A stretch of DNA of 64,000 nt, taken from the NCBI RefSeq assembly GCF_009847015.1, contig NZ_WVEM01000001.1:744001-808000 (forward strand), read 5' to 3'. The stretch is from Sunxiuqinia indica (GTDB lineage Bacteria > Bacteroidota > Bacteroidia > Bacteroidales > Prolixibacteraceae). This document shows positions 1 through 64,000 of this stretch, in pieces. The notes under the pieces were generated by a model. That model was not told the origin of the DNA. It saw nothing but the letters and a program-made list of their open reading frames with translations, and did no database searches. Within the stretch, counting starts at the first letter, position 1. Each line of letters begins with the position of its first letter. A program made the position numbers and the translations under genes.

Positions 1-120
1 AAAGTATTCATTTGATATTTACCACACTTTCTTTGGCTTATCTCCTCCGATTGCGATTTCTTAGTACATTCAAAAAAAAGAAGAAATCAATAACCAAACT
101 TTCATTTATTTTCAAAACGC

Positions 121-1371
121 ATGATTGGAGTAGTAGGCTTAAGTCATAAATCGGCACCTGTAAGTATTCGTGAGAAATTTGCTCTTACGAAGGAAGAGTA
201 TACCGATTTATCACAAACGATATTGAAAGATAAAAATATTGATGAACTGGTCATCATCTCAACTTGCAACCGGACAGAGTTGTATTTTACCGCCGAAGAA
301 TGTTGCTCTCCAGGAGCTTTCCATATCTTATTTCATTTCCTGAAAGCACATATTCAGGAAGAAGATGCCATTGAATCTCATTTTTACAAATACGAAACTC
401 AAAGTGCCGTTTCGCATTTATTCCATGTAATTTCGGGACTGGAATCAATGGTGTTGGGCGAATATCAAATTGTTTCGCAAGTTAAAGAAGCCATCAATCA
501 TGCCGAAGAGATTGGTTCTGCAGGCAAAATATTGACCCGGCTGTTTTATAAAGCACTGGAAACGGGAAAACAGGTACGCACAAAAACAGCACTTAGTAGC
601 GGAGCATTTTCAGTCAGTTACGCAGCGGTAGAAAAATGCAACAGCATTTTCGAACAACTACCCGATAAAAAGATATTATTGATTGGTGCAGGAGAAACCG
701 GAGAACTGGTTATTAAAAACCTGGCTAAAAAGGGATGTCAAAACATTATTGTCTCCAACCGGACAATGTCAAAAGCTGAAGAACTTGCCGGACGTTTTGG
801 TGGAAGTGCACTGAATTTTAAAGAACTCCAGACTGGTATTCGTGAGGCCGACATCGTGGTCAGTTCAATCACCTGCAAAAAACCGCTGATTACACCCGAT
901 ATGCTTAGCGCGGAGAATACCAATAAGCAAACCGTTTTTATAGACCTTGGCGTACCGCGCAACATCGATCCCAAAGTAGCCGACATTGAAAACATTGCTC
1001 TATACAATGTGGATGACCTAAAGGAAGTGGTTGCCCAAAACATGGAGAAAAAGAAAACCTACATTTCAACTGCCGAAAAAATTATTAAGAAAAAAGCCCA
1101 TGAATATGCCGATTGGTTAAGCGTTCAAAATTTATCTCCGGCCATCCAAAATATCATTATGGGTGTACACGAGATCAATACATCGGAACTGGAAGTCTTC
1201 AGGAAATTTCATAACGAAGAAGAATTCCAGAACATGGAAAAATACGGTAAACATATCGCTGAGAAACTGGTGAAATCGATGATTAAAAACCTAAAAGCCA
1301 TCAGCGATAATGGCCGAAAAACTGAATATATAAAAGTAATAAACGATCTTTTCTCCCCTACTCATGAGTAA
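121..1371 (+). CDS. hemA: Glutamyl-tRNA reductase
   Basis: Reduces glutamyl-tRNA(Glu) to glutamate-1-semialdehyde with NADPH, the first committed step of C5-pathway tetrapyrrole synthesis, in the cytoplasm. The 416-residue protein has the usual length. The active-site segment STCNRTE lies at residues 47-53 with the nucleophile Cys49, and a Rossmann-type NADPH motif (IGAGETGE) lies near residue 190, followed by the helical dimerisation domain. It is the first gene of a six-gene hem cluster and its last bases overlap hemC by 8 nt, which suggests translational coupling. I found no convincing -7 box in the 120 bases upstream that are visible. Identification is firm. Confidence 0.97.
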   Translation: MIGVVGLSHKSAPVSIREKFALTKEEYTDLSQTILKDKNIDELVIISTCNRTELYFTAEECCSPGAFHILFHFLKAHIQEEDAIESHFYKYETQSAVSHLFHVISGLESMVLGEYQIVSQVKEAINHAEEIGSAGKILTRLFYKALETGKQVRTKTALSSGAFSVSYAAVEKCNSIFEQLPDKKILLIGAGETGELVIKNLAKKGCQNIIVSNRTMSKAEELAGRFGGSALNFKELQTGIREADIVVSSITCKKPLITPDMLSAENTNKQTVFIDLGVPRNIDPKVADIENIALYNVDDLKEVVAQNMEKKKTYISTAEKIIKKKAHEYADWLSVQNLSPAIQNIIMGVHEINTSELEVFRKFHNEEEFQNMEKYGKHIAEKLVKSMIKNLKAISDNGRKTEYIKVINDLFSPTHE

Positions 1372-2293
1372 AAAAACAATCAGGATCGGAACCCGTGGAA
1401 GTAAGCTTGCCCTATGGCAAGCAGAGACCGTAAAAAGTGAATTAGAAAAAGCACACCCCTCCGATAATTTCGAGTTAAAAATCATTAAAACCAAAGGGGA
1501 TAAAATTCTGGACGTTGCCCTTTCGAAAATTGGCGATAAAGGACTTTTCACCAAAGAAATTGAACAAGCGCTTTACGACAACGAAATTGATTTGGCTGTC
1601 CACAGCTTAAAAGATCTCCCAACAGAACTCCCCGAAAATTTAATCATCGGTGGCATGTTGGAACGAGCTGAAGTTCGTGATGTTTTTATTTCGAAGGATG
1701 GACGCAAATTGGCTGATTTCACTGCGAAAGATAAAATAGCCACCTCAAGTTTGCGACGCCAATCGCAAGTATTGCATTTCAATCCAGAACTAACAATTGT
1801 TGACATTCGCGGGAATGTAGAAACCCGACTACAGAAAATGAAAGATGGCCATTGCGATGGATTGATTATGGCCGGAGCGGGTATTTTACGTTTAGGGTAT
1901 GACGAAATAATCACTGAGTTTATTGATACCGACGTAATGATTCCGGCGGTTAGTCAGGGAGCCATTGCCATTGAGATTCGTGAAGAAGATGAATTGGTCC
2001 AGTCGCTACTTGATGCCATTACCGATGAGGTCACCCGGACAACAACGTTGGCAGAACGTTCGCTCCTCCGAACACTCGAGGGTGGTTGTCAGGTGCCTGT
2101 AGGGTGCTATTCTGAAATTGATGGGGAGCAAATTACACTCACCGCAATGGTTGCCAGTTTAGATGGAACGAAATTAATCAGAAAATCGGTGAATACCACA
2201 CTGGATGAAGCGTCGGAAAAAGCCATTGAATTAGCCCAGTCCATTTTGGACGATGGTGGTAAAGAAATTCTGGACAGCATCAGGCCCGAGTAA
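1364..2293 (+). CDS. hemC: Hydroxymethylbilane synthase (porphobilinogen deaminase)
   Basis: Polymerises four porphobilinogen molecules into hydroxymethylbilane. The 309-residue protein starts with the family hallmark RIGTRGSKLALWQAE, carries the HSLKDLP segment near residue 82, and has the dipyrromethane cofactor-binding cysteine in LEGGCQVPVG near residue 243. The ATG lies inside the end of hemA (8-nt overlap). HemD follows after 4 bases. Length and motifs agree with a complete functional enzyme. Confidence 0.97.
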   Translation: MSKKTIRIGTRGSKLALWQAETVKSELEKAHPSDNFELKIIKTKGDKILDVALSKIGDKGLFTKEIEQALYDNEIDLAVHSLKDLPTELPENLIIGGMLERAEVRDVFISKDGRKLADFTAKDKIATSSLRRQSQVLHFNPELTIVDIRGNVETRLQKMKDGHCDGLIMAGAGILRLGYDEIITEFIDTDVMIPAVSQGAIAIEIREEDELVQSLLDAITDEVTRTTTLAERSLLRTLEGGCQVPVGCYSEIDGEQITLTAMVASLDGTKLIRKSVNTTLDEASEKAIELAQSILDDGGKEILDSIRPE

Positions 2294-2297
2294 ACAG

Positions 2298-3056
2298 ATG
2301 TCAACAAATGATGAAAGTAACATATTAAAAGACCGAACGGTCATTTGCACTTATCCTCAACGGAAGCACGATCGGTTTTATGAAATGCTTGCTCAAAGCG
2401 GAGCAACCGTACATGCTATGCCACTGATCGAAACCACTTCGATCCCCTTCAAAACAAAGCGAAAACTAACCGATTATGACTGGCTGGTTTTTACCAGCAA
2501 AAATGCGGTACCATCCTTTGTTTCCAATCACCCGGAACTGTCGAATAAAATAGCAGCCATAGGCCTTAAAACAGCCGAAATGCTGATGCAAAAAGGAATC
2601 GTTCCTACTTTTGTAGGATCCGGGAAATCGTCCGGAGACTTTGCCGATGAATTTATGCCAAAGCTCAAAGGAAATGAGCGGATATTATTAATCCTTGGAA
2701 ATATGGCCAAGGACATGCTACTGCATAAATTCAAACAAAAGGCGAATGTAGAGCGGGTTAACGTTTATGAAACCCGCTTTGTCCAATCCGTTGATCCAAG
2801 AATCCTTAATTTAGTCGAATCCAATCAATACGATGCACTAATTGCGACCAGTCCTTCGGCTGTAAAAGCGCTGGTTGAAAAGATAAAAATAAGTCCAAGG
2901 CAATTACGTTTCATCAGTATTGGAAAAACAACGACCGCTGCGATCAACGAATATCAAGCTGTAGTACTGGCAACAGCAAAAAAGCCAAGTTATTTGGGAT
3001 TAGCAGAAACAACCATTCAGTATTTAAAATCGAATAAAACGACCATAAAAGACTAA
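2298..3056 (+). CDS. hemD: Uroporphyrinogen-III synthase
   Basis: Closes and isomerises hydroxymethylbilane to uroporphyrinogen III. HemD sequences are poorly conserved and the call rests on weak motifs (DWLVFTSKNAV near residue 58, ATSPSAVKAL near residue 190) plus its position between hemC and hemB. A longer reading frame opens at 2253 inside hemC, but the ATG at 2298, just after the hemC stop, gives a 252-residue protein of normal HemD length and begins MSTNDESN. HemB begins 4 bases after its stop. Confidence 0.9.
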   Translation: MSTNDESNILKDRTVICTYPQRKHDRFYEMLAQSGATVHAMPLIETTSIPFKTKRKLTDYDWLVFTSKNAVPSFVSNHPELSNKIAAIGLKTAEMLMQKGIVPTFVGSGKSSGDFADEFMPKLKGNERILLILGNMAKDMLLHKFKQKANVERVNVYETRFVQSVDPRILNLVESNQYDALIATSPSAVKALVEKIKISPRQLRFISIGKTTTAAINEYQAVVLATAKKPSYLGLAETTIQYLKSNKTTIKD

Positions 3057-3060
3057 CAAT

Positions 3061-4053
3061 ATGAGCTTTCCAATTACACGACTCAGAAGATTAAGAAAAA
3101 CAGCAGCCATCAGAAATATGGTGCGCGAAACCGAAGTGAACCGCGATGATTTAATTATGCCTTACTTCGTAGTTCCCGGCGAAAATATCAGTAATCCAAT
3201 CAAATCAATGCCGGGCAACTTTCAATTGTCGGTTGACTTGTTGGTGAAAGAAGTCAAAGACCTGGTTGAGCGAACAGGCGTCGATAAAATCTTACTTTTC
3301 GGTATTCCTGCCGAGAAAGATGAAACCGGAGCAGTGGCTTGCCAGCATGATGCAATTGTACCGCAAGCCATTCGGGCTATTAAAGCCGAACTACCTGAGG
3401 TGGTTATCGTGGCTGATGTTTGCAACTGCGAATACACCAAACACGGACACTGCGGAACCATTGTAGATGGGGATGTGGACAATGACAGCACGCTGAAAAC
3501 ACTGGCAGCACAGTCTGTTACTCTGGCGAAATCCGGTGCTGATATTATTGCACCAAGCGATATGATGGATGGTCGTGTAGCTGCCATCCGCACAGCATTG
3601 GATGACAATGGCTTTCAAAATACACCAATCATGGCATATTCGGCCAAATATGCATCGGGCTTTTACGGACCTTTCCGCGATGCTGCAGACAGTGCCCCCC
3701 AATTTGGCGACCGGAATACCTACCAGATGGATCCGGCCAACGGCGATGAAGCCCTTCGCGAAGTGGAAACCGACCTGGAAGAAGGAGCCGACATGGTGAT
3801 GGTCAAGCCTGCACTAAGCTATATGGATATCATCAGCCGGGTGAAAATGACCTATAATGTACCGGTAGTGGCCTACAATGTAAGTGGCGAATTTTCGATG
3901 GTAAAAGCGGCGGCTGCCAATGGCTGGATTGACGAGCAACGACTGATCAAAGAAATACTGACTTCACTGAAACGCGCAGGTGCTGATGTGATTATCACCT
4001 ACCACGCCAAAGAGTTTGTTTTAAGTGAACTTGAAAAAGGAAACCGGGTGTAA
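3061..4053 (+). CDS. hemB: Delta-aminolevulinic acid dehydratase (porphobilinogen synthase)
   Basis: Condenses two 5-aminolevulinate molecules to porphobilinogen. The 330-residue protein shows the cysteine-rich metal site ADVCNCEYTKHGHCG (residues about 118-132), which is the zinc-dependent type. The two Schiff-base lysines are visible in SAKYASGFYGPFRDAA and MVKPALSYMD. It sits inside the hem cluster directly after hemD, although in pathway order it acts before hemC. Confidence 0.97.
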   Translation: MSFPITRLRRLRKTAAIRNMVRETEVNRDDLIMPYFVVPGENISNPIKSMPGNFQLSVDLLVKEVKDLVERTGVDKILLFGIPAEKDETGAVACQHDAIVPQAIRAIKAELPEVVIVADVCNCEYTKHGHCGTIVDGDVDNDSTLKTLAAQSVTLAKSGADIIAPSDMMDGRVAAIRTALDDNGFQNTPIMAYSAKYASGFYGPFRDAADSAPQFGDRNTYQMDPANGDEALREVETDLEEGADMVMVKPALSYMDIISRVKMTYNVPVVAYNVSGEFSMVKAAAANGWIDEQRLIKEILTSLKRAGADVIITYHAKEFVLSELEKGNRV

Positions 4054-4061
4054 GTAACGGG

Positions 4062-4112
4062 ACACTTGAAACCTTGAACCCGAAACTTTAAACTCAAAAC
4101 ACTGAACTTCAA
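4062..4112 (+). repeat. Degenerate GAAAC/GAACT spacer between hemB and hemL
   Basis: The spacer between hemB and hemL is made of imperfect short units of about 6-8 bases (ACTTGAAACC, TTGAACC, CGAAACT, TTAAACT, CAAAACA, CTGAACT, TCAAATG) that run right up to the start codon. It is nearly free of C/G secondary structure and reads as a low-complexity tandem repeat. I see no terminator or promoter in it, so hemL is probably cotranscribed with hemB. Confidence 0.5.
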
Positions 4113-5405
4113 ATGATGACATACGAAAAAAGCATACAAGCATTCGAAAAAGCAAAAAAAAGAATACCCGGAGGCGTTAATTCTCCCGTTCGTGCATTTA
4201 AAAGCGTAGATGCCGATCCGGTATTTATTGCCAAAGCCAAAGGTGCAAAAGTGTGGGATATTGATGGTAACGAATACCTCGACTTTGTATCCTCCTGGGG
4301 ACCGCTAATCCTGGGACATGCCAACGACAAAATTGTTAAAGCAGTGCAACAAGCTGCGGAGCTGGGAACCAGCTATGGTGCCCCTACCCTCATCGAGAAT
4401 GAAATGGCCGAGCTGATTGTCAGCATGGTTCCTTCGATCGATAAAGTTCGCATGGTGAACTCCGGAACGGAAGCAACCATGAGTGCGCTGCGATTGGCCC
4501 GCGGATTCACCGGCCGGGATAAGGTGGTGAAGTTTGCCGGCTGTTTCCACGGACATGCCGACAGTTTCTTAATTAAAGCCGGATCGGGTGCCATTACCCT
4601 CGGATTGCCTGATAGCCCGGGAGTAACTAAAGCGACAGCAAAAGACACACTAACGGCAGATTACAACAATCTCGAATCGGTTGAAAAGCTTTTTAAAGAA
4701 CACGGCGACCATATTGCGGCCATTATTCTGGAGCCGGTAGCCGGAAACATGGGAGTTGTACTTCCGGAAGAAGGTTTTCTGAAAGGCTTGAAAAAAATAA
4801 CTCAACAATACGGTGCACTGCTTATTTTTGATGAAGTGATTACCGGATTCCGATTATCGGCCGGAGGTGCTCAACAACGCTTTGGTGTGGAACCAGACCT
4901 GACAACCCTCGGTAAAATTATTGGCGGAGGTCTGCCTGTTGGAGCGTATGGCGGACGCGAAGAAATTATGAATCAACTGGCACCTGATGGTCCGGTTTAT
5001 CAAGCCGGAACACTATCCGGAAACCCATTGGCCATGGCTGCCGGCCTGGTCATGTTAACAACCTTGAAAAAGAATCCTTCGATATACGAAGAGCTGGAAC
5101 GTAAGGCGGCCAAACTGGAAGCCGGGCTAAGAGCCAATCTCGAAAAAACAGGCGTGTCGGGTGTTATTAATCGCATGGGGTCGATGATGACCTTGTTCTT
5201 CACCGAAAATGAAACCGTGAAAAGCTTCGAGGATGCGATGACTTCTGATACCTCTAAATATGCCAGCTATTTCAAGAAGTCGTTGGAAAGCGGGATCTAT
5301 TTGGCTCCATCGCAATTTGAGTGCCTGTTTGTATCTGACGCTCACACCGACGAAGATATCGAGACAATCATTGCGGCTAACGAAAAAGCCTTAAGAAGTC
5401 TGTAA
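4113..5405 (+). CDS. hemL: Glutamate-1-semialdehyde 2,1-aminomutase
   Basis: PLP enzyme that converts glutamate-1-semialdehyde to 5-aminolevulinate, the step after HemA. The 430-residue protein has family hallmarks: [10 protein letters not shown] near residue 20, [16 protein letters not shown] for the PLP phosphate, and the catalytic lysine in [34 protein letters not shown] follows. Two adjacent ATGs (4113 and 4116) are possible starts. Its presence with hemA shows the C5 route, not the Shemin route. Confidence 0.96.
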
Positions 5406-5488
5406 TCCGCAAATTGAAATCATAGCTTGGAGGGCAATATTCAGGATTCAGTACTCCCCTCTCATTTCTCACGACTAAATACGAAACA

Positions 5489-6511
5489 ATGCAATCACTA
5501 TTTTTAGATACACTTCAAGGGAAAAAAACAGAACGCCCTCCGGTATGGTTTATGCGCCAGGCCGGACGGGTTTTGCCCAACTATAATCAACTGAAGGAAA
5601 AATACACCTTCCGCGAGTTGATGGATGATGCCAAGCTGGCTGCAGAAGTCACCCTGATGCCTATTCAGGATTTGGGCGTTGATGCCGCCATCCTGTTTTC
5701 CGACATTTTGGTGATTCCGAATGCCATGGGTATGGAACTGGAATTCACCGACCATGGACCGGTATTCAACAAGCCATTAAAAGGGCTGAGCAAACCGGCC
5801 GATCACCTGAATCCTGATCCTGCCAAATTGGAATATATCTACGGAGCGATTGATGAGATTATTCGTCAACGACCTGCGAATATCCCGTTAATTGGCTTTT
5901 GTGGGGCACCGCTAACCACCATGTGTTACATGTTGCAGGGCTTCAGCTCCAATCCCAACTTCCCCGATGCCATCAAATTTCTGTTTCAACATAAAAAGGA
6001 AGCCAAGCGGCTAATTGACGCAATTGCTGATTTTTCGGTCATCTATGCGAAAAAGCAAGTGGAGCATGGCATCAGTGCATTCCAGTTGTTCGAAACGCAT
6101 GCCAACCTCATTCCGGTGGAGCTGTACAACGAACTGTTTATGCCGGCGGTCGTAAAAATTAGTCGTGCTGTACGCGAAACCGGCACGCCATTTATCTTTT
6201 TCCCAAAAGGCTTTGGTACCGGTTTGAAATACATGACCCCGGATATTGCTGATTTTGTAAGCATCGACTGGCAAATGCCGATTGAAGATGCCCGCGAGAT
6301 TGTACACGCCGAAGTTGGTTTGCAGGGAAATCTTGATCCACGACACCTGTACGCCAGCCAGGAAGAGATTGCGCTGGAATTGGAGAAATACAAACCATTT
6401 TTCCAGAAGAACAGCAAATGGATTTTCAACCTGGGACACGGATTTTTACCGGACATTCCGTACGAAAATGCCAAGTTTGTGGTCGATTGGATAAAAAGTA
6501 CCAAGTGGTAA
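5489..6511 (+). CDS. hemE: Uroporphyrinogen decarboxylase
   Basis: Decarboxylates the four acetate side chains of uroporphyrinogen III to give coproporphyrinogen III. The 340-residue protein has the signature RPPVWFMRQAGRVLPNY near the N-terminus, the catalytic aspartate region FSDILVIP, and the C-terminal LGHGFLPDIPYENA segment. It ends the hem cluster; hemN, hemG, hemQ and hemH are not in this window, so the later heme steps must be encoded elsewhere. An 83-bp spacer without obvious terminator separates it from hemL. Confidence 0.96.
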   Translation: MQSLFLDTLQGKKTERPPVWFMRQAGRVLPNYNQLKEKYTFRELMDDAKLAAEVTLMPIQDLGVDAAILFSDILVIPNAMGMELEFTDHGPVFNKPLKGLSKPADHLNPDPAKLEYIYGAIDEIIRQRPANIPLIGFCGAPLTTMCYMLQGFSSNPNFPDAIKFLFQHKKEAKRLIDAIADFSVIYAKKQVEHGISAFQLFETHANLIPVELYNELFMPAVVKISRAVRETGTPFIFFPKGFGTGLKYMTPDIADFVSIDWQMPIEDAREIVHAEVGLQGNLDPRHLYASQEEIALELEKYKPFFQKNSKWIFNLGHGFLPDIPYENAKFVVDWIKSTKW

Positions 6512-6900
6512 AACCCGACTAGTTGTAACAAACTGTTCTTATTGCGGGCATTCCATTAAGGTGAACGGATAGGAACCGGATGATGTCTGAAACCTTGGTA
6601 TTTGCGTCTTCTGCTATCCATTTTTATCCCGTATTCAAGCGAAGGCCGGAATCTGTCGGCGTATTAGTCCAAACTTTGTTTTGATTTCAGCTTAGCCCGG
6701 CTACTAATCCTGCCCGGTAAAAAGCAACCACCTCCCGGACTAAAGCCCGGACTCCTCCATCAAACAGGAGGAGAATTGGGGAGCGGGATTTATCAGTTTG
6801 CGATATGAGCTTGTCATTTTTACGCGAAACGGCTCAAAACGGCAATGCGCAAGGGAGAACAGCCACAAAATACTTAACTAACTGAAAAACAAGCCTCCCC
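6512..6900. other. Intergenic stretch without a recognisable gene
   Basis: About 390 bases after hemE with no credible ORF. It holds a fragment (6740-6752, CTAAAGCCCGGAC) that is identical in inverted orientation to part of the palindromic element at 18774-18867. This is followed by a 7-bp hairpin (6752-6758 with 6767-6773, CTCCTCC/GGAGGAG). I read it as a decayed copy of the same dispersed palindromic element. No clear rho-independent terminator for the hem operon was found here. Confidence 0.5.
6740..6773. repeat. Remnant of palindromic element related to 18774-18867
   Basis: The 13-mer CTAAAGCCCGGAC (6740-6752) is the exact reverse complement of 18850-18862. As in the second copy, the shared arm lies next to a second inverted repeat, here CTCCTCC (6752-6758) pairing with GGAGGAG (6767-6773). 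The outer arm on the right is missing, so this copy looks truncated. Confidence 0.5.
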
Positions 6901-6906
6901 CATGGC

Positions 6907-7198
6907 GTGGGTGAAGGTTTCAAACGCGTTTTATTGCGCCACCATTCGCATGGAGATGGTTTCAAACGCGTTTTCTTGCGCCACCATTCGCATGGAGAAG
7001 GGATCAAACGTGTTTTCTTGCGTCACCGTTCGCATGGAGAAGGGATCAAACATGTTTGGAGGCACCACCATTCGCATGGAGAAGGTTTCGAACGTGTTTG
7101 GAGGCACCACCACGGCCATGGGCATCGAAAAAAACGTGTTTTCTTGCAATCTCATGCGCATGGAGAAGCTATCAAACGCATTTCAACGTAAAGCCACG
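6907..7198. repeat. Tandem array with exact 42-bp period, about seven units
   Basis: Unit boundaries judged by the recurring TTCAAACG/ATCAAACG motif fall at 6919, 6961, 7003, 7045, 7087, 7129 and 7171, that is exactly 42 bases apart with no insertions or deletions although the units differ by many substitutions. A typical unit contains CAAACGCGTTTTCTTGCG and CACCATTCGCATGGAGA. Because 42 is a multiple of 3 the array is open in all forward frames (GTG 6907 to 7191, ATG 6902 to 7288) and in one reverse frame. The 6907 frame would encode a His/Arg-rich 14-residue repeat of the type GFKRVFLRHHSHGE. I do not recognise this as a known protein and leave its coding status open. Confidence 0.8.
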
Positions 7199-7456
7199 CA
7201 AGCCCGCAACCTCGAAAATCCGGTTGATCCAACAAGTCGTTCAATGGACACCAGTACAAACGCTGTATGTAATGGTTCCACCCAGTAGTTGGAAGTAGCT
7301 TGGCGAATCTCCTTCCTGACTTTCAGAAGGGCGACAAGCAACAATTAAGCTGGCATTATACCGTTTAACTCATCCGATTCATCCGACTAAAAACAGGTTC
7401 GCCCCTCCATTCTGCAGGCTCGTCATCTTATAGTTTTCGGTTTCGTGTTGCCACGC
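7199..7456. other. Intergenic stretch, nothing recognised
   Basis: The bases between the 42-bp array and the promoter of the next gene contain no ORF that I can support and no strong hairpin. A short direct repeat CATCCGA/T-CATCCGA occurs near 7371-7386. Confidence 0.4.
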
Positions 7457-7464
7457 TAGTTTTG
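7457..7464 (+). promoter_or_regulatory. Bacteroidota -7 box (TAGTTTTG)
   Basis: Perfect match to TAnnTTTG, 39 bases upstream of the ATG at 7504. No clear TTG -33 element was found at the usual distance. Confidence 0.5.
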
Positions 7465-7503
7465 AAGTGAAATTTAAAACAAACACGTTAAACAATTGAA
7501 ACG

Positions 7504-8139
7504 ATGAAAACAAAAGCGATTTTTTTAAGCCTGTTATTTTTAGTGCTGTGCATAATCTCAACGGCACAGGAAACAAACAACAATTACCTTTTCAGCTATA
7601 AAGGGAAGAAAAAAGAACACACCGTGGGCATGTACGGAAGCCTTGGGGGAACCTACTCAACGGTGATGGACGAATCGGCCAGCTGGCTCACTGCCCGTGT
7701 TGGCGTAGTGATTGACGAACACTGGGGAATTGGGCTGGCTCATAGTGCGCTGAATTACGACCACGAGTTAAGCCAGCTGGTAACGGATGGAACTTACCGT
7801 TTGCAAGGAGCCTATTCGGGCATGTTTTTAGAATACCTCGTTCCTTTAAAAAACTGGGGGAAACTAAGCTTTTCATGGACCACTGGCATGGGTTTACTGT
7901 TCTATCAGTACGATAAAGAATACCGCAAAGAGTTGACCTGGACAGATGAATACATTGATGCCGAACGTTTTGCAGCCAATGAGTTTGGAGCCGAATTTAT
8001 GGTTCATGTGGCCGGCAACTGGTGGGTTGGCCTCGAAGGATCGTATCGGAATACGTCGCCCATAAAAATGCTGGGTGTTGAAGAAGATGTATTGCAGAAA
8101 TTCAATACCGGTATCACTGTTCGATATGGTATATTTTAA
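7504..8139 (+). CDS. Predicted outer-membrane beta-barrel protein
   Basis: A 211-residue protein of unknown function. Residues 1-21 form a typical signal peptide ending in STAQ before the mature sequence. The rest is rich in alternating aromatic and polar residues with Gly (for example GMYGSLGGTYSTV, WWVGLEGSYRNTSP) and ends in an aromatic residue (TVRYGIF). This is the pattern of small outer-membrane barrels of the OmpA/porin-like families in Bacteroidota. It stands alone between a -7 box (7457) and a terminator (8150-8189). I cannot assign a ligand or role. Confidence 0.75.
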   Translation: MKTKAIFLSLLFLVLCIISTAQETNNNYLFSYKGKKKEHTVGMYGSLGGTYSTVMDESASWLTARVGVVIDEHWGIGLAHSALNYDHELSQLVTDGTYRLQGAYSGMFLEYLVPLKNWGKLSFSWTTGMGLLFYQYDKEYRKELTWTDEYIDAERFAANEFGAEFMVHVAGNWWVGLEGSYRNTSPIKMLGVEEDVLQKFNTGITVRYGIF

Positions 8140-8149
8140 ACGAAATAAC

Positions 8150-8189
8150 AAATCCGGTTTGTGACCGACTAGGCATGAACCGGATTTTT
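8150..8189 (+). terminator. Rho-independent terminator
   Basis: Ten-base inverted repeat AAATCCGGTT (8150-8159) and AACCGGATTT (8178-8187), with the A/T ends of the stem forming a short T-run. It lies directly after the barrel gene at 7504. Confidence 0.7.
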
Positions 8190-8281
8190 AATCAATCTAT
8201 TTTGATAATCGGGAGCGGGTTTTTCATTTTTGTGTAATTTTAAAGCAAAACCAATTCTCCCATAAGGTGAACCAATACGCT

Positions 8282-9370
8282 ATGCCTCTTCAGCCAATCA
8301 ACCAGCTTTTTCCATTCAAAAGGCTATTCCGCTTACTGCTCGGACTGGCCGTTGGTGTGCAACTGATTATTATCACTTACAACCACTTCACGGGCTATTA
8401 CCCGGTGAATGATCTTGGCCATTTTGGTATTCGATTGATTTACAATTCATTTTTAAGTCTCCTTTCGGCGTTCATGGTGGCTTACCCCAACTTATTTGTT
8501 ATCCGCCACCTCAATTACCGACTTCCCTGGAGTACGGCAAACACAATCAAACGGCTGATCATTCAATTGTCGTTAACCGTAATTATAGCAGTCGTTATTT
8601 CAACCATTATAACCCTTACAGCATACTGGATTAGTGCCTACACCAACGAGCTCAATGCGGTGCTCATCAAAAATGCCCTGATTTATGCGGTCGTCAACCT
8701 GCTGTTGATGATTGTTCTGGAGGCTCGTATCTATTTTTTCGAGTACAACCAAACACGAGTGAAAGCAAGCATGCTCGAACAGGAACTTTCGCAAATAAAA
8801 TATGAAATGCTTAAGCAGCAAATCAATCCACATTTCATGTTTAATAGTTTGAATGTGTTATCGGGATTAATTGAAAGCGATTCGAAGAAGGCCCAGCAAT
8901 TTGTTGATGAGTTTGCCCTGATTTATCGGTATGTGCTGGAAACCATTGAGCAACCCATTGTAAGTTTGAAAGAAGAACTGGCTTTTATACAATCATACTT
9001 TAACTTACAGCAGATGCGTTATGGCGAGTCTCTTTCGCTGGAAATAGATGTTTCATCTGAATTTTTGAGCTGGTTGCTTCCGCCACTTTCGTTGCAGGTG
9101 GTGCTGGAGAATGCCATCAAACACAACATCATCAACGAGAATAAGCCCTTAACCATTTCGGTGGCTACAGCCGAAGGCACACTTGTCATTAAAAACAAGC
9201 TTCAGCCCAGGTTTTCGCAAAGCAAATCAACCGGAATTGGACAAAGCAATGTCACAAAACGCTATGCCTTGATCGGCCAGCGAGTACCTCGTTTTATTGT
9301 GAAAAATAACTGCTATCAAGTTGAACTGCCACTTTTAAAACCAGACGATTATGCGCGTATTGATCATTGA
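8282..9370 (+). CDS. LytS/YpdA-type sensor histidine kinase
   Basis: Membrane sensor kinase of the His_kinase (PF06580) plus GHKL ATPase type. Four hydrophobic segments fill roughly the first 150 residues. A short coiled stretch follows, then the phospho-acceptor block QQINPHFMFNSLNVLSGLI. The ATP-binding N-box VLENAIKHNI and a G-box-like STGIGQSNV come next. A GTG at 8267 is an alternative start that would add five residues; I prefer the ATG at 8282. The 3' end overlaps the response regulator by 20 nt, so the two form a translationally coupled two-component pair. The signal sensed is unknown. Confidence 0.9.
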   Translation: MPLQPINQLFPFKRLFRLLLGLAVGVQLIIITYNHFTGYYPVNDLGHFGIRLIYNSFLSLLSAFMVAYPNLFVIRHLNYRLPWSTANTIKRLIIQLSLTVIIAVVISTIITLTAYWISAYTNELNAVLIKNALIYAVVNLLLMIVLEARIYFFEYNQTRVKASMLEQELSQIKYEMLKQQINPHFMFNSLNVLSGLIESDSKKAQQFVDEFALIYRYVLETIEQPIVSLKEELAFIQSYFNLQQMRYGESLSLEIDVSSEFLSWLLPPLSLQVVLENAIKHNIINENKPLTISVATAEGTLVIKNKLQPRFSQSKSTGIGQSNVTKRYALIGQRVPRFIVKNNCYQVELPLLKPDDYARIDH

Positions 9371-10106
9371 AGATGAAAAAGTAGCTGCCGACCGGCTCGA
9401 AAAACTCTTACAGGAAATAAACCCGCAATACCAAATCGCCGCCAAGCTGGGTTCCATTAAAGAATCGGTTAGCTGGTTAATGAATCAAACGGCCGACCTA
9501 ATTTTTCTCGACATTCAGCTATCCGACGGATTAAGCTTCAGCATTTTTAAGCAGGTCCCGGTGAATATTCCCATCATCTTTACCACCGCCTACGACCAAT
9601 ACTCCATTAAAGCGTTTCAACTCAATAGCATTTCCTATTTGTTGAAACCTATCAGGAAAGACGATTTAGTAGAAAGTCTGGAGAAGTATAAAAAAATGAA
9701 AGCGGCTTTCAGCATCAACTTCGAAAGTTTACACCCCATGCTCACCGGACAACAACAACCCTATAAAAAGCGGTTCCTGGTTTCGTACGGCGAAAAGATA
9801 CACAAGGTTGAAACGTCGGAAATTGCCTATTTCTATGCCATGGACAAATCGGTCTTTCTTACAACATTTACCAATAAATCTTACCCGGTAGAATACTCGC
9901 TCGACAAGCTGGAAGAGCTGTTAAACCCGGAACACTATTTTCGAATTAACCGCAAATACATCATTAACATGGCAGCCATCGATAAAATGTATGCCTGGTC
10001 GCGCGGACGTGTGAAGTTGGTATTAACTCCCACGACTGAAGATGATAAAGATAGCCTGGTAAGCATTGAGCGCTCAACCCGGTTTAAGGAGTGGCTGAAT
10101 TCCTGA
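9351..10106 (+). CDS. LytTR-family response regulator
   Basis: A 251-residue response regulator. The receiver domain (about residues 1-115) has the acidic pair in IIEDEK, the phospho-acceptor aspartate in LIFLDIQLSDG and the conserved lysine in YLLKPIRKDD. The C-terminal LytTR DNA-binding domain (about 140-250) has the typical YFYAMDKSVFL and HYFRINRKYIIN segments. It starts inside the kinase gene, which makes the kinase its obvious partner. No target promoter can be assigned from the window. Confidence 0.93.
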   Translation: MRVLIIEDEKVAADRLEKLLQEINPQYQIAAKLGSIKESVSWLMNQTADLIFLDIQLSDGLSFSIFKQVPVNIPIIFTTAYDQYSIKAFQLNSISYLLKPIRKDDLVESLEKYKKMKAAFSINFESLHPMLTGQQQPYKKRFLVSYGEKIHKVETSEIAYFYAMDKSVFLTTFTNKSYPVEYSLDKLEELLNPEHYFRINRKYIINMAAIDKMYAWSRGRVKLVLTPTTEDDKDSLVSIERSTRFKEWLNS

Positions 10107-10109
10107 CTG

Positions 10110-11342
10110 CTATCCGTTCAGTGCCTGTTCAATATCGGCAATTAAATCGTCAGCCGATTCAATGCCAACCGAAAGGCGCATAGCCGTTGGTTTTATTTTC
10201 ATGGCCAGGCGATCTGCTTCCGAAAACTCAACATAAATGGTAGACCAGGGGTGAATAATCAACGATTTATTGTCGTTCAGGTTGGTCGCACGGCGGATGA
10301 GTTGCAAGCGGTTCATAAACGCAAAGCAGGCTTGTTCCGATTCCAGATCAAAAGTGATGATCGTTCCTGGCTTTCCATCAAACTGCACCTTGGCCAAATC
10401 GTAGTTCACGGCATTTTTCATACCGGGATAAGTCACGCCCTTTACTTGGGGATGATTGCCTAAAAACTTGCCAAGCTTCATACAGTTGTCATACGAACGC
10501 TCGAAGCGCAGCTCCAACAGATCCAACCCCAGAATTTGGTAGTGAGCGGTATGAGCGGTCATCGCGCCTCCGGTATTGCGGTAGTAGTTTTTGCGCAAAC
10601 GGCCTACAAACGTGTCTTTCCCGAATTTCTCAACCAAAGGCTTCAGGTTCGGATTGAGTTGCCAATCGTAAGTTCCATGGTCTACAATCACACCTCCAAA
10701 CGAAGTTGCTCCACCCGAAATGTGCTTGGTCGTCGACATCACTTCAATATCAACCCCAAAGTCTTTGGCATTAAAAACAACCGGTGGCGTAATGGTGCTA
10801 TCCGAAATCAACAGCAGCTTGTATTTTTTTGCGATGTTCGAGAGTTTTAAAATATCGGCTATTTCCAGTTGCGGGTTGGTTACCGTTTCGAAATAAATGG
10901 CCCGGGTATTTTCGTCAACCAGTTTTTCTACCTCATCGGCCTTGGTGGTATCGGTAAAGCGTGTTTCCAGGCCATAGTTCCGAAGGGTTTGATCGAATAA
11001 GGAATAAGAATGAGCAAACAAATGGTTGCCCGAAATTATATTGTCGCCACTTTTACAAATGGCTAAAATGGTATTCGTAATGGCCGACATGCCCGATGAA
11101 AGCGCTAGTACATGGTGAGCTCCTGTTAAGGTTTTCAGCTTCTGCTCAAAATACTCAACCGTGGGGTTGCTGGTACGCGAATACACGTGTGCCGGCAGTT
11201 CGCCTCTAAAATTAGCAGCTATATCTTCGGACGAATCAAACTCAAAAGCAACTGATTCGTATATCGGCATATCTAACGAGCGGTGAGCATCCTTTTTGGG
11301 GAATGGAACATGCAGTGACCGCGTTGTAAAACTCTTCTTCAT
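10110..11342 (-). CDS. Cys/Met-metabolism PLP-dependent enzyme (O-acetylhomoserine sulfhydrylase / gamma-synthase type)
   Basis: PLP enzyme of transsulfuration or direct sulfhydrylation of activated homoserine, or a gamma-lyase; the exact reaction cannot be fixed from sequence. The family lysine is in STTKHISGGATSFGGVIVD. The upstream SGMSAITNTILAI (PLP phosphate) and YSRTSNPTVEYFEQKL are typical. A longer frame extends upstream to 11435, but the ATG at 11342 gives a normal 410-residue enzyme starting MKKSFTTRSLH, so I use that start. It is a single-gene unit convergent with the LytTR gene, whose stop lies only a few bases away. Confidence 0.87.
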   Translation of the reverse strand: MKKSFTTRSLHVPFPKKDAHRSLDMPIYESVAFEFDSSEDIAANFRGELPAHVYSRTSNPTVEYFEQKLKTLTGAHHVLALSSGMSAITNTILAICKSGDNIISGNHLFAHSYSLFDQTLRNYGLETRFTDTTKADEVEKLVDENTRAIYFETVTNPQLEIADILKLSNIAKKYKLLLISDSTITPPVVFNAKDFGVDIEVMSTTKHISGGATSFGGVIVDHGTYDWQLNPNLKPLVEKFGKDTFVGRLRKNYYRNTGGAMTAHTAHYQILGLDLLELRFERSYDNCMKLGKFLGNHPQVKGVTYPGMKNAVNYDLAKVQFDGKPGTIITFDLESEQACFAFMNRLQLIRRATNLNDNKSLIIHPWSTIYVEFSEADRLAMKIKPTAMRLSVGIESADDLIADIEQALNG

Positions 11343-11676
11343 GCTTCTTCTTTTGTAAATCCTTCGCAAAGATAACAGCTCTAATTTAAATCGGTTCTGG
11401 AAAACGACCTTCTTTGGTAAAATTGGCAGGTTCATTCAGTCTGAAAAGGGTTTAACGGGCTCATTTCTGCCAGTATGTGGCTTAGCTTTTCAGCTCTCAA
11501 TGAACTTGTTTTGAGTGGATAACAGCTGAAGACCAGACCAAACCATGGCATTCGACAGTTTTCAAATGGCTTCCATGATTCTCAAACCTCTTCTGTTTCA
11601 TGAAATATGCAGCACAGACAGGCCAATAAAATTGCGAAATCATTTTGTACAGGTTTCACACAACGGCTTATCTTAT
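11343..11676. other. Intergenic stretch between divergent genes
   Basis: Divergent spacer of about 360 bases in total up to the next ATG. Apart from the -7 box at 11677 I see no ORF, hairpin or repeat worth naming. Confidence 0.4.
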
Positions 11677-11684
11677 TATCTTTG
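11677..11684 (+). promoter_or_regulatory. Bacteroidota -7 box (TATCTTTG)
   Basis: Perfect TAnnTTTG match 19 bases before the ATG at 11704. The region where a -33 element is expected contains only GTTTC. Confidence 0.5.
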
Positions 11685-11703
11685 TTGATCCAAGAATTAA
11701 GCG

Positions 11704-12360
11704 ATGAACAGAAAGCTTTTAACACTGCTCCTTTTCTTATTTTCCGCTACCCTTTTCGGCCAAAACCCCAATTTGAAGTTGGCGCTGGTCAAGTATAAAG
11801 GTGGCGGCGACTGGTATGCCGATCCGACAGCTTTGCCCAACCTGATTCGGTTTTGCAATCAGGAGCTCCAAACCAATATCGATCCGGAGCCGGCAACCGT
11901 AGAACCCGGGAGTATTGAGCTGTTCAACTATCCATTTGTCCACATCACCGGGCATGGGAACATCATTTTTTCTGAAGAAGAAAGCAGAAACCTGCGGTTG
12001 TATCTGGAGGCTGGTGGTTTTTTATACATCGATGACAATTATGGACTTGACGCCTACATCCGGCGCGAAATGAAAAAGGTTTTCCCGGAGCAAGAGTTTG
12101 TGGAGTTGCCTGCAGATCATCCGATCTATCAGCAAAAATACCGGTTCGAGGACGGCTTACCTAAAATTCATGAACACGATAATAAGCGGCCGCAAGGGTT
12201 TGGGTTGTTCATCGAACACCGCTTGGTTTGTTTTTACACCTACGAGTCCGATATCTCGGACGGATGGGAAGATCCTTCGGTGCACAACGACCCGCCCAAC
12301 GTTCGGAAGAAAGCTTTGCAAATGGGTGCGAACCTGATTTCATACGTCTTCAACAACTAA
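11704..12360 (+). CDS. DUF4159-domain exported protein
   Basis: A 218-residue protein with a clear signal peptide (residues 1-20, ending ATLFGQ) followed by one DUF4159 domain. The domain is seen in LALVKYKGGGDWYADPTAL, FVHITGHGNI, the GGFLYIDDNYGLD segment and the C-terminal NDPPNVRKKALQMGANLI. The fold of DUF4159 resembles class-I glutamine amidotransferase-like domains. In many Bacteroidota it lies near MoxR/aerotolerance-type genes, which is not the case here. Function unknown; probably periplasmic. Confidence 0.85.
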   Translation: MNRKLLTLLLFLFSATLFGQNPNLKLALVKYKGGGDWYADPTALPNLIRFCNQELQTNIDPEPATVEPGSIELFNYPFVHITGHGNIIFSEEESRNLRLYLEAGGFLYIDDNYGLDAYIRREMKKVFPEQEFVELPADHPIYQQKYRFEDGLPKIHEHDNKRPQGFGLFIEHRLVCFYTYESDISDGWEDPSVHNDPPNVRKKALQMGANLISYVFNN

Positions 12361-12388
12361 CAATTCAAAAAAACAACAAACGATCAAC

Positions 12389-12967
12389 ATGACGAAAGTA
12401 CTAGCCATTAATGGAAGTCCTCGTAAAAACGGAAACACCAAAATAGTAATCGAAAAGGTATTTGAACCACTGCAACAAGCAGGTATCGAAACCGAGTACT
12501 TCCAGCTTGGCGGGAGGCAGGTTCACGGTTGCACAGCCTGTGGCAAGTGTCGGGAAATAAAAGATGGAAAGTGTCACATCAAAAATGATGTGCTTAACGA
12601 ATGTATCGAAAAAATACTCCAAGCTGATGGCCTCATTCTGGGCTCGCCGGTTTACTTTGCAGATGTTACAACCGAAATGAAAGCCTTAATTGATGTGGTT
12701 GGTTATGTTACCCGCGGAAACGGCCATCTGTTAAAACGTAAGGTTGGAGCAGGAGTACTTGCTGTTCGCCGTGGAGGCCAATTGCACGCTTTCGAAACAC
12801 TCAATAACTTTTTCCTGATTAGTCAAATGATTGTGCCGGGATCGAGCTACTGGAACTTTGCAGTAGGTGGACCTGAAGGAGCCGTTTTACAAGACGAAGA
12901 AGGCATGCAAATTATGAATACACTGGGTGAAAACATGGCTTGGCTGTTAAATAAAATAAATGACTGA
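12389..12967 (+). CDS. Flavodoxin-family NAD(P)H-dependent FMN reductase
   Basis: A 192-residue flavoprotein of the NADPH-dependent FMN reductase (PF03358) type. The FMN-phosphate loop INGSPRKNGNT is at residues 7-17 and GSPVYFADVTTEMKALID near 85 is typical. Two CxxC-like motifs (GCTACGKC and the following Cys) fit the iron-sulfur flavoprotein-like subgroup, but a full Fe-S site is not certain. The substrate is unknown. The next gene encodes a pterin dehydratase, but the two are separated by a large hairpin. Confidence 0.85.
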   Translation: MTKVLAINGSPRKNGNTKIVIEKVFEPLQQAGIETEYFQLGGRQVHGCTACGKCREIKDGKCHIKNDVLNECIEKILQADGLILGSPVYFADVTTEMKALIDVVGYVTRGNGHLLKRKVGAGVLAVRRGGQLHAFETLNNFFLISQMIVPGSSYWNFAVGGPEGAVLQDEEGMQIMNTLGENMAWLLNKIND

Positions 12968-12984
12968 CTTTGATTGAACCATGT

Positions 12985-13035
12985 AAATTTCAACTTGTTT
13001 GGAATTGTAGAAGCAATTAAAAACAAGTTAAATTT
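12985..13035 (+). promoter_or_regulatory. Long imperfect hairpin just upstream of the pterin dehydratase gene
   Basis: The arms AAATTT-C-AACTTGTTT (12985-13000) and AAACAAGTT-AAATTT (13021-13035) pair with one bulged base. The interior AATTG (13003-13007) pairs with CAATT (13014-13018). The stem totals about 20 pairs and ends 6 bases before the ATG at 13042. There is no T-run after it, so it is not a normal terminator. It could influence translation or mRNA stability. Confidence 0.5.
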
Positions 13036-13041
13036 ATTATT

Positions 13042-13272
13042 ATGGATTGGAACAAAGAAACAGAGAAAATAACCAAAGAATTTACGTTTAATAATTTCAA
13101 AGAAGCACTCAGCTTTGTAAACCAAGTTGGCGAATTAGCAGAAGGTATGGATCACCACCCCGATATTTTGATCCATTCATACAAAAAAGTATCCATTAGC
13201 TTAACATCGCACAGTGATGGCAAAGTAACCAACAAAGACCATGAGCTGGCTTCGAAAATTGACGCGTTATAA
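13042..13272 (+). CDS. 4a-hydroxytetrahydrobiopterin dehydratase (pterin-4a-carbinolamine dehydratase)
   Basis: Small enzyme (76 residues) that dehydrates 4a-hydroxytetrahydropterin and recycles the cofactor of aromatic amino-acid hydroxylases. The conserved DHHPDILIHSYKKVSISLTSH contains the catalytic histidines, followed by the C-terminal DHELASKID. The family is usually about 95-110 residues; this is the short N-terminally trimmed form common in Bacteroidota. No phenylalanine hydroxylase is in the window. Confidence 0.92.
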   Translation: MDWNKETEKITKEFTFNNFKEALSFVNQVGELAEGMDHHPDILIHSYKKVSISLTSHSDGKVTNKDHELASKIDAL

Positions 13273-13385
13273 TCATCTCGACACACACACAGAGGAATTA
13301 TAACACCCGCAATTGCAACTTAGATTATCGTTGAAGTTGGTGTAGGAGGAAGCCCTTCTGCATACCAACGAATAAAAACAATTGA

Positions 13386-13964
13386 ATGAAACTACATTTC
13401 AAGTTTAAATTCCTCTTAAAAAATATACTCAAAGGATTGCTTTGGATGGCAATCCTTGCTGTTTTATACCTGCTTGCCAAAGAATTTATCGTTGATGAAA
13501 ACAAAGAGTTTTGGCTCAAACGATTTTACAGTCAACCACTCATCATCTACGGGGTATATGTTGGTTCAGAAGTCTTTTTCGGACTTTTCCCACCGGAGTT
13601 CTTTATGATTTGGGCCTATTACAAAGGCGACCTTTGGCACTATGTGCTGAACCTGGGCTTTTTTGCAGGTGTATCGTATGGAGCCGGGTACTTCGCATTT
13701 TTAGTTGGGCGATACCTTCAGCGGGTTGTGTTATTCCGGTATCTGGGCCGAAGGTTTTTTAGCAAGTACTGGCCCCTTTTCCGAAAGTACGGTGCTTTTC
13801 TCATTGTTGCATCGGCACTTACTCCCCTTCCCTGGTCGGCTATCAGTATGCTGGTAGGAACAACAGATTACCCCATGAAAAGATACCTTAATTTTGCCCT
13901 GTTCAGGATCTTACGCTTTGTGATATACGGTTATATCATTTACCAAAGCCACCAGTTCGGCTAG
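13386..13964 (+). CDS. VTT-domain (DedA/SNARE-associated-like) membrane protein
   Basis: A 192-residue integral membrane protein with about four hydrophobic segments. The features LFPPEFFMIWAYYKG, FAGVSYGAGYFAFLVGRYL and the C-terminal ALTPLPWSAISMLVGTT match the VTT/DedA family pattern (acidic-Pro re-entrant loop and a Pro/Gly-containing loop). Family members are linked to lipid translocation and membrane homeostasis. No substrate can be named. Confidence 0.7.
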   Translation: MKLHFKFKFLLKNILKGLLWMAILAVLYLLAKEFIVDENKEFWLKRFYSQPLIIYGVYVGSEVFFGLFPPEFFMIWAYYKGDLWHYVLNLGFFAGVSYGAGYFAFLVGRYLQRVVLFRYLGRRFFSKYWPLFRKYGAFLIVASALTPLPWSAISMLVGTTDYPMKRYLNFALFRILRFVIYGYIIYQSHQFG

Positions 13965-14057
13965 TGGAATTAAGAAATATGTGCCTATTTTATCGAACAA
14001 GCTTTCAACCATTCAGGAAAAAGCTTGTTTACTAGTTGTACTCAAAGAAAAGGAACT

Positions 14058-14354
14058 ATGTTTAAACGGTTGAAGGAAAAGTGGAATGTTGATTCCGACC
14101 TGCAATTAATCGTCATTTTTGTCGTTTTTTCAATCTCCGGCAGTGGAGCTCTTATTATTCGTAAGTTGGTTTTTCACTGGCTCGATTATAGCCCCGACTG
14201 GCCTTTCTGGCTTTCCGCAATTGTCTATGTGCTTACCATTGTTCCGGCATATCAGATCATGCTGATGCTGTTTGGAACCCTATTGGGGCAGTTCACCTTT
14301 TTCTGGAATTTCGAAAAAAAGCTTTTACGCCGATTCGGGATAAAGATTGATTAA
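14058..14354 (+). CDS. DUF6787-like small membrane protein
   Basis: A 98-residue protein with two hydrophobic segments (about residues 18-38 and 52-80) and the C-terminal motif TFFWNFEKKLLRRFGI. This matches the DUF6787 family of small Bacteroidota membrane proteins as I recall it. An upstream in-frame ATG at 14025 exists, but the ATG at 14058 begins MFKRLKEKWNV, which is where the conserved part starts. Function unknown. Confidence 0.7.
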   Translation: MFKRLKEKWNVDSDLQLIVIFVVFSISGSGALIIRKLVFHWLDYSPDWPFWLSAIVYVLTIVPAYQIMLMLFGTLLGQFTFFWNFEKKLLRRFGIKID

Positions 14355-14428
14355 TCGGATGATTTACCTGCCTGCTCTCTTCGTTTATTGATTCGTAGTT
14401 AAAAATACATTTCTAAAAAGATAAGAAT

Positions 14429-14956
14429 ATGGAACTCGCAACATTTGGAGGAGGTTGTTTTTGGTGTACCGAAGCCATTTTTAAAGAATTAAAAGGAGTG
14501 CAATCCGTCACTTCCGGCTATTCGGGTGGCAATATCGTTAATCCTGCGTACCGCGAAGTTTGCAGCGGAAGAACCGGGCACGCCGAAGTAGTTGAAATTG
14601 AGTTTGACCCCGAAATAATAAGTTTCCAGGAATTGCTGGAAGTATTTTGGGCCACCCATGATCCGACCACGCTAAACCAACAAGGTGCCGATGTTGGAAC
14701 GCAATATCGTTCAGTTATTTTCTATCACAATAAAAAGCAACAGGAAACTGCGGAAATCATCAAGCAGCACTTGAATAAAGAGGCTATTTTCGAAAAGCCT
14801 GTGGTGACTGAAATCAGCCCGTGGGAAAACTTTTTCAGAGCCGAAGCAGAACACCAGGATTACTATGAACGAAATCCGGCACAGGGCTACTGCCAGTTTG
14901 TAATTGTTCCGAAGCTGGACAAGTTCAGAAAGATTTTCAAAGAGAAGATCAAATAA
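14429..14956 (+). CDS. msrA: Peptide-methionine (S)-S-oxide reductase
   Basis: Repairs methionine-S-sulfoxide in proteins and as free amino acid. The 175-residue protein begins with the active-site motif GGGCFWCTEAIF (nucleophile Cys near residue 10) and continues with GVQSVTSGYSGG, and the YRSVIFYHN and EHQDYYERNPAQGYC segments. The latter carries a possible resolving cysteine. It is a single-domain MsrA without fused MsrB. The sequence is cytoplasmic, with no signal peptide. Confidence 0.96.
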   Translation: MELATFGGGCFWCTEAIFKELKGVQSVTSGYSGGNIVNPAYREVCSGRTGHAEVVEIEFDPEIISFQELLEVFWATHDPTTLNQQGADVGTQYRSVIFYHNKKQQETAEIIKQHLNKEAIFEKPVVTEISPWENFFRAEAEHQDYYERNPAQGYCQFVIVPKLDKFRKIFKEKIK

Positions 14957-14993
14957 GACATCACCTAAATCATACCGGTCGTTGTAGATCTCG

Positions 14994-15986
14994 CTACAGC
15001 GATCCCCTGAGAATTAACCGCGGCGAGAGGACTTCAAAGATCTTTTGTTTGCTTTTAATGAAGTTCGCCACCTTCTCACCCATTTCCTCAAAATCGACTG
15101 AGATTACCGTAATTCCGTCTCCAACAATTTCTTTCATGGGTGAATCGTTGTAAGATATCAATCCCACATCGCGACCTACTTTTAGCCCCTTTTGCTTACA
15201 TTCTTTAATAATGTAGACCAAATCATCTTCTTTAATAACCAAATAGGCTTGTCCCTTTTCGATGGTCTTATTTTTTATTTTTTGAATGACTGAATGCTTG
15301 ATCGTATTTTCATCGCAAAACCTTTGAAACACGTCAATGGCCACCTTGGGATGTGGTGTGGATGATGGAAAAACCAAGTTAAACTCATCATACTTCTGAA
15401 TTTGCTTTTTCCCTTGTTCCAGGCAATTACGAAAAGCATTTGCAAAATCCTGAAGGATATGTGCCATCTCATCATTCTCCGGAGATCCCATATCCAAAAT
15501 CAGTAACTTACTCGAATCTATTTTTTTCACCACTTTCTCGATCCGATCATTATTGATATTCATAACCACATACATGCTGTAACGACCCAGGTTATTTAAA
15601 ACGAGCTGTTCAAACACATTGGGGTTGTAATGATGAAAGAGTAAATCAACGGAATAATTCTCGGGCAATGCATTTCGAAAGCTGCCATACAGCTGTTCTT
15701 TAAAAGCACTGAAATCATCAAGCAGCATCATCACCTTAAAGGACTCGTTACTTACAAAGTAGCCCTTGGTTGGAGTTGATGCGATCACACTGCGTAGCTT
15801 TAAGGTGGTGTAGGCTTTAAAAATGGTATCTCTCGACAATCCACTTTCGCGACTCAACTTATTAACTGACGGCAAAAAGTCGCCCTCTTTTAGAACTCCA
15901 TCACTAATCGCCTCAGTAACGGCATGGATCAGCTGCTGTATTTTAGTTTGGGAAGAGGAATGGTCGAGTTGAAATTGAAAAGCCAT
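14994..15986 (-). CDS. GntR-family regulator with LacI-type sugar-binding domain (FucR-like)
   Basis: A 330-residue transcription factor. Residues about 10-75 form a GntR winged helix (LPSVNKLSRESGLSRDTIFKAY). Residues 85-330 resemble a periplasmic-binding-protein-like sensor domain as in LacI proteins (GLISYNDSPMKEIVG near the end). This architecture matches the FucR regulator of Bacteroides fuc operons. The genes next to it, fucP and fucI, support the idea that it responds to L-fucose. It is transcribed in the same direction downstream of them, so it may be autoregulated with them. Confidence 0.8.
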   Translation of the reverse strand: MAFQFQLDHSSSQTKIQQLIHAVTEAISDGVLKEGDFLPSVNKLSRESGLSRDTIFKAYTTLKLRSVIASTPTKGYFVSNESFKVMMLLDDFSAFKEQLYGSFRNALPENYSVDLLFHHYNPNVFEQLVLNNLGRYSMYVVMNINNDRIEKVVKKIDSSKLLILDMGSPENDEMAHILQDFANAFRNCLEQGKKQIQKYDEFNLVFPSSTPHPKVAIDVFQRFCDENTIKHSVIQKIKNKTIEKGQAYLVIKEDDLVYIIKECKQKGLKVGRDVGLISYNDSPMKEIVGDGITVISVDFEEMGEKVANFIKSKQKIFEVLSPRLILRGSL

Positions 15987-16059
15987 ATTTTTTATTTAAG
16001 AAGAAAGAGGAGGATACCGCAGCATCCATCCCCCTTTTATTATTTGATAATTTTATAAG

Positions 16060-17349
16060 CTAGGCATGTATTTTCATTGTCCGGTATCCATAAATAGCAA
16101 TTGCTACAAAGCAAATGAATGGTAAGACAAATGAGAAATTAACGGCTGGCAACCAAGCTATAGTTCCCTGGTCGATTAGCAATCCTTGCAAGGGAGGCAT
16201 CAAGGCGCCACCAACAATTGCCATCACCAAGCCTGCCGCTCCCAAAGTTGAATCTTCGCCAAGTCCTTCCAGAGCAATACCGTAAATTGTTGGAAACATC
16301 AATGACATAAAAGCAGAAGTGGCAATCAGCAGATATAAACCAGTCATACCCTCAATTAAAATAACTCCTGTAGTTGTCAACATTCCGCCAACTGCGAAAA
16401 TGGTCAGCATAAAACGGGCATTTAAGTATTTCATCAAAAAGGTACTCACAAAACGGCTCCCAATAAAAATGGCCATCGCAATAATATTATAGCGTTGAGC
16501 CTCAGCTTTCGGTATTCCCAAATTGTCGGCATATTGAATAATAAAAGTCCAGCACATGATTTGTGCTCCAACATAAAAAACCTGAGCAAGGACTCCCTCG
16601 CGATATTTTACGTTTTTTGCCAATCGCTTAAAGGTATCCTTGGTTCGAATAGAATGATCTGCCTTAGCTCGCTTAGGCATCTTCGATAAGGCAATGATCG
16701 CAAGCATAAGGATAACAAAAAATCCGAGCATGACATAGGGATCGCGAATAACAGCCAAATCGTGTGCCCGAATACCAGCCTTTTCAGATGCACTTAAAGT
16801 TTCAAAAATCAAATTTCCTGCTGAATCTCTTTTATCAGACTCCAGTGCGGCAAGAATTACATTGGAGGCAATAAACATCCCGAAAATTGATCCCATCGGA
16901 TTGAATGACTGCGCCAGGTTTAGCCGTCTGGTTGCTGTTTCTTCGGGGCCCATCGACAAAATATACGGATTGGCAGTTGTTTCAAGAAACGCCAACCCGA
17001 AAGTTAAAATGTATAGAGAAACCAGAAAGAACCCAAAGACTTCAAACTGAGCAGCCGGGTAAAACAATAAAGCTCCTGTTGCATATAAAGTTAAGCCAAC
17101 AATAATGCCTACTTTATAACTATAGCGTTTAATAACCAGCGCTGCGGGAATAGCCATTGTTGCATATCCACCGTAAAAGGCAAATTGCACCATCGCGGCT
17201 TTGGCGTTAGAAATTTCCATTACCGTTTTAAATGCAGCTACCATCGGGTTTGTAATATCATTGGCAAAGCCCCACAAAGCAAAAAGACTTGTGATCAAGA
17301 TAAATGGAAATAGGTATTCCTTTGGAACGACTTTAATTTTAGATTTCAC
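16060..17349 (-). CDS. fucP: L-fucose:H+ symporter
   Basis: MFS permease of 429 residues with about 12 hydrophobic segments. The FucP-specific patterns are visible: LFALWGFANDITNPMVAAF near the N-terminus, the long LAFLETTANPYILSMGP, and FNPMGSIFGMFIASN. The start codon appears to be GTG at 17349. It imports L-fucose (or a related 6-deoxy or galactose-type sugar) with protons. Neighbours FucI and the regulator support fucose as substrate. Confidence 0.88.
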   Translation of the reverse strand: MKSKIKVVPKEYLFPFILITSLFALWGFANDITNPMVAAFKTVMEISNAKAAMVQFAFYGGYATMAIPAALVIKRYSYKVGIIVGLTLYATGALLFYPAAQFEVFGFFLVSLYILTFGLAFLETTANPYILSMGPEETATRRLNLAQSFNPMGSIFGMFIASNVILAALESDKRDSAGNLIFETLSASEKAGIRAHDLAVIRDPYVMLGFFVILMLAIIALSKMPKRAKADHSIRTKDTFKRLAKNVKYREGVLAQVFYVGAQIMCWTFIIQYADNLGIPKAEAQRYNIIAMAIFIGSRFVSTFLMKYLNARFMLTIFAVGGMLTTTGVILIEGMTGLYLLIATSAFMSLMFPTIYGIALEGLGEDSTLGAAGLVMAIVGGALMPPLQGLLIDQGTIAWLPAVNFSFVLPFICFVAIAIYGYRTMKIHA

Positions 17350-17395
17350 TGTTTTTCTTTTTTAGTTATTCGTTTAGTTCGTATCGGTTCGTATT

Positions 17396-18628
17396 TTAAA
17401 GAGCGTTTTTTATTTCAGCAATTGAAACACCCAGTAGTTTTTCTGCAATGGGACTCAATGCTTGCTCATCTCCTTCGAAATGAAATGTTCGTTGAAAATG
17501 AATTTTAACTTCACCTGCATTTAAAGCAGCAGCTGACGACGAAGACTCCAGCTCGTAAAACGGGCCAAGCTGACCGCCATCTGCTAATGGACCGTCGTTG
17601 TAGGCATTAATGGCATCACCACGAAACGGATCTTTCTGATGTTCCTCCCACGAAGAGTTGACATAGTCAGTTGAAGTAGAATCCAACGAACAAATTAAAA
17701 TGGTTAGGCATTTGTTTTGCGCATCGTAACTTCCTAAAGTTGGCAGTGCCCGCTCGGGAGAAACACCAATCTTACTCCGGTACTTCCCGTCGGCTTTGAA
17801 ATAGATGATTCCATCATCAGATTTCAACCTGTCCGTTGGCACTTCGCCAAAGTAATCATCAGTAACCACGGGGCCTTCGCCGTCTTTTTTATAGGGTACT
17901 ACAATGGTTACTTCGGGTGATGGCTGATACATGGAAAGCATCCAGATTGATGGCATGCCGGTTTCTTTATTCCAGCTAAAATTGTTTGTGTTTTTCAGTT
18001 GATTTAATGATTCGTAAGCAACAACTTTAACAGACTCATCCAATTTAATGGGCAAAAATTCGTCCAATTCAATTGGATCGATAATGCTCACCCGGCGGGT
18101 GATCTCCATTGAAAATTTATTGCCAGAATAATTCGCTAGTTGAAATGATTGTCGGAACGTGGCCGTCTCCTGATTGGCTTCAATTACATCCCAGGGCATG
18201 GTATCAATAGCAGAAGGAACACGCCAGTTTTCCATTGCCATGGCTTTTCCCTGATCAAAATAGAAAGAGAACTGTCCTCCCTCCGGCCCAATCCAAAACC
18301 GCTCTTCGCCACCAAAAGGATTAAACTGAGAAGACAGTTGATCGGCTCCAAGTAATTTGTAGTTGACCCAGCCAAACGAGAATCCTGTTGATCCTGAGGT
18401 TGTGCTAGTCATCACCCGTCCCTGCAGTTCAGGAACGATAACCACCCGAGATTCTCCGGCAACTAGCTCAATAGTAGAATAGTACTTTTGTAGTTTCTCC
18501 AGATCGTAGCCATACTGACCTTTTTTTAAGCTCATCGTTTCTTCTTTTTCAAAGCCGGTGGTAATCAAGTGAACCACCAACAATCCTATAATTATTGAGA
18601 TTAAATGTTTAACATGAATGATCTTCAT
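17396..18628 (-). CDS. DUF6786-like exported protein (aldose-epimerase-like fold suspected)
   Basis: A 410-residue protein with an N-terminal hydrophobic segment (about residues 8-26), probably a signal peptide or anchor. The body is beta-rich, for example FSFGWVNYKLLG, GGEERFWIGPEGGQFSFYF and LGPFYELESSSSAA. I recognise it as similar to the DUF6786 family found near sugar-utilisation genes. The GEERFWIGPEGG segment recalls galactose mutarotase-type sugar sites, so a role as a fucose mutarotase or sugar-binding protein is possible but inferred. It lies between fucP and fucI on the same strand. Confidence 0.6.
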   Translation of the reverse strand: MKIIHVKHLISIIIGLLVVHLITTGFEKEETMSLKKGQYGYDLEKLQKYYSTIELVAGESRVVIVPELQGRVMTSTTSGSTGFSFGWVNYKLLGADQLSSQFNPFGGEERFWIGPEGGQFSFYFDQGKAMAMENWRVPSAIDTMPWDVIEANQETATFRQSFQLANYSGNKFSMEITRRVSIIDPIELDEFLPIKLDESVKVVAYESLNQLKNTNNFSWNKETGMPSIWMLSMYQPSPEVTIVVPYKKDGEGPVVTDDYFGEVPTDRLKSDDGIIYFKADGKYRSKIGVSPERALPTLGSYDAQNKCLTILICSLDSTSTDYVNSSWEEHQKDPFRGDAINAYNDGPLADGGQLGPFYELESSSSAAALNAGEVKIHFQRTFHFEGDEQALSPIAEKLLGVSIAEIKNAL

Positions 18629-18773
18629 CTGTATAATTTTGATAAAAAAAATGGTAACAGATGAAACTCACACCAATAAATTAATCCGTATTTGAATGGA
18701 ATGACTAATTTACTGATGCTCATTTCATGATATTAATTTCTAAATCATTAGTGTCCGGTTAAAATTTCAAATG

Positions 18774-18867
18774 ATGGGCTAAAGCCCGCGTCATATCTGG
18801 CATTCACTCCCCCCGGGATTAATCCCGGGGGGAGTCATCGCACTAGAGCGTCCGGGCTTTAGCCCAT
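18774..18867. repeat. Nested palindromic element between fucI and the DUF6786-like gene
   Basis: Two perfect inverted repeats are nested. The outer 15-bp arms are 18774-18788 (ATGGGCTAAAGCCCG) and 18853-18867. The inner palindrome is 30 bp without a spacer, 18806-18820 (ACTCCCCCCGGGATT) with 18821-18835. A related fragment lies at 6740-6773. It resembles a non-autonomous dispersed palindromic (REP-like) repeat more than a terminator because there is no T-run. Strong folding could nevertheless reduce readthrough from fucI into the genes downstream. Confidence 0.7.
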
Positions 18868-18976
18868 AACTCCATCTTGAGGAATATCAACTGTTCTATT
18901 TTCATTCGTTTCTCGCATCACCCAAGTTTTTATTTTTCCCGGACAACAGTAATTCAAAATAAATTAAAATAAACGA

Positions 18977-20758
18977 CTAGCCATAAAGAGGCCCGTAGTT
19001 TTTACACGCCCGGTAATCGGAACCTTCCTTATTTGCTCCGAATGAAGCCCAGGCACTTGGACGGAAAATATCTTTATCTTCTACATTGTGCATTGAAACC
19101 GGAATACGGAGGATCGATGCTAATGTAATTAGGTCGGCACCAATGTGTCCATACGAAATGGCGCCATGGTTAGCTCCCCAATTGGCCATAACGCTGTAAA
19201 CATCTTTAAAAGCGTCTTCATCGTTCAAACGTGGCACAAACCAGGTTGTTGGCCAGGTTGGATTGGTGCGCTCATCTAATAAATGATGAATATCTTCGGG
19301 TAATTCAACAGTCCATCCTTCAGCTATTTGGATGACTGGCCCCTGCCCTTTTACCAGGTTTACACGCGACATAGTTACCGGCATTTTGCCTTCAGTTTTA
19401 AATTGAGATGAATAACCACCACCTCTAAAATAACCTAAATCAGCAGGACACCAGTTTGTTTTATCTAAACATGCTTTGGCTTCTTCATCCGAAATATCCC
19501 AATAAGGTTTCATCACCGGATTTCCTTCAGCATCTCTTTGCTGTGCTGTGGCATCTAAGGTTGTCGATCCGGAATTAATTAAGTGGATAATTCCGTTTCG
19601 GGCTAATCCTGTCAGTTCTTTTCCGGTTACTCGTATTACAGCTTCAGGGCTCCAGAATGTGCGAACGTCTGAAAATATTTGAGCGGTATTGGTTAACAAG
19701 TGACCAAACAACATGGGCACTGCATTTAAACTATCATTCTCGGTGGCAAAAACATAGGCCTCGCGTATACCATTCCAGTCGAATGAAGAATTCAACATCG
19801 CTTCAGTAAAGTCAGCATTTGGGTAGTAGTCTGTCCATTGACGCTGCCCCTGGAAACCGCCTGCAATTGCATTATGGCCTTTCGCTTCCTCTCCGAAACC
19901 AAGCTCCGCCAATTTCGGATTGCCAATCATTAGATCGCGACAGATCAGGGTCATTTTAACTACAATTTCCCATTCCCAATCTTTTCTTTTCCGGTCGCTC
20001 TGTTTATCTTTTGCGTTGTGGTCATCACCCTCCTGGCAATTTTCCTTTACCCAAGCCAAGGCTGTTTTATATTCTGAAGGATCGAAAATCTCCTGATCAA
20101 TTCGACGTTTAATCTCGGTCATGTCAACAAACTCTGTACGCATCCCCAGATATTCCTGAAAAAAATCGGCATCAACCATAGAGCCGGCAATTCCCATTGA
20201 AGTATAGCCAAGCGACAGATATGACTTTCCTTTTATTTGCGCCGAAGCTAAAGCGGCTTTTGTAAACCGCAATATTTTCTCGCGAACGTCATTTGGGATA
20301 GCTGTATCTCCGGCATCTTGAACATCGCGGCCATAAATTCCGAAAGCCGGCAAGCCTTTCTGAGTATATCCGGCAAGTGCTGCGGCCAAATAGACGGCTC
20401 CGGGACGCTCAGTTCCATTAAATCCCCAAACGGCTTTAGGAAGAAGCGGGTCACTGTCCATCACCTCTGTTCCGTAGCACCAGCATGGTGTTACAGTCAG
20501 CGAAACGCCAACTCCTTCACGACTGAATTTATCAGCGCAATTAGCAGCATCTGCTACACCTCCAATGGTTGTGTCTGCAATAACACATTCCACCTTTTCG
20601 CCAGAAGGAAAGCGCAAGTTTTCTTCAATTAGTTGAGCGGCAGCTTTCGCCAAATTCATGGTTTGAACCTCGAGTGATTCACGAACTCCACGTTCGCGAC
20701 CATCTATTACTGGACGGATTCCTACTTTGGGCAAACGTCCGATTAAACGATTTTTCAT
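18977..20758 (-). CDS. fucI: L-fucose isomerase
   Basis: Converts L-fucose to L-fuculose (Mn2+-dependent). The 593-residue length matches the family. The N-terminal [20 protein letters not shown], the [13 protein letters not shown] segment, the central [21 protein letters not shown] holding metal-ligand acidic residues, and the C-terminal [14 protein letters not shown] are all typical. It is the first gene of the minus-strand fucose locus. Fuculokinase and fuculose-phosphate aldolase genes are not present, so the remaining steps must be encoded elsewhere. Confidence 0.95.
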
Positions 20759-20837
20759 ATTGAATTGATATTTAAATTATATTTTTCGTATTGTGCTGTA
20801 CTGTGCTGCTAAAGTAGGAAAAATTCAATCGTTTTAT

Positions 20838-20872
20838 CATGTTGGAAAACATGGTTTAAAAAGTTAGATTTG
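20838..20872 (+). promoter_or_regulatory. Promoter of the symporter gene with an inverted repeat over the -33 box
   Basis: TTG (20842-20844), 20-base spacer, then TAGATTTG (20865-20872), a perfect Bacteroidota promoter, 22 bases before the ATG at 20895. The -33 TTG lies inside the inverted repeat CATGTT-GGAA-AACATG (20838-20853), an operator-like arrangement. Confidence 0.6.
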
Positions 20873-20894
20873 TACCAGTCTCAATTCAAACTAC

Positions 20895-22313
20895 ATGCAA
20901 ATATTTAAGCTACAGCTCCACTGGCAAATCCTGATTGCGTTGCTACTATCAATTGGTTACGGAATAATTTTCCCAACGCAATACACCGTTGATCAAGAAG
21001 CCATTAGTCAATTGCAGAAAACGCATTTAAGTGCGGCTGTTATTGAAAAAGTTGGGGGATTGCAAGGTGAAGAATACAGTACAATGCAAGACTTTCAGGT
21101 AAAAATGAAACAATTGCTGACGTCTGATGAATACGATAAATATCAATCTACAATTAGAAAAGCGAGTTACAACAACCCTCACATTAATGCCGTTAGTTGG
21201 ATGGGGGATCTGTTTCTTCGTGCTTTAAAAATGTTGATCATTCCGCTGATTTTAAGCTCACTAATATCGGGAATTACAAATATTGGCACCGGTAAAAATT
21301 TGGGAAGACTGGGCTTAAAAACAATAGGATATTATGTAATGACATCTGTTTTGGCCATTGTAACAGGCTTATTTTTTGTCAATCTCTTTAAGCCTGGGGT
21401 TGGGGCTGATTTAAACTTTCAGGAAACGGTTGAAGGCTTGGTTGAAAAGCAGAGATCATTTCGGGATATTTTGGTCGAAATTATTCCTCAAAATATTTTT
21501 CAAGCTTTCAATGAAAGTGATATGCTTTCCATTATTTTCTTTGCCGTGTTATTTGGCTTTTTCATTACCAAAGTGGATACCGTTAATCGTGAAGTTCTAA
21601 AAAAGGCATTCAATGCCATTTTCGAAGTCATGATGAAAATCACCATGTTTATTATCAAATTCACGCCACTTGGGATATTTGGTATTGTTGCCAAAGTAAT
21701 TGCAGACCAAGATGATTTAGCCGGTTTGATGTCGCGCATGGGAATTTACATGGGCACTGTTGTTTTAGCACTAACCGTACATTTTTTGGTCACTCTTCCA
21801 CTATTGATGAAGTTTCTTGGAAAGGCTAGTCCGCGGAGACACTTTCAAAATATGACCACTCCCCTTCTAACTGCTTTTTCAACTTCATCGTCAGGAGCAA
21901 CTTTACCATTAACGATGGATGCAGTTGAGTCAAAATCAGGAGTATCAAACAAAATAAGCAGCTTTACACTACCCCTGGGAGCAACCATCAATATGGATGG
22001 AACTGCGCTTTATGAATGTGTTGCGGCTATTTTTATTGCCCAGGCTTATGGTCATGATTTAAGCATCATTCAACAAGCAATTATTGTTGCAACAGCATTA
22101 TTAGCGTCTATTGGAGCAGCTGCTATTCCCATGGCCGGTTTGGTTATGATAACCGTTATTTTATCAGCCGTTGGACTTCCGTTGGAAGGCATTGGATTAA
22201 TCCTTGCGGTTGACCGAATTTTAGACATGTTCAGAACAGCTACCAATGTGTGGAGTGATAGCTGTGGAGCGGTCATTATTGCAAAAAGTGAAGGTGAAGA
22301 TCTGCAGGTTTAG
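20895..22313 (+). CDS. Dicarboxylate/amino acid:cation symporter (DAACS family)
   Basis: A 472-residue SLC1/GltP-type secondary transporter for glutamate, aspartate or C4-dicarboxylates with Na+ or H+. The serine-rich re-entrant loop STSSSGATLPLTM, the MDGTALYECVAAIFIAQ motif and the C-terminal RILDMFRTATNVWSDSCGA segment are diagnostic. An extended loop of about 50 residues follows the first membrane helix, seen in some Bacteroidota members. It diverges from fucI. Its stop overlaps the convergent DUF134 gene by 4 nt. Confidence 0.92.
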   Translation: MQIFKLQLHWQILIALLLSIGYGIIFPTQYTVDQEAISQLQKTHLSAAVIEKVGGLQGEEYSTMQDFQVKMKQLLTSDEYDKYQSTIRKASYNNPHINAVSWMGDLFLRALKMLIIPLILSSLISGITNIGTGKNLGRLGLKTIGYYVMTSVLAIVTGLFFVNLFKPGVGADLNFQETVEGLVEKQRSFRDILVEIIPQNIFQAFNESDMLSIIFFAVLFGFFITKVDTVNREVLKKAFNAIFEVMMKITMFIIKFTPLGIFGIVAKVIADQDDLAGLMSRMGIYMGTVVLALTVHFLVTLPLLMKFLGKASPRRHFQNMTTPLLTAFSTSSSGATLPLTMDAVESKSGVSNKISSFTLPLGATINMDGTALYECVAAIFIAQAYGHDLSIIQQAIIVATALLASIGAAAIPMAGLVMITVILSAVGLPLEGIGLILAVDRILDMFRTATNVWSDSCGAVIIAKSEGEDLQV

Positions 22314-22723
22314 TTACTTTTCTTATAAAAATCATTCAAAGATTCAATTTCATTTGAATTGCAAACCGGGCAATTTTCGCCGGCTTTAGCCATGTTGAAC
22401 TTAGCTTTACAAGATTTGCAACAGTACCAATTCTCATCGAATTGAAAATTACCTCCACGAATGATCAAGTCTTTCCCTTCAACCATTGCCTGTGCTACTT
22501 TATTTCGAGCCGACTCATAAATCCGGGTCAATGTAGGACGAGAAACATCCATACAAACTGCTGCTTCTTCCTGGGTAAGATTATCGTAATCAAGCAATTT
22601 TATTGCCTCATACTCTTCGAAAAACAGCACAACCTGCTGAGCTCTGTTTTTTGGTCCAAATACAGAAAATCCTTTAACTGAGGGCGGGGCTAATAAGCGC
22701 CGTTGTCTTTTTTTACGAGGCAT
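22310..22723 (-). CDS. DUF134-family DNA-binding protein
   Basis: A 137-residue protein with an N-terminal PRKKRQRRL basic stretch. A sigma-70-region-4-like HTH (LTQEEAAVCMDVSRPTLTRI) is followed by a C-terminal zinc-ribbon (CCKSC and CPVC, residues about 109-131). DUF134 proteins are predicted DNA-binding regulators. The gene follows aroC directly with no gap (the aroC stop abuts its ATG), so they may be cotranscribed, but a link to aromatic biosynthesis is not established. Confidence 0.85.
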   Translation of the reverse strand: MPRKKRQRRLLAPPSVKGFSVFGPKNRAQQVVLFFEEYEAIKLLDYDNLTQEEAAVCMDVSRPTLTRIYESARNKVAQAMVEGKDLIIRGGNFQFDENWYCCKSCKAKFNMAKAGENCPVCNSNEIESLNDFYKKSN

Positions 22724-23797
22724 CTAACTTTGATTTACTTTGTTCAACAAATAATGATCAGCAATAACCAGGGCTGCCATTGCTTCAACAATAGGGACAG
22801 CACGTGGTAGTACACAAGGATCGTGACGACCTTTTGGATTGATCGTTACTTCTTTTTCGTCTTTATCAACCGTATGTTGCTCTTTCAACAAGGTTGCAAT
22901 TGGCTTAAAAGCCACATTAAAATAAATGTCTTCTCCATTCGAAATTCCACCTTGAATTCCTCCGGAATTATTGGTTTTGGTGCGAATACCGCTCTCCGAC
23001 TTTATAAAGACATCGTTATGCTCTGAGCCACTTAGTTTTGTTCCATCGAAACCTGATCCGTATTCAAATCCTTTGACCGCATTGATTCCCAACATGGCAT
23101 GACCTAAATCGGCATGCAGCTTATTAAAAACCGGTTCGCCTAAACCAACTGAAACTCCCTGAATAACTCCCTGAATAACTCCGCCAACGGTATCATGATT
23201 TTTACCGGCTTTTTCAATACGGGCAATCATCTTATCAGCAGTTTCGGCATCCGGACAGCGAACAATATTACTGTCAATCAATTTTAAATCAAGCTCTTTG
23301 TAGCTTTTTGTCAGTTCAACTTCGCCCACTCGCTTTACGAATGCATTAATATCGACACCAAATTGCTTCAGCATCAATTTAGCGATAGCTCCGGCTGCAA
23401 CCCGTGCGATTGTTTCACGCGCAGAGGAACGTCCTCCTCCACGATGATCGCGGCTCCCATATTTCTTCAGATAAGTATAATCGGCATGTGAAGGACGAAA
23501 AATATCTTTCAGGTTATTGTAGTCGTTCGAGTGTTGATCTTTATTTCTAATCAGAAAACCGATGGGTGTTCCCTGCGTTTTTCCTTCAAAAATACCCGAT
23601 AAAAATTCAACCTGATCCGATTCTTTTCGTTGGGTCGTAATTTTCGATTGTCCGGGTTTACGACGATCGAGTTCATTTTGAATAAAATCCAAATCGATTT
23701 CGACACCTGCCGGGCAGCCATCAATAATACCACCAATTCCTACACCATGAGATTCTCCAAAAGAGGTTAATCTGAATAATTGTCCGAAGCTATTCAT
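22724..23797 (-). CDS. aroC: Chorismate synthase
   Basis: Makes chorismate from 5-enolpyruvylshikimate-3-phosphate with reduced FMN, the last shikimate-pathway step. The 357-residue protein has the N-terminal signature [18 protein letters not shown], then [18 protein letters not shown], and the C-terminal [18 protein letters not shown]. It lies downstream of slyD, with a terminator-like hairpin between them, and directly upstream of the DUF134 gene. Confidence 0.97.
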
Positions 23798-23807
23798 TAT
23801 TTTTGGT

Positions 23808-23845
23808 TAAAAAATATTGCTCCCGATTGCTCAGAAGCAATATTC
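23808..23845 (-). terminator. Rho-independent terminator after slyD (minus strand)
   Basis: Nine-base inverted repeat AATATTGCT/AGCAATATT (23814-23822 with 23837-23845). On the minus strand the stem is followed by a run of T (complement of the A-run at 23811-23815 and beyond). It lies between the slyD stop and the aroC start. Confidence 0.6.
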
Positions 23846-23862
23846 TGGATACGTTTTATCAA

Positions 23863-24465
23863 TTAGCAGCCACAACCGCAGCTTCCACCATTTGCTTTCT
23901 CTGTTTCACAGCTTTCGCCCTCTTCACACCCGCAGCCACCGCTGTCACTTTCGCAACCACCACTACCGCAGCCACAGCCGCTACCTTGCACAGTTGCTGC
24001 AATTTCCTCATCAGTAGCATCGCGCACTTCCAACACTTTTCCTGAGAAGAATAAGTCCTCGCCAGCCAAAGGATGGTTAAAATCCATTTTTACATGCTCG
24101 TCAGTAATTTCCAACACCAGGCCGTTCATACGTTGACCGCTAGCACTCATCATTGGAACTGTATTGCCAACTTTAATAATTTCCTCATCAAATTTCCCTT
24201 CAACCAGAAACAGGTTTTTAGGAAGATCAACAACTGCATTCTCATCAGCTTGCCCGTAAGCATCTTCACATGAAAGATTTATATTGAAGTCCTTGCCTTG
24301 CTCAAGACCTTGTAAAAGGTCTTCAAACTTTGGCAACATAAGTCCAGCACCATAAACAAAGTTTAGTGGTTTCTCGGCTGTTGCCTGTTCTATCAATTCT
24401 CCGTTTGCTCCTTCGATTCTTAAATCGTAAGTCAAAGAAACCATTTTGTTTTTAGTAATTGCCAT
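23863..24465 (-). CDS. slyD: FKBP-type peptidyl-prolyl isomerase, SlyD-like
   Basis: Cytoplasmic prolyl isomerase and metallochaperone-type chaperone, 200 residues. The FKBP domain is split by the insert-in-flap domain, as in SlyD: YDLRIEGANGELIEQ, then FVYGAGLMLPKFEDLLQGL, the IF domain from about 80 to 130, and MDFNHPLAGEDLFFSGKVLEV. The last about 35 residues are Gly/Cys-rich (GSGCGCGSGGC, GSCGCGC), which is likely a nickel- or zinc-binding tail, cysteine-based where E. coli SlyD is His-rich. A promoter candidate lies at 24501-24530. Confidence 0.92.
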   Translation of the reverse strand: MAITKNKMVSLTYDLRIEGANGELIEQATAEKPLNFVYGAGLMLPKFEDLLQGLEQGKDFNINLSCEDAYGQADENAVVDLPKNLFLVEGKFDEEIIKVGNTVPMMSASGQRMNGLVLEITDEHVKMDFNHPLAGEDLFFSGKVLEVRDATDEEIAATVQGSGCGCGSGGCESDSGGCGCEEGESCETEKANGGSCGCGC

Positions 24466-24776
24466 TTTAAACTATTTAGATTGATTTTGAATAATACTTG
24501 CAAAGAAATAAAAAACATTGATATATCAAAGAGCACAAAACTCGATGGAATATACATTTAATGTTAACATCATAGATTTCTGTTGGTTTACAAAATGTCC
24601 GTCTTTACACCTCTTTTTACAATTTATTTAGAAAGATTCTCTCAAAACCCATTTTATTATCCAACAAATCTTCCTTTCAGAAAACATGCTGTACTAACAA
24701 GATTGGAAAAGTATTTTTATAAAAAAATAGAGATAGTTAGGAATAAGCAACTTAAAAATGTGACCGTCCACCGCCT
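24466..24776. other. Intergenic stretch between lptD end and slyD start
   Basis: About 310 AT-rich bases. A 65-residue frame on the plus strand (24583-24780) has no recognisable domain and skewed composition, and I do not regard it as a gene. The slyD promoter lies at its left end. Confidence 0.4.
24501..24530 (-). promoter_or_regulatory. Candidate slyD promoter
   Basis: Read on the minus strand: TTTG (24530-24527), 18 bases, then TTTCTTTG (24508-24501), one mismatch from TAnnTTTG, about 36 bases before the slyD ATG. Confidence 0.4.
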
Positions 24777-27383
24777 TTAATTATTGTCAAACCAGCTTCG
24801 TTTCTTGTCTATTTTCAAATCTTTAAGCATGGCTGATGAGGCATTAATTGTGAAACTGTAACTTTTGCGGCGACCAAATGGCACAAAATTGAAGGCCATA
24901 TTCCAACAATGTAACCGACGATTTATATTGAAGGTGGTAAAAGAAAACTCACCAGCTTGAATATCAAAGTTTGTGGATAGCGACATATTCCATTCGCGCG
25001 TTAATTTCACCCGGCCACTAAAGTTTAAACTCTGGTTGACTTGTGCATCATGATAATTACTTCTTTTTGAGTAGCTAAAGCTATAATTAAACCGAAAGTC
25101 CCATGGAATATCAAAATCATAGTATTCGATGCTCCCATCCGGATACATGATTTGCTCACCAGGTTCTTCTCCTTCTTCCGCATTCGCTTCTTCTTTCTGT
25201 TTCGATTTAAATGACATCCCGAAGGAAAGGTTTGCATTGGTCAGTCGGCCTAACTTGGCTAATCCCGAAGCTTCATTCCACATAAACTGATTAATTCGGG
25301 TTCCCTTTTCATCAGTATTGTAGGGGTCAACTGTCCCGCCAAAGTTCAAGCTTACACCTTTAATTGTTGTTCGCCCATTTATTCGAATGGTACTTAGATT
25401 TAATGAATCAGCGATAAAATTGTACGATCCGCTAAATCCCAGATTATCGATAATCTTTACTTTCTCAAATTTCTCTTCGTTCGATGTAGTATCGTTTTTA
25501 GCTGCCATTTTTGCTTCGAGGTTGTTGGTAAGTCCGAAGTTAATCGCTGCACTCTCTCCTCTCCCGGCCGAACCAAAAATAGCACCTTTAAAACGATTGT
25601 AATAAATTTGATTTCCCTCGTGATCCATATACGAGTCATAAAAATCGTATTTGGGGTCACCAAAATCAGGAGTATAACTAAAACTAACCGAAGGCGACAT
25701 TTTATGCCTGATGGCTTTCATTCGGGAATTGGGATTCTTCATCAAATACATCCCGTAAATATTTGTTTGCGAACTCAAGCTAAATGAATAGTTGTAATTT
25801 CGGCGAAAATGATAGATGGTATCTTCCCAAACTGTTCCTTCCTGAGCGATATTGTCGTAGGCATAATTTTGGGTAATATAATTTGTATACCAACGCTCAG
25901 AATAACTAACACTTGGACTTACATTGACATACTTAAATAGGTTGAAATTCGGCAAGCTGATTGGGATGGAGTGTTTCCATCCATTTTGCCAATCGCGTAT
26001 AATCGACTGATTCAGCAATTCATCTTCTTTTGCGGTTATGGAGTTTTTTATATTACCGGTGTAGCTAAAACCAATTTTCTCGTACCACTTTGGAGCCCCA
26101 ACACGATCTTTCTGTCGAAACGGATAGATTTTCGCCATGGAAAAGGTTAGCTCCGGAAAACTTAAGGAAATAGTAGTATCTCGTGAGTTTTGTGAGTGCC
26201 TGAAACTGGCTGACATATTAAATGGAGAGTTTTCCCATTTTTTAGAATATGAAATACTCGACGATTTAGTGGTTTGCAAATAGCTTTGCACATCATATGA
26301 GTTCTGCTTGTCGTAACTTGTTGTAGACAGGTTTACGCTGGCCGAGAATGATTGATATGGATTGGCCTTACTGTCCTGCGAATGCGACCACCTAACTGAA
26401 AACCCCGGCGAACGGCTAAAATCAGGTAAGTCAGGATCACTGTAACGGTTTACATTATACCTGAAATCAAAGTTTCCTGAAAATTTATACCGTTTTTTAT
26501 AGTTGGTATGCACATTGGCCCCCCACGAACCTTTAGAGTAAATATCCCCTTTCATCGTTAAATCGAAATAAGGACTTGCTGCCCAATAATAACCTCCTTC
26601 GCGCAAAAAGAATCCTCTGCTTTGTTCTTCACCATAGGTAGGGACTATGATACCAGAAGAATAACTGGGTGAGTTTGGGAAGAACCCAAATGGGATCATT
26701 GGGAAATAAATTGGAAAATCTTCTAACACTAAATATGCCGGGCCGGTAATAATTTTCTTATTCGAAATAACCTTTGCTCGGGTCATTCTTAAATAAAAAT
26801 GCGGATGGTCTGCATCACAGGTCGTATACTTTCCTTTTTTCAGAATAAAAGAGTTGGCATCAATTTTTTTGGTTCGCTCACTATGAACATATCCGTCGCC
26901 CTGCTGCGTTTTCACTTCAGTGATTATTCCCTTTTGAGTTTCAAAGTTATACCGCAGCGTTTTACTCTCAAACTCCTCTTCCCCATCTTTAAATACCGGC
27001 GAACCTTGAACAACCTCTGCCGAATCGGGAACACCTTCGGCATACACCTCTTTCGTTTCCAAATCAAGTTCAATGTAATCGGCTTTCAGTTCAATCGTTT
27101 GGTAAGTCACCATCGCCTCTTTGTATAAATATACTTTTTGGCCATCCAGCGAAATCACAATAGAGTCCAACGCATTATAATTTATAGGAGCCTCAAGAAC
27201 CGTTGTTTTTGCAGTATCCCGCTTCGCTATTGAATCCTGGGTAGCCGACATTCTGGATGACAAAATAGAATCAGGCTTTAACTCAGGCTGAGGAATAGAA
27301 GAAAGTTCCGTGTCGGGCAATTCCTGTGCATAAGTATTAACACAGAAAAAAAACAAAATATATGTGAAGATTATTTTCGTCAA
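24777..27383 (-). CDS. lptD: LPS-assembly outer-membrane protein, LptD-like
   Basis: An 868-residue protein with signal peptide (residues 1-19, ending NTYAQ), an OstA-like N-terminal domain (IELDLETKEVYAEGVPDS near residues 103-120) and a long C-terminal beta-barrel rich in alternating aromatic strands. The GPAYLVLEDFPIYFPMIPFG segment is typical of Bacteroidota LptD homologues. It inserts LPS into the outer leaflet. The start codon is TTG at 27383: an in-frame stop lies a few codons upstream with no ATG between, and the signal peptide begins right there. A -7 box lies at 27421-27428. Confidence 0.85.
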   Translation of the reverse strand: MTKIIFTYILFFFCVNTYAQELPDTELSSIPQPELKPDSILSSRMSATQDSIAKRDTAKTTVLEAPINYNALDSIVISLDGQKVYLYKEAMVTYQTIELKADYIELDLETKEVYAEGVPDSAEVVQGSPVFKDGEEEFESKTLRYNFETQKGIITEVKTQQGDGYVHSERTKKIDANSFILKKGKYTTCDADHPHFYLRMTRAKVISNKKIITGPAYLVLEDFPIYFPMIPFGFFPNSPSYSSGIIVPTYGEEQSRGFFLREGGYYWAASPYFDLTMKGDIYSKGSWGANVHTNYKKRYKFSGNFDFRYNVNRYSDPDLPDFSRSPGFSVRWSHSQDSKANPYQSFSASVNLSTTSYDKQNSYDVQSYLQTTKSSSISYSKKWENSPFNMSASFRHSQNSRDTTISLSFPELTFSMAKIYPFRQKDRVGAPKWYEKIGFSYTGNIKNSITAKEDELLNQSIIRDWQNGWKHSIPISLPNFNLFKYVNVSPSVSYSERWYTNYITQNYAYDNIAQEGTVWEDTIYHFRRNYNYSFSLSSQTNIYGMYLMKNPNSRMKAIRHKMSPSVSFSYTPDFGDPKYDFYDSYMDHEGNQIYYNRFKGAIFGSAGRGESAAINFGLTNNLEAKMAAKNDTTSNEEKFEKVKIIDNLGFSGSYNFIADSLNLSTIRINGRTTIKGVSLNFGGTVDPYNTDEKGTRINQFMWNEASGLAKLGRLTNANLSFGMSFKSKQKEEANAEEGEEPGEQIMYPDGSIEYYDFDIPWDFRFNYSFSYSKRSNYHDAQVNQSLNFSGRVKLTREWNMSLSTNFDIQAGEFSFTTFNINRRLHCWNMAFNFVPFGRRKSYSFTINASSAMLKDLKIDKKRSWFDNN

Positions 27384-27420
27384 ATCAGAAAATGTTAGCC
27401 ATTTCGGTTACATTGGACTG

Positions 27421-27428
27421 CAAAAATA
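27421..27428 (-). promoter_or_regulatory. -7 box of lptD (TATTTTTG on minus strand)
   Basis: Perfect TAnnTTTG on the minus strand, 37 bases upstream of the TTG start. TTTG lies 15 bases further upstream (27447-27444), somewhat closer than usual for a -33 box. Confidence 0.45.
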
Positions 27429-27481
27429 TAAATTCAACCCAGACAAATGCGTGAACAAATGCAAAATAATTTTAATATTTC

Positions 27482-27489
27482 TATTTTTG
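27482..27489 (+). promoter_or_regulatory. -7 box of the amidase gene (TATTTTTG)
   Basis: Perfect TAnnTTTG match 15 bases before the ATG at 27505. Its position supports a start at 27505 or 27511 and argues against the longer frame opening at 27364. No TTG -33 element was found. Confidence 0.4.
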
Positions 27490-27504
27490 TTGCGTTCAAA
27501 CAAC

Positions 27505-28653
27505 ATGTATATGAACATTAGCCGAAAGTTGTTTATTGTATTTCTGTGTGTATTTTTTGAATTATTGAATCCTGCACGAGCAAAAAGCGCGCCAGATCAT
27601 CCGTTTACAGTAATTATTGATCCCGGTCATGGAGGGAAAGATCCGGGTGCAGTATATAAAGGTATCCGGGAAAAAGACATTGTTTTAAACATTGGAATAA
27701 AACTCGGGAACTACCTGAAAGAAAAATTACCCGGTATTCGTGTAATTTACACCAGAAACACCGATGTGTTTGTTCCGTTACATCAGCGTGCTGTTATTGC
27801 AAATAGTAACAAGGCCGACCTTTTTGTTTCCTTACACGCTAACTATTGCGGAACTCCTTCGATCACCGGAACCGAAACTTTTGTTTTGGGTCTTCACCGA
27901 TCAGAAGAAAATCTGGAGGTAGCCAAAAAAGAAAACTCTGTAATTTTGATGGAGGAAGATTATTCTTCAACCTACCAGGGGTTTGATCCCAATTCACCCG
28001 AATCATACATCATGTTTGAAATGGTACAGGATGAACACCTCGATCAAAGCATCAACCTGGCCGCGGCAATCCAAAATCAGTTTAAGAATAGAGCCGGACG
28101 TCATGACCGTGGCGTAAAACAAGCAGGCTTTCTGGTTTTACGGCGAACAAGTATGCCAAGCGTATTGATTGAAGCCGGTTTTTTAAGCAATCGTTATGAA
28201 GCAAACTACATGAACAGTGATGAAGGGCAGACCTATCTGGCTTCGGCTATATTTAGAGCAATACGCGATTATAAAAACACGGTTGATCATAAAAGTGAAT
28301 ACCAATTAGGTTCATCAATACCTGAAAGTTTGAAGCCATCAGCAGAAACCTCCGAAAAAGCACTTTCTCAGCAAAAAGAGGAACACAAGAACGACTTTTA
28401 CTTTAGTGTTCAACTAGCTGCCACCAACAAGGCTATTGAGCCAACGGCAACAAATTTTAAAGGCCTTGAAAAAGTTGAGCGAAAGAAAATTAAATCCACA
28501 TTCAAGTTTTTCTACGGAAAAAGCACCTCATTGGAAGAGATACAATCGCTTAAACAAAAAATAATAACAAAATATCCTGACGCGTTTATTGTTGCTTTTG
28601 AAAACGATGAGCCCATCTCGATCAAAAAAGCTTTGAGAAAAATAAAACCATAG
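27505..28653 (+). CDS. N-acetylmuramoyl-L-alanine amidase with C-terminal SPOR-like domain
   Basis: Zinc amidase (Amidase_3, PF01520) that cleaves peptide stems from glycan strands in the periplasm. After a signal peptide come VIIDPGHGGKDPGA (first Zn His), GIREKDIVLNIG (Glu), FVSLHANYCG (second His) and LIEAGFLSNRYEANYM (catalytic Glu). A linker follows, then the last 87 residues (28390-28650), which resemble a SPOR-type module and recur at the end of the next gene product. I chose ATG 27505 because a signal peptide begins there; 27511 is equally possible. The gene diverges from lptD and precedes the MCE gene by 69 bases. Confidence 0.9.
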   Translation: MYMNISRKLFIVFLCVFFELLNPARAKSAPDHPFTVIIDPGHGGKDPGAVYKGIREKDIVLNIGIKLGNYLKEKLPGIRVIYTRNTDVFVPLHQRAVIANSNKADLFVSLHANYCGTPSITGTETFVLGLHRSEENLEVAKKENSVILMEEDYSSTYQGFDPNSPESYIMFEMVQDEHLDQSINLAAAIQNQFKNRAGRHDRGVKQAGFLVLRRTSMPSVLIEAGFLSNRYEANYMNSDEGQTYLASAIFRAIRDYKNTVDHKSEYQLGSSIPESLKPSAETSEKALSQQKEEHKNDFYFSVQLAATNKAIEPTATNFKGLEKVERKKIKSTFKFFYGKSTSLEEIQSLKQKIITKYPDAFIVAFENDEPISIKKALRKIKP

Positions 28654-28722
28654 TTCTGATCTCATTGTTTGTTTAGTATCAGAATGCTTATTAATATTGT
28701 ATAAAACAAGCTGAAAACAATT

Positions 28723-29988
28723 ATGAAACTGTCTAAATACGCAAAACTGGGAATTCTTATCGTCTTTAGTTTTGCCATCTTTATTTGGGGAATGAACTAT
28801 TTGAAAGGAATCGATTTCTTCAAACAAAATACAAGCTACTATGTCGTTTATGAGAGGATTGAAGGACTGCTCGAATCAAGTGCTGTTATGATTAATGGCT
28901 ACCAAGTCGGTCAGGTTAAAACAATTGACTTCTCAGACAGTAATGATGGTAGTTTGGTCGTTAATTTCTCGCTGGAAGGAGATTTTGAAATCCCGGAAGG
29001 CTCCATCGCTAGAATTGTTTCTTCGGATCTTATGGGCACCAAATCGATCGTATTGCAAATCAATCCGTCCAATGTATACTATCAGGAAGGTGACACGATA
29101 CCGGGAAGTATTGAAGAAGGTTTGAAAGAGCAAGTAAGTATGCAGGTACTCCCTTTAAAAAATAAAGCGGAGCAGCTTTTAGCATCGCTTGATTCGGCTA
29201 TTACCGTTGTTACATACGTTTTTAACGAAGAAGCACGGAAAAACCTTTCTGAAAGCTTTGCACGTATTAATCAAACTATCCTAAACCTTGAGTCAGTATC
29301 AGCCGATATTAGCGAACTACTCGTTACCGAGAAGACTAATTTAAAAGGGATTATTCAAAACATGAACGAAATTACTTCAACCCTTAACGAGAATTCTGAT
29401 GACTTTACAAACATCGTAGGTAATTTTTCATCTATAAGCGACAGTTTAGCGGCTGTAAATATCGCCGGTATGGTTTCTGACCTACAAATGTCAGTACAAG
29501 GAATTAACGCATTGTTGGCTAAAATTGAAAGCGGAGAAGGCACTGCAGGTAAACTTTTAGGAGACGAACAGTTATACGATAATCTGGCTAATATGAGCCA
29601 AAGCCTGGATTTCTTATTGAAAGATATTCGGAACAATCCCAAACGCTACGTTCATTTTTCTGCATTCGACCTTGGAAAAGATGTTTATATCTCTCCTCAA
29701 AAGGAAAAGAATAATACCAGTCAAAATGAATATACTTTCAAGGTACATCTTATTTCAAGCCCATCAAGATTATCGAAAGACAATACCATGTTTAGCGATT
29801 TCGACCAAGTCGAAGAAGTTGAAATTTCAGGAGGATATAGCTATTTAACTGGCGAAACACCTGACATCGCAAACATTATGGAAATTCACACTACTGCTAA
29901 AGCTGTTTTTCCTGATGCAAGTATAATCGCTTTTAAAAATGGGCGAAAAGTACGATTAGAAAAGGCTTTAAGGAAATTAGGAAATTAG
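28723..29988 (+). CDS. MCE/MlaD-family lipid-transport protein with SPOR-like C-terminus
   Basis: A 421-residue membrane-anchored periplasmic protein. An N-terminal hydrophobic anchor (about residues 8-24) precedes one MCE domain (about 38-120, with GLLESSAVMINGYQVGQV and DLMGTKSIVLQ). A long helical, coiled-coil-like region follows (about 130-320). MlaD-type proteins carry phospholipids between inner and outer membrane; the partner ATPase and permease are not adjacent here. Residues 335-421 align without gaps to the last 87 residues of the upstream amidase, which I regard as an added cell-wall-binding-like module. Confidence 0.88.
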   Translation: MKLSKYAKLGILIVFSFAIFIWGMNYLKGIDFFKQNTSYYVVYERIEGLLESSAVMINGYQVGQVKTIDFSDSNDGSLVVNFSLEGDFEIPEGSIARIVSSDLMGTKSIVLQINPSNVYYQEGDTIPGSIEEGLKEQVSMQVLPLKNKAEQLLASLDSAITVVTYVFNEEARKNLSESFARINQTILNLESVSADISELLVTEKTNLKGIIQNMNEITSTLNENSDDFTNIVGNFSSISDSLAAVNIAGMVSDLQMSVQGINALLAKIESGEGTAGKLLGDEQLYDNLANMSQSLDFLLKDIRNNPKRYVHFSAFDLGKDVYISPQKEKNNTSQNEYTFKVHLISSPSRLSKDNTMFSDFDQVEEVEISGGYSYLTGETPDIANIMEIHTTAKAVFPDASIIAFKNGRKVRLEKALRKLGN

Positions 29989-30263
29989 CATCCGAATTGT
30001 TCTAAAAAAATATTGAAATACTCAAGTCCCTCTAAATACAACACTTCCAAAAGAATCACATTTTAAACGCCTGATAATCTGATTGTTGTAAAGCATAAAA
30101 AATTAATATTTTTTAACTGCTTGACTAGTAAACAGATTGTGTTCTTTTCTTAAAAGTCAAGCAATTTTGCATTTTTTTAATACTTTTTTTTTCACAAAAT
30201 TTGTTTTCGGGAATTCAAATAGGGAAAAAATTTGTCGAACATATATTAATCCTGCTGTTCAAA
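29989..30263. promoter_or_regulatory. dnaA upstream region with inverted repeat
   Basis: The 275-base region is very AT-rich. It contains a perfect 9-bp inverted repeat TGCTTGACT (30118-30126) and AGTCAAGCA (30155-30163). A promoter-like pair lies between and over the right arm: TTG at 30137-30139, 22 bases, CAATTTTG at 30162-30169 (one mismatch). I found no DnaA-box cluster (TTATCCACA), so this is probably not the origin itself. Confidence 0.45.
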
Positions 30264-31694
30264 ATGAGTAACAATCATCTTGCTGTATGGAATCGTTGTC
30301 TGTCTGTTATTAAAGATAATGTTCCAGCAATTAGTTTTAAAACGTGGTTTGAGCCAATCGTTCCAGTAAAGATCAACAATCAAGTGTTGACGATTCAAGT
30401 TCCAAGTCCATTCTTTTATGAATACTTGGAAGAGCAATACATTGACCTGCTTCGGAAGACATTGCGTAAAGAAGTTGGAAACGAAGCGAAATTGGAATAT
30501 GTTGTTGTTATGGGAAATAACCAGAACAATACTCAACCATACACCGTCAAGTATCCAACAAACAACAATAGTAAAATTCAGAATAAACCACTCAATGTAC
30601 CATTAAGAACAGAGGGGAAATCATCAATTAAAAATCCGTTTATCATTCCTGGAATCCAAAAGCTTCAGGTTGATCCTCAATTAAAAGCGGATAACACGTT
30701 TGAGAATTTTGTCGAAGGAGAATGTAATCGATTAGCACGTAGTGCAGGCTATGCTGTATCGCAAAATCCGGGAGGAACGGCTTTTAATCCGCTAATGATT
30801 TACGGTAATTCAGGATTAGGAAAAACACACCTTGCCCACGCAATTGGTATTGAGGTAAAAGAACAGTTTCCTGAAAAAATTGTCTTGTACGTAAATGCCA
30901 ACAAGTTTCAAACACAATTCACCGAAGCCATTCGGAATAACAACCGAAACGACTTCCTTCATTTTTACCAAATGATTGATGTATTGATTTTAGATGACGT
31001 ACATGAATTTGCGGGTAAAGAAAAAACACAGGAAACATTTTTCCACATTTTCAATCATCTTCATCAAAGCGGAAAACAGCTTATACTGACGTCAGACAAG
31101 CCACCAATTGAGCTTAAAGGCATGGAGCAAAGACTGTTATCCCGATTCAAATGGGGATTAACTGCAGATTTGCAGATTCCTGATTTTGAAACCAGAATGG
31201 AGATTTTGAAAAGGAAAACCTACAAAGATGGTATTGAAATCAGTGACGAGGTTTTAGAATATATTGCTTCGCACATTGGCAATAACGTTCGCGAGTTGGA
31301 GGGGGCGCTGGTTTCATTGTTAGCTCAGTCTACATTGAATCGTAAAGAAGTAACGATTGAACTAGCCAGCGACATGGTCAACAAACTGGTAAAAAGCTCA
31401 AAACGCGAATTATCAATCGACTATATCTCAAAGGTGGTTTGTGACTACTTCAGTATGCCGACAGATTCACTTCAGGCACGCACCCGTAAACGGGAGATTG
31501 TTCAAGCCAGGCAGCTGGCCATGTATTTCTCAAAAAGCCTGACAAAATCATCACTGGCCTCCATAGGATCTCAAATAGGAAATAAAGATCACGCCACTGT
31601 ATTACATGCTTGTAAAACGGTGAACAACCTCAAGGATACTGACAAAAACTTTAAGGTCTTTGTTGATGAAATAGAAAAGAAATTAAAGATGTAA
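30264..31694 (+). CDS. dnaA: Chromosomal replication initiator protein DnaA
   Basis: AAA+ initiator that binds DnaA boxes at oriC and opens DNA. The start at ATG 30264 gives 476 residues beginning MSNNHLAVWNRCL; an upstream frame start at 30201 is less likely. Domain I (about 1-85) is followed by a variable linker. The AAA+ domain has Walker A YGNSGLGKTHLAHA and Walker B VLILDDVHEF. The C-terminal domain IV carries the DnaA signature KDHATVLHACKTV near the end. A terminator follows at 31700. Confidence 0.98.
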   Translation: MSNNHLAVWNRCLSVIKDNVPAISFKTWFEPIVPVKINNQVLTIQVPSPFFYEYLEEQYIDLLRKTLRKEVGNEAKLEYVVVMGNNQNNTQPYTVKYPTNNNSKIQNKPLNVPLRTEGKSSIKNPFIIPGIQKLQVDPQLKADNTFENFVEGECNRLARSAGYAVSQNPGGTAFNPLMIYGNSGLGKTHLAHAIGIEVKEQFPEKIVLYVNANKFQTQFTEAIRNNNRNDFLHFYQMIDVLILDDVHEFAGKEKTQETFFHIFNHLHQSGKQLILTSDKPPIELKGMEQRLLSRFKWGLTADLQIPDFETRMEILKRKTYKDGIEISDEVLEYIASHIGNNVRELEGALVSLLAQSTLNRKEVTIELASDMVNKLVKSSKRELSIDYISKVVCDYFSMPTDSLQARTRKREIVQARQLAMYFSKSLTKSSLASIGSQIGNKDHATVLHACKTVNNLKDTDKNFKVFVDEIEKKLKM

Positions 31695-31699
31695 ATAAC

Positions 31700-31727
31700 G
31701 GCAGGTCATTATGATCTGCCTTTTTTT
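31700..31727 (+). terminator. Rho-independent terminator of dnaA
   Basis: Ten-pair stem GGCAGGTCAT/ATGATCTGCC (31700-31709 with 31711-31720, one G-U pair) followed by seven T. It lies directly between the dnaA stop and the yigZ ATG. Confidence 0.85.
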
Positions 31728-31738
31728 ATCCTTGAAAG

Positions 31739-32341
31739 ATGACTGATTCATTTCTGACCATTTCAAAAGCTGAAGAAGGATTGTATAAAAAAAAAGGAAG
31801 CAAATTTATTGCTTACGCCTATCCGGTTGAAACAGAGGACGAAATTAAGAACCTGATCCAAGAACTAAAGAAAACTCATCATTCTGCACGTCATCATTGT
31901 TATGCCTGGCGATTGGGAGCTAACAAAAAACGCTTCCGCGCAAATGACGACGGGGAACCTTCATCCACGGCAGGGAAGCCGATCTTTGGACAAATTAAGC
32001 GTAATCATCTCACCAATGTATTGGTAGTTGTGGTTCGCTATTTTGGTGGCACATTACTTGGTGTTAGCGGGCTGATAACGGCCTACAAAGAAGCTGCTGC
32101 TGACGTACTTCAGAAAGCAACAATTATCGAAAAATTAATCGAAACGACTTTTGAGATTGAATTCGACTATTCGATGATGAATCCGGTGATGCGCATTTTT
32201 AAAGAAGACAAGCTGGAACAAAAGAAAAACAAGTTCGAACTGCGGTGTAAAATAACAAGTTCGATCCGAAATACAGAAGCCGATCGGGTAATCGAAAAAT
32301 TTAAAAAGCTGGAAGGTGTTGAAATACGGATTGTTGAATAA
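31739..32341 (+). CDS. YigZ/IMPACT-family protein
   Basis: A 200-residue protein of the UPF0029/IMPACT family. The N-terminal domain has KKKGSKFIAYAYPV, the signature HSARHHCYAWRLG, DDGEPSSTAGKPI and VVVRYFGGTLLGVSGLITAY. A C-terminal DUF1949-like ferredoxin-fold domain follows. The role is uncertain; eukaryotic IMPACT acts in translational control by GCN2, but bacterial members have no firm function. The start lies 11 bases after the dnaA terminator. Confidence 0.92.
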   Translation: MTDSFLTISKAEEGLYKKKGSKFIAYAYPVETEDEIKNLIQELKKTHHSARHHCYAWRLGANKKRFRANDDGEPSSTAGKPIFGQIKRNHLTNVLVVVVRYFGGTLLGVSGLITAYKEAAADVLQKATIIEKLIETTFEIEFDYSMMNPVMRIFKEDKLEQKKNKFELRCKITSSIRNTEADRVIEKFKKLEGVEIRIVE

Positions 32342-32410
32342 AATTCGATCTGTTAATAAGTCAGTAATAAATCCTGTCCATTGTCATATGTTTATATACA
32401 CAAGATTATC

Positions 32411-32418
32411 TAATTTTG
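32411..32418 (+). promoter_or_regulatory. -7 box upstream of the pyr leader ORF (TAATTTTG)
   Basis: Perfect TAnnTTTG match ending 7 bases before the ATG at 32426, so a transcript starting here would have almost no 5' UTR. The nearest upstream TTG (32381-32383) is 27 bases away, longer than usual. Confidence 0.4.
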
Positions 32419-32425
32419 AGTTTTG

Positions 32426-32581
32426 ATGAAGCGTTTAATCGTTCAATATAATTCCCAACAAGGTGATCAGGATCACCTGACAATTTTTTTCCCATTCGTT
32501 GAACGTTGCATCACCCATTTTTTTGATAGAAGCTTTTGCTCAACACATAATTTTATTACCGGCCTTTATTCCGGAAAATGA
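32426..32581 (+). CDS. Putative pyrBI attenuator leader peptide (PyrL-like)
   Basis: A 51-codon ORF in the 299-base pyrB leader, too short for usual gene calling. It reads MKRLIVQYNSQQGDQ, then DHLTIFFPFVERCITHFF, then DRSFCSTHNFITGLYSGK and TGA at 32579-32581, two bases before the 5' arm of the attenuator hairpin. A pause-hairpin candidate (32461-32478) and two T-tracts (32484-32490, 32518-32524, coding for Phe) lie inside it. This is the arrangement of E. coli pyrL, whose peptide (from memory) contains LPFFFPLITHS. In that system UTP shortage stalls RNA polymerase at the U-tract and the trailing ribosome blocks the terminator. Function here is inferred. Confidence 0.6.
   Translation: MKRLIVQYNSQQGDQDHLTIFFPFVERCITHFFDRSFCSTHNFITGLYSGK
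32461..32478 (+). promoter_or_regulatory. Candidate transcription-pause hairpin in the pyrB leader
   Basis: AGGTGATC-AG-GATCACCT, a perfect 8-bp stem, followed after 5 bases by a seven-T tract (32484-32490). It could be a pause site in pyrBI attenuation or, alternatively, a weak terminator for yigZ. Confidence 0.55.
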
Positions 32582-32618
32582 AAACCAATAGGATTTTTTA
32601 TCCTGTTGGTTTTTTTTT
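32581..32618 (+). terminator. Intrinsic terminator / attenuator in the pyrB leader
   Basis: Stem AACCAATAGGAT (32583-32594) with ATCCTGTTGGTT (32600-32611), 12 pairs with one G-U, a five-T loop and a T-run to 32618. It ends 22 bases before the pyrB ATG and about 240 bases after yigZ, so it is better placed to control pyrB than to end yigZ. Confidence 0.75.
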
Positions 32619-32640
32619 GAAACCTTAATAAAAAGATCGC

Positions 32641-33552
32641 ATGAATAAAAAAGACTTGATTTCCATCATGGATTATTCGAAGGAAGAACACCTTCGAATA
32701 ATGGATCTGGCAGCTGATTTTGAAAAGAATCCCAACCAAAAGTTACTGGAGGGGAAAGTGGTTGCTTCGCTCTTTTTTGAGCCATCGACACGCACCCGGC
32801 TGAGTTTTGAAACAGCCATAAACCGCATGGGAGGGCGAATAGTTGGCTTCTCGGATGCCGGCTCTTCCAGTGTTACGAAAGGAGAAACACTGCATGATAC
32901 GATTCGAATGGTTTCACAGTATGCTGATTTGATCGTCATGCGGCACCCACTGGAGGGTAGTGCTCGTTACGCAGCAGAGGTTTCATCAGTGCCGGTAATC
33001 AATGCAGGCGACGGAGCAAACCAACATCCTACTCAGACCTTATTGGATATGTATTCCATATTGAAAACACAAAACACATTCGATGACCTAAACATCTTCA
33101 TGGTTGGCGATTTACGATACGGACGAACCGTTCATTCGCTACTAATGGCAATGTCACAATTTGAGAATCCTATTTTTAACTTTATTGCACCCGAAGAGCT
33201 TTTAATGCCAGAGGAATACAAAATTTATCTACGCGAAAAAGGAATCCGCTTTTTTGAGCATCTTGAATTTACCGACATTATTTCAGAAGCCGATATTGTT
33301 TACATGACTCGGGTTCAGAAAGAACGTTTCTCCGATCCGATGGAATATGAAGAAGTTAAAAACGTGTACATTCTAAGAAACAGCATGCTTGAAAATACGA
33401 AACCAAACATGCGCATTCTGCACCCACTACCTCGTGTAAACGAAATTGCCACTGACGTTGATAAAAACGAGAAAGCCTACTATTTTCAACAAGCCTTAAA
33501 TGGTGTTTTTACCCGGGAAGCAATTATAGCACATGCCTTAAATTTAAAGTAA
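32641..33552 (+). CDS. pyrB: Aspartate carbamoyltransferase catalytic subunit
   Basis: Transfers the carbamoyl group from carbamoyl phosphate to aspartate, the first committed step of pyrimidine synthesis. The 303-residue protein has the carbamoyl-phosphate motif [15 protein letters not shown] near residue 45, the [11 protein letters not shown] segment near 130, and [10 protein letters not shown] near 262. PyrI follows after 6 bases, so a class B holoenzyme (c6r6) is expected. The leader carries a putative leader peptide and terminator that suggest attenuation by UTP. Confidence 0.97.
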
Positions 33553-33558
33553 TCAGCC

Positions 33559-34026
33559 ATGAGTGAACACAAAAAGAAACTAAAACTGAAAGTCAGTGCC
33601 ATCAGTGAAGGTACTGTTATTGACCATATTCCTTCCGAAAATTTATTCGATGTTATTTCCATTCTCGAATTAGATAAAACTCCAAACATGATCACTTTTG
33701 GAGCCAATCTGGATAGCGACAAGCTTGTTAATAAGGCGATTATTAAAGTTTCCAATCAGTTTTTTGAAAATGACGACATCAACAAAATTGCATTAATTGC
33801 ACCGCATGCCAAACTTAACATCATTAAAGATTACGAAGTTATTGAAAAGAAAGTTGTTGAAGTTCCAAGTCAGGTAATTGGCATTGTAAAGTGTTTTAAC
33901 CCTAAGTGCATTACCAATGCAGAACCAATCACCACCTCTTTTAAAGTAACTTCAAAAGAGCCAATTGCACTAAAATGCATGTACTGTGAAAAGATCACAA
34001 GCGAAAGCCAGATGGTTATCAAATAA
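33559..34026 (+). CDS. pyrI: Aspartate carbamoyltransferase regulatory subunit
   Basis: Allosteric subunit that binds CTP/ATP and links catalytic trimers. The 155-residue protein has the N-terminal nucleotide-binding domain (SAISEGTVIDHIPSENLFD). The C-terminal zinc domain has four cysteines in CFNPKCITN and CMYCEK. It is cotranscribed with pyrB. Confidence 0.97.
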   Translation: MSEHKKKLKLKVSAISEGTVIDHIPSENLFDVISILELDKTPNMITFGANLDSDKLVNKAIIKVSNQFFENDDINKIALIAPHAKLNIIKDYEVIEKKVVEVPSQVIGIVKCFNPKCITNAEPITTSFKVTSKEPIALKCMYCEKITSESQMVIK

Positions 34027-34054
34027 ATAAAAAAATAGCATTCAATTATTTAAA

Positions 34055-34504
34055 ATGAAACGAACAAACTTTAATGGGTTAATTGAAAAAATTGAAGACT
34101 TAGCTCGTAAAAAACCAGAAAATTTACACTATCAAATTTGTAATTTGCTAAAAGAGGAAGTTTTCCATTACGATTGGGTTGGCTTTTATATTTTATACAA
34201 TAATGCCTTAAAGCTTGGAGACTATGTTGGGAAACCAACCGATCATACGAGTATCGCTATTGGAAAAGGAGTTTGCGGACAGGTTGCTGAAAAGAAGAAA
34301 ACCATAATCGTACAGGATGTCAGCCAGGAAGATAATTACATTGCATGCAGCATTGACGTACAGTCAGAGATTGTGGTTCCGGTGCTAAAAAATGGTAAGT
34401 TTGTTGCCGAATTAGATATTGACAGCCACTCTCCTGCTCCATTTTCACCCGACGATCAGCTATTTCTTGAAAAGGTTTGTGAAATATTGGCCGACACATT
34501 CTAA
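34055..34504 (+). CDS. GAF-domain protein, free methionine-R-sulfoxide reductase-like
   Basis: A 149-residue single GAF domain. The segments WVGFYIL, AIGKGVCGQVAEKKK, DNYIAC and SEIVVPVLKNGKFVAELDIDS match the fRMsr (MsrC) family, which reduces free methionine-R-sulfoxide. Of the three cysteines known from E. coli MsrC, those in GVCG and YIAC are present. The first (ten residues before GVCG) is replaced by a non-cysteine in HTSIAIGKGV, so the thiol cycle would use one resolving Cys. It lies 28 bases after pyrI and may be in the same operon. Confidence 0.82.
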   Translation: MKRTNFNGLIEKIEDLARKKPENLHYQICNLLKEEVFHYDWVGFYILYNNALKLGDYVGKPTDHTSIAIGKGVCGQVAEKKKTIIVQDVSQEDNYIACSIDVQSEIVVPVLKNGKFVAELDIDSHSPAPFSPDDQLFLEKVCEILADTF

Positions 34505-34505
34505 C

Positions 34506-34542
34506 AAACAAAAAGGTTCGCTCAGGTAACCCCTGGCGAACC
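34506..34542 (-). terminator. Rho-independent terminator of the RRM gene (minus strand)
   Basis: Stem GGTTCGC/GCGAACC (34515-34521 with 34536-34542) with inner CAGG/CCTG pairs. On the minus strand it is followed by TTTTTGTTTG. It lies about 30 bases beyond the RRM stop and also just after the GAF gene on the other strand. Confidence 0.7.
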
Positions 34543-34571
34543 ACTATTATCGTACATTATAAAAGTCTCAA

Positions 34572-34847
34572 TTAATAACGCTGAGGTCTTCTTTGAGGCC
34601 GTTCCGTTCTTGGACGGGCTTGGTTCACTTTTATATTTCGTCCGTTTACTTCAGCTCCATCCAACTCTTGAACAGCTTTTTCGCCTTCAGAGTCAATAGC
34701 CATCTCAACAAAACCAAAACCTTTAGCTCTGCCAGTTTCACGATCTGTTACAATTTTTACGGATGTAACTTCTCCGTATTCTGCAAAAATTTGCCCTAGT
34801 TCGTCTTCTTGAAGATTGTAGTCCAGGTTACCTACATAAATGTTCAT
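34572..34847 (-). CDS. RRM-type RNA-binding protein
   Basis: A 91-residue protein made of one RNA-recognition motif (RNP2 IYVGNL at residues 3-8, RNP1 KGFGFVEM near 42) plus a short Arg/Pro-rich tail (RPRTERPQRRPQRY). Such proteins are common in Bacteroidota and cyanobacteria and act as RNA chaperones, often cold- or stress-induced. The first in-frame ATG is at 34847; a TTG two codons earlier is less likely. The promoter at 35063-35092 implies a leader of about 200 nt. Confidence 0.93.
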   Translation of the reverse strand: MNIYVGNLDYNLQEDELGQIFAEYGEVTSVKIVTDRETGRAKGFGFVEMAIDSEGEKAVQELDGAEVNGRNIKVNQARPRTERPQRRPQRY

Positions 34848-35062
34848 AATCAAAAAAAATAAAAATTAGAAATAAAACAAAAACACAATAAATGAGGTAA
34901 AAGGAATCGGAAAATGAAATTGTCGCAGAAACCTAATCAGTTTACCCCACCCTTAGTACATAACGTAACGTTTCCAGTTTGGAAATGAAAAAAAATCATT
35001 TTAAGTGAAAAGGGAAGTCTCAAAAACATAGAAAACAGCCAATTCTCAACCATACTTACATA
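34848..35062 (-). other. Long 5' leader of the RRM gene
   Basis: AT-rich leader of about 200 bases between the predicted promoter and the RRM ATG. It has no coding frame and contains a small hairpin TTTCCA-GTT-TGGAAA (34971-34985). A long structured leader fits cold-shock-type post-transcriptional control, but that is inference. Confidence 0.4.
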
Positions 35063-35092
35063 CAAAAATAAGTATTGTTTTAAATCTGCAAA
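35063..35092 (-). promoter_or_regulatory. Promoter of the RRM gene (minus strand)
   Basis: Read on the minus strand: TTTG (35092-35089), 18 bases, TATTTTTG (35070-35063), a near-ideal Bacteroidota promoter. Confidence 0.6.
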
Positions 35093-35151
35093 TACTTTAC
35101 ATGTTTTTTTTGTGTAAAGCGAACAATAATTTCAGGCTCACTATCTTGCAG

Positions 35152-36336
35152 TTAATCAACATATAAAACCAAACCTTTCAAATATTCACCCTCTGGATGG
35201 TAGATGTTGATGGGGTGATCGGCCGGCTGATGCAGTTGGTGTAAGATACGAACTTTACGGCCTGACATGGCTGCTCCGGAAAAGACAGCCTCTCTGAATT
35301 TATCTTTACTAACCACCTGCGAACAGCTAAATGTAAACAGAATTCCACCGGGGCGGATTTGCTCAAATGCTTTCGCGTTTATTCGTTTGTAGGCTTGAAG
35401 CGCCGGACGTAAAGCTCCCCGGTGTTTCGCAAATGCCGGCGGATCCAGCACAATTAAGTTATAGCGATCTTTAATCTCTCGCATAAAATCAAAAGCATCC
35501 GCTACAAATGCTTCATGTCGTTTGTCATTTTTAAAATTTAACTCAACATTTTGCTTGGTTAATTCAATTGCTTTTACCGAAGAATCGACCGAATGAACCA
35601 GCTTAGCTCCACCTTGCAAGGCAAAAAATGAAAAGCCACCGCTATAACAAAACATATTCAGGACATCGCGTCCGTTGGAATATTGTTCAACCAGCTTTCG
35701 GTTTTCACGTTGATCAATGAAAAAACCTGTTTTCTGCCCCGAAATCCAATCAACCTGATAGGAAAGATCGTACTCTTGCACAACACAAGGTTCTGAACTT
35801 TCGAGAATATATCCATTCTCAGGACTGATATCAGCTTTAAAAGGCAGCGTTTTTTCACTTTTATCGTATACAGCCTTCAACGAATCGCCCATTATTTTTT
35901 TCAGAATTTTAGCCAATTCGTGCCTGATTGGGTACATTCCGACTGAATGAGCCTGATAAACGGCTGTTCCATTATAGTAGTCAATGATAAGGCCGGGCAT
36001 GCCATCTCCTTCGCCATGAATAAGGCGAAAGACGTTCGTATCCTCACTACCCAGCAATCCTAAATCGCGTCGCAACTGAACCGCATCAGACAATTTTCTT
36101 GCCCAAAAATCCTCATCAATTGGGGTATCTTCGAATGAAATAATACGAACAGCAATTGAGCCAACCTGAAAATGGCCAATCGCCAAAAAATCTTTATTAC
36201 TGGAAACAATTTGGACTAGTTCTCCTTCTTCGAGTTCGCGACTGATAAATTTTACAGCACCGGAAAACACCCAGGGATGAAAACGGTTAAGCGATTGTTC
36301 TTTCCCTGATTTTAATGTAACAACGGGTAATGTCAT
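35152..36336 (-). CDS. Class I SAM-dependent rRNA (cytosine-5) methyltransferase, RlmI-like
   Basis: A 394-residue protein with an N-terminal PUA-like domain (HPWVFSGAVKFI). An EEHEE-like middle region and a C-terminal Rossmann methyltransferase domain follow (DVLNMFCYSGGFSFFALQGG for SAM binding, LIVLDPPAFAKHRG as catalytic loop). This matches the RlmI family that methylates 23S rRNA. It overlaps the upstream exonuclease gene by 4 nt (start codon inside its stop region), so the two are cotranscribed with the DUF5063 gene. Confidence 0.9.
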   Translation of the reverse strand: MTLPVVTLKSGKEQSLNRFHPWVFSGAVKFISRELEEGELVQIVSSNKDFLAIGHFQVGSIAVRIISFEDTPIDEDFWARKLSDAVQLRRDLGLLGSEDTNVFRLIHGEGDGMPGLIIDYYNGTAVYQAHSVGMYPIRHELAKILKKIMGDSLKAVYDKSEKTLPFKADISPENGYILESSEPCVVQEYDLSYQVDWISGQKTGFFIDQRENRKLVEQYSNGRDVLNMFCYSGGFSFFALQGGAKLVHSVDSSVKAIELTKQNVELNFKNDKRHEAFVADAFDFMREIKDRYNLIVLDPPAFAKHRGALRPALQAYKRINAKAFEQIRPGGILFTFSCSQVVSKDKFREAVFSGAAMSGRKVRILHQLHQPADHPINIYHPEGEYLKGLVLYVD

Positions 36337-36911
36337 GATTGTGCAGCTATTAACGAATTAAAAATTTCATGCGAAACCCAGGCATCAGTCGCCGCATAAC
36401 TCAATTGTGCTTCCGTGAGATTATCAGACTCCCAGTTCGATAAACGCTGCGATTTTGAAATACGAAAACCGAGCACAATACCTGTGATTTTTTTCAGGCT
36501 GAAATCCTGAATACCGTATTCTTTAACCTCTTCCTGAAGTTCCACAAAACCACGTGGATTAAAATGATTTACCTTTTGTAAGGTTTTTATATCATCGCGG
36601 ATGGCAACACCAACTTTGGTGATTTTCTTATCGGCTAAAATTGCTTTCAGTCCGTCAGGCAAACTAATTTTATTGATCCGAAAGATAAAAGCTTTTTCGT
36701 CAGTAGATAACTGCAACAGCGCAACCTGATTAATTTGCCCCCGCTTAAACGAAGGCTTCGTCTCGGTATCAAAGCCGAGAACCGATTGTTTCTTCAAATA
36801 ACTCACCGCTTCTTTGTATTGACTTTCGTTTTCAACCAACACAATATCGCCTTCAAAGGATTGCAACGGCAAGTCAGCCAGTGCTTCTTTTGTTATACTT
36901 TCAATAAACAT
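36333..36911 (-). CDS. 3'-5' exonuclease, RNase D/WRN-exonuclease-like
   Basis: A 192-residue DEDDy-type exonuclease domain. Motif I LGFDTETKPSF (residues about 46-56), motif II VGVAIRDDIKTL and motif III AATDAWVSHEIF are visible. The substrate, DNA or RNA, is not known. It is the middle gene of a three-gene minus-strand operon, 2 bases after the DUF5063 gene and overlapping the methyltransferase gene. Confidence 0.88.
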   Translation of the reverse strand: MFIESITKEALADLPLQSFEGDIVLVENESQYKEAVSYLKKQSVLGFDTETKPSFKRGQINQVALLQLSTDEKAFIFRINKISLPDGLKAILADKKITKVGVAIRDDIKTLQKVNHFNPRGFVELQEEVKEYGIQDFSLKKITGIVLGFRISKSQRLSNWESDNLTEAQLSYAATDAWVSHEIFNSLIAAQS

Positions 36912-36913
36912 AG

Positions 36914-37543
36914 TTAATCTTCCTGATTGTTAAATAATTGGTTCAGCCAGTCCGGTTTACTGCTTTCGCCATCACCTTCCTCTTCATCAGTCTTTCTTCC
37001 GGTCACCTGATCGTCCAGGTCTAAATCGCTATAAACAAGCGAATGAATTGCGCGTAAGCAATTGACCAGACGCTGCCCCCAGAAGTTCCTGAAATTATCC
37101 TGACAAATCCACAAGGCTTCCTCCATAACAAGCTCGTCGCCTGTCCGGTACGACATTAAGAAGTCTTTCAGATCTTGAAAAACATCTGCCAGACACTCAG
37201 AAATACTTGCCGTTAAAGGAGCATCACTAAACTGCATATCCGGATCAAAAACCTCTTGAAAATCATCATATTGACCAAGAAGATTCATGATTTTTTGTTG
37301 AAGAAAACTATAATCAACCTCAGTTACAAACTTCTCGAGCCCCATTTCCTCGTAGCTCTCAATTTTGGGTAAAACCGAGGTTTTCAGGTATAACAAAGGT
37401 AAAATCTTTTGCACCTTATCTAAAAAGCTACGAGTTGTATGACTTCCTGCTGTTTCAACAAAACCACAGTATTCATTGGCAACCGTAACAAATTCGATTA
37501 CATTTTTTGAATAAACAATTGGATTTAAATTTTCCTCTGTCAT
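36914..37543 (-). CDS. DUF5063-domain protein
   Basis: A 209-residue acidic protein with no membrane segment. The N-terminal half (VANEYCGFVE, KVQKILPLLYLKTSVLP) and the helical remainder match DUF5063 as I recall it. The C-terminus is a low-complexity acidic tail (TDEEEGDGESSKPDW). It begins an operon with the exonuclease and methyltransferase genes, which suggests a nucleic-acid-related role but does not prove it. Confidence 0.75.
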   Translation of the reverse strand: MTEENLNPIVYSKNVIEFVTVANEYCGFVETAGSHTTRSFLDKVQKILPLLYLKTSVLPKIESYEEMGLEKFVTEVDYSFLQQKIMNLLGQYDDFQEVFDPDMQFSDAPLTASISECLADVFQDLKDFLMSYRTGDELVMEEALWICQDNFRNFWGQRLVNCLRAIHSLVYSDLDLDDQVTGRKTDEEEGDGESSKPDWLNQLFNNQED

Positions 37544-37616
37544 AGATTGAAATTAATCATGCAAAAATAGAAAAGATTTTTCGTTTCGTCCGTATTTAGC
37601 TTCTTTTGTCACTGTA

Positions 37617-39515
37617 TCACTTCCACTCCAACTTATTATCAATACGATGTACAATTTTTCCGTTATCCATCAGCCAGCGAATAACATTAATTTTTTCGTC
37701 TTCATTCCCGGCAAGTTTCATAATCAGTTCCTCAAAAGTACATGCATCTTTTAGGATTTTTTTAATTTCCTGTGCAAGCTGATCGAACTCCAGCTTGCTA
37801 AGCCCCAATTCATTTCGTTCCAAACAAACATCACACTTTCCGCAACGAACCGAATCTGTTTCTCCAAAATATTCGAGCAAAACCTGGCTCCGGCATTTCA
37901 GTTTTTGGGTAGCATAATAGATCATCGCCTCAATGCGCTTCTGGTAGTCTTTTTTTCGATCAGCATAATGCTCTTTAGAAATCTTCAACCGACTAATGTC
38001 AATCCGTTCTTTCGGGAAATAAATGTAAGGCGTATTTTTCCGGGGAATATAATGAATGATTTTGTACGAACTTAAATGAGATAAAAAACGCGACACCACC
38101 TCCATGCTTAAACCGGCTCGTTTTGCCAACAACTCCTCATTAATCGGCACATAATCCGAAAACAAACCGGAATACGAACGAAGCAGTAATTTAATGAATC
38201 CATCGAAACTGGAATTAGCCACCTGAAATTTGTATAAATCATCGCGTGTTACAATAAAATTTACCCGAGACGGATTATCAGCCTCACTGGTCAACTCCAA
38301 ATACCCTTCGCGTTGTAATATTTTAATGCTGTTGTAAACTTGCTGAATCTGCATGTTGTATTTCGATGCAAATTCGCCCAAATTAAAATCTTTCGTTTGA
38401 TTAATTCCATAACCAACAGCCAACTGGAACGTATTACAAATGGCCTGATACACTTTTTTTATAATTTCAACTTCAGGAAATGACTTCTCAACATTCTTTT
38501 TCAAGGTCAAAATATCAGACTTCCCATAAATCATGACGCCAAAGGCTTTGTTTCCATCACGTCCTGCCCTGCCCGCTTCCTGGAAGTATGCTTCCGGAGA
38601 ATCAGCCGGGCCAAAGTGTATGACAAAACGCACATTGGCTTTATCAATTCCCATCCCAAATGCATTGGTTGCCACAATTATGCGGGTCTTCCCCGATTTC
38701 CAATCGTTTTGTTTCTTCTCCCGATTTAAACTGCTTAAACCGGCATGATAATAGTCTGCTGAAATTCGATTCCTTTTTAGATACTCGCTAATCTCCTTGG
38801 TCAATTTCCTGCTTCGAACATACACAATACCAGTCCCTTTTGCCCTTTGGGTTGATTGCAATAAATACTGCATTTTGTCTTCACGCTCGCGAACCACATA
38901 AACCACGTTTTCACGAAAAAAACTTTTCCGAAGAACATGTTCTTTCTTAAAGTCCAGCTGTTTTTGAATGTCCTTTTCAACCTCGTGTGTAGCTGTGGCA
39001 GTAAGCGCTAAAACCGGCACCCCGGGTAACAGTTTTCGTAACTCCTTTATTTTTCGGTACGAAGGTCTGAAGTCAAATCCCCACTGCGAGATACAATGAG
39101 CTTCATCAACTGTGATCAAGTTGACCTCCATATTTGATAAATTATCCTTAAAGCGCTCGGTGTTAATACGCTCCGGCGACAAATACAAGAACTTGTAATC
39201 GCCCCAACTGGCTTTATCAAAAGCTATTTTTATCTCTTGCTGGCTTAATCCTGAGTGTATCGCCAAGGCTTTTATTCCCTTCTTATTCAGGTTCTCCACC
39301 TGGTCTTTCATTAAGGAAATCAATGGCGTTATAACCAGGCATATTCCCGGCTTCGCTAACGAATAAACCTGAAAGGTTATTGACTTTCCTCCACCGGTCG
39401 GCATTAATCCCAGCGTATCATGACCATCATCAACGGATTGTATAATCTCTTCCTGCAAAGGACGAAATGCTGAATAGCCCCAAAAGCGGGTCAATATGGA
39501 TCTGAAATCACTCAA
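37617..39515 (-). CDS. recQ: ATP-dependent DNA helicase RecQ
   Basis: SF2 3'-5' helicase of 632 residues. Motif I LMPTGGGKSITFQ, motif II VDEAHCISQWGFDFRPSYR, motif VI AGRAGRDG and the zinc-binding CRSQVLLEYFGE...CGKCDVC are visible. The C-terminus lacks a clear HRDC domain, as in short RecQ forms. The frame has no upstream ATG before an in-frame stop, so the start codon is TTG at 39515 (protein MSDFRSILTRFWGY). Confidence 0.94.
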   Translation of the reverse strand: MSDFRSILTRFWGYSAFRPLQEEIIQSVDDGHDTLGLMPTGGGKSITFQVYSLAKPGICLVITPLISLMKDQVENLNKKGIKALAIHSGLSQQEIKIAFDKASWGDYKFLYLSPERINTERFKDNLSNMEVNLITVDEAHCISQWGFDFRPSYRKIKELRKLLPGVPVLALTATATHEVEKDIQKQLDFKKEHVLRKSFFRENVVYVVREREDKMQYLLQSTQRAKGTGIVYVRSRKLTKEISEYLKRNRISADYYHAGLSSLNREKKQNDWKSGKTRIIVATNAFGMGIDKANVRFVIHFGPADSPEAYFQEAGRAGRDGNKAFGVMIYGKSDILTLKKNVEKSFPEVEIIKKVYQAICNTFQLAVGYGINQTKDFNLGEFASKYNMQIQQVYNSIKILQREGYLELTSEADNPSRVNFIVTRDDLYKFQVANSSFDGFIKLLLRSYSGLFSDYVPINEELLAKRAGLSMEVVSRFLSHLSSYKIIHYIPRKNTPYIYFPKERIDISRLKISKEHYADRKKDYQKRIEAMIYYATQKLKCRSQVLLEYFGETDSVRCGKCDVCLERNELGLSKLEFDQLAQEIKKILKDACTFEELIMKLAGNEDEKINVIRWLMDNGKIVHRIDNKLEWK

Positions 39516-39636
39516 TAAAACTATTTTTTTGCAATGATTATAAAAACGATTTCAACTTAACAAATTTTAATGAAATTTAATTTTTTTAATGCTGACATGC
39601 AAGGCTAATTCCACGGCTATATCCGGTTATTTTTTG

Positions 39637-39644
39637 TAGTTTTG
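39637..39644 (+). promoter_or_regulatory. -7 box of guaB (TAGTTTTG)
   Basis: Perfect TAnnTTTG 25 bases upstream of the guaB ATG at 39670; no clear -33 TTG. Confidence 0.5.
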
Positions 39645-39669
39645 GCCTATTAAAATAAAAAGTCTGCGC

Positions 39670-41142
39670 ATGTCGTTTTACACAGAAAAAGTAGTTTCAG
39701 AGGGATTGACATTTGATGATGTTCTTTTAGTCCCATCATATTCTGATGTATTACCCCGAAATGTTGATTTAAGCTCTTCGTTTACTCGATCTATAAAACT
39801 AAATACGCCTATTGTTTCGGCGGCAATGGATACCGTTAGCGATGCGACATTGGCCATTGCAATCGCACGCGAAGGTGGCATCGGTGTTATCCATAAAAAC
39901 ATGAGCATTGAAGACCAAGCCAAACAGGTAATTTCGGTTAAACGGGCCGAAAATGGAATGATTTACGACCCCATTACCATTGAACGCGAAAAGCGGGTTA
40001 AAGACGCGCAGGAAATAATGAGAAACTACAAAATTGGTGGCATTCCGGTTGTTAATTCAAATAATATATTGGTTGGAATTGTAACTAACCGTGATTTACG
40101 TTTTGAGCAAGACCTTGAACGACCAATTTCTGAAGTGATGACATCGGAGAACCTGGTCTATGCGACAGAATCCACTACGCTGGAGAAAGCTGCTGCCATT
40201 CTTCAACAACATAAAATTGAAAAACTTCCGGTTGTCGATCAGTCTAGAAAGCTGATTGGACTGGTAACATACAAAGATATTACAAAAGCCAAGGATAAAC
40301 CGCTGGCTTGTAAAGATGAAAAAGGTCGCTTGCGTGTGGCCGCAGCAGTTGGCGTTACTCACGATTCAATCGATCGGATTGATGAGTTGGTAAAGGCTCA
40401 GGTTGATGCGATTGTGATTGATACCGCACACGGACACTCAAAAGGTGTTTTGGAAACCCTCAGAAAAGCCAAAGCCAACTATCCAGAGATCGATTTTGTT
40501 GCCGGAAACATTGCGACGGCTGAAGCAGCTGCGGATCTGGTTTTGGCAGGAGCTGATGCTGTGAAAGTTGGTATTGGCCCCGGGTCAATTTGTACTACAC
40601 GGGTGATTGCCGGAGTTGGAATTCCACAGCTTTCAGCAATATACGAAGTAGCAAAAAGCCTTCGTAAAAGCGACGTACCATTAATTGCAGATGGCGGAAT
40701 CCGCTATTCGGGTGATATTGTGAAAGCCATTGCAGCGGGGGCAAATTCAGTAATGGCCGGTTCGCTATTTGCCGGTGTTGAAGAGTCTCCGGGGGAAACC
40801 ATCATTTTTCAAGGACGAAAATTTAAAGCCTACCGGGGAATGGGTTCTGTTGAAGCCATGCAAGCCGGATCAAAAGATCGGTATTTCCAGGATGTCGAAG
40901 ACGATATTAAAAAACTAGTTCCCGAAGGTATTACAGCAAGAGTCCCTTACAAAGGATCTCTACATGAAGTACTCTATCAAATGATTGGAGGATTGCGAGC
41001 AGGAATGGGCTATTGCGGAGCCAAAAATATTGAAGAATTAATGCATGCTAAGTTTACACGAGTTACTTCTTCAGGAGTTCAGGAAAGTCACCCACATGAT
41101 GTTTCGGTAACACGCGAAGCCCCCAATTACAGCAGCCGTTGA
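39670..41142 (+). CDS. guaB: Inosine-5'-monophosphate dehydrogenase
   Basis: Oxidises IMP to XMP, the rate-limiting step of GTP synthesis. The 490-residue protein has the TIM barrel split by a CBS pair (about residues 95-205). The active-site loop [17 protein letters not shown] holds the catalytic Cys. [30 protein letters not shown] and [14 protein letters not shown] follow. Full length. It is followed after 49 bases by the SurA/PpiC cluster on the same strand. Confidence 0.98.
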
Positions 41143-41191
41143 TAAGAGTTGAATTAATTTTTTGTCTGATATTTTAAACTGACAATTATTT

Positions 41192-43147
41192 ATGAATCGT
41201 TTTACGCTATTATTTTTTGTTGTTTTTTTCGCGATAAGCGGATTTGCACAAAACAACAGTGACCTTATTATTAAAATTGGTGATCATGTCATCTTAAAAG
41301 ACGAATTTGTTCACTTATATGAAAAGAACAACGATCACCTGATAGATGAGTCAGAAAAAAAGACCCCCAAAGAATACCTCGACCTGTTCGTCAATTTTAA
41401 GTTGAAAGTATATGAAGCAGAACGATTGGGATATGATACGCTCCCTGGATTTATTAGTGAATTGAAAAGTTATCGCGCCGAATTGGCAAAACCATACCTC
41501 ACTGATGTTCAGCACACCAAGGAAATGGTAAAAACAGCTTACCAACATATGAAAACGGAGCTTAATGCCAGTCATATCTTAATTCGACTGCCTGAAAAGC
41601 CAATGCCCAATGATACGCTAAAAGCCTGGAATAAAACAAATGAAATAATTCAAAAATACGAGAATGGTGAGAGCTTCGAATCTCTAGCCGAAAAATATTC
41701 TGATGACCCTTCCGTTAGACAAAACAAGGGTAATTTAGGGTACTTCAGCGCTTTTCAAATGGTTTACCCGTTTGAGAACGCAGCGTATAATTTAGAAGTA
41801 GGTGAGGTATCAAAACCTGTTCGTACAAAGTTTGGATATCACCTAATCAAGTTGAATAAAAGACGAGCTGCCAAAGGGCAAATCAAGGTAGCTCATATCA
41901 TGAAAAGGTTAGCAGAAAACTCCAGCGAAGAGACCATAAAACATCAAAAGCAAGAGATTGACAGCATAGCGGCAGAGCTAAAAAAAGGAGCTGATTTCGG
42001 GGAGTTGGCTAAAGCGAATTCTGACGATCGACGCTCTGCTTCAAATGAAGGCCAGTTATCTTGGTTTGGTTCATCGGGCATGATGCCTGAATTTGCCGAC
42101 CCAGCATTTGCACTTGAGCATGATGGCGATATTTCCCCTGTCATCCGCACACCATACGGATGGCATATTATCAAACGAATTGAATATCGTCCTGTTCCCG
42201 AATTTGAAGAAATCGAAGCTTTTCTAACTGACAAAATCCGCAAAGATCCGTCAATTAGCCGGCACAGTGACGAAATTTTCATCAATAAGCTGAAACAAGA
42301 ATACGGCTTCAAAGAAGACAACCAAATTTTCGGGCAATTGAAAAAAGAAATCGAGCCCGCTTTTGGAAATGATCATTTCAAATTACTGAAGCTTGAAAAG
42401 CCTGGAGAAGTCATTTTTAGTTTTTCCGATCAACAGATTACAAGTGGTGATTTCTGGGATTACTATTTAAACAATCCCGACACAGAAGAACTCACCGACT
42501 TTCAATTATCAATAGAAAACAAATACCAAAAATTCGTTGAAGATCGACTCCTTCAGTATGAAGATGCTCACTTGGAAGACAATTATCCGGAGTTCAGATA
42601 TTTGATCAAAGAATACCATGACGGTATTTTGTTGTTCAATATTTCGGAAGATAAAATTTGGAATGCCGCGGCACAAGATTCTGTTGGCTTGCAAGCTTTT
42701 TACGAGAAAAACAAAAAGAAGTATTTCTGGGGAGATCGATTTCAGGGATGGGTTATTAAGTGCGACAATCTGGAGGTTCGGGACTTTATAGATGCTGTTT
42801 TTGAACAAGATCCCGACATTCAGGCAACAGGACTGCGTGATCAGGTTACAGACCATTTCGGAGAAGGGAAAGCCGAAATTATTTATGGCTATTTTGAAAA
42901 AGGCGACGATGAACTCGTCGACAACCAAGTTTGGAATGCCCCCGAACCAGAAGATTATAACGAAAGTTTGCATTTTATCCGCGGAAATGGAATACCACCA
43001 CAGCCAAAAACATTGGAAGAAGCTAAGGGATTGTACATTTCAGACTATCAACAATTTTTAGAAGACAACTGGTTAAAAGAACTGAGAAAAAGATATAAAA
43101 TAAGAGTGAAAAGACGTGTTTTGAAAAGCATTGAATCAATAAAATGA
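41192..43147 (+). CDS. Periplasmic peptidyl-prolyl isomerase with two PpiC domains
   Basis: A 651-residue exported SurA/PpiD-type chaperone. The signal peptide is at 1-19 (AISGFAQ). Two parvulin domains follow, at about 120-225 (NASHILIRLPEKP, YSDDPSVRQNKGNLGYFSAF, YHLIKLN) and 230-330 (KVAHIMKRLAE, GQLSWFGSSGMMPEF, WHIIKRI). A long C-terminal half has no recognised domain. It presumably helps outer-membrane protein folding. It overlaps the next gene by 4 nt, and three such genes lie in a row. Confidence 0.88.
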   Translation: MNRFTLLFFVVFFAISGFAQNNSDLIIKIGDHVILKDEFVHLYEKNNDHLIDESEKKTPKEYLDLFVNFKLKVYEAERLGYDTLPGFISELKSYRAELAKPYLTDVQHTKEMVKTAYQHMKTELNASHILIRLPEKPMPNDTLKAWNKTNEIIQKYENGESFESLAEKYSDDPSVRQNKGNLGYFSAFQMVYPFENAAYNLEVGEVSKPVRTKFGYHLIKLNKRRAAKGQIKVAHIMKRLAENSSEETIKHQKQEIDSIAAELKKGADFGELAKANSDDRRSASNEGQLSWFGSSGMMPEFADPAFALEHDGDISPVIRTPYGWHIIKRIEYRPVPEFEEIEAFLTDKIRKDPSISRHSDEIFINKLKQEYGFKEDNQIFGQLKKEIEPAFGNDHFKLLKLEKPGEVIFSFSDQQITSGDFWDYYLNNPDTEELTDFQLSIENKYQKFVEDRLLQYEDAHLEDNYPEFRYLIKEYHDGILLFNISEDKIWNAAAQDSVGLQAFYEKNKKKYFWGDRFQGWVIKCDNLEVRDFIDAVFEQDPDIQATGLRDQVTDHFGEGKAEIIYGYFEKGDDELVDNQVWNAPEPEDYNESLHFIRGNGIPPQPKTLEEAKGLYISDYQQFLEDNWLKELRKRYKIRVKRRVLKSIESIK

Positions 43148-43995
43148 GCTTAAAATATTTATACATTTTCTGTTTCATACTTTTCATATCGGCATGCTCC
43201 GAGGTGAAAAATCAGGTGCCGCTTGCTCAGGTTGGCGACAAGCTACTTTTTCTTGAAGATGTGAGAAAGGTAATTCCGGAGAGGCTTTCAGAAACTGATA
43301 GCAGTCTTTGGGTCGACGATTTTATCAAAAAATGGGTGCAGCAGGAATTAATGATTTTGAATGCTGAAGCCAACCTCACTCCAGCCGAAAAGGACGTAAG
43401 CCAGGAGATGGAAGATTATCGAAACTCGTTGCTCATTTATCGTTATAAAAAAGCGTTGATGGAGCAAAAAATGGATACGGGAATTACCAATGAGCAAATC
43501 AATGCATACTATGATGGTCACATCAATGAATTTGTATTGAAGAATGATATTGTGAAAGCAATTTATTTAAAGACACCATTGGAAGTTGCAAACCCCGAGA
43601 CAATCAAAAGTTTGTCGATGGACGAGGATCCTCAGAAGCTTGAGGAACTGGATGAGTATTGCATCCGGTACGCCAAGGCTTACGATCGTTTTGACAATAA
43701 ATGGGTCGAGGCCGACCAACTGTTAGAGCAGATTCCGGAAGAAATTGATAACCTGGAGCGATTTTTAAGGAGAAACAAGTTTATTGAAAGTGAAGATACA
43801 GATTATTATTATTTTATTTGTATCCGCGATTTCAGGTTTAGAGGCGAAAATGCACCTGTTGAGTTTGTGTCATCGTCAATAAAAAATATTCTACTCAACC
43901 AGCGAAAGATTAATTTTCTAAAAAAAATCGAAGCTGATGTGTACCAGGAAGGAATGGAATCGAATAAGTTTAGACTTTATAATATTCAAAATTAA
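43144..43995 (+). CDS. SurA-like lipoprotein lacking a visible PPIase domain
   Basis: A 283-residue predicted lipoprotein: signal sequence with lipobox FISACSE (Cys about residue 18). The N-terminal half resembles the SurA chaperone domain (VGDKLLFLEDVRKVIP, INAYYDGHINEFVLKNDIVKA). No parvulin signature (GxLGxF, YHIIK) is visible in the second half. It probably acts as a chaperone partner without isomerase activity. It is translationally coupled to the flanking PpiC-type genes: a 4-nt overlap upstream and 6 bases to the next gene. Confidence 0.75.
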   Translation: MSLKYLYIFCFILFISACSEVKNQVPLAQVGDKLLFLEDVRKVIPERLSETDSSLWVDDFIKKWVQQELMILNAEANLTPAEKDVSQEMEDYRNSLLIYRYKKALMEQKMDTGITNEQINAYYDGHINEFVLKNDIVKAIYLKTPLEVANPETIKSLSMDEDPQKLEELDEYCIRYAKAYDRFDNKWVEADQLLEQIPEEIDNLERFLRRNKFIESEDTDYYYFICIRDFRFRGENAPVEFVSSSIKNILLNQRKINFLKKIEADVYQEGMESNKFRLYNIQN

Positions 43996-44001
43996 AATAA
44001 T

Positions 44002-45345
44002 ATGTTCAGAAAAATTTTTGTCGTTACACTGTTCTTAAGCTGCTTATCCACAGCAATCATGGCCCAGGATAAAATTGTTGACCAGATTGTAGCCGTGGTT
44101 GGTAGCAATATTATCCTCAAATCGGATGTCGAGAACATGTACATCCAACAACAGGCACAAGGGATTGTGTCGGATGGAGACATGAAATGCGAAATATTAG
44201 AAGATTTTCTGGTTGAAAAGCTGCTTTTAGCCGAAGCTGAACTTGATACATTAATTGAAGTAACAGATAATCAGATCAACCAACAGTTAGATCAGCGTAT
44301 TCAGTATTTTGTACAGCATTTAGGTTCAGAGCAAGCGGTTGAAGCCTACTTTAAAAAACCGATTACCGAAATTAAGGCTGACTTGGAAGACGTGATCCGA
44401 AACCAGTCTTTGACGCAGCAGATGCAGTCGAAAATCATTGATAAAGTTCAGGTAACGCCATCAGAAGTTCGCTATCATTATAGAAGCTTAAAACAGGACG
44501 AAATTCCGATGGTCGAATCGCAGGTTGAATATTCCCAGATTACCCTTTTTCCTGCCATATCGCTGGAAGAAGAAAACCGGATTAAAGCACGCCTTCGTGA
44601 GTTTAAAAAGCGGGTTGAAGATGGTGAAAACTTTGCTACACTTGCGGTTCTTTATTCTGAAGGACCTTCGGCTGCAAATGGTGGAGAGCTCGGCTACATG
44701 GGACGTGCACAGCTCGATAAGAACTACGCGTCAACAGCGTTCAACCTCAAAGGCGACCGTGTGTCGAATGTGGTTAAAAGTGAGTTCGGCTACCATATTA
44801 TCCAGGTGATTGATCGCAAAGGCGAACAGGTCAATACCCGCCACATTATTTTAAAGCCTAAAGCAACAGCCGAAACAATGCAAAATGCATACAACCGTTT
44901 AGATAGCCTGGCCAACTTTATTCGCAAAGAAGATCTTTCGTTTGAAGACGCTGCAATGCGTTACTCGTTCGATAAAAATTCACGAAATAGTGGCGGTACA
45001 GTTATTAACCCACAAACCATGTCAACCAAGTGGAACCAGGAAGAATTGGATCCCGATGTCAGTAAAGTTTTGAACGAATTGAAGGTAAATGAAATTTCTG
45101 ATCCCTTTAAAACCATCGATGACAAACAGCGTTCGGTATATAAAATTGTCAAGCTAAAAAACCGGATCAAGCAACACCGCGCCAACCTCCAGGAGGATTA
45201 CCAAATGCTGAATGACATCTATTTGCAGAAAAAGCAAGAAGAAGCCATGAACGAATGGATCTCCAAACAACAATCGAAAACATACATCAGCATTGACGAC
45301 ACCTACGTGAATTGTAATTTCGAGTTTAAAGGCTGGATAAAATAA
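44002..45345 (+). CDS. surA: Periplasmic chaperone/peptidyl-prolyl isomerase, SurA-like
   Basis: A 447-residue protein with signal peptide (ending AIMAQ) and the SurA N-terminal domain (VDQIVAVVGSNIILKSDVEN). Two parvulin domains follow, one at about 170-275 (VEYSQITLFP, GGELGYMGRAQLDKNY, YHIIQVI) and one at about 280-385 (NTRHIILKPKA, SGGTVINPQ). The closest relative in architecture is SurA, which delivers outer-membrane proteins to the BAM complex. It is the third of three tandem genes of this kind. Confidence 0.88.
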   Translation: MFRKIFVVTLFLSCLSTAIMAQDKIVDQIVAVVGSNIILKSDVENMYIQQQAQGIVSDGDMKCEILEDFLVEKLLLAEAELDTLIEVTDNQINQQLDQRIQYFVQHLGSEQAVEAYFKKPITEIKADLEDVIRNQSLTQQMQSKIIDKVQVTPSEVRYHYRSLKQDEIPMVESQVEYSQITLFPAISLEEENRIKARLREFKKRVEDGENFATLAVLYSEGPSAANGGELGYMGRAQLDKNYASTAFNLKGDRVSNVVKSEFGYHIIQVIDRKGEQVNTRHIILKPKATAETMQNAYNRLDSLANFIRKEDLSFEDAAMRYSFDKNSRNSGGTVINPQTMSTKWNQEELDPDVSKVLNELKVNEISDPFKTIDDKQRSVYKIVKLKNRIKQHRANLQEDYQMLNDIYLQKKQEEAMNEWISKQQSKTYISIDDTYVNCNFEFKGWIK

Positions 45346-45361
45346 ACGAGAAAATAGTTTT

Positions 45362-46324
45362 ATGAATTTCAAAAATGATGTTGAAGCAGTTGATGCTTTA
45401 AAAGCAAAAATAGATTTACTTCAGGCAGAAATACAGAAACGTATTTATGGGCAGGATGAAATCATCAAACAAGTGCTCATTTCGCTTTTTAGTCGCGGAC
45501 ATTGCTTGTTAATTGGTGTTCCCGGGCTAGCGAAAACCTTGCTGGTAAATACAATTGCAGAAGTACTGGGTTTAAAATATAGTCGGATACAATTTACGCC
45601 CGACTTAATGCCTTCCGACATCATTGGTACGGATATCCTTGATAAAAACCGTGAGTTCAAATTCATCAAAGGGCCGTTATTTGCCAATATTATTTTGGCC
45701 GATGAAATTAACCGAACACCTCCTAAAACGCAAGCGGCACTGCTCGAAGCCATGCAGGAAAGAGCAGTAACCGCAGGTGGGGAACGTTTCGAATTGAATA
45801 AACCGTTTTTTGTTTTGGCAACGCAAAATCCGATTGAGCAGGAAGGAACCTATCCCCTGCCCGAAGCCCAACTCGACCGGTTTATGTTCTCCATTTGGTT
45901 GGACTACCCGGCCTATGAAGATGAATTAACCATCGTAAGAAATACAACTTCTGACTTTTCAACCGAGTTGAAAGAAATAATTTCAGCCGAAGAAATTAAG
46001 TATTTCCAGCAGCTTGTTTTAAAAATCCCCATTAACGACAATGTATTGAAATATGCTGTTTCCTTGTCGGCCAAAACCCGCCCCGGAACAAAATTAGCTG
46101 CACCAATTACCGATAAGTACCTGAAATGGGGAGCAGGCCCGAGAGCCTCACAATATTTAGTACTTGGAGCCAAAACCCATGCAGCGCTATCGGGAAAATA
46201 CTCACCTGATATTGAAGATGTGAAAGCCATTGCAAAGACAATACTTCGTCATCGGGTCATCAAAAACTACAAAGCTGAAGCAGAAAACATCTCCGTTGAT
46301 CAAATTATTCAGGAATTGCTGTAA
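45362..46324 (+). CDS. MoxR-family AAA+ ATPase
   Basis: A 320-residue AAA_3 ATPase. Walker A LIGVPGLAKTLLVN, Walker B IILADEINRTPPKTQAALLEAMQE, sensor FVLATQNPIEQEGTYPLPEAQLDRF, and a C-terminal lid domain are visible. MoxR proteins act as chaperones that mature metal enzymes or activate VWA-domain partners. No VWA or DUF58 genes are adjacent, unlike the usual arrangement. It lies 16 bases after the SurA-like gene and 12 before the OstA-like gene. Confidence 0.92.
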   Translation: MNFKNDVEAVDALKAKIDLLQAEIQKRIYGQDEIIKQVLISLFSRGHCLLIGVPGLAKTLLVNTIAEVLGLKYSRIQFTPDLMPSDIIGTDILDKNREFKFIKGPLFANIILADEINRTPPKTQAALLEAMQERAVTAGGERFELNKPFFVLATQNPIEQEGTYPLPEAQLDRFMFSIWLDYPAYEDELTIVRNTTSDFSTELKEIISAEEIKYFQQLVLKIPINDNVLKYAVSLSAKTRPGTKLAAPITDKYLKWGAGPRASQYLVLGAKTHAALSGKYSPDIEDVKAIAKTILRHRVIKNYKAEAENISVDQIIQELL

Positions 46325-46336
46325 TCTATAAGTAGA

Positions 46337-47866
46337 ATGAAGCTGAAAGCGACCACCTGCAAACTAATATTTTTACTTGTACTCATTCCGGTATTTGCTT
46401 TTTCGCAAACAAAAAAACGGGTAGATATCGAACAGGCAGACTTTTTGGAGTACAATGAAAGTATTATTAAAAATGCCCAACGCCTAATTGGAAATGTGAT
46501 TATAACTCACGAAGGTATTCGAATGTGGTGCGACAGTGCCTATTCATACACCGACACCAATATGGTTGATGCTTATGGGCATGTTCATATTTTAAAAGAT
46601 GACACCCTGCATATGTACTCCAATTACCTTAATTACAATGGAGATACCAAATGGGCAGTGGCAACAGGAAATGTAAAACTAGTAAACAAATCAACTACCT
46701 TAACCACAGACACACTCGATTTCGATATGGCTCAGAACATCGGATTTTACGATGATTACGGAACTGTGGTAGACAGCACAAGTACCTTAAACAGTAAAAT
46801 AGGACAGTACTATGCCGACCTTAACAAAGCCTATTTCAAAAAAGAAGTTCATGTATTTTCTGAGGATTACACATTGGATTCAGACACGCTGATTTATGAT
46901 ACCAAAACGAAAGTTGTTTCGATTGTGGGCCCAACCCATATTCATGATGAAGAAACAACACTTTATGCTGAAAGTGGTTTTTACAACAGTATCACAGGGA
47001 ATGCGGAGTTGTACAAAAATCCGGTGATTACGGGTGAGGAACAAGAAGTGATTGCTGACTCAATTTTCTACGATAAAACCACCGGAGATGGTCGGGCAAT
47101 TGGCAATGCCAGCATTGAGGATTATAAAAACCGAATGATTGTAAGAGGAAATCGGGTTGTTTATAATGAAACACAGGAAACAGCCATGGCGACTGATTCT
47201 GCTCACCTTCTACTCTATTCGGAGAAAGATACCCTTTACCTACACGCCGACACGCTCAAATCAATCCCTGACACCATTCCTGACGAGAAACTGGTGATGG
47301 CCTATTATCATGTTAAGTTTTTCAGAGACGACATGCAAGGAAAGTGTGACTCGATGGTTTATTGGTCACTGGATTCAACGATTCAGCTCTTCCACGATCC
47401 GGTTGTTTGGTCAGACAATAACCAAATGACAGCTGACTACATTGAAATGATTAATCAAACGAATGATCCTGATTTGGTAAAACTGGATCATAACGCATTT
47501 ATCGTTGCCATGGAAGATTCCGGGAGATACAACCAGATCAAAGGACGCGATATGCTTGGGTACATCAGAAAAAATGAACTTTATAAAATTGATGTGGATG
47601 GAAACGGACAGTCAATTTATTATGCCAAAGATAAAAATGGCATAATTGGGTTAAATAAAGCGATTAGCAGCACCATAGAAATCTATCTGGACAGCAGCAA
47701 GATCAAAAAAATTGTGTTTATAAAATCGCCTGACGGGCAACTGATGCCGCTGCCAGAAATTTCTGATGAGGAAAAAGTACTCCCCGGGTTTCACTGGCTG
47801 GATGCCATTCGGCCAAAGCGAGTTGAAGACATCTTTGAAAGGCAAAAAAATAGCAAGGCGAACTGA
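46337..47866 (+). CDS. OstA/LptA-like LPS-transport protein
   Basis: A 509-residue exported protein (signal peptide ending FAFSQ). Repeated OstA-type beta-jellyroll segments cover roughly residues 30-300: DAYGHVHILKDDTLHMYSN, KWAVATGNVKLV, LYKNPVITGEEQEVIADS. Bacteroidota members of this large form are thought to bridge LPS across the periplasm like LptA. The LptD homologue is about 20 kb away. The end of the gene overlaps a hairpin that serves as terminator on the opposite strand. Confidence 0.85.
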   Translation: MKLKATTCKLIFLLVLIPVFAFSQTKKRVDIEQADFLEYNESIIKNAQRLIGNVIITHEGIRMWCDSAYSYTDTNMVDAYGHVHILKDDTLHMYSNYLNYNGDTKWAVATGNVKLVNKSTTLTTDTLDFDMAQNIGFYDDYGTVVDSTSTLNSKIGQYYADLNKAYFKKEVHVFSEDYTLDSDTLIYDTKTKVVSIVGPTHIHDEETTLYAESGFYNSITGNAELYKNPVITGEEQEVIADSIFYDKTTGDGRAIGNASIEDYKNRMIVRGNRVVYNETQETAMATDSAHLLLYSEKDTLYLHADTLKSIPDTIPDEKLVMAYYHVKFFRDDMQGKCDSMVYWSLDSTIQLFHDPVVWSDNNQMTADYIEMINQTNDPDLVKLDHNAFIVAMEDSGRYNQIKGRDMLGYIRKNELYKIDVDGNGQSIYYAKDKNGIIGLNKAISSTIEIYLDSSKIKKIVFIKSPDGQLMPLPEISDEEKVLPGFHWLDAIRPKRVEDIFERQKNSKAN

Positions 47867-47877
47867 TCCACCTTGCT
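47844..47877 (-). terminator. Terminator of the DUF2795 gene inside the end of the OstA-like gene
   Basis: Inverted repeat AGCAAGG/CCTTGCT (47852-47858 with 47871-47877). On the minus strand it is followed by A and seven T (complement of 47844-47850). It overlaps the last codons of the plus-strand gene. Confidence 0.6.
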
Positions 47878-47914
47878 TCTAATATTTCTTTTACTTGACT
47901 TGCCCTCGACTTAG

Positions 47915-48136
47915 TTAATACTCGTCTTCATTGAAGAAAAAGTCGTCTTTACTTGGATAGTCAGGCCAAATATCTTCAATGCTCTCATAAATCTCCCCTT
48001 CGTCTTCAATTTCCTGCAAATTTTCAATCACTTCAAGGGGTGCACCTGATCTGATGCCATAATCGATCAACTCGTCCTTGCTTGCAGGCCAAGGGGCATC
48101 TTCTAATTTTGAAGCTAATTCTAGTGTCCAATACAT
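47915..48136 (-). CDS. DUF2795-like small acidic protein
   Basis: A 73-residue acidic protein starting MYWTLELASKLEDAPWPASK. The WPASKDELIDYGIRSGAP segment is typical of DUF2795. The C-terminus is strongly conserved in Bacteroidota homologues as I recall them (WPDYPSKDDFFFNEDEY). No catalytic motif. Single gene with its own terminator. Function unknown. Confidence 0.85.
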   Translation of the reverse strand: MYWTLELASKLEDAPWPASKDELIDYGIRSGAPLEVIENLQEIEDEGEIYESIEDIWPDYPSKDDFFFNEDEY

Positions 48137-48223
48137 ATTCGACAGTATTTAGTTTTGATTCATTTTTTCGATTTTGCGAATATATAAAAAATAAAATCAA
48201 AACCTAAAAAAAAGATTTGTTAT

Positions 48224-48787
48224 CTAGACCCCCGATTTCCATTGCGTTTCTGGCACATTTTCATCAAATGAAATCTTTCTTCCCAGCACAAAAAGGTAGT
48301 CAGACAGTCGATTTATGAATTTTACCAGGTTTTTATTGACTTCATTCTGTTCTGAAAGCTCAATTATTCGGCGCTCAGCCCTCCGACAAACTGTACGTGC
48401 AATTTGTGTATGTGCAGCAGCAATACTCCCTCCCGGCAAAATAAAACTGTTTAGCTTAGGGAGCACTTCAAACATTTGGTCCATTTCCTTTTCAAGCATT
48501 TCAATGTCTTCTGTTTTACATGGGATCTGCTTTTTAAACTCCGACACCGAATCATCGGTTGCCAGCTGAGCTCCAATCGTGAATAATACACACTGAATAT
48601 GCTTCAAAACTTCCTTAGCTTTTTCATCAATATCCATCGCCACAATTAAACCAACATGACTATTTAGCTCATCTACTGTTCCATACGATTCTAAACGGAT
48701 ATTATACTTTTTTACCCGCGCACCACCAATTAAACCAGTGGTACCATCATCTCCTGTTTTTGTATATACGCGAACTTCTTTCTCCAT
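48224..48787 (-). CDS. Cob(I)alamin adenosyltransferase, PduO-type
   Basis: Transfers the adenosyl group of ATP to cob(I)alamin or cob(I)yrinic acid a,c-diamide. The 187-residue protein has the N-terminal VYTKTGDDGTTGLIGGARVKK, then VDELNSHVGLI, and the C-terminal VCRRAERRIIEL plus FINRLSDYLFVLGR signature. Its ATG overlaps the ABC gene's stop by one base (TAATG), so the two are coupled, which may reflect only cotranscription. Confidence 0.94.
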   Translation of the reverse strand: MEKEVRVYTKTGDDGTTGLIGGARVKKYNIRLESYGTVDELNSHVGLIVAMDIDEKAKEVLKHIQCVLFTIGAQLATDDSVSEFKKQIPCKTEDIEMLEKEMDQMFEVLPKLNSFILPGGSIAAAHTQIARTVCRRAERRIIELSEQNEVNKNLVKFINRLSDYLFVLGRKISFDENVPETQWKSGV

Positions 48788-49497
48788 TAAATTACCGGAT
48801 TTGGGTTGATTTCATCTGATTCTACTTCCCCATCTTTTAACCGAATAACGCGGTGTGCATGTAGGGCAATATCCTCCTCATGAGTTACAACAATCAGAGT
48901 ATTGCCTTGTTGATGAATTTCGGAAAACAATTGCATGATTTCTTCTGAAATTTTTGAATCCAGGTTTCCTGTGGGCTCATCAGCTAAAAGAATTGCAGGT
49001 TTATTAATTAAAGCGCGAGCGACTGCAACCCGCTGTCGCTGTCCTCCGGAAAGTTCATTAGGTTTATGGTCAATCCGGTCAGCCAAGCCAACATCTGTCA
49101 ACATCTCGGTAGCTCGTTGCATTCGCTCTTGCTTCTTCACTCCCGAATATACCATGGGTAACATCACATTGTCTAAAGCTGTGCTTCGGGGTAGCAAGTT
49201 AAAGGTTTGAAAAATGAAACCAATTTCGCGATTTCTAATCACTGCTAATTCATCATCGGTTAAATCACTAACGTTATGCTTGTTCAAAATGTAAGTACCA
49301 CTTGTAGGCGTATCTAAACATCCAATTACGTTCATTAAAGTAGACTTACCTGATCCTGAAGCCCCCATAATAGCAACATACTCGCCTTCATTAATATGAA
49401 TACTAACCGAGCGAAGAGCCCGAACAACCTGTGTTCCAACCTTGTAATTCTTTACAATATTGGTTAAACTAATTACCTCATTTGTTGTGTTTGACAT
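48787..49497 (-). CDS. ABC transporter ATP-binding protein, LolD/MacB-type
   Basis: A 236-residue ATPase with Walker [15 protein letters not shown]-loop [17 protein letters not shown], signature [15 protein letters not shown] and Walker [14 protein letters not shown]. The subfamily (MacB/LolD/FtsE-like) moves lipoproteins, drugs or peptides through mechanotransmission. No permease gene is adjacent, so the partner is elsewhere. Confidence 0.92.
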
Positions 49498-49714
49498 GTA
49501 CTTTGATTAATTTCAAAAAAGAGAAAATGGACAATACTCTTTTTTATTTGGTTAGTAAATATAAGGATATGATATTGATTTCTCACTTGCGGTAAGCACT
49601 TTTAAGTATTCGTATTTCGTGCAATTAACAAAAACCATGCAATACATAATAAATATGAACAAAAAATCTTAATAACTCTAAAAATATTTCAAACATGAGC
49701 TGAATTTTGTTTTT

Positions 49715-49722
49715 TATCTTTG
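49715..49722 (+). promoter_or_regulatory. -7 box directly in front of recG (TATCTTTG)
   Basis: Perfect TAnnTTTG whose last base is only 5 bases before the recG ATG. A transcript from here would be leaderless or nearly so. No -33 TTG at the usual distance was found. Confidence 0.45.
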
Positions 49723-49726
49723 CTTT

Positions 49727-51826
49727 ATGCCGGAATATTTAGATCAGGACATTAAATTTTTACCGGGTGTGGGCCCAAAGCGAGCTGAGCTACTTAAAAA
49801 AGAGCTTAACATCAACACATTTCGCGATCTGCTTTACTATTTTCCTTACAAATATATCGACCGCACAAAATTTCACTCCATTGCCGAAGTAAGATCCAAT
49901 CAAGCTTACATTCAGGTAAAAGGAAAAATCAGATCTATTGAATTACAAGGCGAGCGACACAAGCAGCGACTAACTGCTGTTTTTGCAGATGAAACCGGTG
50001 TAATGGATTTGGTTTGGTTCCAGGGAATTAAATACATCAGAGAAAATCTTTTGCCGGGAAAAACCTATGTGGTTTTTGGCAAACCTTCAGTTTTTAATGG
50101 TCGGGTAAATATTATTCATCCTGAAGTTGAAGATAAGACCAGCGAACAAATTAAAACCGGTGTTCTTCAGGCTTTTTATAATACGACCGAAAAGCTAAAA
50201 AAGCGTTTTTTAAATACACAGGCTCTCAATAAAATTCAGTATTCGCTCGCGCAGCAAATACGTGGGAAAATTTATGAAACCCTGCCTCCAAAAGTAACTG
50301 AACCGTTCAAGCTGATGGGGCTCAAGGACGCCCTCCGGCAAATTCATTTTCCGGAAAGTACTCAACAGCTTCAAAAAGCAACCTTCCGACTTAAATTTGA
50401 AGAGCTATTTTTCATTCAACTAAAAATATTGAGCCTCAAACATAGCCGATATGAAGCATTCAAGGGTTTTGTATTTTCTAACGTAGGCTACAACTTCAAC
50501 CAATTCTACAATAATAATTTGCCATTCGAACTAACGGGAGCACAAAAAAAGGTCATTAAAGAAATACGTAAAGATTTAGGTTCCGGCAAGCAAATGAACC
50601 GCCTTTTACAAGGCGATGTGGGCAGTGGAAAAACACTGGTTGCTTTAATGGTTTCACTCATTTCGTTTGACAATGGCTTCCAGGCCAGCCTAATGGCGCC
50701 AACTGAGATTTTGGCCATTCAACATTTCAACACCATCCGAAAAATGCTTACCGGACTTGGTGTAAAAACTGCGCTACTAACAGGATCAACCAAAAAGAGC
50801 GAACGTAAAATTATTCATGAGCAATTGGAAAGTGGCGATTTACAGCTGCTAATTGGAACACATGCACTAATTGAGGATGTGGTAAGCTTCGATAAATTAG
50901 GGCTGGTAATCATCGATGAGCAGCACCGATTTGGCGTTGCCCAGCGGGCTAAACTTTGGAAAAAGAACGCGGGAACTCCTCCTCATATTTTAGTAATGAC
51001 CGCTACTCCTATTCCTCGAACTTTAGCCATGACGCTTTATGGAGATCTGGAAGTTTCGGTCATTGATGAGCTTCCGCCCGGACGAAAACCAATTGACACC
51101 CGCCATTATTTCGAAAACCGCCGAAAGCAGGTTTATCAGTTTATTCGTTCGCAGATTGACGCCGGCCGACAGGCTTATATTGTCTATCCACTGATTAGTG
51201 AATCTGAAAAAATGGATTACAAAAACCTGGAAGATGGCTATGAATTGATGCAGGAAGTTTTTCCGCGTTATAAAATAAGCATGGTTCACGGCCGCATGAA
51301 ACCAGCTGAAAAAGATGCAGAAATGCAATTATTCAAAGAAGGGAAAACACAGATCATGGTCGCCACAACTGTTATTGAGGTTGGCGTTGATGTCCCCAAT
51401 GCCTCAATCATGGTCATCGAGAGTGCCGAACGTTTCGGCTTGTCGCAACTACATCAACTTCGAGGGCGAGTTGGCCGCGGAGCTGAACAATCCTACTGTC
51501 TACTAATGTCTTCGTATAAAATAAGTAACGAAAGCCGTAAACGACTGGAAACCATGGTTCGTACCAATGATGGATTTGAAATTGCAGAAGTGGATTTGAA
51601 ACTACGGGGCCCCGGAGACATAGAAGGAACACAGCAAAGCGGATTGGGCGTAGACCTCAATATTGCCAACTTGGGAAAAGATGGCGAGATTTTACGTATT
51701 GCCCGAAATGTTGCCAGCGATATTCTTGATGATGATCCGAAACTGGAAAAAGAAGAAAACAAAATACTCCGTTATCAATTTCAAAAAATGAAAAACACCG
51801 AATTTAACTGGAGCGTAATAAGCTAA
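49727..51826 (+). CDS. recG: ATP-dependent DNA helicase RecG
   Basis: Branch-migration helicase that regresses stalled forks and processes Holliday junctions. The 699-residue protein has an N-terminal wedge/OB domain (IKFLPGVGPKRAELLKKEL, ADETGVMDLVWFQG). Helicase motif I QGDVGSGKTLVALM, motif II IIDEQHRFGVAQR, the TATPIPRTLAMTLYGDLE motif and LHQLRGRVGRG follow, with the C-terminal RGPGDIEGTQQSG block. The start is supported by the conserved LPGVGPKRA segment at residues 12-20. Confidence 0.97.
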   Translation: MPEYLDQDIKFLPGVGPKRAELLKKELNINTFRDLLYYFPYKYIDRTKFHSIAEVRSNQAYIQVKGKIRSIELQGERHKQRLTAVFADETGVMDLVWFQGIKYIRENLLPGKTYVVFGKPSVFNGRVNIIHPEVEDKTSEQIKTGVLQAFYNTTEKLKKRFLNTQALNKIQYSLAQQIRGKIYETLPPKVTEPFKLMGLKDALRQIHFPESTQQLQKATFRLKFEELFFIQLKILSLKHSRYEAFKGFVFSNVGYNFNQFYNNNLPFELTGAQKKVIKEIRKDLGSGKQMNRLLQGDVGSGKTLVALMVSLISFDNGFQASLMAPTEILAIQHFNTIRKMLTGLGVKTALLTGSTKKSERKIIHEQLESGDLQLLIGTHALIEDVVSFDKLGLVIIDEQHRFGVAQRAKLWKKNAGTPPHILVMTATPIPRTLAMTLYGDLEVSVIDELPPGRKPIDTRHYFENRRKQVYQFIRSQIDAGRQAYIVYPLISESEKMDYKNLEDGYELMQEVFPRYKISMVHGRMKPAEKDAEMQLFKEGKTQIMVATTVIEVGVDVPNASIMVIESAERFGLSQLHQLRGRVGRGAEQSYCLLMSSYKISNESRKRLETMVRTNDGFEIAEVDLKLRGPGDIEGTQQSGLGVDLNIANLGKDGEILRIARNVASDILDDDPKLEKEENKILRYQFQKMKNTEFNWSVIS

Positions 51827-51845
51827 ATAATAAATCGAAACTAAA

Positions 51846-52751
51846 ATGAAACAATCAAAAGTTTACTTCTCAATTGCCTTTCTTCTGGTTGCAAGTCTTA
51901 CTTGCCAGGCCAAAGTTTATCGGGTCTTTTACCTGGGAGGACAGTCGAACATGGATGGCTATGGCTATGTAGAAGAGTTACCATCGGATCTTTCTAAAAC
52001 ATTTGACGACGTTATGATTTACCAAGCGCAAATGGCCGAAGATGGAGAGGAGCCGAATGGCGACGGCATATGGGCAAAACTTAAACCGGGTCATGGCAAA
52101 GATTTTAAAACTGACGGAAATACAAATCAATACGGTGAACGCTTTGGTATTGAACTATCCTTTGCACAAAGAATGCAGGAGCTATTTCCCGGAGAATCAA
52201 TTGCACTGATTAAATACTCTCGTGGTGGAACGTCAATTGCTATTGGAGCAAGTTCCTCCGGATGCTGGGATCCAGATTACTCCGAAAAGAACGGCGTTAA
52301 TCAGTGGGATCATTATTTAGCAACCCTTCGCAGAGCTTTACAGGTTGATGATATTGACGGTGATGGAGAAAAAGATCAATTAATTCCGACAGGGATTGTT
52401 TGGATGCAGGGTGAAAGCGATGGACACTCGGCCGAGGTGGCCGTAAAATACGAGGAGAACCTGACGCAACTAATGAATATGATCAGAGCATCGCTGCGAC
52501 GCGATAAACTCCCGCTGGTTATTGGACGTATTTCTGATAGCGGAAAAGATGAAGATGGCTTGGTGTGGGATTTTGGAAATGTAATTCGCGCAGCGCAAGA
52601 GCATTTTGTTGAAAATGATCCGGCCGCCGCTCTGGTTAAAACAACCGATAATTACGAGTATTCAGACAAATGGCACTACGATTCAAATGGATTTATTGAC
52701 CTTGGAACTCAATTTGCCGACGAGATGTCAAAATTACTACAGGAGAAATAA
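51846..52751 (+). CDS. Exported SASA-domain (sialate O-acetylesterase type) carbohydrate esterase
   Basis: A 301-residue SGNH-type hydrolase (PF03629). The signal peptide ends near residue 22. Block I FYLGGQSNMDGYG contains the nucleophile Ser, GIVWMQGESDGHSAE is block III, and DKWHYDSNGFIDLG near the C-terminus has the catalytic Asp/His. It probably deacetylates xylan, pectin or sialic-acid-type glycans; the substrate cannot be specified. It begins 20 bases after recG and ends before a strong terminator. Confidence 0.88.
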   Translation: MKQSKVYFSIAFLLVASLTCQAKVYRVFYLGGQSNMDGYGYVEELPSDLSKTFDDVMIYQAQMAEDGEEPNGDGIWAKLKPGHGKDFKTDGNTNQYGERFGIELSFAQRMQELFPGESIALIKYSRGGTSIAIGASSSGCWDPDYSEKNGVNQWDHYLATLRRALQVDDIDGDGEKDQLIPTGIVWMQGESDGHSAEVAVKYEENLTQLMNMIRASLRRDKLPLVIGRISDSGKDEDGLVWDFGNVIRAAQEHFVENDPAAALVKTTDNYEYSDKWHYDSNGFIDLGTQFADEMSKLLQEK

Positions 52752-52778
52752 AAATAATTGGAGATCCTATTAGACTTC

Positions 52779-52818
52779 AAAAGAGGGATGTCGATTTTAA
52801 AATCGACATCCCTCTTTT
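52779..52818. terminator. Bidirectional terminator, 40-bp perfect palindrome
   Basis: Positions 52779-52798 and 52799-52818 are exact reverse complements (core GAGGGATGTCGATTTT), with AAAA at the left and TTTT at the right edge. It can end transcription on both strands and closes the recG/SASA unit. Confidence 0.85.
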
Positions 52819-53180
52819 GTTTTATTACAGAAATCAATTGTCCTTTTTTTTGACGCTTCAAAAGTGATCTTTTCAATTATCAATTTATGTCGATTTAGTT
52901 AGCGGAACTTAGCAGAAATTTGTCGTTTTTGTTCAACTCAGAATATAAAGATGACCATTTTCTGCAACTCAGAGATTGTTTTACTGAATATTTAATGCAA
53001 TCTCTACATTGCAATAAAACAAGATAAGCACAACCACCGCAAGCAAACAAAATACACAACTCATTAATATTGTGATACTTACTAACAATAAAAGGAAAAT
53101 TAACTATTTAAAAAGAATATAAATAACCGAAGATGTTTTAAAAATGATGAAAATATGGATTCTAGTTATCCAAACATCTT
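52819..53180. other. Intergenic stretch before the rnf operon
   Basis: About 360 AT-rich bases with no supported ORF. It holds a short imperfect direct repeat (CAACTCAGAATA and CAACTCAGAGAT, near 52935 and 52965) and the small inverted repeat TGCAAT/ATTGCA near 52996-53013. No strong regulatory element was recognised apart from the -7 box next to it. Confidence 0.4.
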
Positions 53181-53188
53181 TAGTTTTG
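53181..53188 (+). promoter_or_regulatory. -7 box of the rseC-rnf operon (TAGTTTTG)
   Basis: Perfect TAnnTTTG match 28 bases before the ATG at 53217; no TTG at -33. Confidence 0.5.
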
Positions 53189-53216
53189 CAGTCATAAAAG
53201 CTGGAAGAAGAAACAA

Positions 53217-53633
53217 ATGTCGGGAGAGATTTCACATAAAGGGATTATAAAAAAGCTTACTGAAAAAAGTATAGTCGTTGGCATTGTCAACGAATCGGCC
53301 TGCTCCGGATGCCATGCAAAAGGAGCATGTTCTATGTCAGACATGAAAGACAAAGAAATTGAAATTAATCATTTCAACGGTGATTACAGCCTCGGACAAT
53401 CTGTTGAAGTCGTTGGAAAAACATCGCAGGGTTTCAAGGCCTTGTTTTATGGCTATGTCTTTCCGTTTATACTTGTTTTGTTTGCATTGATATTATTAAC
53501 AAGCCTTCAGTATAACGAAGGCATCAGCGGACTCGTTTCGTTGTCCACTTTAATTCCATATTACACCATACTTTATCTTACTCGAAATAAAATTCGCAAG
53601 AGCTTTGAATTTGAAATCAAGCCTTTACTATAA
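53217..53633 (+). CDS. RseC/MucC-family membrane protein
   Basis: A 138-residue protein with an N-terminal Cys-containing domain (SACSGCHAKGACSMSD) and two membrane helices (about 73-93 and 98-118). RseC-family proteins accompany Rnf/Rsx complexes and are linked to SoxR reduction or electron transfer. It is the first gene of the rnf operon, 2 bases before rnfB, as is common in Bacteroidota. Confidence 0.9.
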   Translation: MSGEISHKGIIKKLTEKSIVVGIVNESACSGCHAKGACSMSDMKDKEIEINHFNGDYSLGQSVEVVGKTSQGFKALFYGYVFPFILVLFALILLTSLQYNEGISGLVSLSTLIPYYTILYLTRNKIRKSFEFEIKPLL

Positions 53634-53635
53634 TT

Positions 53636-54568
53636 ATGAGTGATACGATTATTTATACTATGATTGCCTTGAGCGCTATAGGTATTTTGGCTGCTGTCAT
53701 TTTATACTTGGTAGCTCAAAAGTTTAAGGTATATGAAGATCCACGGATCGACGAAGTAGAAAATGCCTTACCTGGGGCCAATTGCGGAGGATGTGGCTAT
53801 GCCGGGTGTCGCGCGTTTGCTGAAGCATGTGTTAAAGAAAGTGAGTTATCGTCTCTTTTTTGCCCTGTTGGTGGAAACGATTGCATGGGAGGAGTTGCTG
53901 ATATTTTAGGACTCGAAGCCATTGCACAAGATCCGAAAATAGCGGTTGTTCGGTGCAACGGAACCTGTGACCATCGGCCAAAAACCAATCAGTATGATGG
54001 GGCAACATCATGCGCTGTAGCTTCTTCGCTTTATGCAGGAGATACCGGATGCCAGTTTGGATGCCTCGGACACGGCGACTGCGTTGCAGCCTGTGACTTT
54101 GATGCAATTCACATGAACCAGGAAACCGGATTACCGGAAGTTGTAGACGACAAGTGTGTTGCCTGTGGTGCCTGTGTTGAAGCCTGCCCAAAAACACTGA
54201 TTGAGCTTCGTAAACGAGGACCAAAGGACCGTAAAATTTACGTTTCATGCCGCAACGAAGACAAAGGAGGAGTAGCAAAAAAGTCGTGCGAAGTAGCATG
54301 TATTGGATGTTCTAAATGTTTCAAGGTATGCCCGTTCGATGCAATTACGATGAACAATAATCTGGCATTTATCGATTCAGACAAATGTAAGTTGTGCCGT
54401 AAATGTGTTGTCGAATGTCCTACAAATGCGATTATCGAAGTTGGTTTTCCACCTCGAAAGGTCAAAACAGACTTACCTCCCAAACCAGCAATAAAAAAGG
54501 AAGTTCCGAAAAAAGCAGAAGGCAAGTCATCCGAAGATATTAAACCAGATAACTTAGAAAAAAAATAG
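53636..54568 (+). CDS. rnfB: Rnf complex iron-sulfur subunit B
   Basis: Electron-entry subunit of the ferredoxin:NAD+ oxidoreductase (Rnf). The 310-residue protein has an N-terminal membrane helix (about 7-27) and the RnfB-specific cluster motif GANCGGCGYAGC (residues 43-54). Four further cysteine groups follow: CQFGCLGHGDCVAAC, CVACGACVEAC, CIGCSKCFKVC and CKLCRKCVVEC. The tail is Lys/Pro-rich. The extra ferredoxin-like clusters resemble the longer RnfB forms of anaerobes. Confidence 0.95.
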   Translation: MSDTIIYTMIALSAIGILAAVILYLVAQKFKVYEDPRIDEVENALPGANCGGCGYAGCRAFAEACVKESELSSLFCPVGGNDCMGGVADILGLEAIAQDPKIAVVRCNGTCDHRPKTNQYDGATSCAVASSLYAGDTGCQFGCLGHGDCVAACDFDAIHMNQETGLPEVVDDKCVACGACVEACPKTLIELRKRGPKDRKIYVSCRNEDKGGVAKKSCEVACIGCSKCFKVCPFDAITMNNNLAFIDSDKCKLCRKCVVECPTNAIIEVGFPPRKVKTDLPPKPAIKKEVPKKAEGKSSEDIKPDNLEKK

Positions 54569-54577
54569 GAGGCCATC

Positions 54578-55909
54578 GTGTTAAAAACATTCAAACTCGG
54601 CGGGGTTCACCCGGCTGAAAACAAACTTTCGGCCAACAAAGCCATAGAAAAGCTGGCTTTACCAAAAAGTGTCTTTATCCCCGTAGCCCAACATATTGGA
54701 GCACCAGCGCAAGCCTTGGTAAAAAAAGGCGATCAAGTAAAAGTAGGACAGCTCATTGCCAAATCTGGCGGTTTTGTTTCTGCAAATATTCATTCATCCG
54801 TTTCCGGAAAAATAAAAAAGGTGGATCTGTCAATGGACAGTTCCGGTTATCCAAAACAAGGATTTTATATTGATGTTGAAGATGATGAATGGGAAGACGG
54901 GATTGACACTTCTTCAGAGTTAGTTGAAAATTTTGAAGCTGATAGCAAAACGATTATTGACAAAATAAATGCAGCCGGTGTTGTTGGACTGGGTGGAGCT
55001 ACTTTCCCTACCCACGTAAAGCTGATGCCACCGCAAGGCATGAAAGCCGAAGTCTTGTTAATCAATGGCGTAGAATGCGAGCCATACCTAACATCCGATC
55101 ATCGGGTGATGCTGGAAAAAGCAGAAGAATTATTGGTTGGCATTCGTCTTTTAATGTGTGCATTGCAAGTTAACAAAGCTCACATTGGCATCGAAAACAA
55201 TAAGCCGGATGCGATTAACCATCTGAATAAACTAACCGCTTCAGACTCGGCAATTGATGTTGTACCGCTAAAAGTGAAATACCCACAAGGTGGCGAAAAA
55301 CAATTGATAAAAGCCGTGACAGGTCGCGAGGTTCCTTCGGGAGCTCTTCCAATTTCGGTTGGCGCGGTTGTTAGCAATGTTGGTACAGCTTTGGCTGTTT
55401 ACGATGCGGTGCAAAAAAATAAACCACTGGTTGAGCGGGTTGTCACAGTTACTGGCAAGTCAGTTGCCAAGCCATCAAACTTACTCGTTCGAATAGGAAC
55501 TCCCGTGCAGGATTTAATTGATGCTGCCGGAGGATTACCAGAAGATACGGGCAAAGTAATCAGCGGTGGCCCTATGATGGGAAAAGCAATTTCCACAACT
55601 GATATTCCGGTAACCAAGGGAACATCGGGTATTTTAATTCTACCCAAAAAGGAAGCCAATCGTGAGCAGATGAAAAACTGCATTCGTTGTACTCGCTGTG
55701 TTACGGTTTGCCCAATGGGACTGGAGCCCTACTTTTTAATGACCGTATCCGACAAGCAAATTTGGGAGAAGGCCGAAGGAAACAACATCATGGACTGTAT
55801 TGAATGTGGTTCCTGCAGTTACACCTGTCCTGCCGATCGTCCATTATTAGATTATATTCGTCTCGGAAAAGGAAAAGTTGGAAATATTATCCGAAACCGC
55901 AAAAACTAA
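54578..55909 (+). CDS. rnfC: Rnf complex subunit C (NADH-dehydrogenase-like)
   Basis: A 443-residue peripheral subunit that binds NADH/FMN and Fe-S clusters. The N-terminal domain GGVHPAENKLSANKAIE, the NADH/FMN-binding VVGLGGATFPTHVKL and CEPYLTSDHRVML, and two CxxCxxCxxxC clusters (CIRCTRCVTVC, CIECGSCSYTC) are visible. The start codon is GTG at 54578, preceded by a perfect AGGAGG (54567-54572). Confidence 0.95.
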   Translation: MLKTFKLGGVHPAENKLSANKAIEKLALPKSVFIPVAQHIGAPAQALVKKGDQVKVGQLIAKSGGFVSANIHSSVSGKIKKVDLSMDSSGYPKQGFYIDVEDDEWEDGIDTSSELVENFEADSKTIIDKINAAGVVGLGGATFPTHVKLMPPQGMKAEVLLINGVECEPYLTSDHRVMLEKAEELLVGIRLLMCALQVNKAHIGIENNKPDAINHLNKLTASDSAIDVVPLKVKYPQGGEKQLIKAVTGREVPSGALPISVGAVVSNVGTALAVYDAVQKNKPLVERVVTVTGKSVAKPSNLLVRIGTPVQDLIDAAGGLPEDTGKVISGGPMMGKAISTTDIPVTKGTSGILILPKKEANREQMKNCIRCTRCVTVCPMGLEPYFLMTVSDKQIWEKAEGNNIMDCIECGSCSYTCPADRPLLDYIRLGKGKVGNIIRNRKN

Positions 55910-55947
55910 AAACACAAAAGTCTAATTCATAATTCTGATCAAAAGAA

Positions 55948-56931
55948 ATGAGTAAACTTCTAACGATATCGCCTTCACCGCACGTTCATACCAGCGATTC
56001 GGTGAATAAAATCATGTACCGGGTACTGCTGGCTCTCGTTCCTGCACTTGCCTGGTCGTTCTTTATGTTTGGCTTCGAAGCTATTCGAGTAACGCTCATT
56101 GCGGTTGCTGCCTGTGTGGCTTTTGAATACCTGATTCAAAAATTCATCATGAAAGAAATACCTCAAATCACCGATGGTTCGGCTGCATTGACAGGTATTT
56201 TATTGGCATTTAACGTTCCGGCAAGCCTTCCAACCTGGATGATCATTGTCGGTGCACTTGTTGCAATTGGAGTGGGAAAACTATCATTCGGCGGGCTGGG
56301 AAACAACCCCTTTAACCCAGCGCTGGTTGGCCGTGTATTTTTACTGATTTCCTTTCCGGTTCACATGACCAGCTGGCCGGTAACGCAGCATGCTGCTGTT
56401 GACGCTTTAACAACAGCCACTCCGCTAGCTTTGTTAAAAGAAGGCGTTAAAGCCGGACAACCAGTTAGCGAAATAATGACCGCTCTCCCATCAAACCTGA
56501 ACCTTTTATATGGAAATATGTCAGGGTCACTAGGTGAGATATCAGCCATGTTCCTCTTGCTGGGATTTGGCTATATGTTATGGAAAAAAGTAATTACCTG
56601 GCACATTCCGGTTTTTGTACTCGGCACTATCTTTGTTTTTCAGGGTGCGCTTTGGATGCTGAATCCTGAAAATTTTATCGAACCCCTATTTCATTTATTA
56701 ACAGGTGGCGCTATGCTTGGAGCTATTTTTATGGCTACCGATATGGTTACTTCACCGATGACGGTAAAAGGACAGTTGATTTTTGGAGTTGGCATTGGAG
56801 TCATTACAGTACTCATTAGAAATTTTGGTGCATACCCTGAAGGAATTTCCTTTGCCATTTTAATTATGAACGGGTTTACACCGCTGATAAATGCGTACAT
56901 CAAACCAAAAAGATTTGGAGGGACGAAGTAA
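55948..56931 (+). CDS. rnfD: Rnf complex membrane subunit D
   Basis: A 327-residue integral membrane protein with about 8-9 hydrophobic segments. It has the covalent-FMN attachment motif DALTTATPLALL (flavinylated Thr, S/T-G-A-T-type site) and GGLGNNPFNPALVGR. It carries ions and electrons across the membrane with RnfE, A and G. The stop overlaps the rnfG start (TAATG). Confidence 0.94.
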   Translation: MSKLLTISPSPHVHTSDSVNKIMYRVLLALVPALAWSFFMFGFEAIRVTLIAVAACVAFEYLIQKFIMKEIPQITDGSAALTGILLAFNVPASLPTWMIIVGALVAIGVGKLSFGGLGNNPFNPALVGRVFLLISFPVHMTSWPVTQHAAVDALTTATPLALLKEGVKAGQPVSEIMTALPSNLNLLYGNMSGSLGEISAMFLLLGFGYMLWKKVITWHIPVFVLGTIFVFQGALWMLNPENFIEPLFHLLTGGAMLGAIFMATDMVTSPMTVKGQLIFGVGIGVITVLIRNFGAYPEGISFAILIMNGFTPLINAYIKPKRFGGTK

Positions 56932-57563
56932 TGGCACAAAAAGAATCGACATTTACGAACATGACGGTTACCTTATTTTTGGTAACGCTGATTGCAGCAA
57001 CTATACTTGGATTTATACACGACCTAACCAAGGAAGATATCGCTTTAGCAAAAATGAAAGCTCAAAAAGAAGCCATTGAAAGTGTGCTTCCGGCTTTTGA
57101 AAACCTTGGCGATTCGTATAAAGTACTTCCTGCTGACGGAGCTGACAGCCTGGAGTTTTTCCCGGCTTACGGCGCGGATGAGCAATTGGTAGGAGTAGCT
57201 GTAAAGACGTACACTAAAAACGGATTTAGCGGCTTAATTACCCTGATGGCTGGCTTTTCACCCGACGGAGCAGTTACCGGTTACGAAATACTCGAACACA
57301 AAGAGACTCCGGGGCTTGGAGCTAAAATGGATAAGTGGTTTAAAGATGAATCAAAACCCAAGCAAAACATTATTGGCAAAAGCCCGGCAACAACAAAATT
57401 TGAAGTAAGTAAAGACGGTGGTGAAGTGGACGCCATTACTGCGTCAACGATTACCAGCCGCGCATTTTTAGATGCCGTCAAGAGAGCTTACAATACCTAT
57501 AATCAAAATCAAGAATTGGAAAAGACAGCAGATAATCAGACTAAAGAAGGAGGACAATCATGA
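56931..57563 (+). CDS. rnfG: Rnf complex subunit G (FMN-binding)
   Basis: A 210-residue protein with one N-terminal membrane helix (about 10-28) and an extracytoplasmic FMN-binding domain. The flavinylation site is [14 protein letters not shown] (Thr in the S(T)AST-type motif), preceded by the [10 protein letters not shown] segment. An unusually strong SD (GGAGGG, 56917-56922) lies in front of the ATG. It overlaps rnfE by 4 nt. Confidence 0.94.
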
Positions 57564-58144
57564 ATCAGATGCAAAACTTCACCAAAGGATTTATCAAAGA
57601 AAATCCGGTTTTTGTTTTACTACTGGGTATGTGTCCCACCCTTGGTGTTACGTCATCGGCCATCAACGGGCTGGGCATGGGTTTGGCAACAACCTTTGTA
57701 CTATTAATGTCAAACATCGTTATTTCAGTCATCAAAAATGTCATCCCCAGCAAAGTGAAAATACCTAGTTTCATCGTGGTAATCGCTTCATTGGTTACTG
57801 TTGTTGAATTGGTTATGCAGGCGTACTTACCTGCTCTTTACAAGAGCCTGGGACTTTTCATTCCTCTGATTGTAGTGAACTGTATTGTTTTAGGACGAGC
57901 AGAAGCATTCGCCTCAAAAAACACGATTGCCACCTCTGCGATTGACGGTTTGGGAATGGGACTTGGTTTCTCTTTTGCACTCACATTACTTGGTGCAGCG
58001 CGTGAATTTTTAGGAAGCGGAAAAATTTTCAATCTGACAATTTTCCCCGAAGATTATGGAATGCTACTATTCGTGTTAGCTCCCGGAGCTTTTCTTGTGT
58101 TGGGCTATTTAATTGCCATTATTAATCGTTTGAACAAAGCTTAA
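57560..58144 (+). CDS. rnfE: Rnf complex membrane subunit E
   Basis: A 194-residue protein with six hydrophobic segments and the RnfE/NqrD hallmarks [27 protein letters not shown] and [14 protein letters not shown] (the cysteines bind the intramembrane Fe-S site known from Nqr/Rnf structures). SD-like AAGGAGG (57547-57553) precedes the ATG. Homologous to RnfA; the two pack as an inverted pair. Confidence 0.95.
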
Positions 58145-58157
58145 AAAAAAATATACC

Positions 58158-58730
58158 ATGGAATATATTTTTATCATCATAGCCGCCATATTTGTAAACA
58201 ACATTGTACTGAATCAGTTTTTAGGAATTTGTCCTTTCCTTGGGGTTTCCAAAAAACTGTCTACGGCTGTAGGAATGACTGGTGCAGTAACTTTCGTGAT
58301 GGTTATTGCGACAATTGTTACTTACCTCATTCAAAATTATATTTTGAATCCATTGAATTTAGTATTTCTGCAAACCATCTTTTTCATTTTGGTTATTGCC
58401 TCTTTAGTACAGTTGGTTGAAATTATTTTAAAGAAAGTAAGTCCTTCGCTTTATCAGGCACTTGGTGTGTTCTTACCCTTAATCACAACAAACTGTGCAA
58501 TTCTCGGTGTTGCAATTTTAACTTACCAAAAGGAATTCAACCTGATGGAAGGCGTTGTTTTTGCTATTGCAAACGCAATCGGATTCGGATTGGCATTGGT
58601 GCTATTTGCAGGACTTAGAGAACATTTAGATTTAATGAATATTCCGAAAGGCTTAAAAGGAACGCCAATTGCATTAATTGTAGCCGGAATTCTGGCAATG
58701 GCTTTTATGGGATTCAGTGGTTTAGTTTAA
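58158..58730 (+). CDS. rnfA: Rnf complex membrane subunit A
   Basis: A 190-residue membrane protein with six hydrophobic segments. The N-terminal [20 protein letters not shown] and [18 protein letters not shown] motifs (conserved Cys) are typical of RnfA/NqrE. It is the last gene of the operon, followed by a terminator at 58810-58844. The subunit order B-C-D-G-E-A is the usual one for Bacteroidota and clostridia. Confidence 0.96.
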
Positions 58731-58809
58731 AACAACAACAATTAATATTTCCAATTTAGTTAGGCTTATCGACAGTTAGATTTCCAACAAGACAATTGAA
58801 AAATAAGTC

Positions 58810-58844
58810 AAAAACAGCATCATTCTTTGGTGCTGTTTTTTTGT
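58810..58844 (+). terminator. Rho-independent terminator of the rnf operon
   Basis: Ten-base stem AAAAACAGCA/TGCTGTTTTT (58810-58819 with 58831-58840) plus a T-run. It lies 80 bases after rnfA. Confidence 0.75.
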
Positions 58845-58967
58845 TTTATTTCGGCATGCATTTTATCAAAAAGAAAGTAGTTCCTTTGATAAGAATTAGG
58901 TAGATTAAAACCCTGCAACAACGGCGAAATATAAGTTGCAACATTGCTTAAAAGCTATCTGGCGCTA

Positions 58968-60326
58968 CTAATCAAACCGAATATGTCTTTTTAACCGCAA
59001 GGAAAACAACAAAGCGGCGAAGCCAAGCCCACTTAAAAAACCACCCCAAACACCCACAGCTCCATATTCAAGGATAACACCCAACAGATAGCTTATCGGT
59101 AAGCCTAAAATCATATAGCTGATAAATGCCATAAACATGGGATATTTTACATCTGACATTCCACGCAATGAGGCCAAAAGAATAACTTGAACTCCATCAA
59201 AAATCTGAAAAAGAGCAGCTACAATCAGCAGATTCGCAGCAATGGTAATAACAGCTGGATCGTTCGTAAACAATAGCGGAAACTGATGTCGGAAAAGCAC
59301 AAACAAAATGGCCATAATTCCCATAAAAAGAACAACCAGGTGAAAGGAGGAGTAAATACTCCTACGCAACTGTATCCTATCATTTGCTCCCCGCGCATGA
59401 CTCACCAAAATAGTTGTTCCGGCTCCAACTCCTAAACTAATCATATACGTAAATGAGGCCAAACCAATAGCAACCTGATGGGCTGCCAACGCTTCTTTAC
59501 TAATCCACCCCATCATAATTGCACCAAAGCTAAATGTGCTGACTTCTACAATAATCTGCAAGCCTATTGGCAAGCCCACCGCAAACAATTCTTTAAGCTT
59601 CTTTAACTTAATCCGGGCATGATACGCGATCCTGAACTCCCGTTTAAACTGTTTATTCTTCAGTACAAACGGAATCAATAAAATGGGCATCAGAATTCGT
59701 GAGATTAAAGTGGCAATTCCAGCTCCATTTAAACCCAACGCCGGTGCTCCAAATTTTCCATAAATCAAAACATAGTTCAGCGCTATATTTAGCAAATTAG
59801 CCGTCAGTGTTATGTACATGGCTATTTGGGTATTCCCCACCCCTTCCAAAAATTGTTTGAATGACATAAACAGCAACATCGGCAACAACGATGCAACCAG
59901 CAATAAATAGTAAGGAATAGCTTTGGTTACAACTTGTTCCGGCTGCCCCATTCGATCAAGATAAACACTTAACAGCCCCATTACTAAAGCAATTAGTACA
60001 GTTGCACCCATGTGAACCAGCAAACCATTTTTCAGGTATTCGCCCACCTCTTGCTCCTTTTTCTGGCTGTATACGTTCCCCACAAGCGGCGTTATTCCCA
60101 TCGTAATTCCAATTCCCATTAACATACCAATATGGAAGATATTGATGGAGAAAGCGGCAGCAGCCAATTCGACTGTTCCAACATGTCCAACCATCATATT
60201 ATCGGCAAGACTAACCGTTACCTGTCCTATCTGGGACAAAATAACCGGAAAGGCCAGATGTAAGTTACTTTTATAAAGAGGTATATAGTTTGAAAATTTC
60301 ACTGCGCTCGCGTTGATTGTCACCAC
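58968..60326 (-). CDS. MATE-family multidrug/toxin exporter
   Basis: A 452-residue transporter with about 12 membrane helices. Typical MATE patterns occur in the first half (PVILSQIGQVTVSLADNMMVGHVG, LVGNVYSQKKEQEVG) and in the second half (GLPIGLQIIVEV, LVSHARGANDRIQLRRSIY). It exports cations, drugs or metabolites with Na+ or H+; the substrate is unknown. The start codon is apparently GTG at 60326, since no ATG lies in the first 40 codons. A -7-like box lies upstream at 60385-60392. Confidence 0.9.
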   Translation of the reverse strand: MVTINASAVKFSNYIPLYKSNLHLAFPVILSQIGQVTVSLADNMMVGHVGTVELAAAAFSINIFHIGMLMGIGITMGITPLVGNVYSQKKEQEVGEYLKNGLLVHMGATVLIALVMGLLSVYLDRMGQPEQVVTKAIPYYLLLVASLLPMLLFMSFKQFLEGVGNTQIAMYITLTANLLNIALNYVLIYGKFGAPALGLNGAGIATLISRILMPILLIPFVLKNKQFKREFRIAYHARIKLKKLKELFAVGLPIGLQIIVEVSTFSFGAIMMGWISKEALAAHQVAIGLASFTYMISLGVGAGTTILVSHARGANDRIQLRRSIYSSFHLVVLFMGIMAILFVLFRHQFPLLFTNDPAVITIAANLLIVAALFQIFDGVQVILLASLRGMSDVKYPMFMAFISYMILGLPISYLLGVILEYGAVGVWGGFLSGLGFAALLFSLRLKRHIRFD

Positions 60327-60384
60327 AAAAAAACACCTTCAATTACGAATAGTTTACTTGTTGCATCAAAATAATAAAAAGTGA

Positions 60385-60392
60385 CAAAAGTA
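60385..60392 (-). promoter_or_regulatory. -7 box of the MATE gene (TACTTTTG on minus strand)
   Basis: Perfect TAnnTTTG on the minus strand, 58 bases upstream of the GTG start and just past the end of the DUF5916 gene. Confidence 0.4.
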
Positions 60393-60407
60393 ATCGATTG
60401 AGATGAA

Positions 60408-63038
60408 TTAAAGCGAAAACCAGTAGTTGAATTTTATCATGAAAACATTGTCGGATTTCACGCCAAACAGGTCACCATAACTCTTGCTAACCGAGTAGTT
60501 ACTACTTCGCTCGTAAAGTATACTGGAAGTGTTCCAAACCAGATAAAGTGTCGATCCCGGGCGAAATTCCCATCGGGCAACCAAGTTCGATCGCAACTCT
60601 TTGTAGTCGAAATTAGGATTTACGAATGCGTATTCTTCTCCTGTCTCGTCTTTTATACTGTAGCTATTATTTTCGAGTTCAACAGACGCTGCATAAAAAT
60701 AACGGTCATTCAGATCTTTACTGTCACCTTCATTTACCCTCCTGAAATCGGAGTATTTAGCAACCGAGGCATACGGATTGGCATAATATTGTAAGGATAT
60801 TTCCGGCGTTATGAAATACTCCAACCTCAGGGTTGTTGAAATCGTCTTACGATCCATTTTTCCAACCAGATACCCCGTTGAGCTATCTGAAAGCGAAAGT
60901 CTGCGAACATATTGGTGGTAATCTGTCAGATCTTCATAGTCCATTTGTCCATAAATAGAAAACCGATCGCCAATTTGCCAGCGGACAGTAAAATTGTAAC
61001 GATCTCTTTTCGAAATTCCATCAACCGACCAGATGTAGTGCGGTCCTCCTGCAAAAAGTAAATTTTTTGCGTTGTTTGATTGAAAAAACAAGCGGGTTTC
61101 CCAGGTATCATCTTTAAACAATTTGGGGCCTCCTCTCAACTCACGAGTGTCAAACACATTATAATCGTGTTCAAGAAATGCATGCATACGCCACAAATTT
61201 GTAAACCGGGTATACGAATGGAGTTGAAATTCTTCTTTGGTTGTTTCACCTCCATAGCTCCATTCGTGCTTTTGAGTATATTTTAAGTAATAGTCACGAA
61301 AAATTCCAATCGGCTTATTCACTTGATATTTAAATTCGGCAATTCCTTCAAGGTAATCAGCTTGGTACATGTAGCCCAAGTTATTTAAATCCACGCCGGG
61401 AGAGCGCCAGCTAAATGTTCCATTCGCCCGAAACTTGCCGCTTTGTTTTCCTCCTGTAAGTTGTCCTCCATGACCGATTAAACTTGTTTTTGAAGGATCA
61501 TAAGTTAAGTGATCGGCACCTGGTCGTTGAAAATAATGCTGCGATGCCAATTGCAAGTCAGCAATAGCTTCTTCCGTTCCACCAATTCGGCTATAGAAAC
61601 TCTTTAAATCAATAAAATACTTTCGCTTTTTCCAATTATGCTGAAAATCAACTCCTCCAACCAAGGATGAATGAGGTAGAAACTCCAAATGCTCCTCATT
61701 GATTGAACTCACGCTGGATGTTACAATTCCTCCAAGCACGGTATTCCCTTCATTGAAATCTTGTTTTACACGACCAACAAAGTGATTGGAAAATGGCTCT
61801 ACCGTAACTTGTTCTTCGTTGCCAGGTGAATATACAGTGGCCTTTTCATTTGCTGTAAAACTCTGAACAACTCCCAAAGATAATCCCTTCTTATTCTTCC
61901 CGGTCACCTTTAACGCACTAATAATCGATGTATTATCTGGCATCGACAGACTTTCATCCTGCTGAAGACCCGGCCGATAAGAAGGAGCACGTCCAATCCT
62001 TCGGGAGTAAAAAAGCAAATCGCGCCCCATGCTGAAGTCAAGCACATTATTTCCTTCCAGAAAAAATGGTCGCTTTTCATCATAAAAAACTTCATACGAC
62101 GACAAACTCAACTCTGAAGGGTCGGCTTCAACTTGTCCAAAATCAGGATTTACAGTATAGTCCAATGTAAAATCGGAACTGAGACCAATCTTTCCATCCA
62201 GTCCGATGTCGAATCTTGTACTATTTTCCAGGTCAGTATTTGGCGAATACTTAAAGCTTGAGTATGGTAGAAACTCCATTTTTCGTTTTGCGTTAATGCC
62301 TTTTATTCCGCGCAGTTCGCCGAACAAATAAACCATGGCTGGAGCATCAACCGGAATTAACTTCCACTGATCTTCTTCCGAATTTCGATCAATCCATCGC
62401 CAAATGTGCATTCCCCACACCTGCTCTTCCTTATCAGAAAACCTCAGCTGACTAAAAGGAATACGCATCTCAATGGTCCACATCGAATCTTTTACTGCTG
62501 ATTTTCCTTCCCAAATGGCATCCCAATTATAATCCCATTGGTATGCTCCAAGATGCATAAGGTCAACCTTCTGGCCGGCAGCCGACACATTAAATTCAAA
62601 AGCTGTTCGTTTGTCTGCATACGAGTCAATAGCCACGCCTGCAATATCGCCGCTCATTTCATCTCGTCGACTTAATATGGATCTGATTTTTTCAGGCTCA
62701 TCATCGTAGCATTTTAACGCGATGTATAGATTATCCCTATCATATAAAATACAGAATTCGGTTTGTTGCGACGGCGCATTTGCCTGTAAAGGCTGTTGCT
62801 GTACAAACTCACCCTCCCATTTCACATGGCTCCAGGCTGCATCATCAAGCTCTCCGTCAATTTTTATTTTTTCTGAAATGTAGTCAGCGCGATATACTTT
62901 TATATCACTCGCTGTTCGGTTAACCATTGAATCTGTGGATAGAGAATAGGTTGCTCCACCCTGAGCGTAAATTGAACTCACTGAAGATACAAATCCAATA
63001 AATAGGATTAATTTAGATAGTGATTTTTGGTACGACAT
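60408..63038 (-). CDS. DUF5916 outer-membrane protein with N-terminal CBM9-like domain
   Basis: An 876-residue exported protein. After a signal peptide (about residues 1-25) comes a carbohydrate-binding family-9-like domain (KIDGELDDAAWSHVKW, FCILYDRDNLYIALKCYDDEP) ending near residue 240. The rest is a large beta-barrel-like DUF5916 region (YTVNPDFGQVEADPSELSL, EKRPFFLEGNNVLDF). The C-terminal residues NYWFSL end in the aromatic/Leu pattern of outer-membrane barrels. Function unknown; possibly glycan-related. A -7 box lies at 63059. Confidence 0.88.
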   Translation of the reverse strand: MSYQKSLSKLILFIGFVSSVSSIYAQGGATYSLSTDSMVNRTASDIKVYRADYISEKIKIDGELDDAAWSHVKWEGEFVQQQPLQANAPSQQTEFCILYDRDNLYIALKCYDDEPEKIRSILSRRDEMSGDIAGVAIDSYADKRTAFEFNVSAAGQKVDLMHLGAYQWDYNWDAIWEGKSAVKDSMWTIEMRIPFSQLRFSDKEEQVWGMHIWRWIDRNSEEDQWKLIPVDAPAMVYLFGELRGIKGINAKRKMEFLPYSSFKYSPNTDLENSTRFDIGLDGKIGLSSDFTLDYTVNPDFGQVEADPSELSLSSYEVFYDEKRPFFLEGNNVLDFSMGRDLLFYSRRIGRAPSYRPGLQQDESLSMPDNTSIISALKVTGKNKKGLSLGVVQSFTANEKATVYSPGNEEQVTVEPFSNHFVGRVKQDFNEGNTVLGGIVTSSVSSINEEHLEFLPHSSLVGGVDFQHNWKKRKYFIDLKSFYSRIGGTEEAIADLQLASQHYFQRPGADHLTYDPSKTSLIGHGGQLTGGKQSGKFRANGTFSWRSPGVDLNNLGYMYQADYLEGIAEFKYQVNKPIGIFRDYYLKYTQKHEWSYGGETTKEEFQLHSYTRFTNLWRMHAFLEHDYNVFDTRELRGGPKLFKDDTWETRLFFQSNNAKNLLFAGGPHYIWSVDGISKRDRYNFTVRWQIGDRFSIYGQMDYEDLTDYHQYVRRLSLSDSSTGYLVGKMDRKTISTTLRLEYFITPEISLQYYANPYASVAKYSDFRRVNEGDSKDLNDRYFYAASVELENNSYSIKDETGEEYAFVNPNFDYKELRSNLVARWEFRPGSTLYLVWNTSSILYERSSNYSVSKSYGDLFGVKSDNVFMIKFNYWFSL

Positions 63039-63058
63039 AGTTTTTCGATAAGGCTCGC

Positions 63059-63066
63059 CAAATATA
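63059..63066 (-). promoter_or_regulatory. -7 box of the DUF5916 gene (TATATTTG on minus strand)
   Basis: Perfect TAnnTTTG on the minus strand, about 20 bases before the ATG at 63038; no TTG -33 seen. Confidence 0.45.
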
Positions 63067-63246
63067 CATAATTTTTTATTTCATATACTTCTTAACATTG
63101 TTTTTTTTCAGGCATAAAGATTAATTAATAATAGGCTTGCGAAAACTTTTTAGACCGAATATGGTTTTTATGGTAGAATTTAGGTCAAAAAGGATCTAAT
63201 TAGACTATTTAATAAGACAAGTATTTGAAGTATTAAAAGTTTATTT

Positions 63247-64000
63247 ATGAGTAAAATCAACAAAATCCTGGTGGCAAACCGGGGTGAAATTGCTGTCCGA
63301 ATCATGCGCACCTGCCGTGAAATGGGCATAGCAACTGTTGCTGTTTTTTCCGAAGCCGACCGAACATCAATGCATGTTCGCTATGCTGATGAAGCATACT
63401 ACGTTGGACCGGCTCCTTCAAAAGACAGTTATTTAAAAGCTGATAAAATTATAGAAGTTGCTTTAAAATCAAAAGCTGATGCGATCCACCCAGGCTACGG
63501 CTTTTTATCTGAAAATGCTGCCTTTGCAAGGCTTTGCAGAGAAAACGGCATTGTTTTTATTGGTCCTACTGCCGAAGTGATCGATAAAATGGGTGATAAG
63601 ATTCAGGCTCGTAAAGCAATGATTGCAGCCGGTGTTCCTGTCGTTCCCGGAACTACGGAAGCCATCAAGTCAGAGGACGAAGCCATTGAGACCATTGAAT
63701 CCATTGGGTTACCGGTCATGATTAAAGCTTCTGCCGGAGGTGGTGGCAAAGGAATGCGGCTGGTTGAAAAAGCGGCAAACATTATTTCTGCCGTTCGTGC
63801 TGCTCGATCCGAAGCTCTGGCGTCTTTCGGCGATGATGCAGTTTACATTGAGAAATATGTAAGCTCACCACATCATATCGAGTTTCAGGTGCTTGGAGAC
63901 GAACACGGCAATGTTGTTCACCTTTTTGAGCGGGAGTGCTCAATCCAAAGGCGACACCAAAAGATGGTAGAAGAAACACCTTCCGTATTAATGACCGAGG
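63247..64000 (+). CDS. accC: Biotin carboxylase subunit of acetyl/propionyl-CoA carboxylase (5' part, cut by window end)
   Basis: The first 251 codons of a biotin carboxylase. [20 protein letters not shown] starts the preATP-grasp domain, and [29 protein letters not shown] and the ATP-binding glycine loop [14 protein letters not shown] follow. The reading frame is still open at the last base, so it is truncated by the window edge. It carboxylates biotin with bicarbonate and ATP. Sequence alone does not separate an acetyl-CoA from a propionyl-CoA carboxylase subunit; the downstream genes would tell. Confidence 0.93.

Follow-up and report, generated by a model that had tools for sequence, protein, structure and literature searches.

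SPOR domains (PF05036), which are found in CwlC, RlpA, FtsN and DamX, contact glycan through a glutamine on the first strand (Q270 in RlpA, Q251 in FtsN) and through a basic patch (K42 and K47 in CwlC) (PMC6895207). In Veillonella parvula, the transenvelope MlaD is an MCE protein of the inner membrane in which a long helical arm is combined with an outer-membrane beta-barrel as the C-terminal module (PMC10665443). This barrel is absent from the long MlaD proteins of the FCB group, and the tips of such barrel-less elongated proteins may multimerise (PMC10665443). At that end of the protein, a module stemming from a cell-wall-binding domain suggests an alternative way of placing the lipid conduit. 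It touches two open questions, namely, how phospholipids pass across the periplasm beyond the peptidoglycan, and how the layers of the envelope are kept in step at division. In the literature searched, we found no description of a SPOR domain combined with an MlaD/MCE domain, and the architecture described here appears undescribed in that literature, which is a weaker statement than calling it unknown.

The window, i.e., the whole stretch of 64,000 nucleotides that we analysed, has Sunxiuqinia (Prolixibacteraceae) as its closest named relatives, and harbors two neighbouring genes on the forward strand. The first (27511-28653, starting at ATG 27511 or 27505, a GTG at 27364 being unlikely) encodes an N-acetylmuramoyl-L-alanine amidase with a signal-peptide-like N-terminus, a catalytic domain matching Pfam Amidase_3 (residues 34-252, 1.6e-55), a linker and a C-terminal tail (28390-28650) that resembles SPOR. 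The second (28723-29988) encodes a protein of 421 aa with a hydrophobic N-terminus read as a transmembrane helix, a single MlaD (MCE) domain (residues 37-111, 28831-29055; Pfam 2.1e-12), a proline-free stretch of 161 residues (residues 145-305, 29155-29637), and a tail that is probably SPOR-derived (29725-29985). By comparison with the elongated MlaD proteins of PMC10665443, the proline-free stretch would form a long alpha-helical arm. The pair lies between a large divergent gene with the look of an LptD-type outer-membrane protein (24777-27383, reverse strand) and a downstream DnaA-like gene (30201-31694, forward strand), both according to our reading of the sequence only.

The MCE protein shares with type I MCE proteins (MlaD, PF02470) the N-terminal transmembrane helix, the single MlaD domain and the presence of an orphan MlaE-MlaF pair in the genome. 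However, it adds the putative helical arm and the SPOR-derived domain, and its gene lies beside an amidase gene rather than beside MlaE and MlaF. With the Veillonella protein it shares the predicted inner-membrane location, the long arm and a C-terminal module, but this module is probably SPOR-derived instead of a barrel. We found no MlaE gene within the window. The genome has three of them, two in complete MlaE-MlaF-MCE operons (G000:C35, L166; G000:C5, L167) and one in the orphan MlaE-MlaF pair (G000:C12:17172-17801, L168), which has no adjoining MCE gene and is likely the partner of the window MCE protein.

An earlier note on this DNA had pointed out that the last 87 residues of the two proteins align without a gap and with 23 identities. 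Both tails indeed end exactly at their stop codons, and we reproduced the count, which corresponds to 26% identity. Permuting the residues in 200,000 trials gave a mean of 5.8 identities and a maximum of 20, and the ungapped BLOSUM62 score of 115 compares with a null of -70 +/- 19, all other registers within +/-10 scoring negative. The similarity is significant separately in the first 57 and in the last 30 residues, and BLASTP of the whole amidase against the whole MCE protein recovers the same alignment with an E-value of 5e-11. When the ten tails from five Sunxiuqinia genomes are put together, the alignment is still gap-free and has 13 invariant columns. A profile seeded from these five genomes captures 101/101 amidase tails and 55/55 MCE tails in the loci that we retrieved by genome search across the class Bacteroidia, and all of the former and 54 of the latter score higher than any of the controls (about 3,000 shuffled or reversed sequences), so that the resemblance stands above background in a profile search as well. 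Although the two tails are only 26% identical, chance and the convergence of low-complexity sequence are refuted as origins of their likeness by the BLASTP, permutation and profile tests, with 156 tails captured by a single profile, and we give them practically no credence. As judged by sequence comparison, the amidase tail and the MCE tail are shown to share a common ancestry.

The earlier note had also described the amidase tail as a SPOR-type module. Neither window tail matches Pfam SPOR directly in a Pfam scan. When the tails of relatives are scanned singly, 32 out of 68 amidase tails (best 2.7e-7) and 8 out of 39 MCE tails (best 2.8e-6) match PF05036, and each non-SPOR Pfam family is matched by at most two amidase tails and at most six MCE tails. 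In one MlaD protein (L102), the SPOR match exceeds Pfam's own cut-off. Using hhalign against SPOR domains from the same clade, we obtained 96.7% (E 3.8e-10) for the amidase tails and 95% for all MCE tails together, compared with at most 3.7% for 60 column-shuffled amidase alignments. The MCE tails of the window's family taken alone reach 72% to SPOR and 99.9% to the amidase tails; their assignment runs via the amidase tails. Among PDB profiles, the best match of the amidase tails is the SPOR domain of CwlC (1x60), in full register and over nearly the whole length (E 0.13), and querying the PDB with a single SPOR domain from Bacteroidia returned no useful match.

Structure models of the two tails, built from ten sequences (the window and four Sunxiuqinia loci), are both of low confidence (pLDDT 60 for the amidase tail and 69 for the MCE tail) and both have a SPOR-like order of strands and helix, namely, strand, short turn, strand, strand, helix, strand, short strand and helix. 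This modelled order fits a SPOR domain in which the first helix is reduced and a further helix is added at the C-terminus. In a Foldseek search, the amidase model (pLDDT 60) matched CwlC 1x60 with TM-scores of 0.52/0.58 at rank 9 (E 0.18), and CwlC had the highest probability among the matches listed (best 50). The best matches of the low-confidence MCE model in a PDB fold search are generic ferredoxin-like folds.

The tails resemble known SPOR domains in the modelled order of strands and helix, in the profile match, in the strand-1 glutamine and basic strand-3 residue of the amidase tails, in their C-terminal position behind a linker, and, like the SPOR domain of CwlC, in their attachment to an amidase of the cell wall. 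They differ from them in the short loop or turn modelled in place of the first helix, in the extra C-terminal helix (KALRK region), and, in the MCE tails of the window's family, in lacking the glutamine and the basic residue. Going by profile and alignment, we regard both tails as members of one family, which is a divergent SPOR domain. The description of the amidase tail as SPOR-type holds up, on the Pfam matches of its relatives, the hhalign comparison, and the profile and Foldseek matches to CwlC; the relationship noticed earlier is real and non-trivial, and the domain was correctly named.

The tail is nearly universal on the amidase side, being present in 101 of 102 amidase ORFs; in the exception (L094), the domain is encoded by a separate ORF that follows directly. 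On the MCE side it occurs patchily within one Bacteroidia order, and the length of the MCE protein past the MCE core is bimodal (0-50 or 76-150 residues). Outside this order, the MCE frames in our class-wide sample (149 genomes) are about 310-390 aa long, with matches ending near residue 350, whereas inside the order about 30 MCE matches, among those listed, lie in frames of at least 400 aa. Many Bacteroidia MCE proteins have no tail, so MCE function in general does not depend on it. The earlier note had raised the possibilities that tailed MCE proteins are restricted to one clade and always stand next to an Amidase_3 gene. Neither is the case: the distribution is patchy, and an amidase gene lies directly upstream of 51 of the 55 tailed MCE genes, those without it being at L097, L100, L111 and L172. 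An amidase or a tail-bearing ORF is likewise directly upstream in 54 of the 65 scorable untailed loci, giving 105 out of 120 in total. A suspected amidase-MCE fusion in genome G047 (a frame of 773 aa, the single longer one seen outside the order) resolved into two separate ORFs.

We mapped the glycan-contacting residues onto the tails through the alignment with CwlC, which places the glutamine at tail position 8 and K47 at position 39. In the window amidase, position 8 is Gln (28411-28413), aligned with the corresponding glutamine of CwlC 1x60 and equivalent to RlpA Q270 and FtsN Q251, and position 39 is Lys (28504-28506), aligned with the basic-patch residue K47 of CwlC (PMC6895207). In the window MCE tail, these positions are occupied by His (29746-29748) and Ser (29839-29841), respectively. 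The same division runs through the collection: the glutamine is kept in 101/101 and the strand-3 Lys/Arg in 99/101 amidase tails, compared with 2/26 (17 having His) and 0/26 in the MCE tails of the window's family. The MCE tails of other families are intermediate, with Gln in 16/29 and Lys/Arg in 14/29, and some of those within the order keep both. The median net charge is +4 for the amidase tails and -1 for the window-family MCE tails, and it is +2 and -4, respectively, for the two window tails. At the level of these residues, the signature for glycan binding is shown to be retained in the amidase tails and lost in the MCE tails of the window's family. What the earlier note proposed about denuded glycan hence agrees with the amidase and with part of the related MCE proteins. 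It is not borne out for the window MCE copy, in which Gln is replaced by His, the basic residue by Ser, and the net charge is negative, the residue losses being family-wide.

Loss of the signature has not released the MCE tail from constraint. It is 70-77% identical to its counterparts in four Sunxiuqinia congeners, versus 53-62% for the amidase tail, and pN is far below pS in this within-genus comparison. Because of these two observations, the MCE tail is shown, as far as codon comparison goes, to be under purifying selection despite the lost glycan signature.

The earlier note had suggested a duplication of the module between the adjacent genes. The comparison supports the idea that one copy derives from the other, but not a recent or local event, as the two window tails are identical at 32% of third codon positions versus 29% expected by chance, and the copies therefore separated long ago. 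Most likely, the MCE tail came from the amidase tail, since the latter is near-universal across the class and has retained the SPOR signature. The tail trees, based on 87 columns, are compatible with one or several origins of the MCE tails, both a single clade of all MCE tails (p-AU 0.75) and a clade uniting the amidase and MCE tails of the window's family (p-AU 0.69) being acceptable. In the tree of the MCE core, the tail state needs at least 14 changes, three or more of them required by well-supported branches, with one or two rows perhaps mis-scored (L058 is tailed, its core match having run into the tail).

We consider it more probable than not that the MCE protein of the window is an MlaD-type protein of elongated build, which is positioned at the peptidoglycan by a SPOR-derived module at its distal end, with a changed ligand specificity in the window's family. 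In this scheme, the amidase tail would guide the enzyme to glycan stripped of its peptides (denuded glycan), in line with the role of SPOR domains in other systems, and the MCE protein would be anchored in the inner membrane, probably as a hexamer with the orphan MlaE-MlaF pair. By analogy with the Veillonella MlaD, the helical arm would bring the SPOR-derived domains towards the peptidoglycan and the outer membrane, where they would hold the lipid conduit in place, or position it, against the wall. Positioning would probably occur through binding of denuded glycan in MCE families keeping Gln and Lys/Arg, and for the window's family a change of ligand is probable, to another cell-wall feature or an envelope protein.

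A different role is conceivable for a domain that has lost its glycan signature and is yet under purifying selection, namely, that of a protein-protein interaction or oligomer-capping module that no longer meets the peptidoglycan; it might, for instance, dock to a partner in the outer membrane or seal the hexamer at its tip. The possible multimerisation of barrel-less elongated MlaD tips (PMC10665443) would agree with this role. However, we identified no partner, and related MCE tails retain the SPOR signature, so that we hold it to be unlikely. Slightly less likely again is that the MCE tail is a fully functional SPOR domain binding denuded glycan and linking lipid transport to the glycan made by the adjacent amidase. 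The SPOR ancestry of the tail, the adjacency of an amidase in 51/55 tailed loci, the Gln and Lys/Arg retained by some MCE tails of other families, and the hydrogen-bonding residues (His, Asn or Gln) at the Gln position in 21/26 window-family tails are all in line with such binding. On the other hand, the glutamine and the basic patch are reported to make the glycan contacts (PMC6895207), and in the window's family 24/26 MCE tails have lost the former and 26/26 the basic residue of strand 3, and the net charge of these tails is lower.

Returning to the positioning module with a changed ligand, we propose a broader scheme more tentatively, as possible rather than probable: in one Bacteroidia order, an elongated MCE conduit may have anciently acquired its distal SPOR-derived tip from the neighbouring amidase, and by docking of this tip at the cell wall or septum, phospholipid transport may be physically coupled to the remodelling of peptidoglycan, with a new ligand of the tip in the Prolixibacteraceae.

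Further copies of the domain lie in other contexts. Two loci (L133:750-1550 in G291 and L118:1-660 in G236) encode an additional short MCE protein, which lacks the full helical arm and whose SPOR-like tail keeps Gln and Lys, just upstream of an ordinary untailed MCE gene; at L133, it is placed between the amidase and this untailed gene. The tandem tails in G527 and G595 (L186, L187) belong not to a tailed MCE protein but to two amidases in tandem, both ending in a SPOR-like tail and both encoded upstream of an MCE gene truncated by the end of the locus. Lastly, a TPR protein in the same genome as the window (G000:C33:183808-184068, L185) carries a further copy of the SPOR-like domain at its C-terminus.
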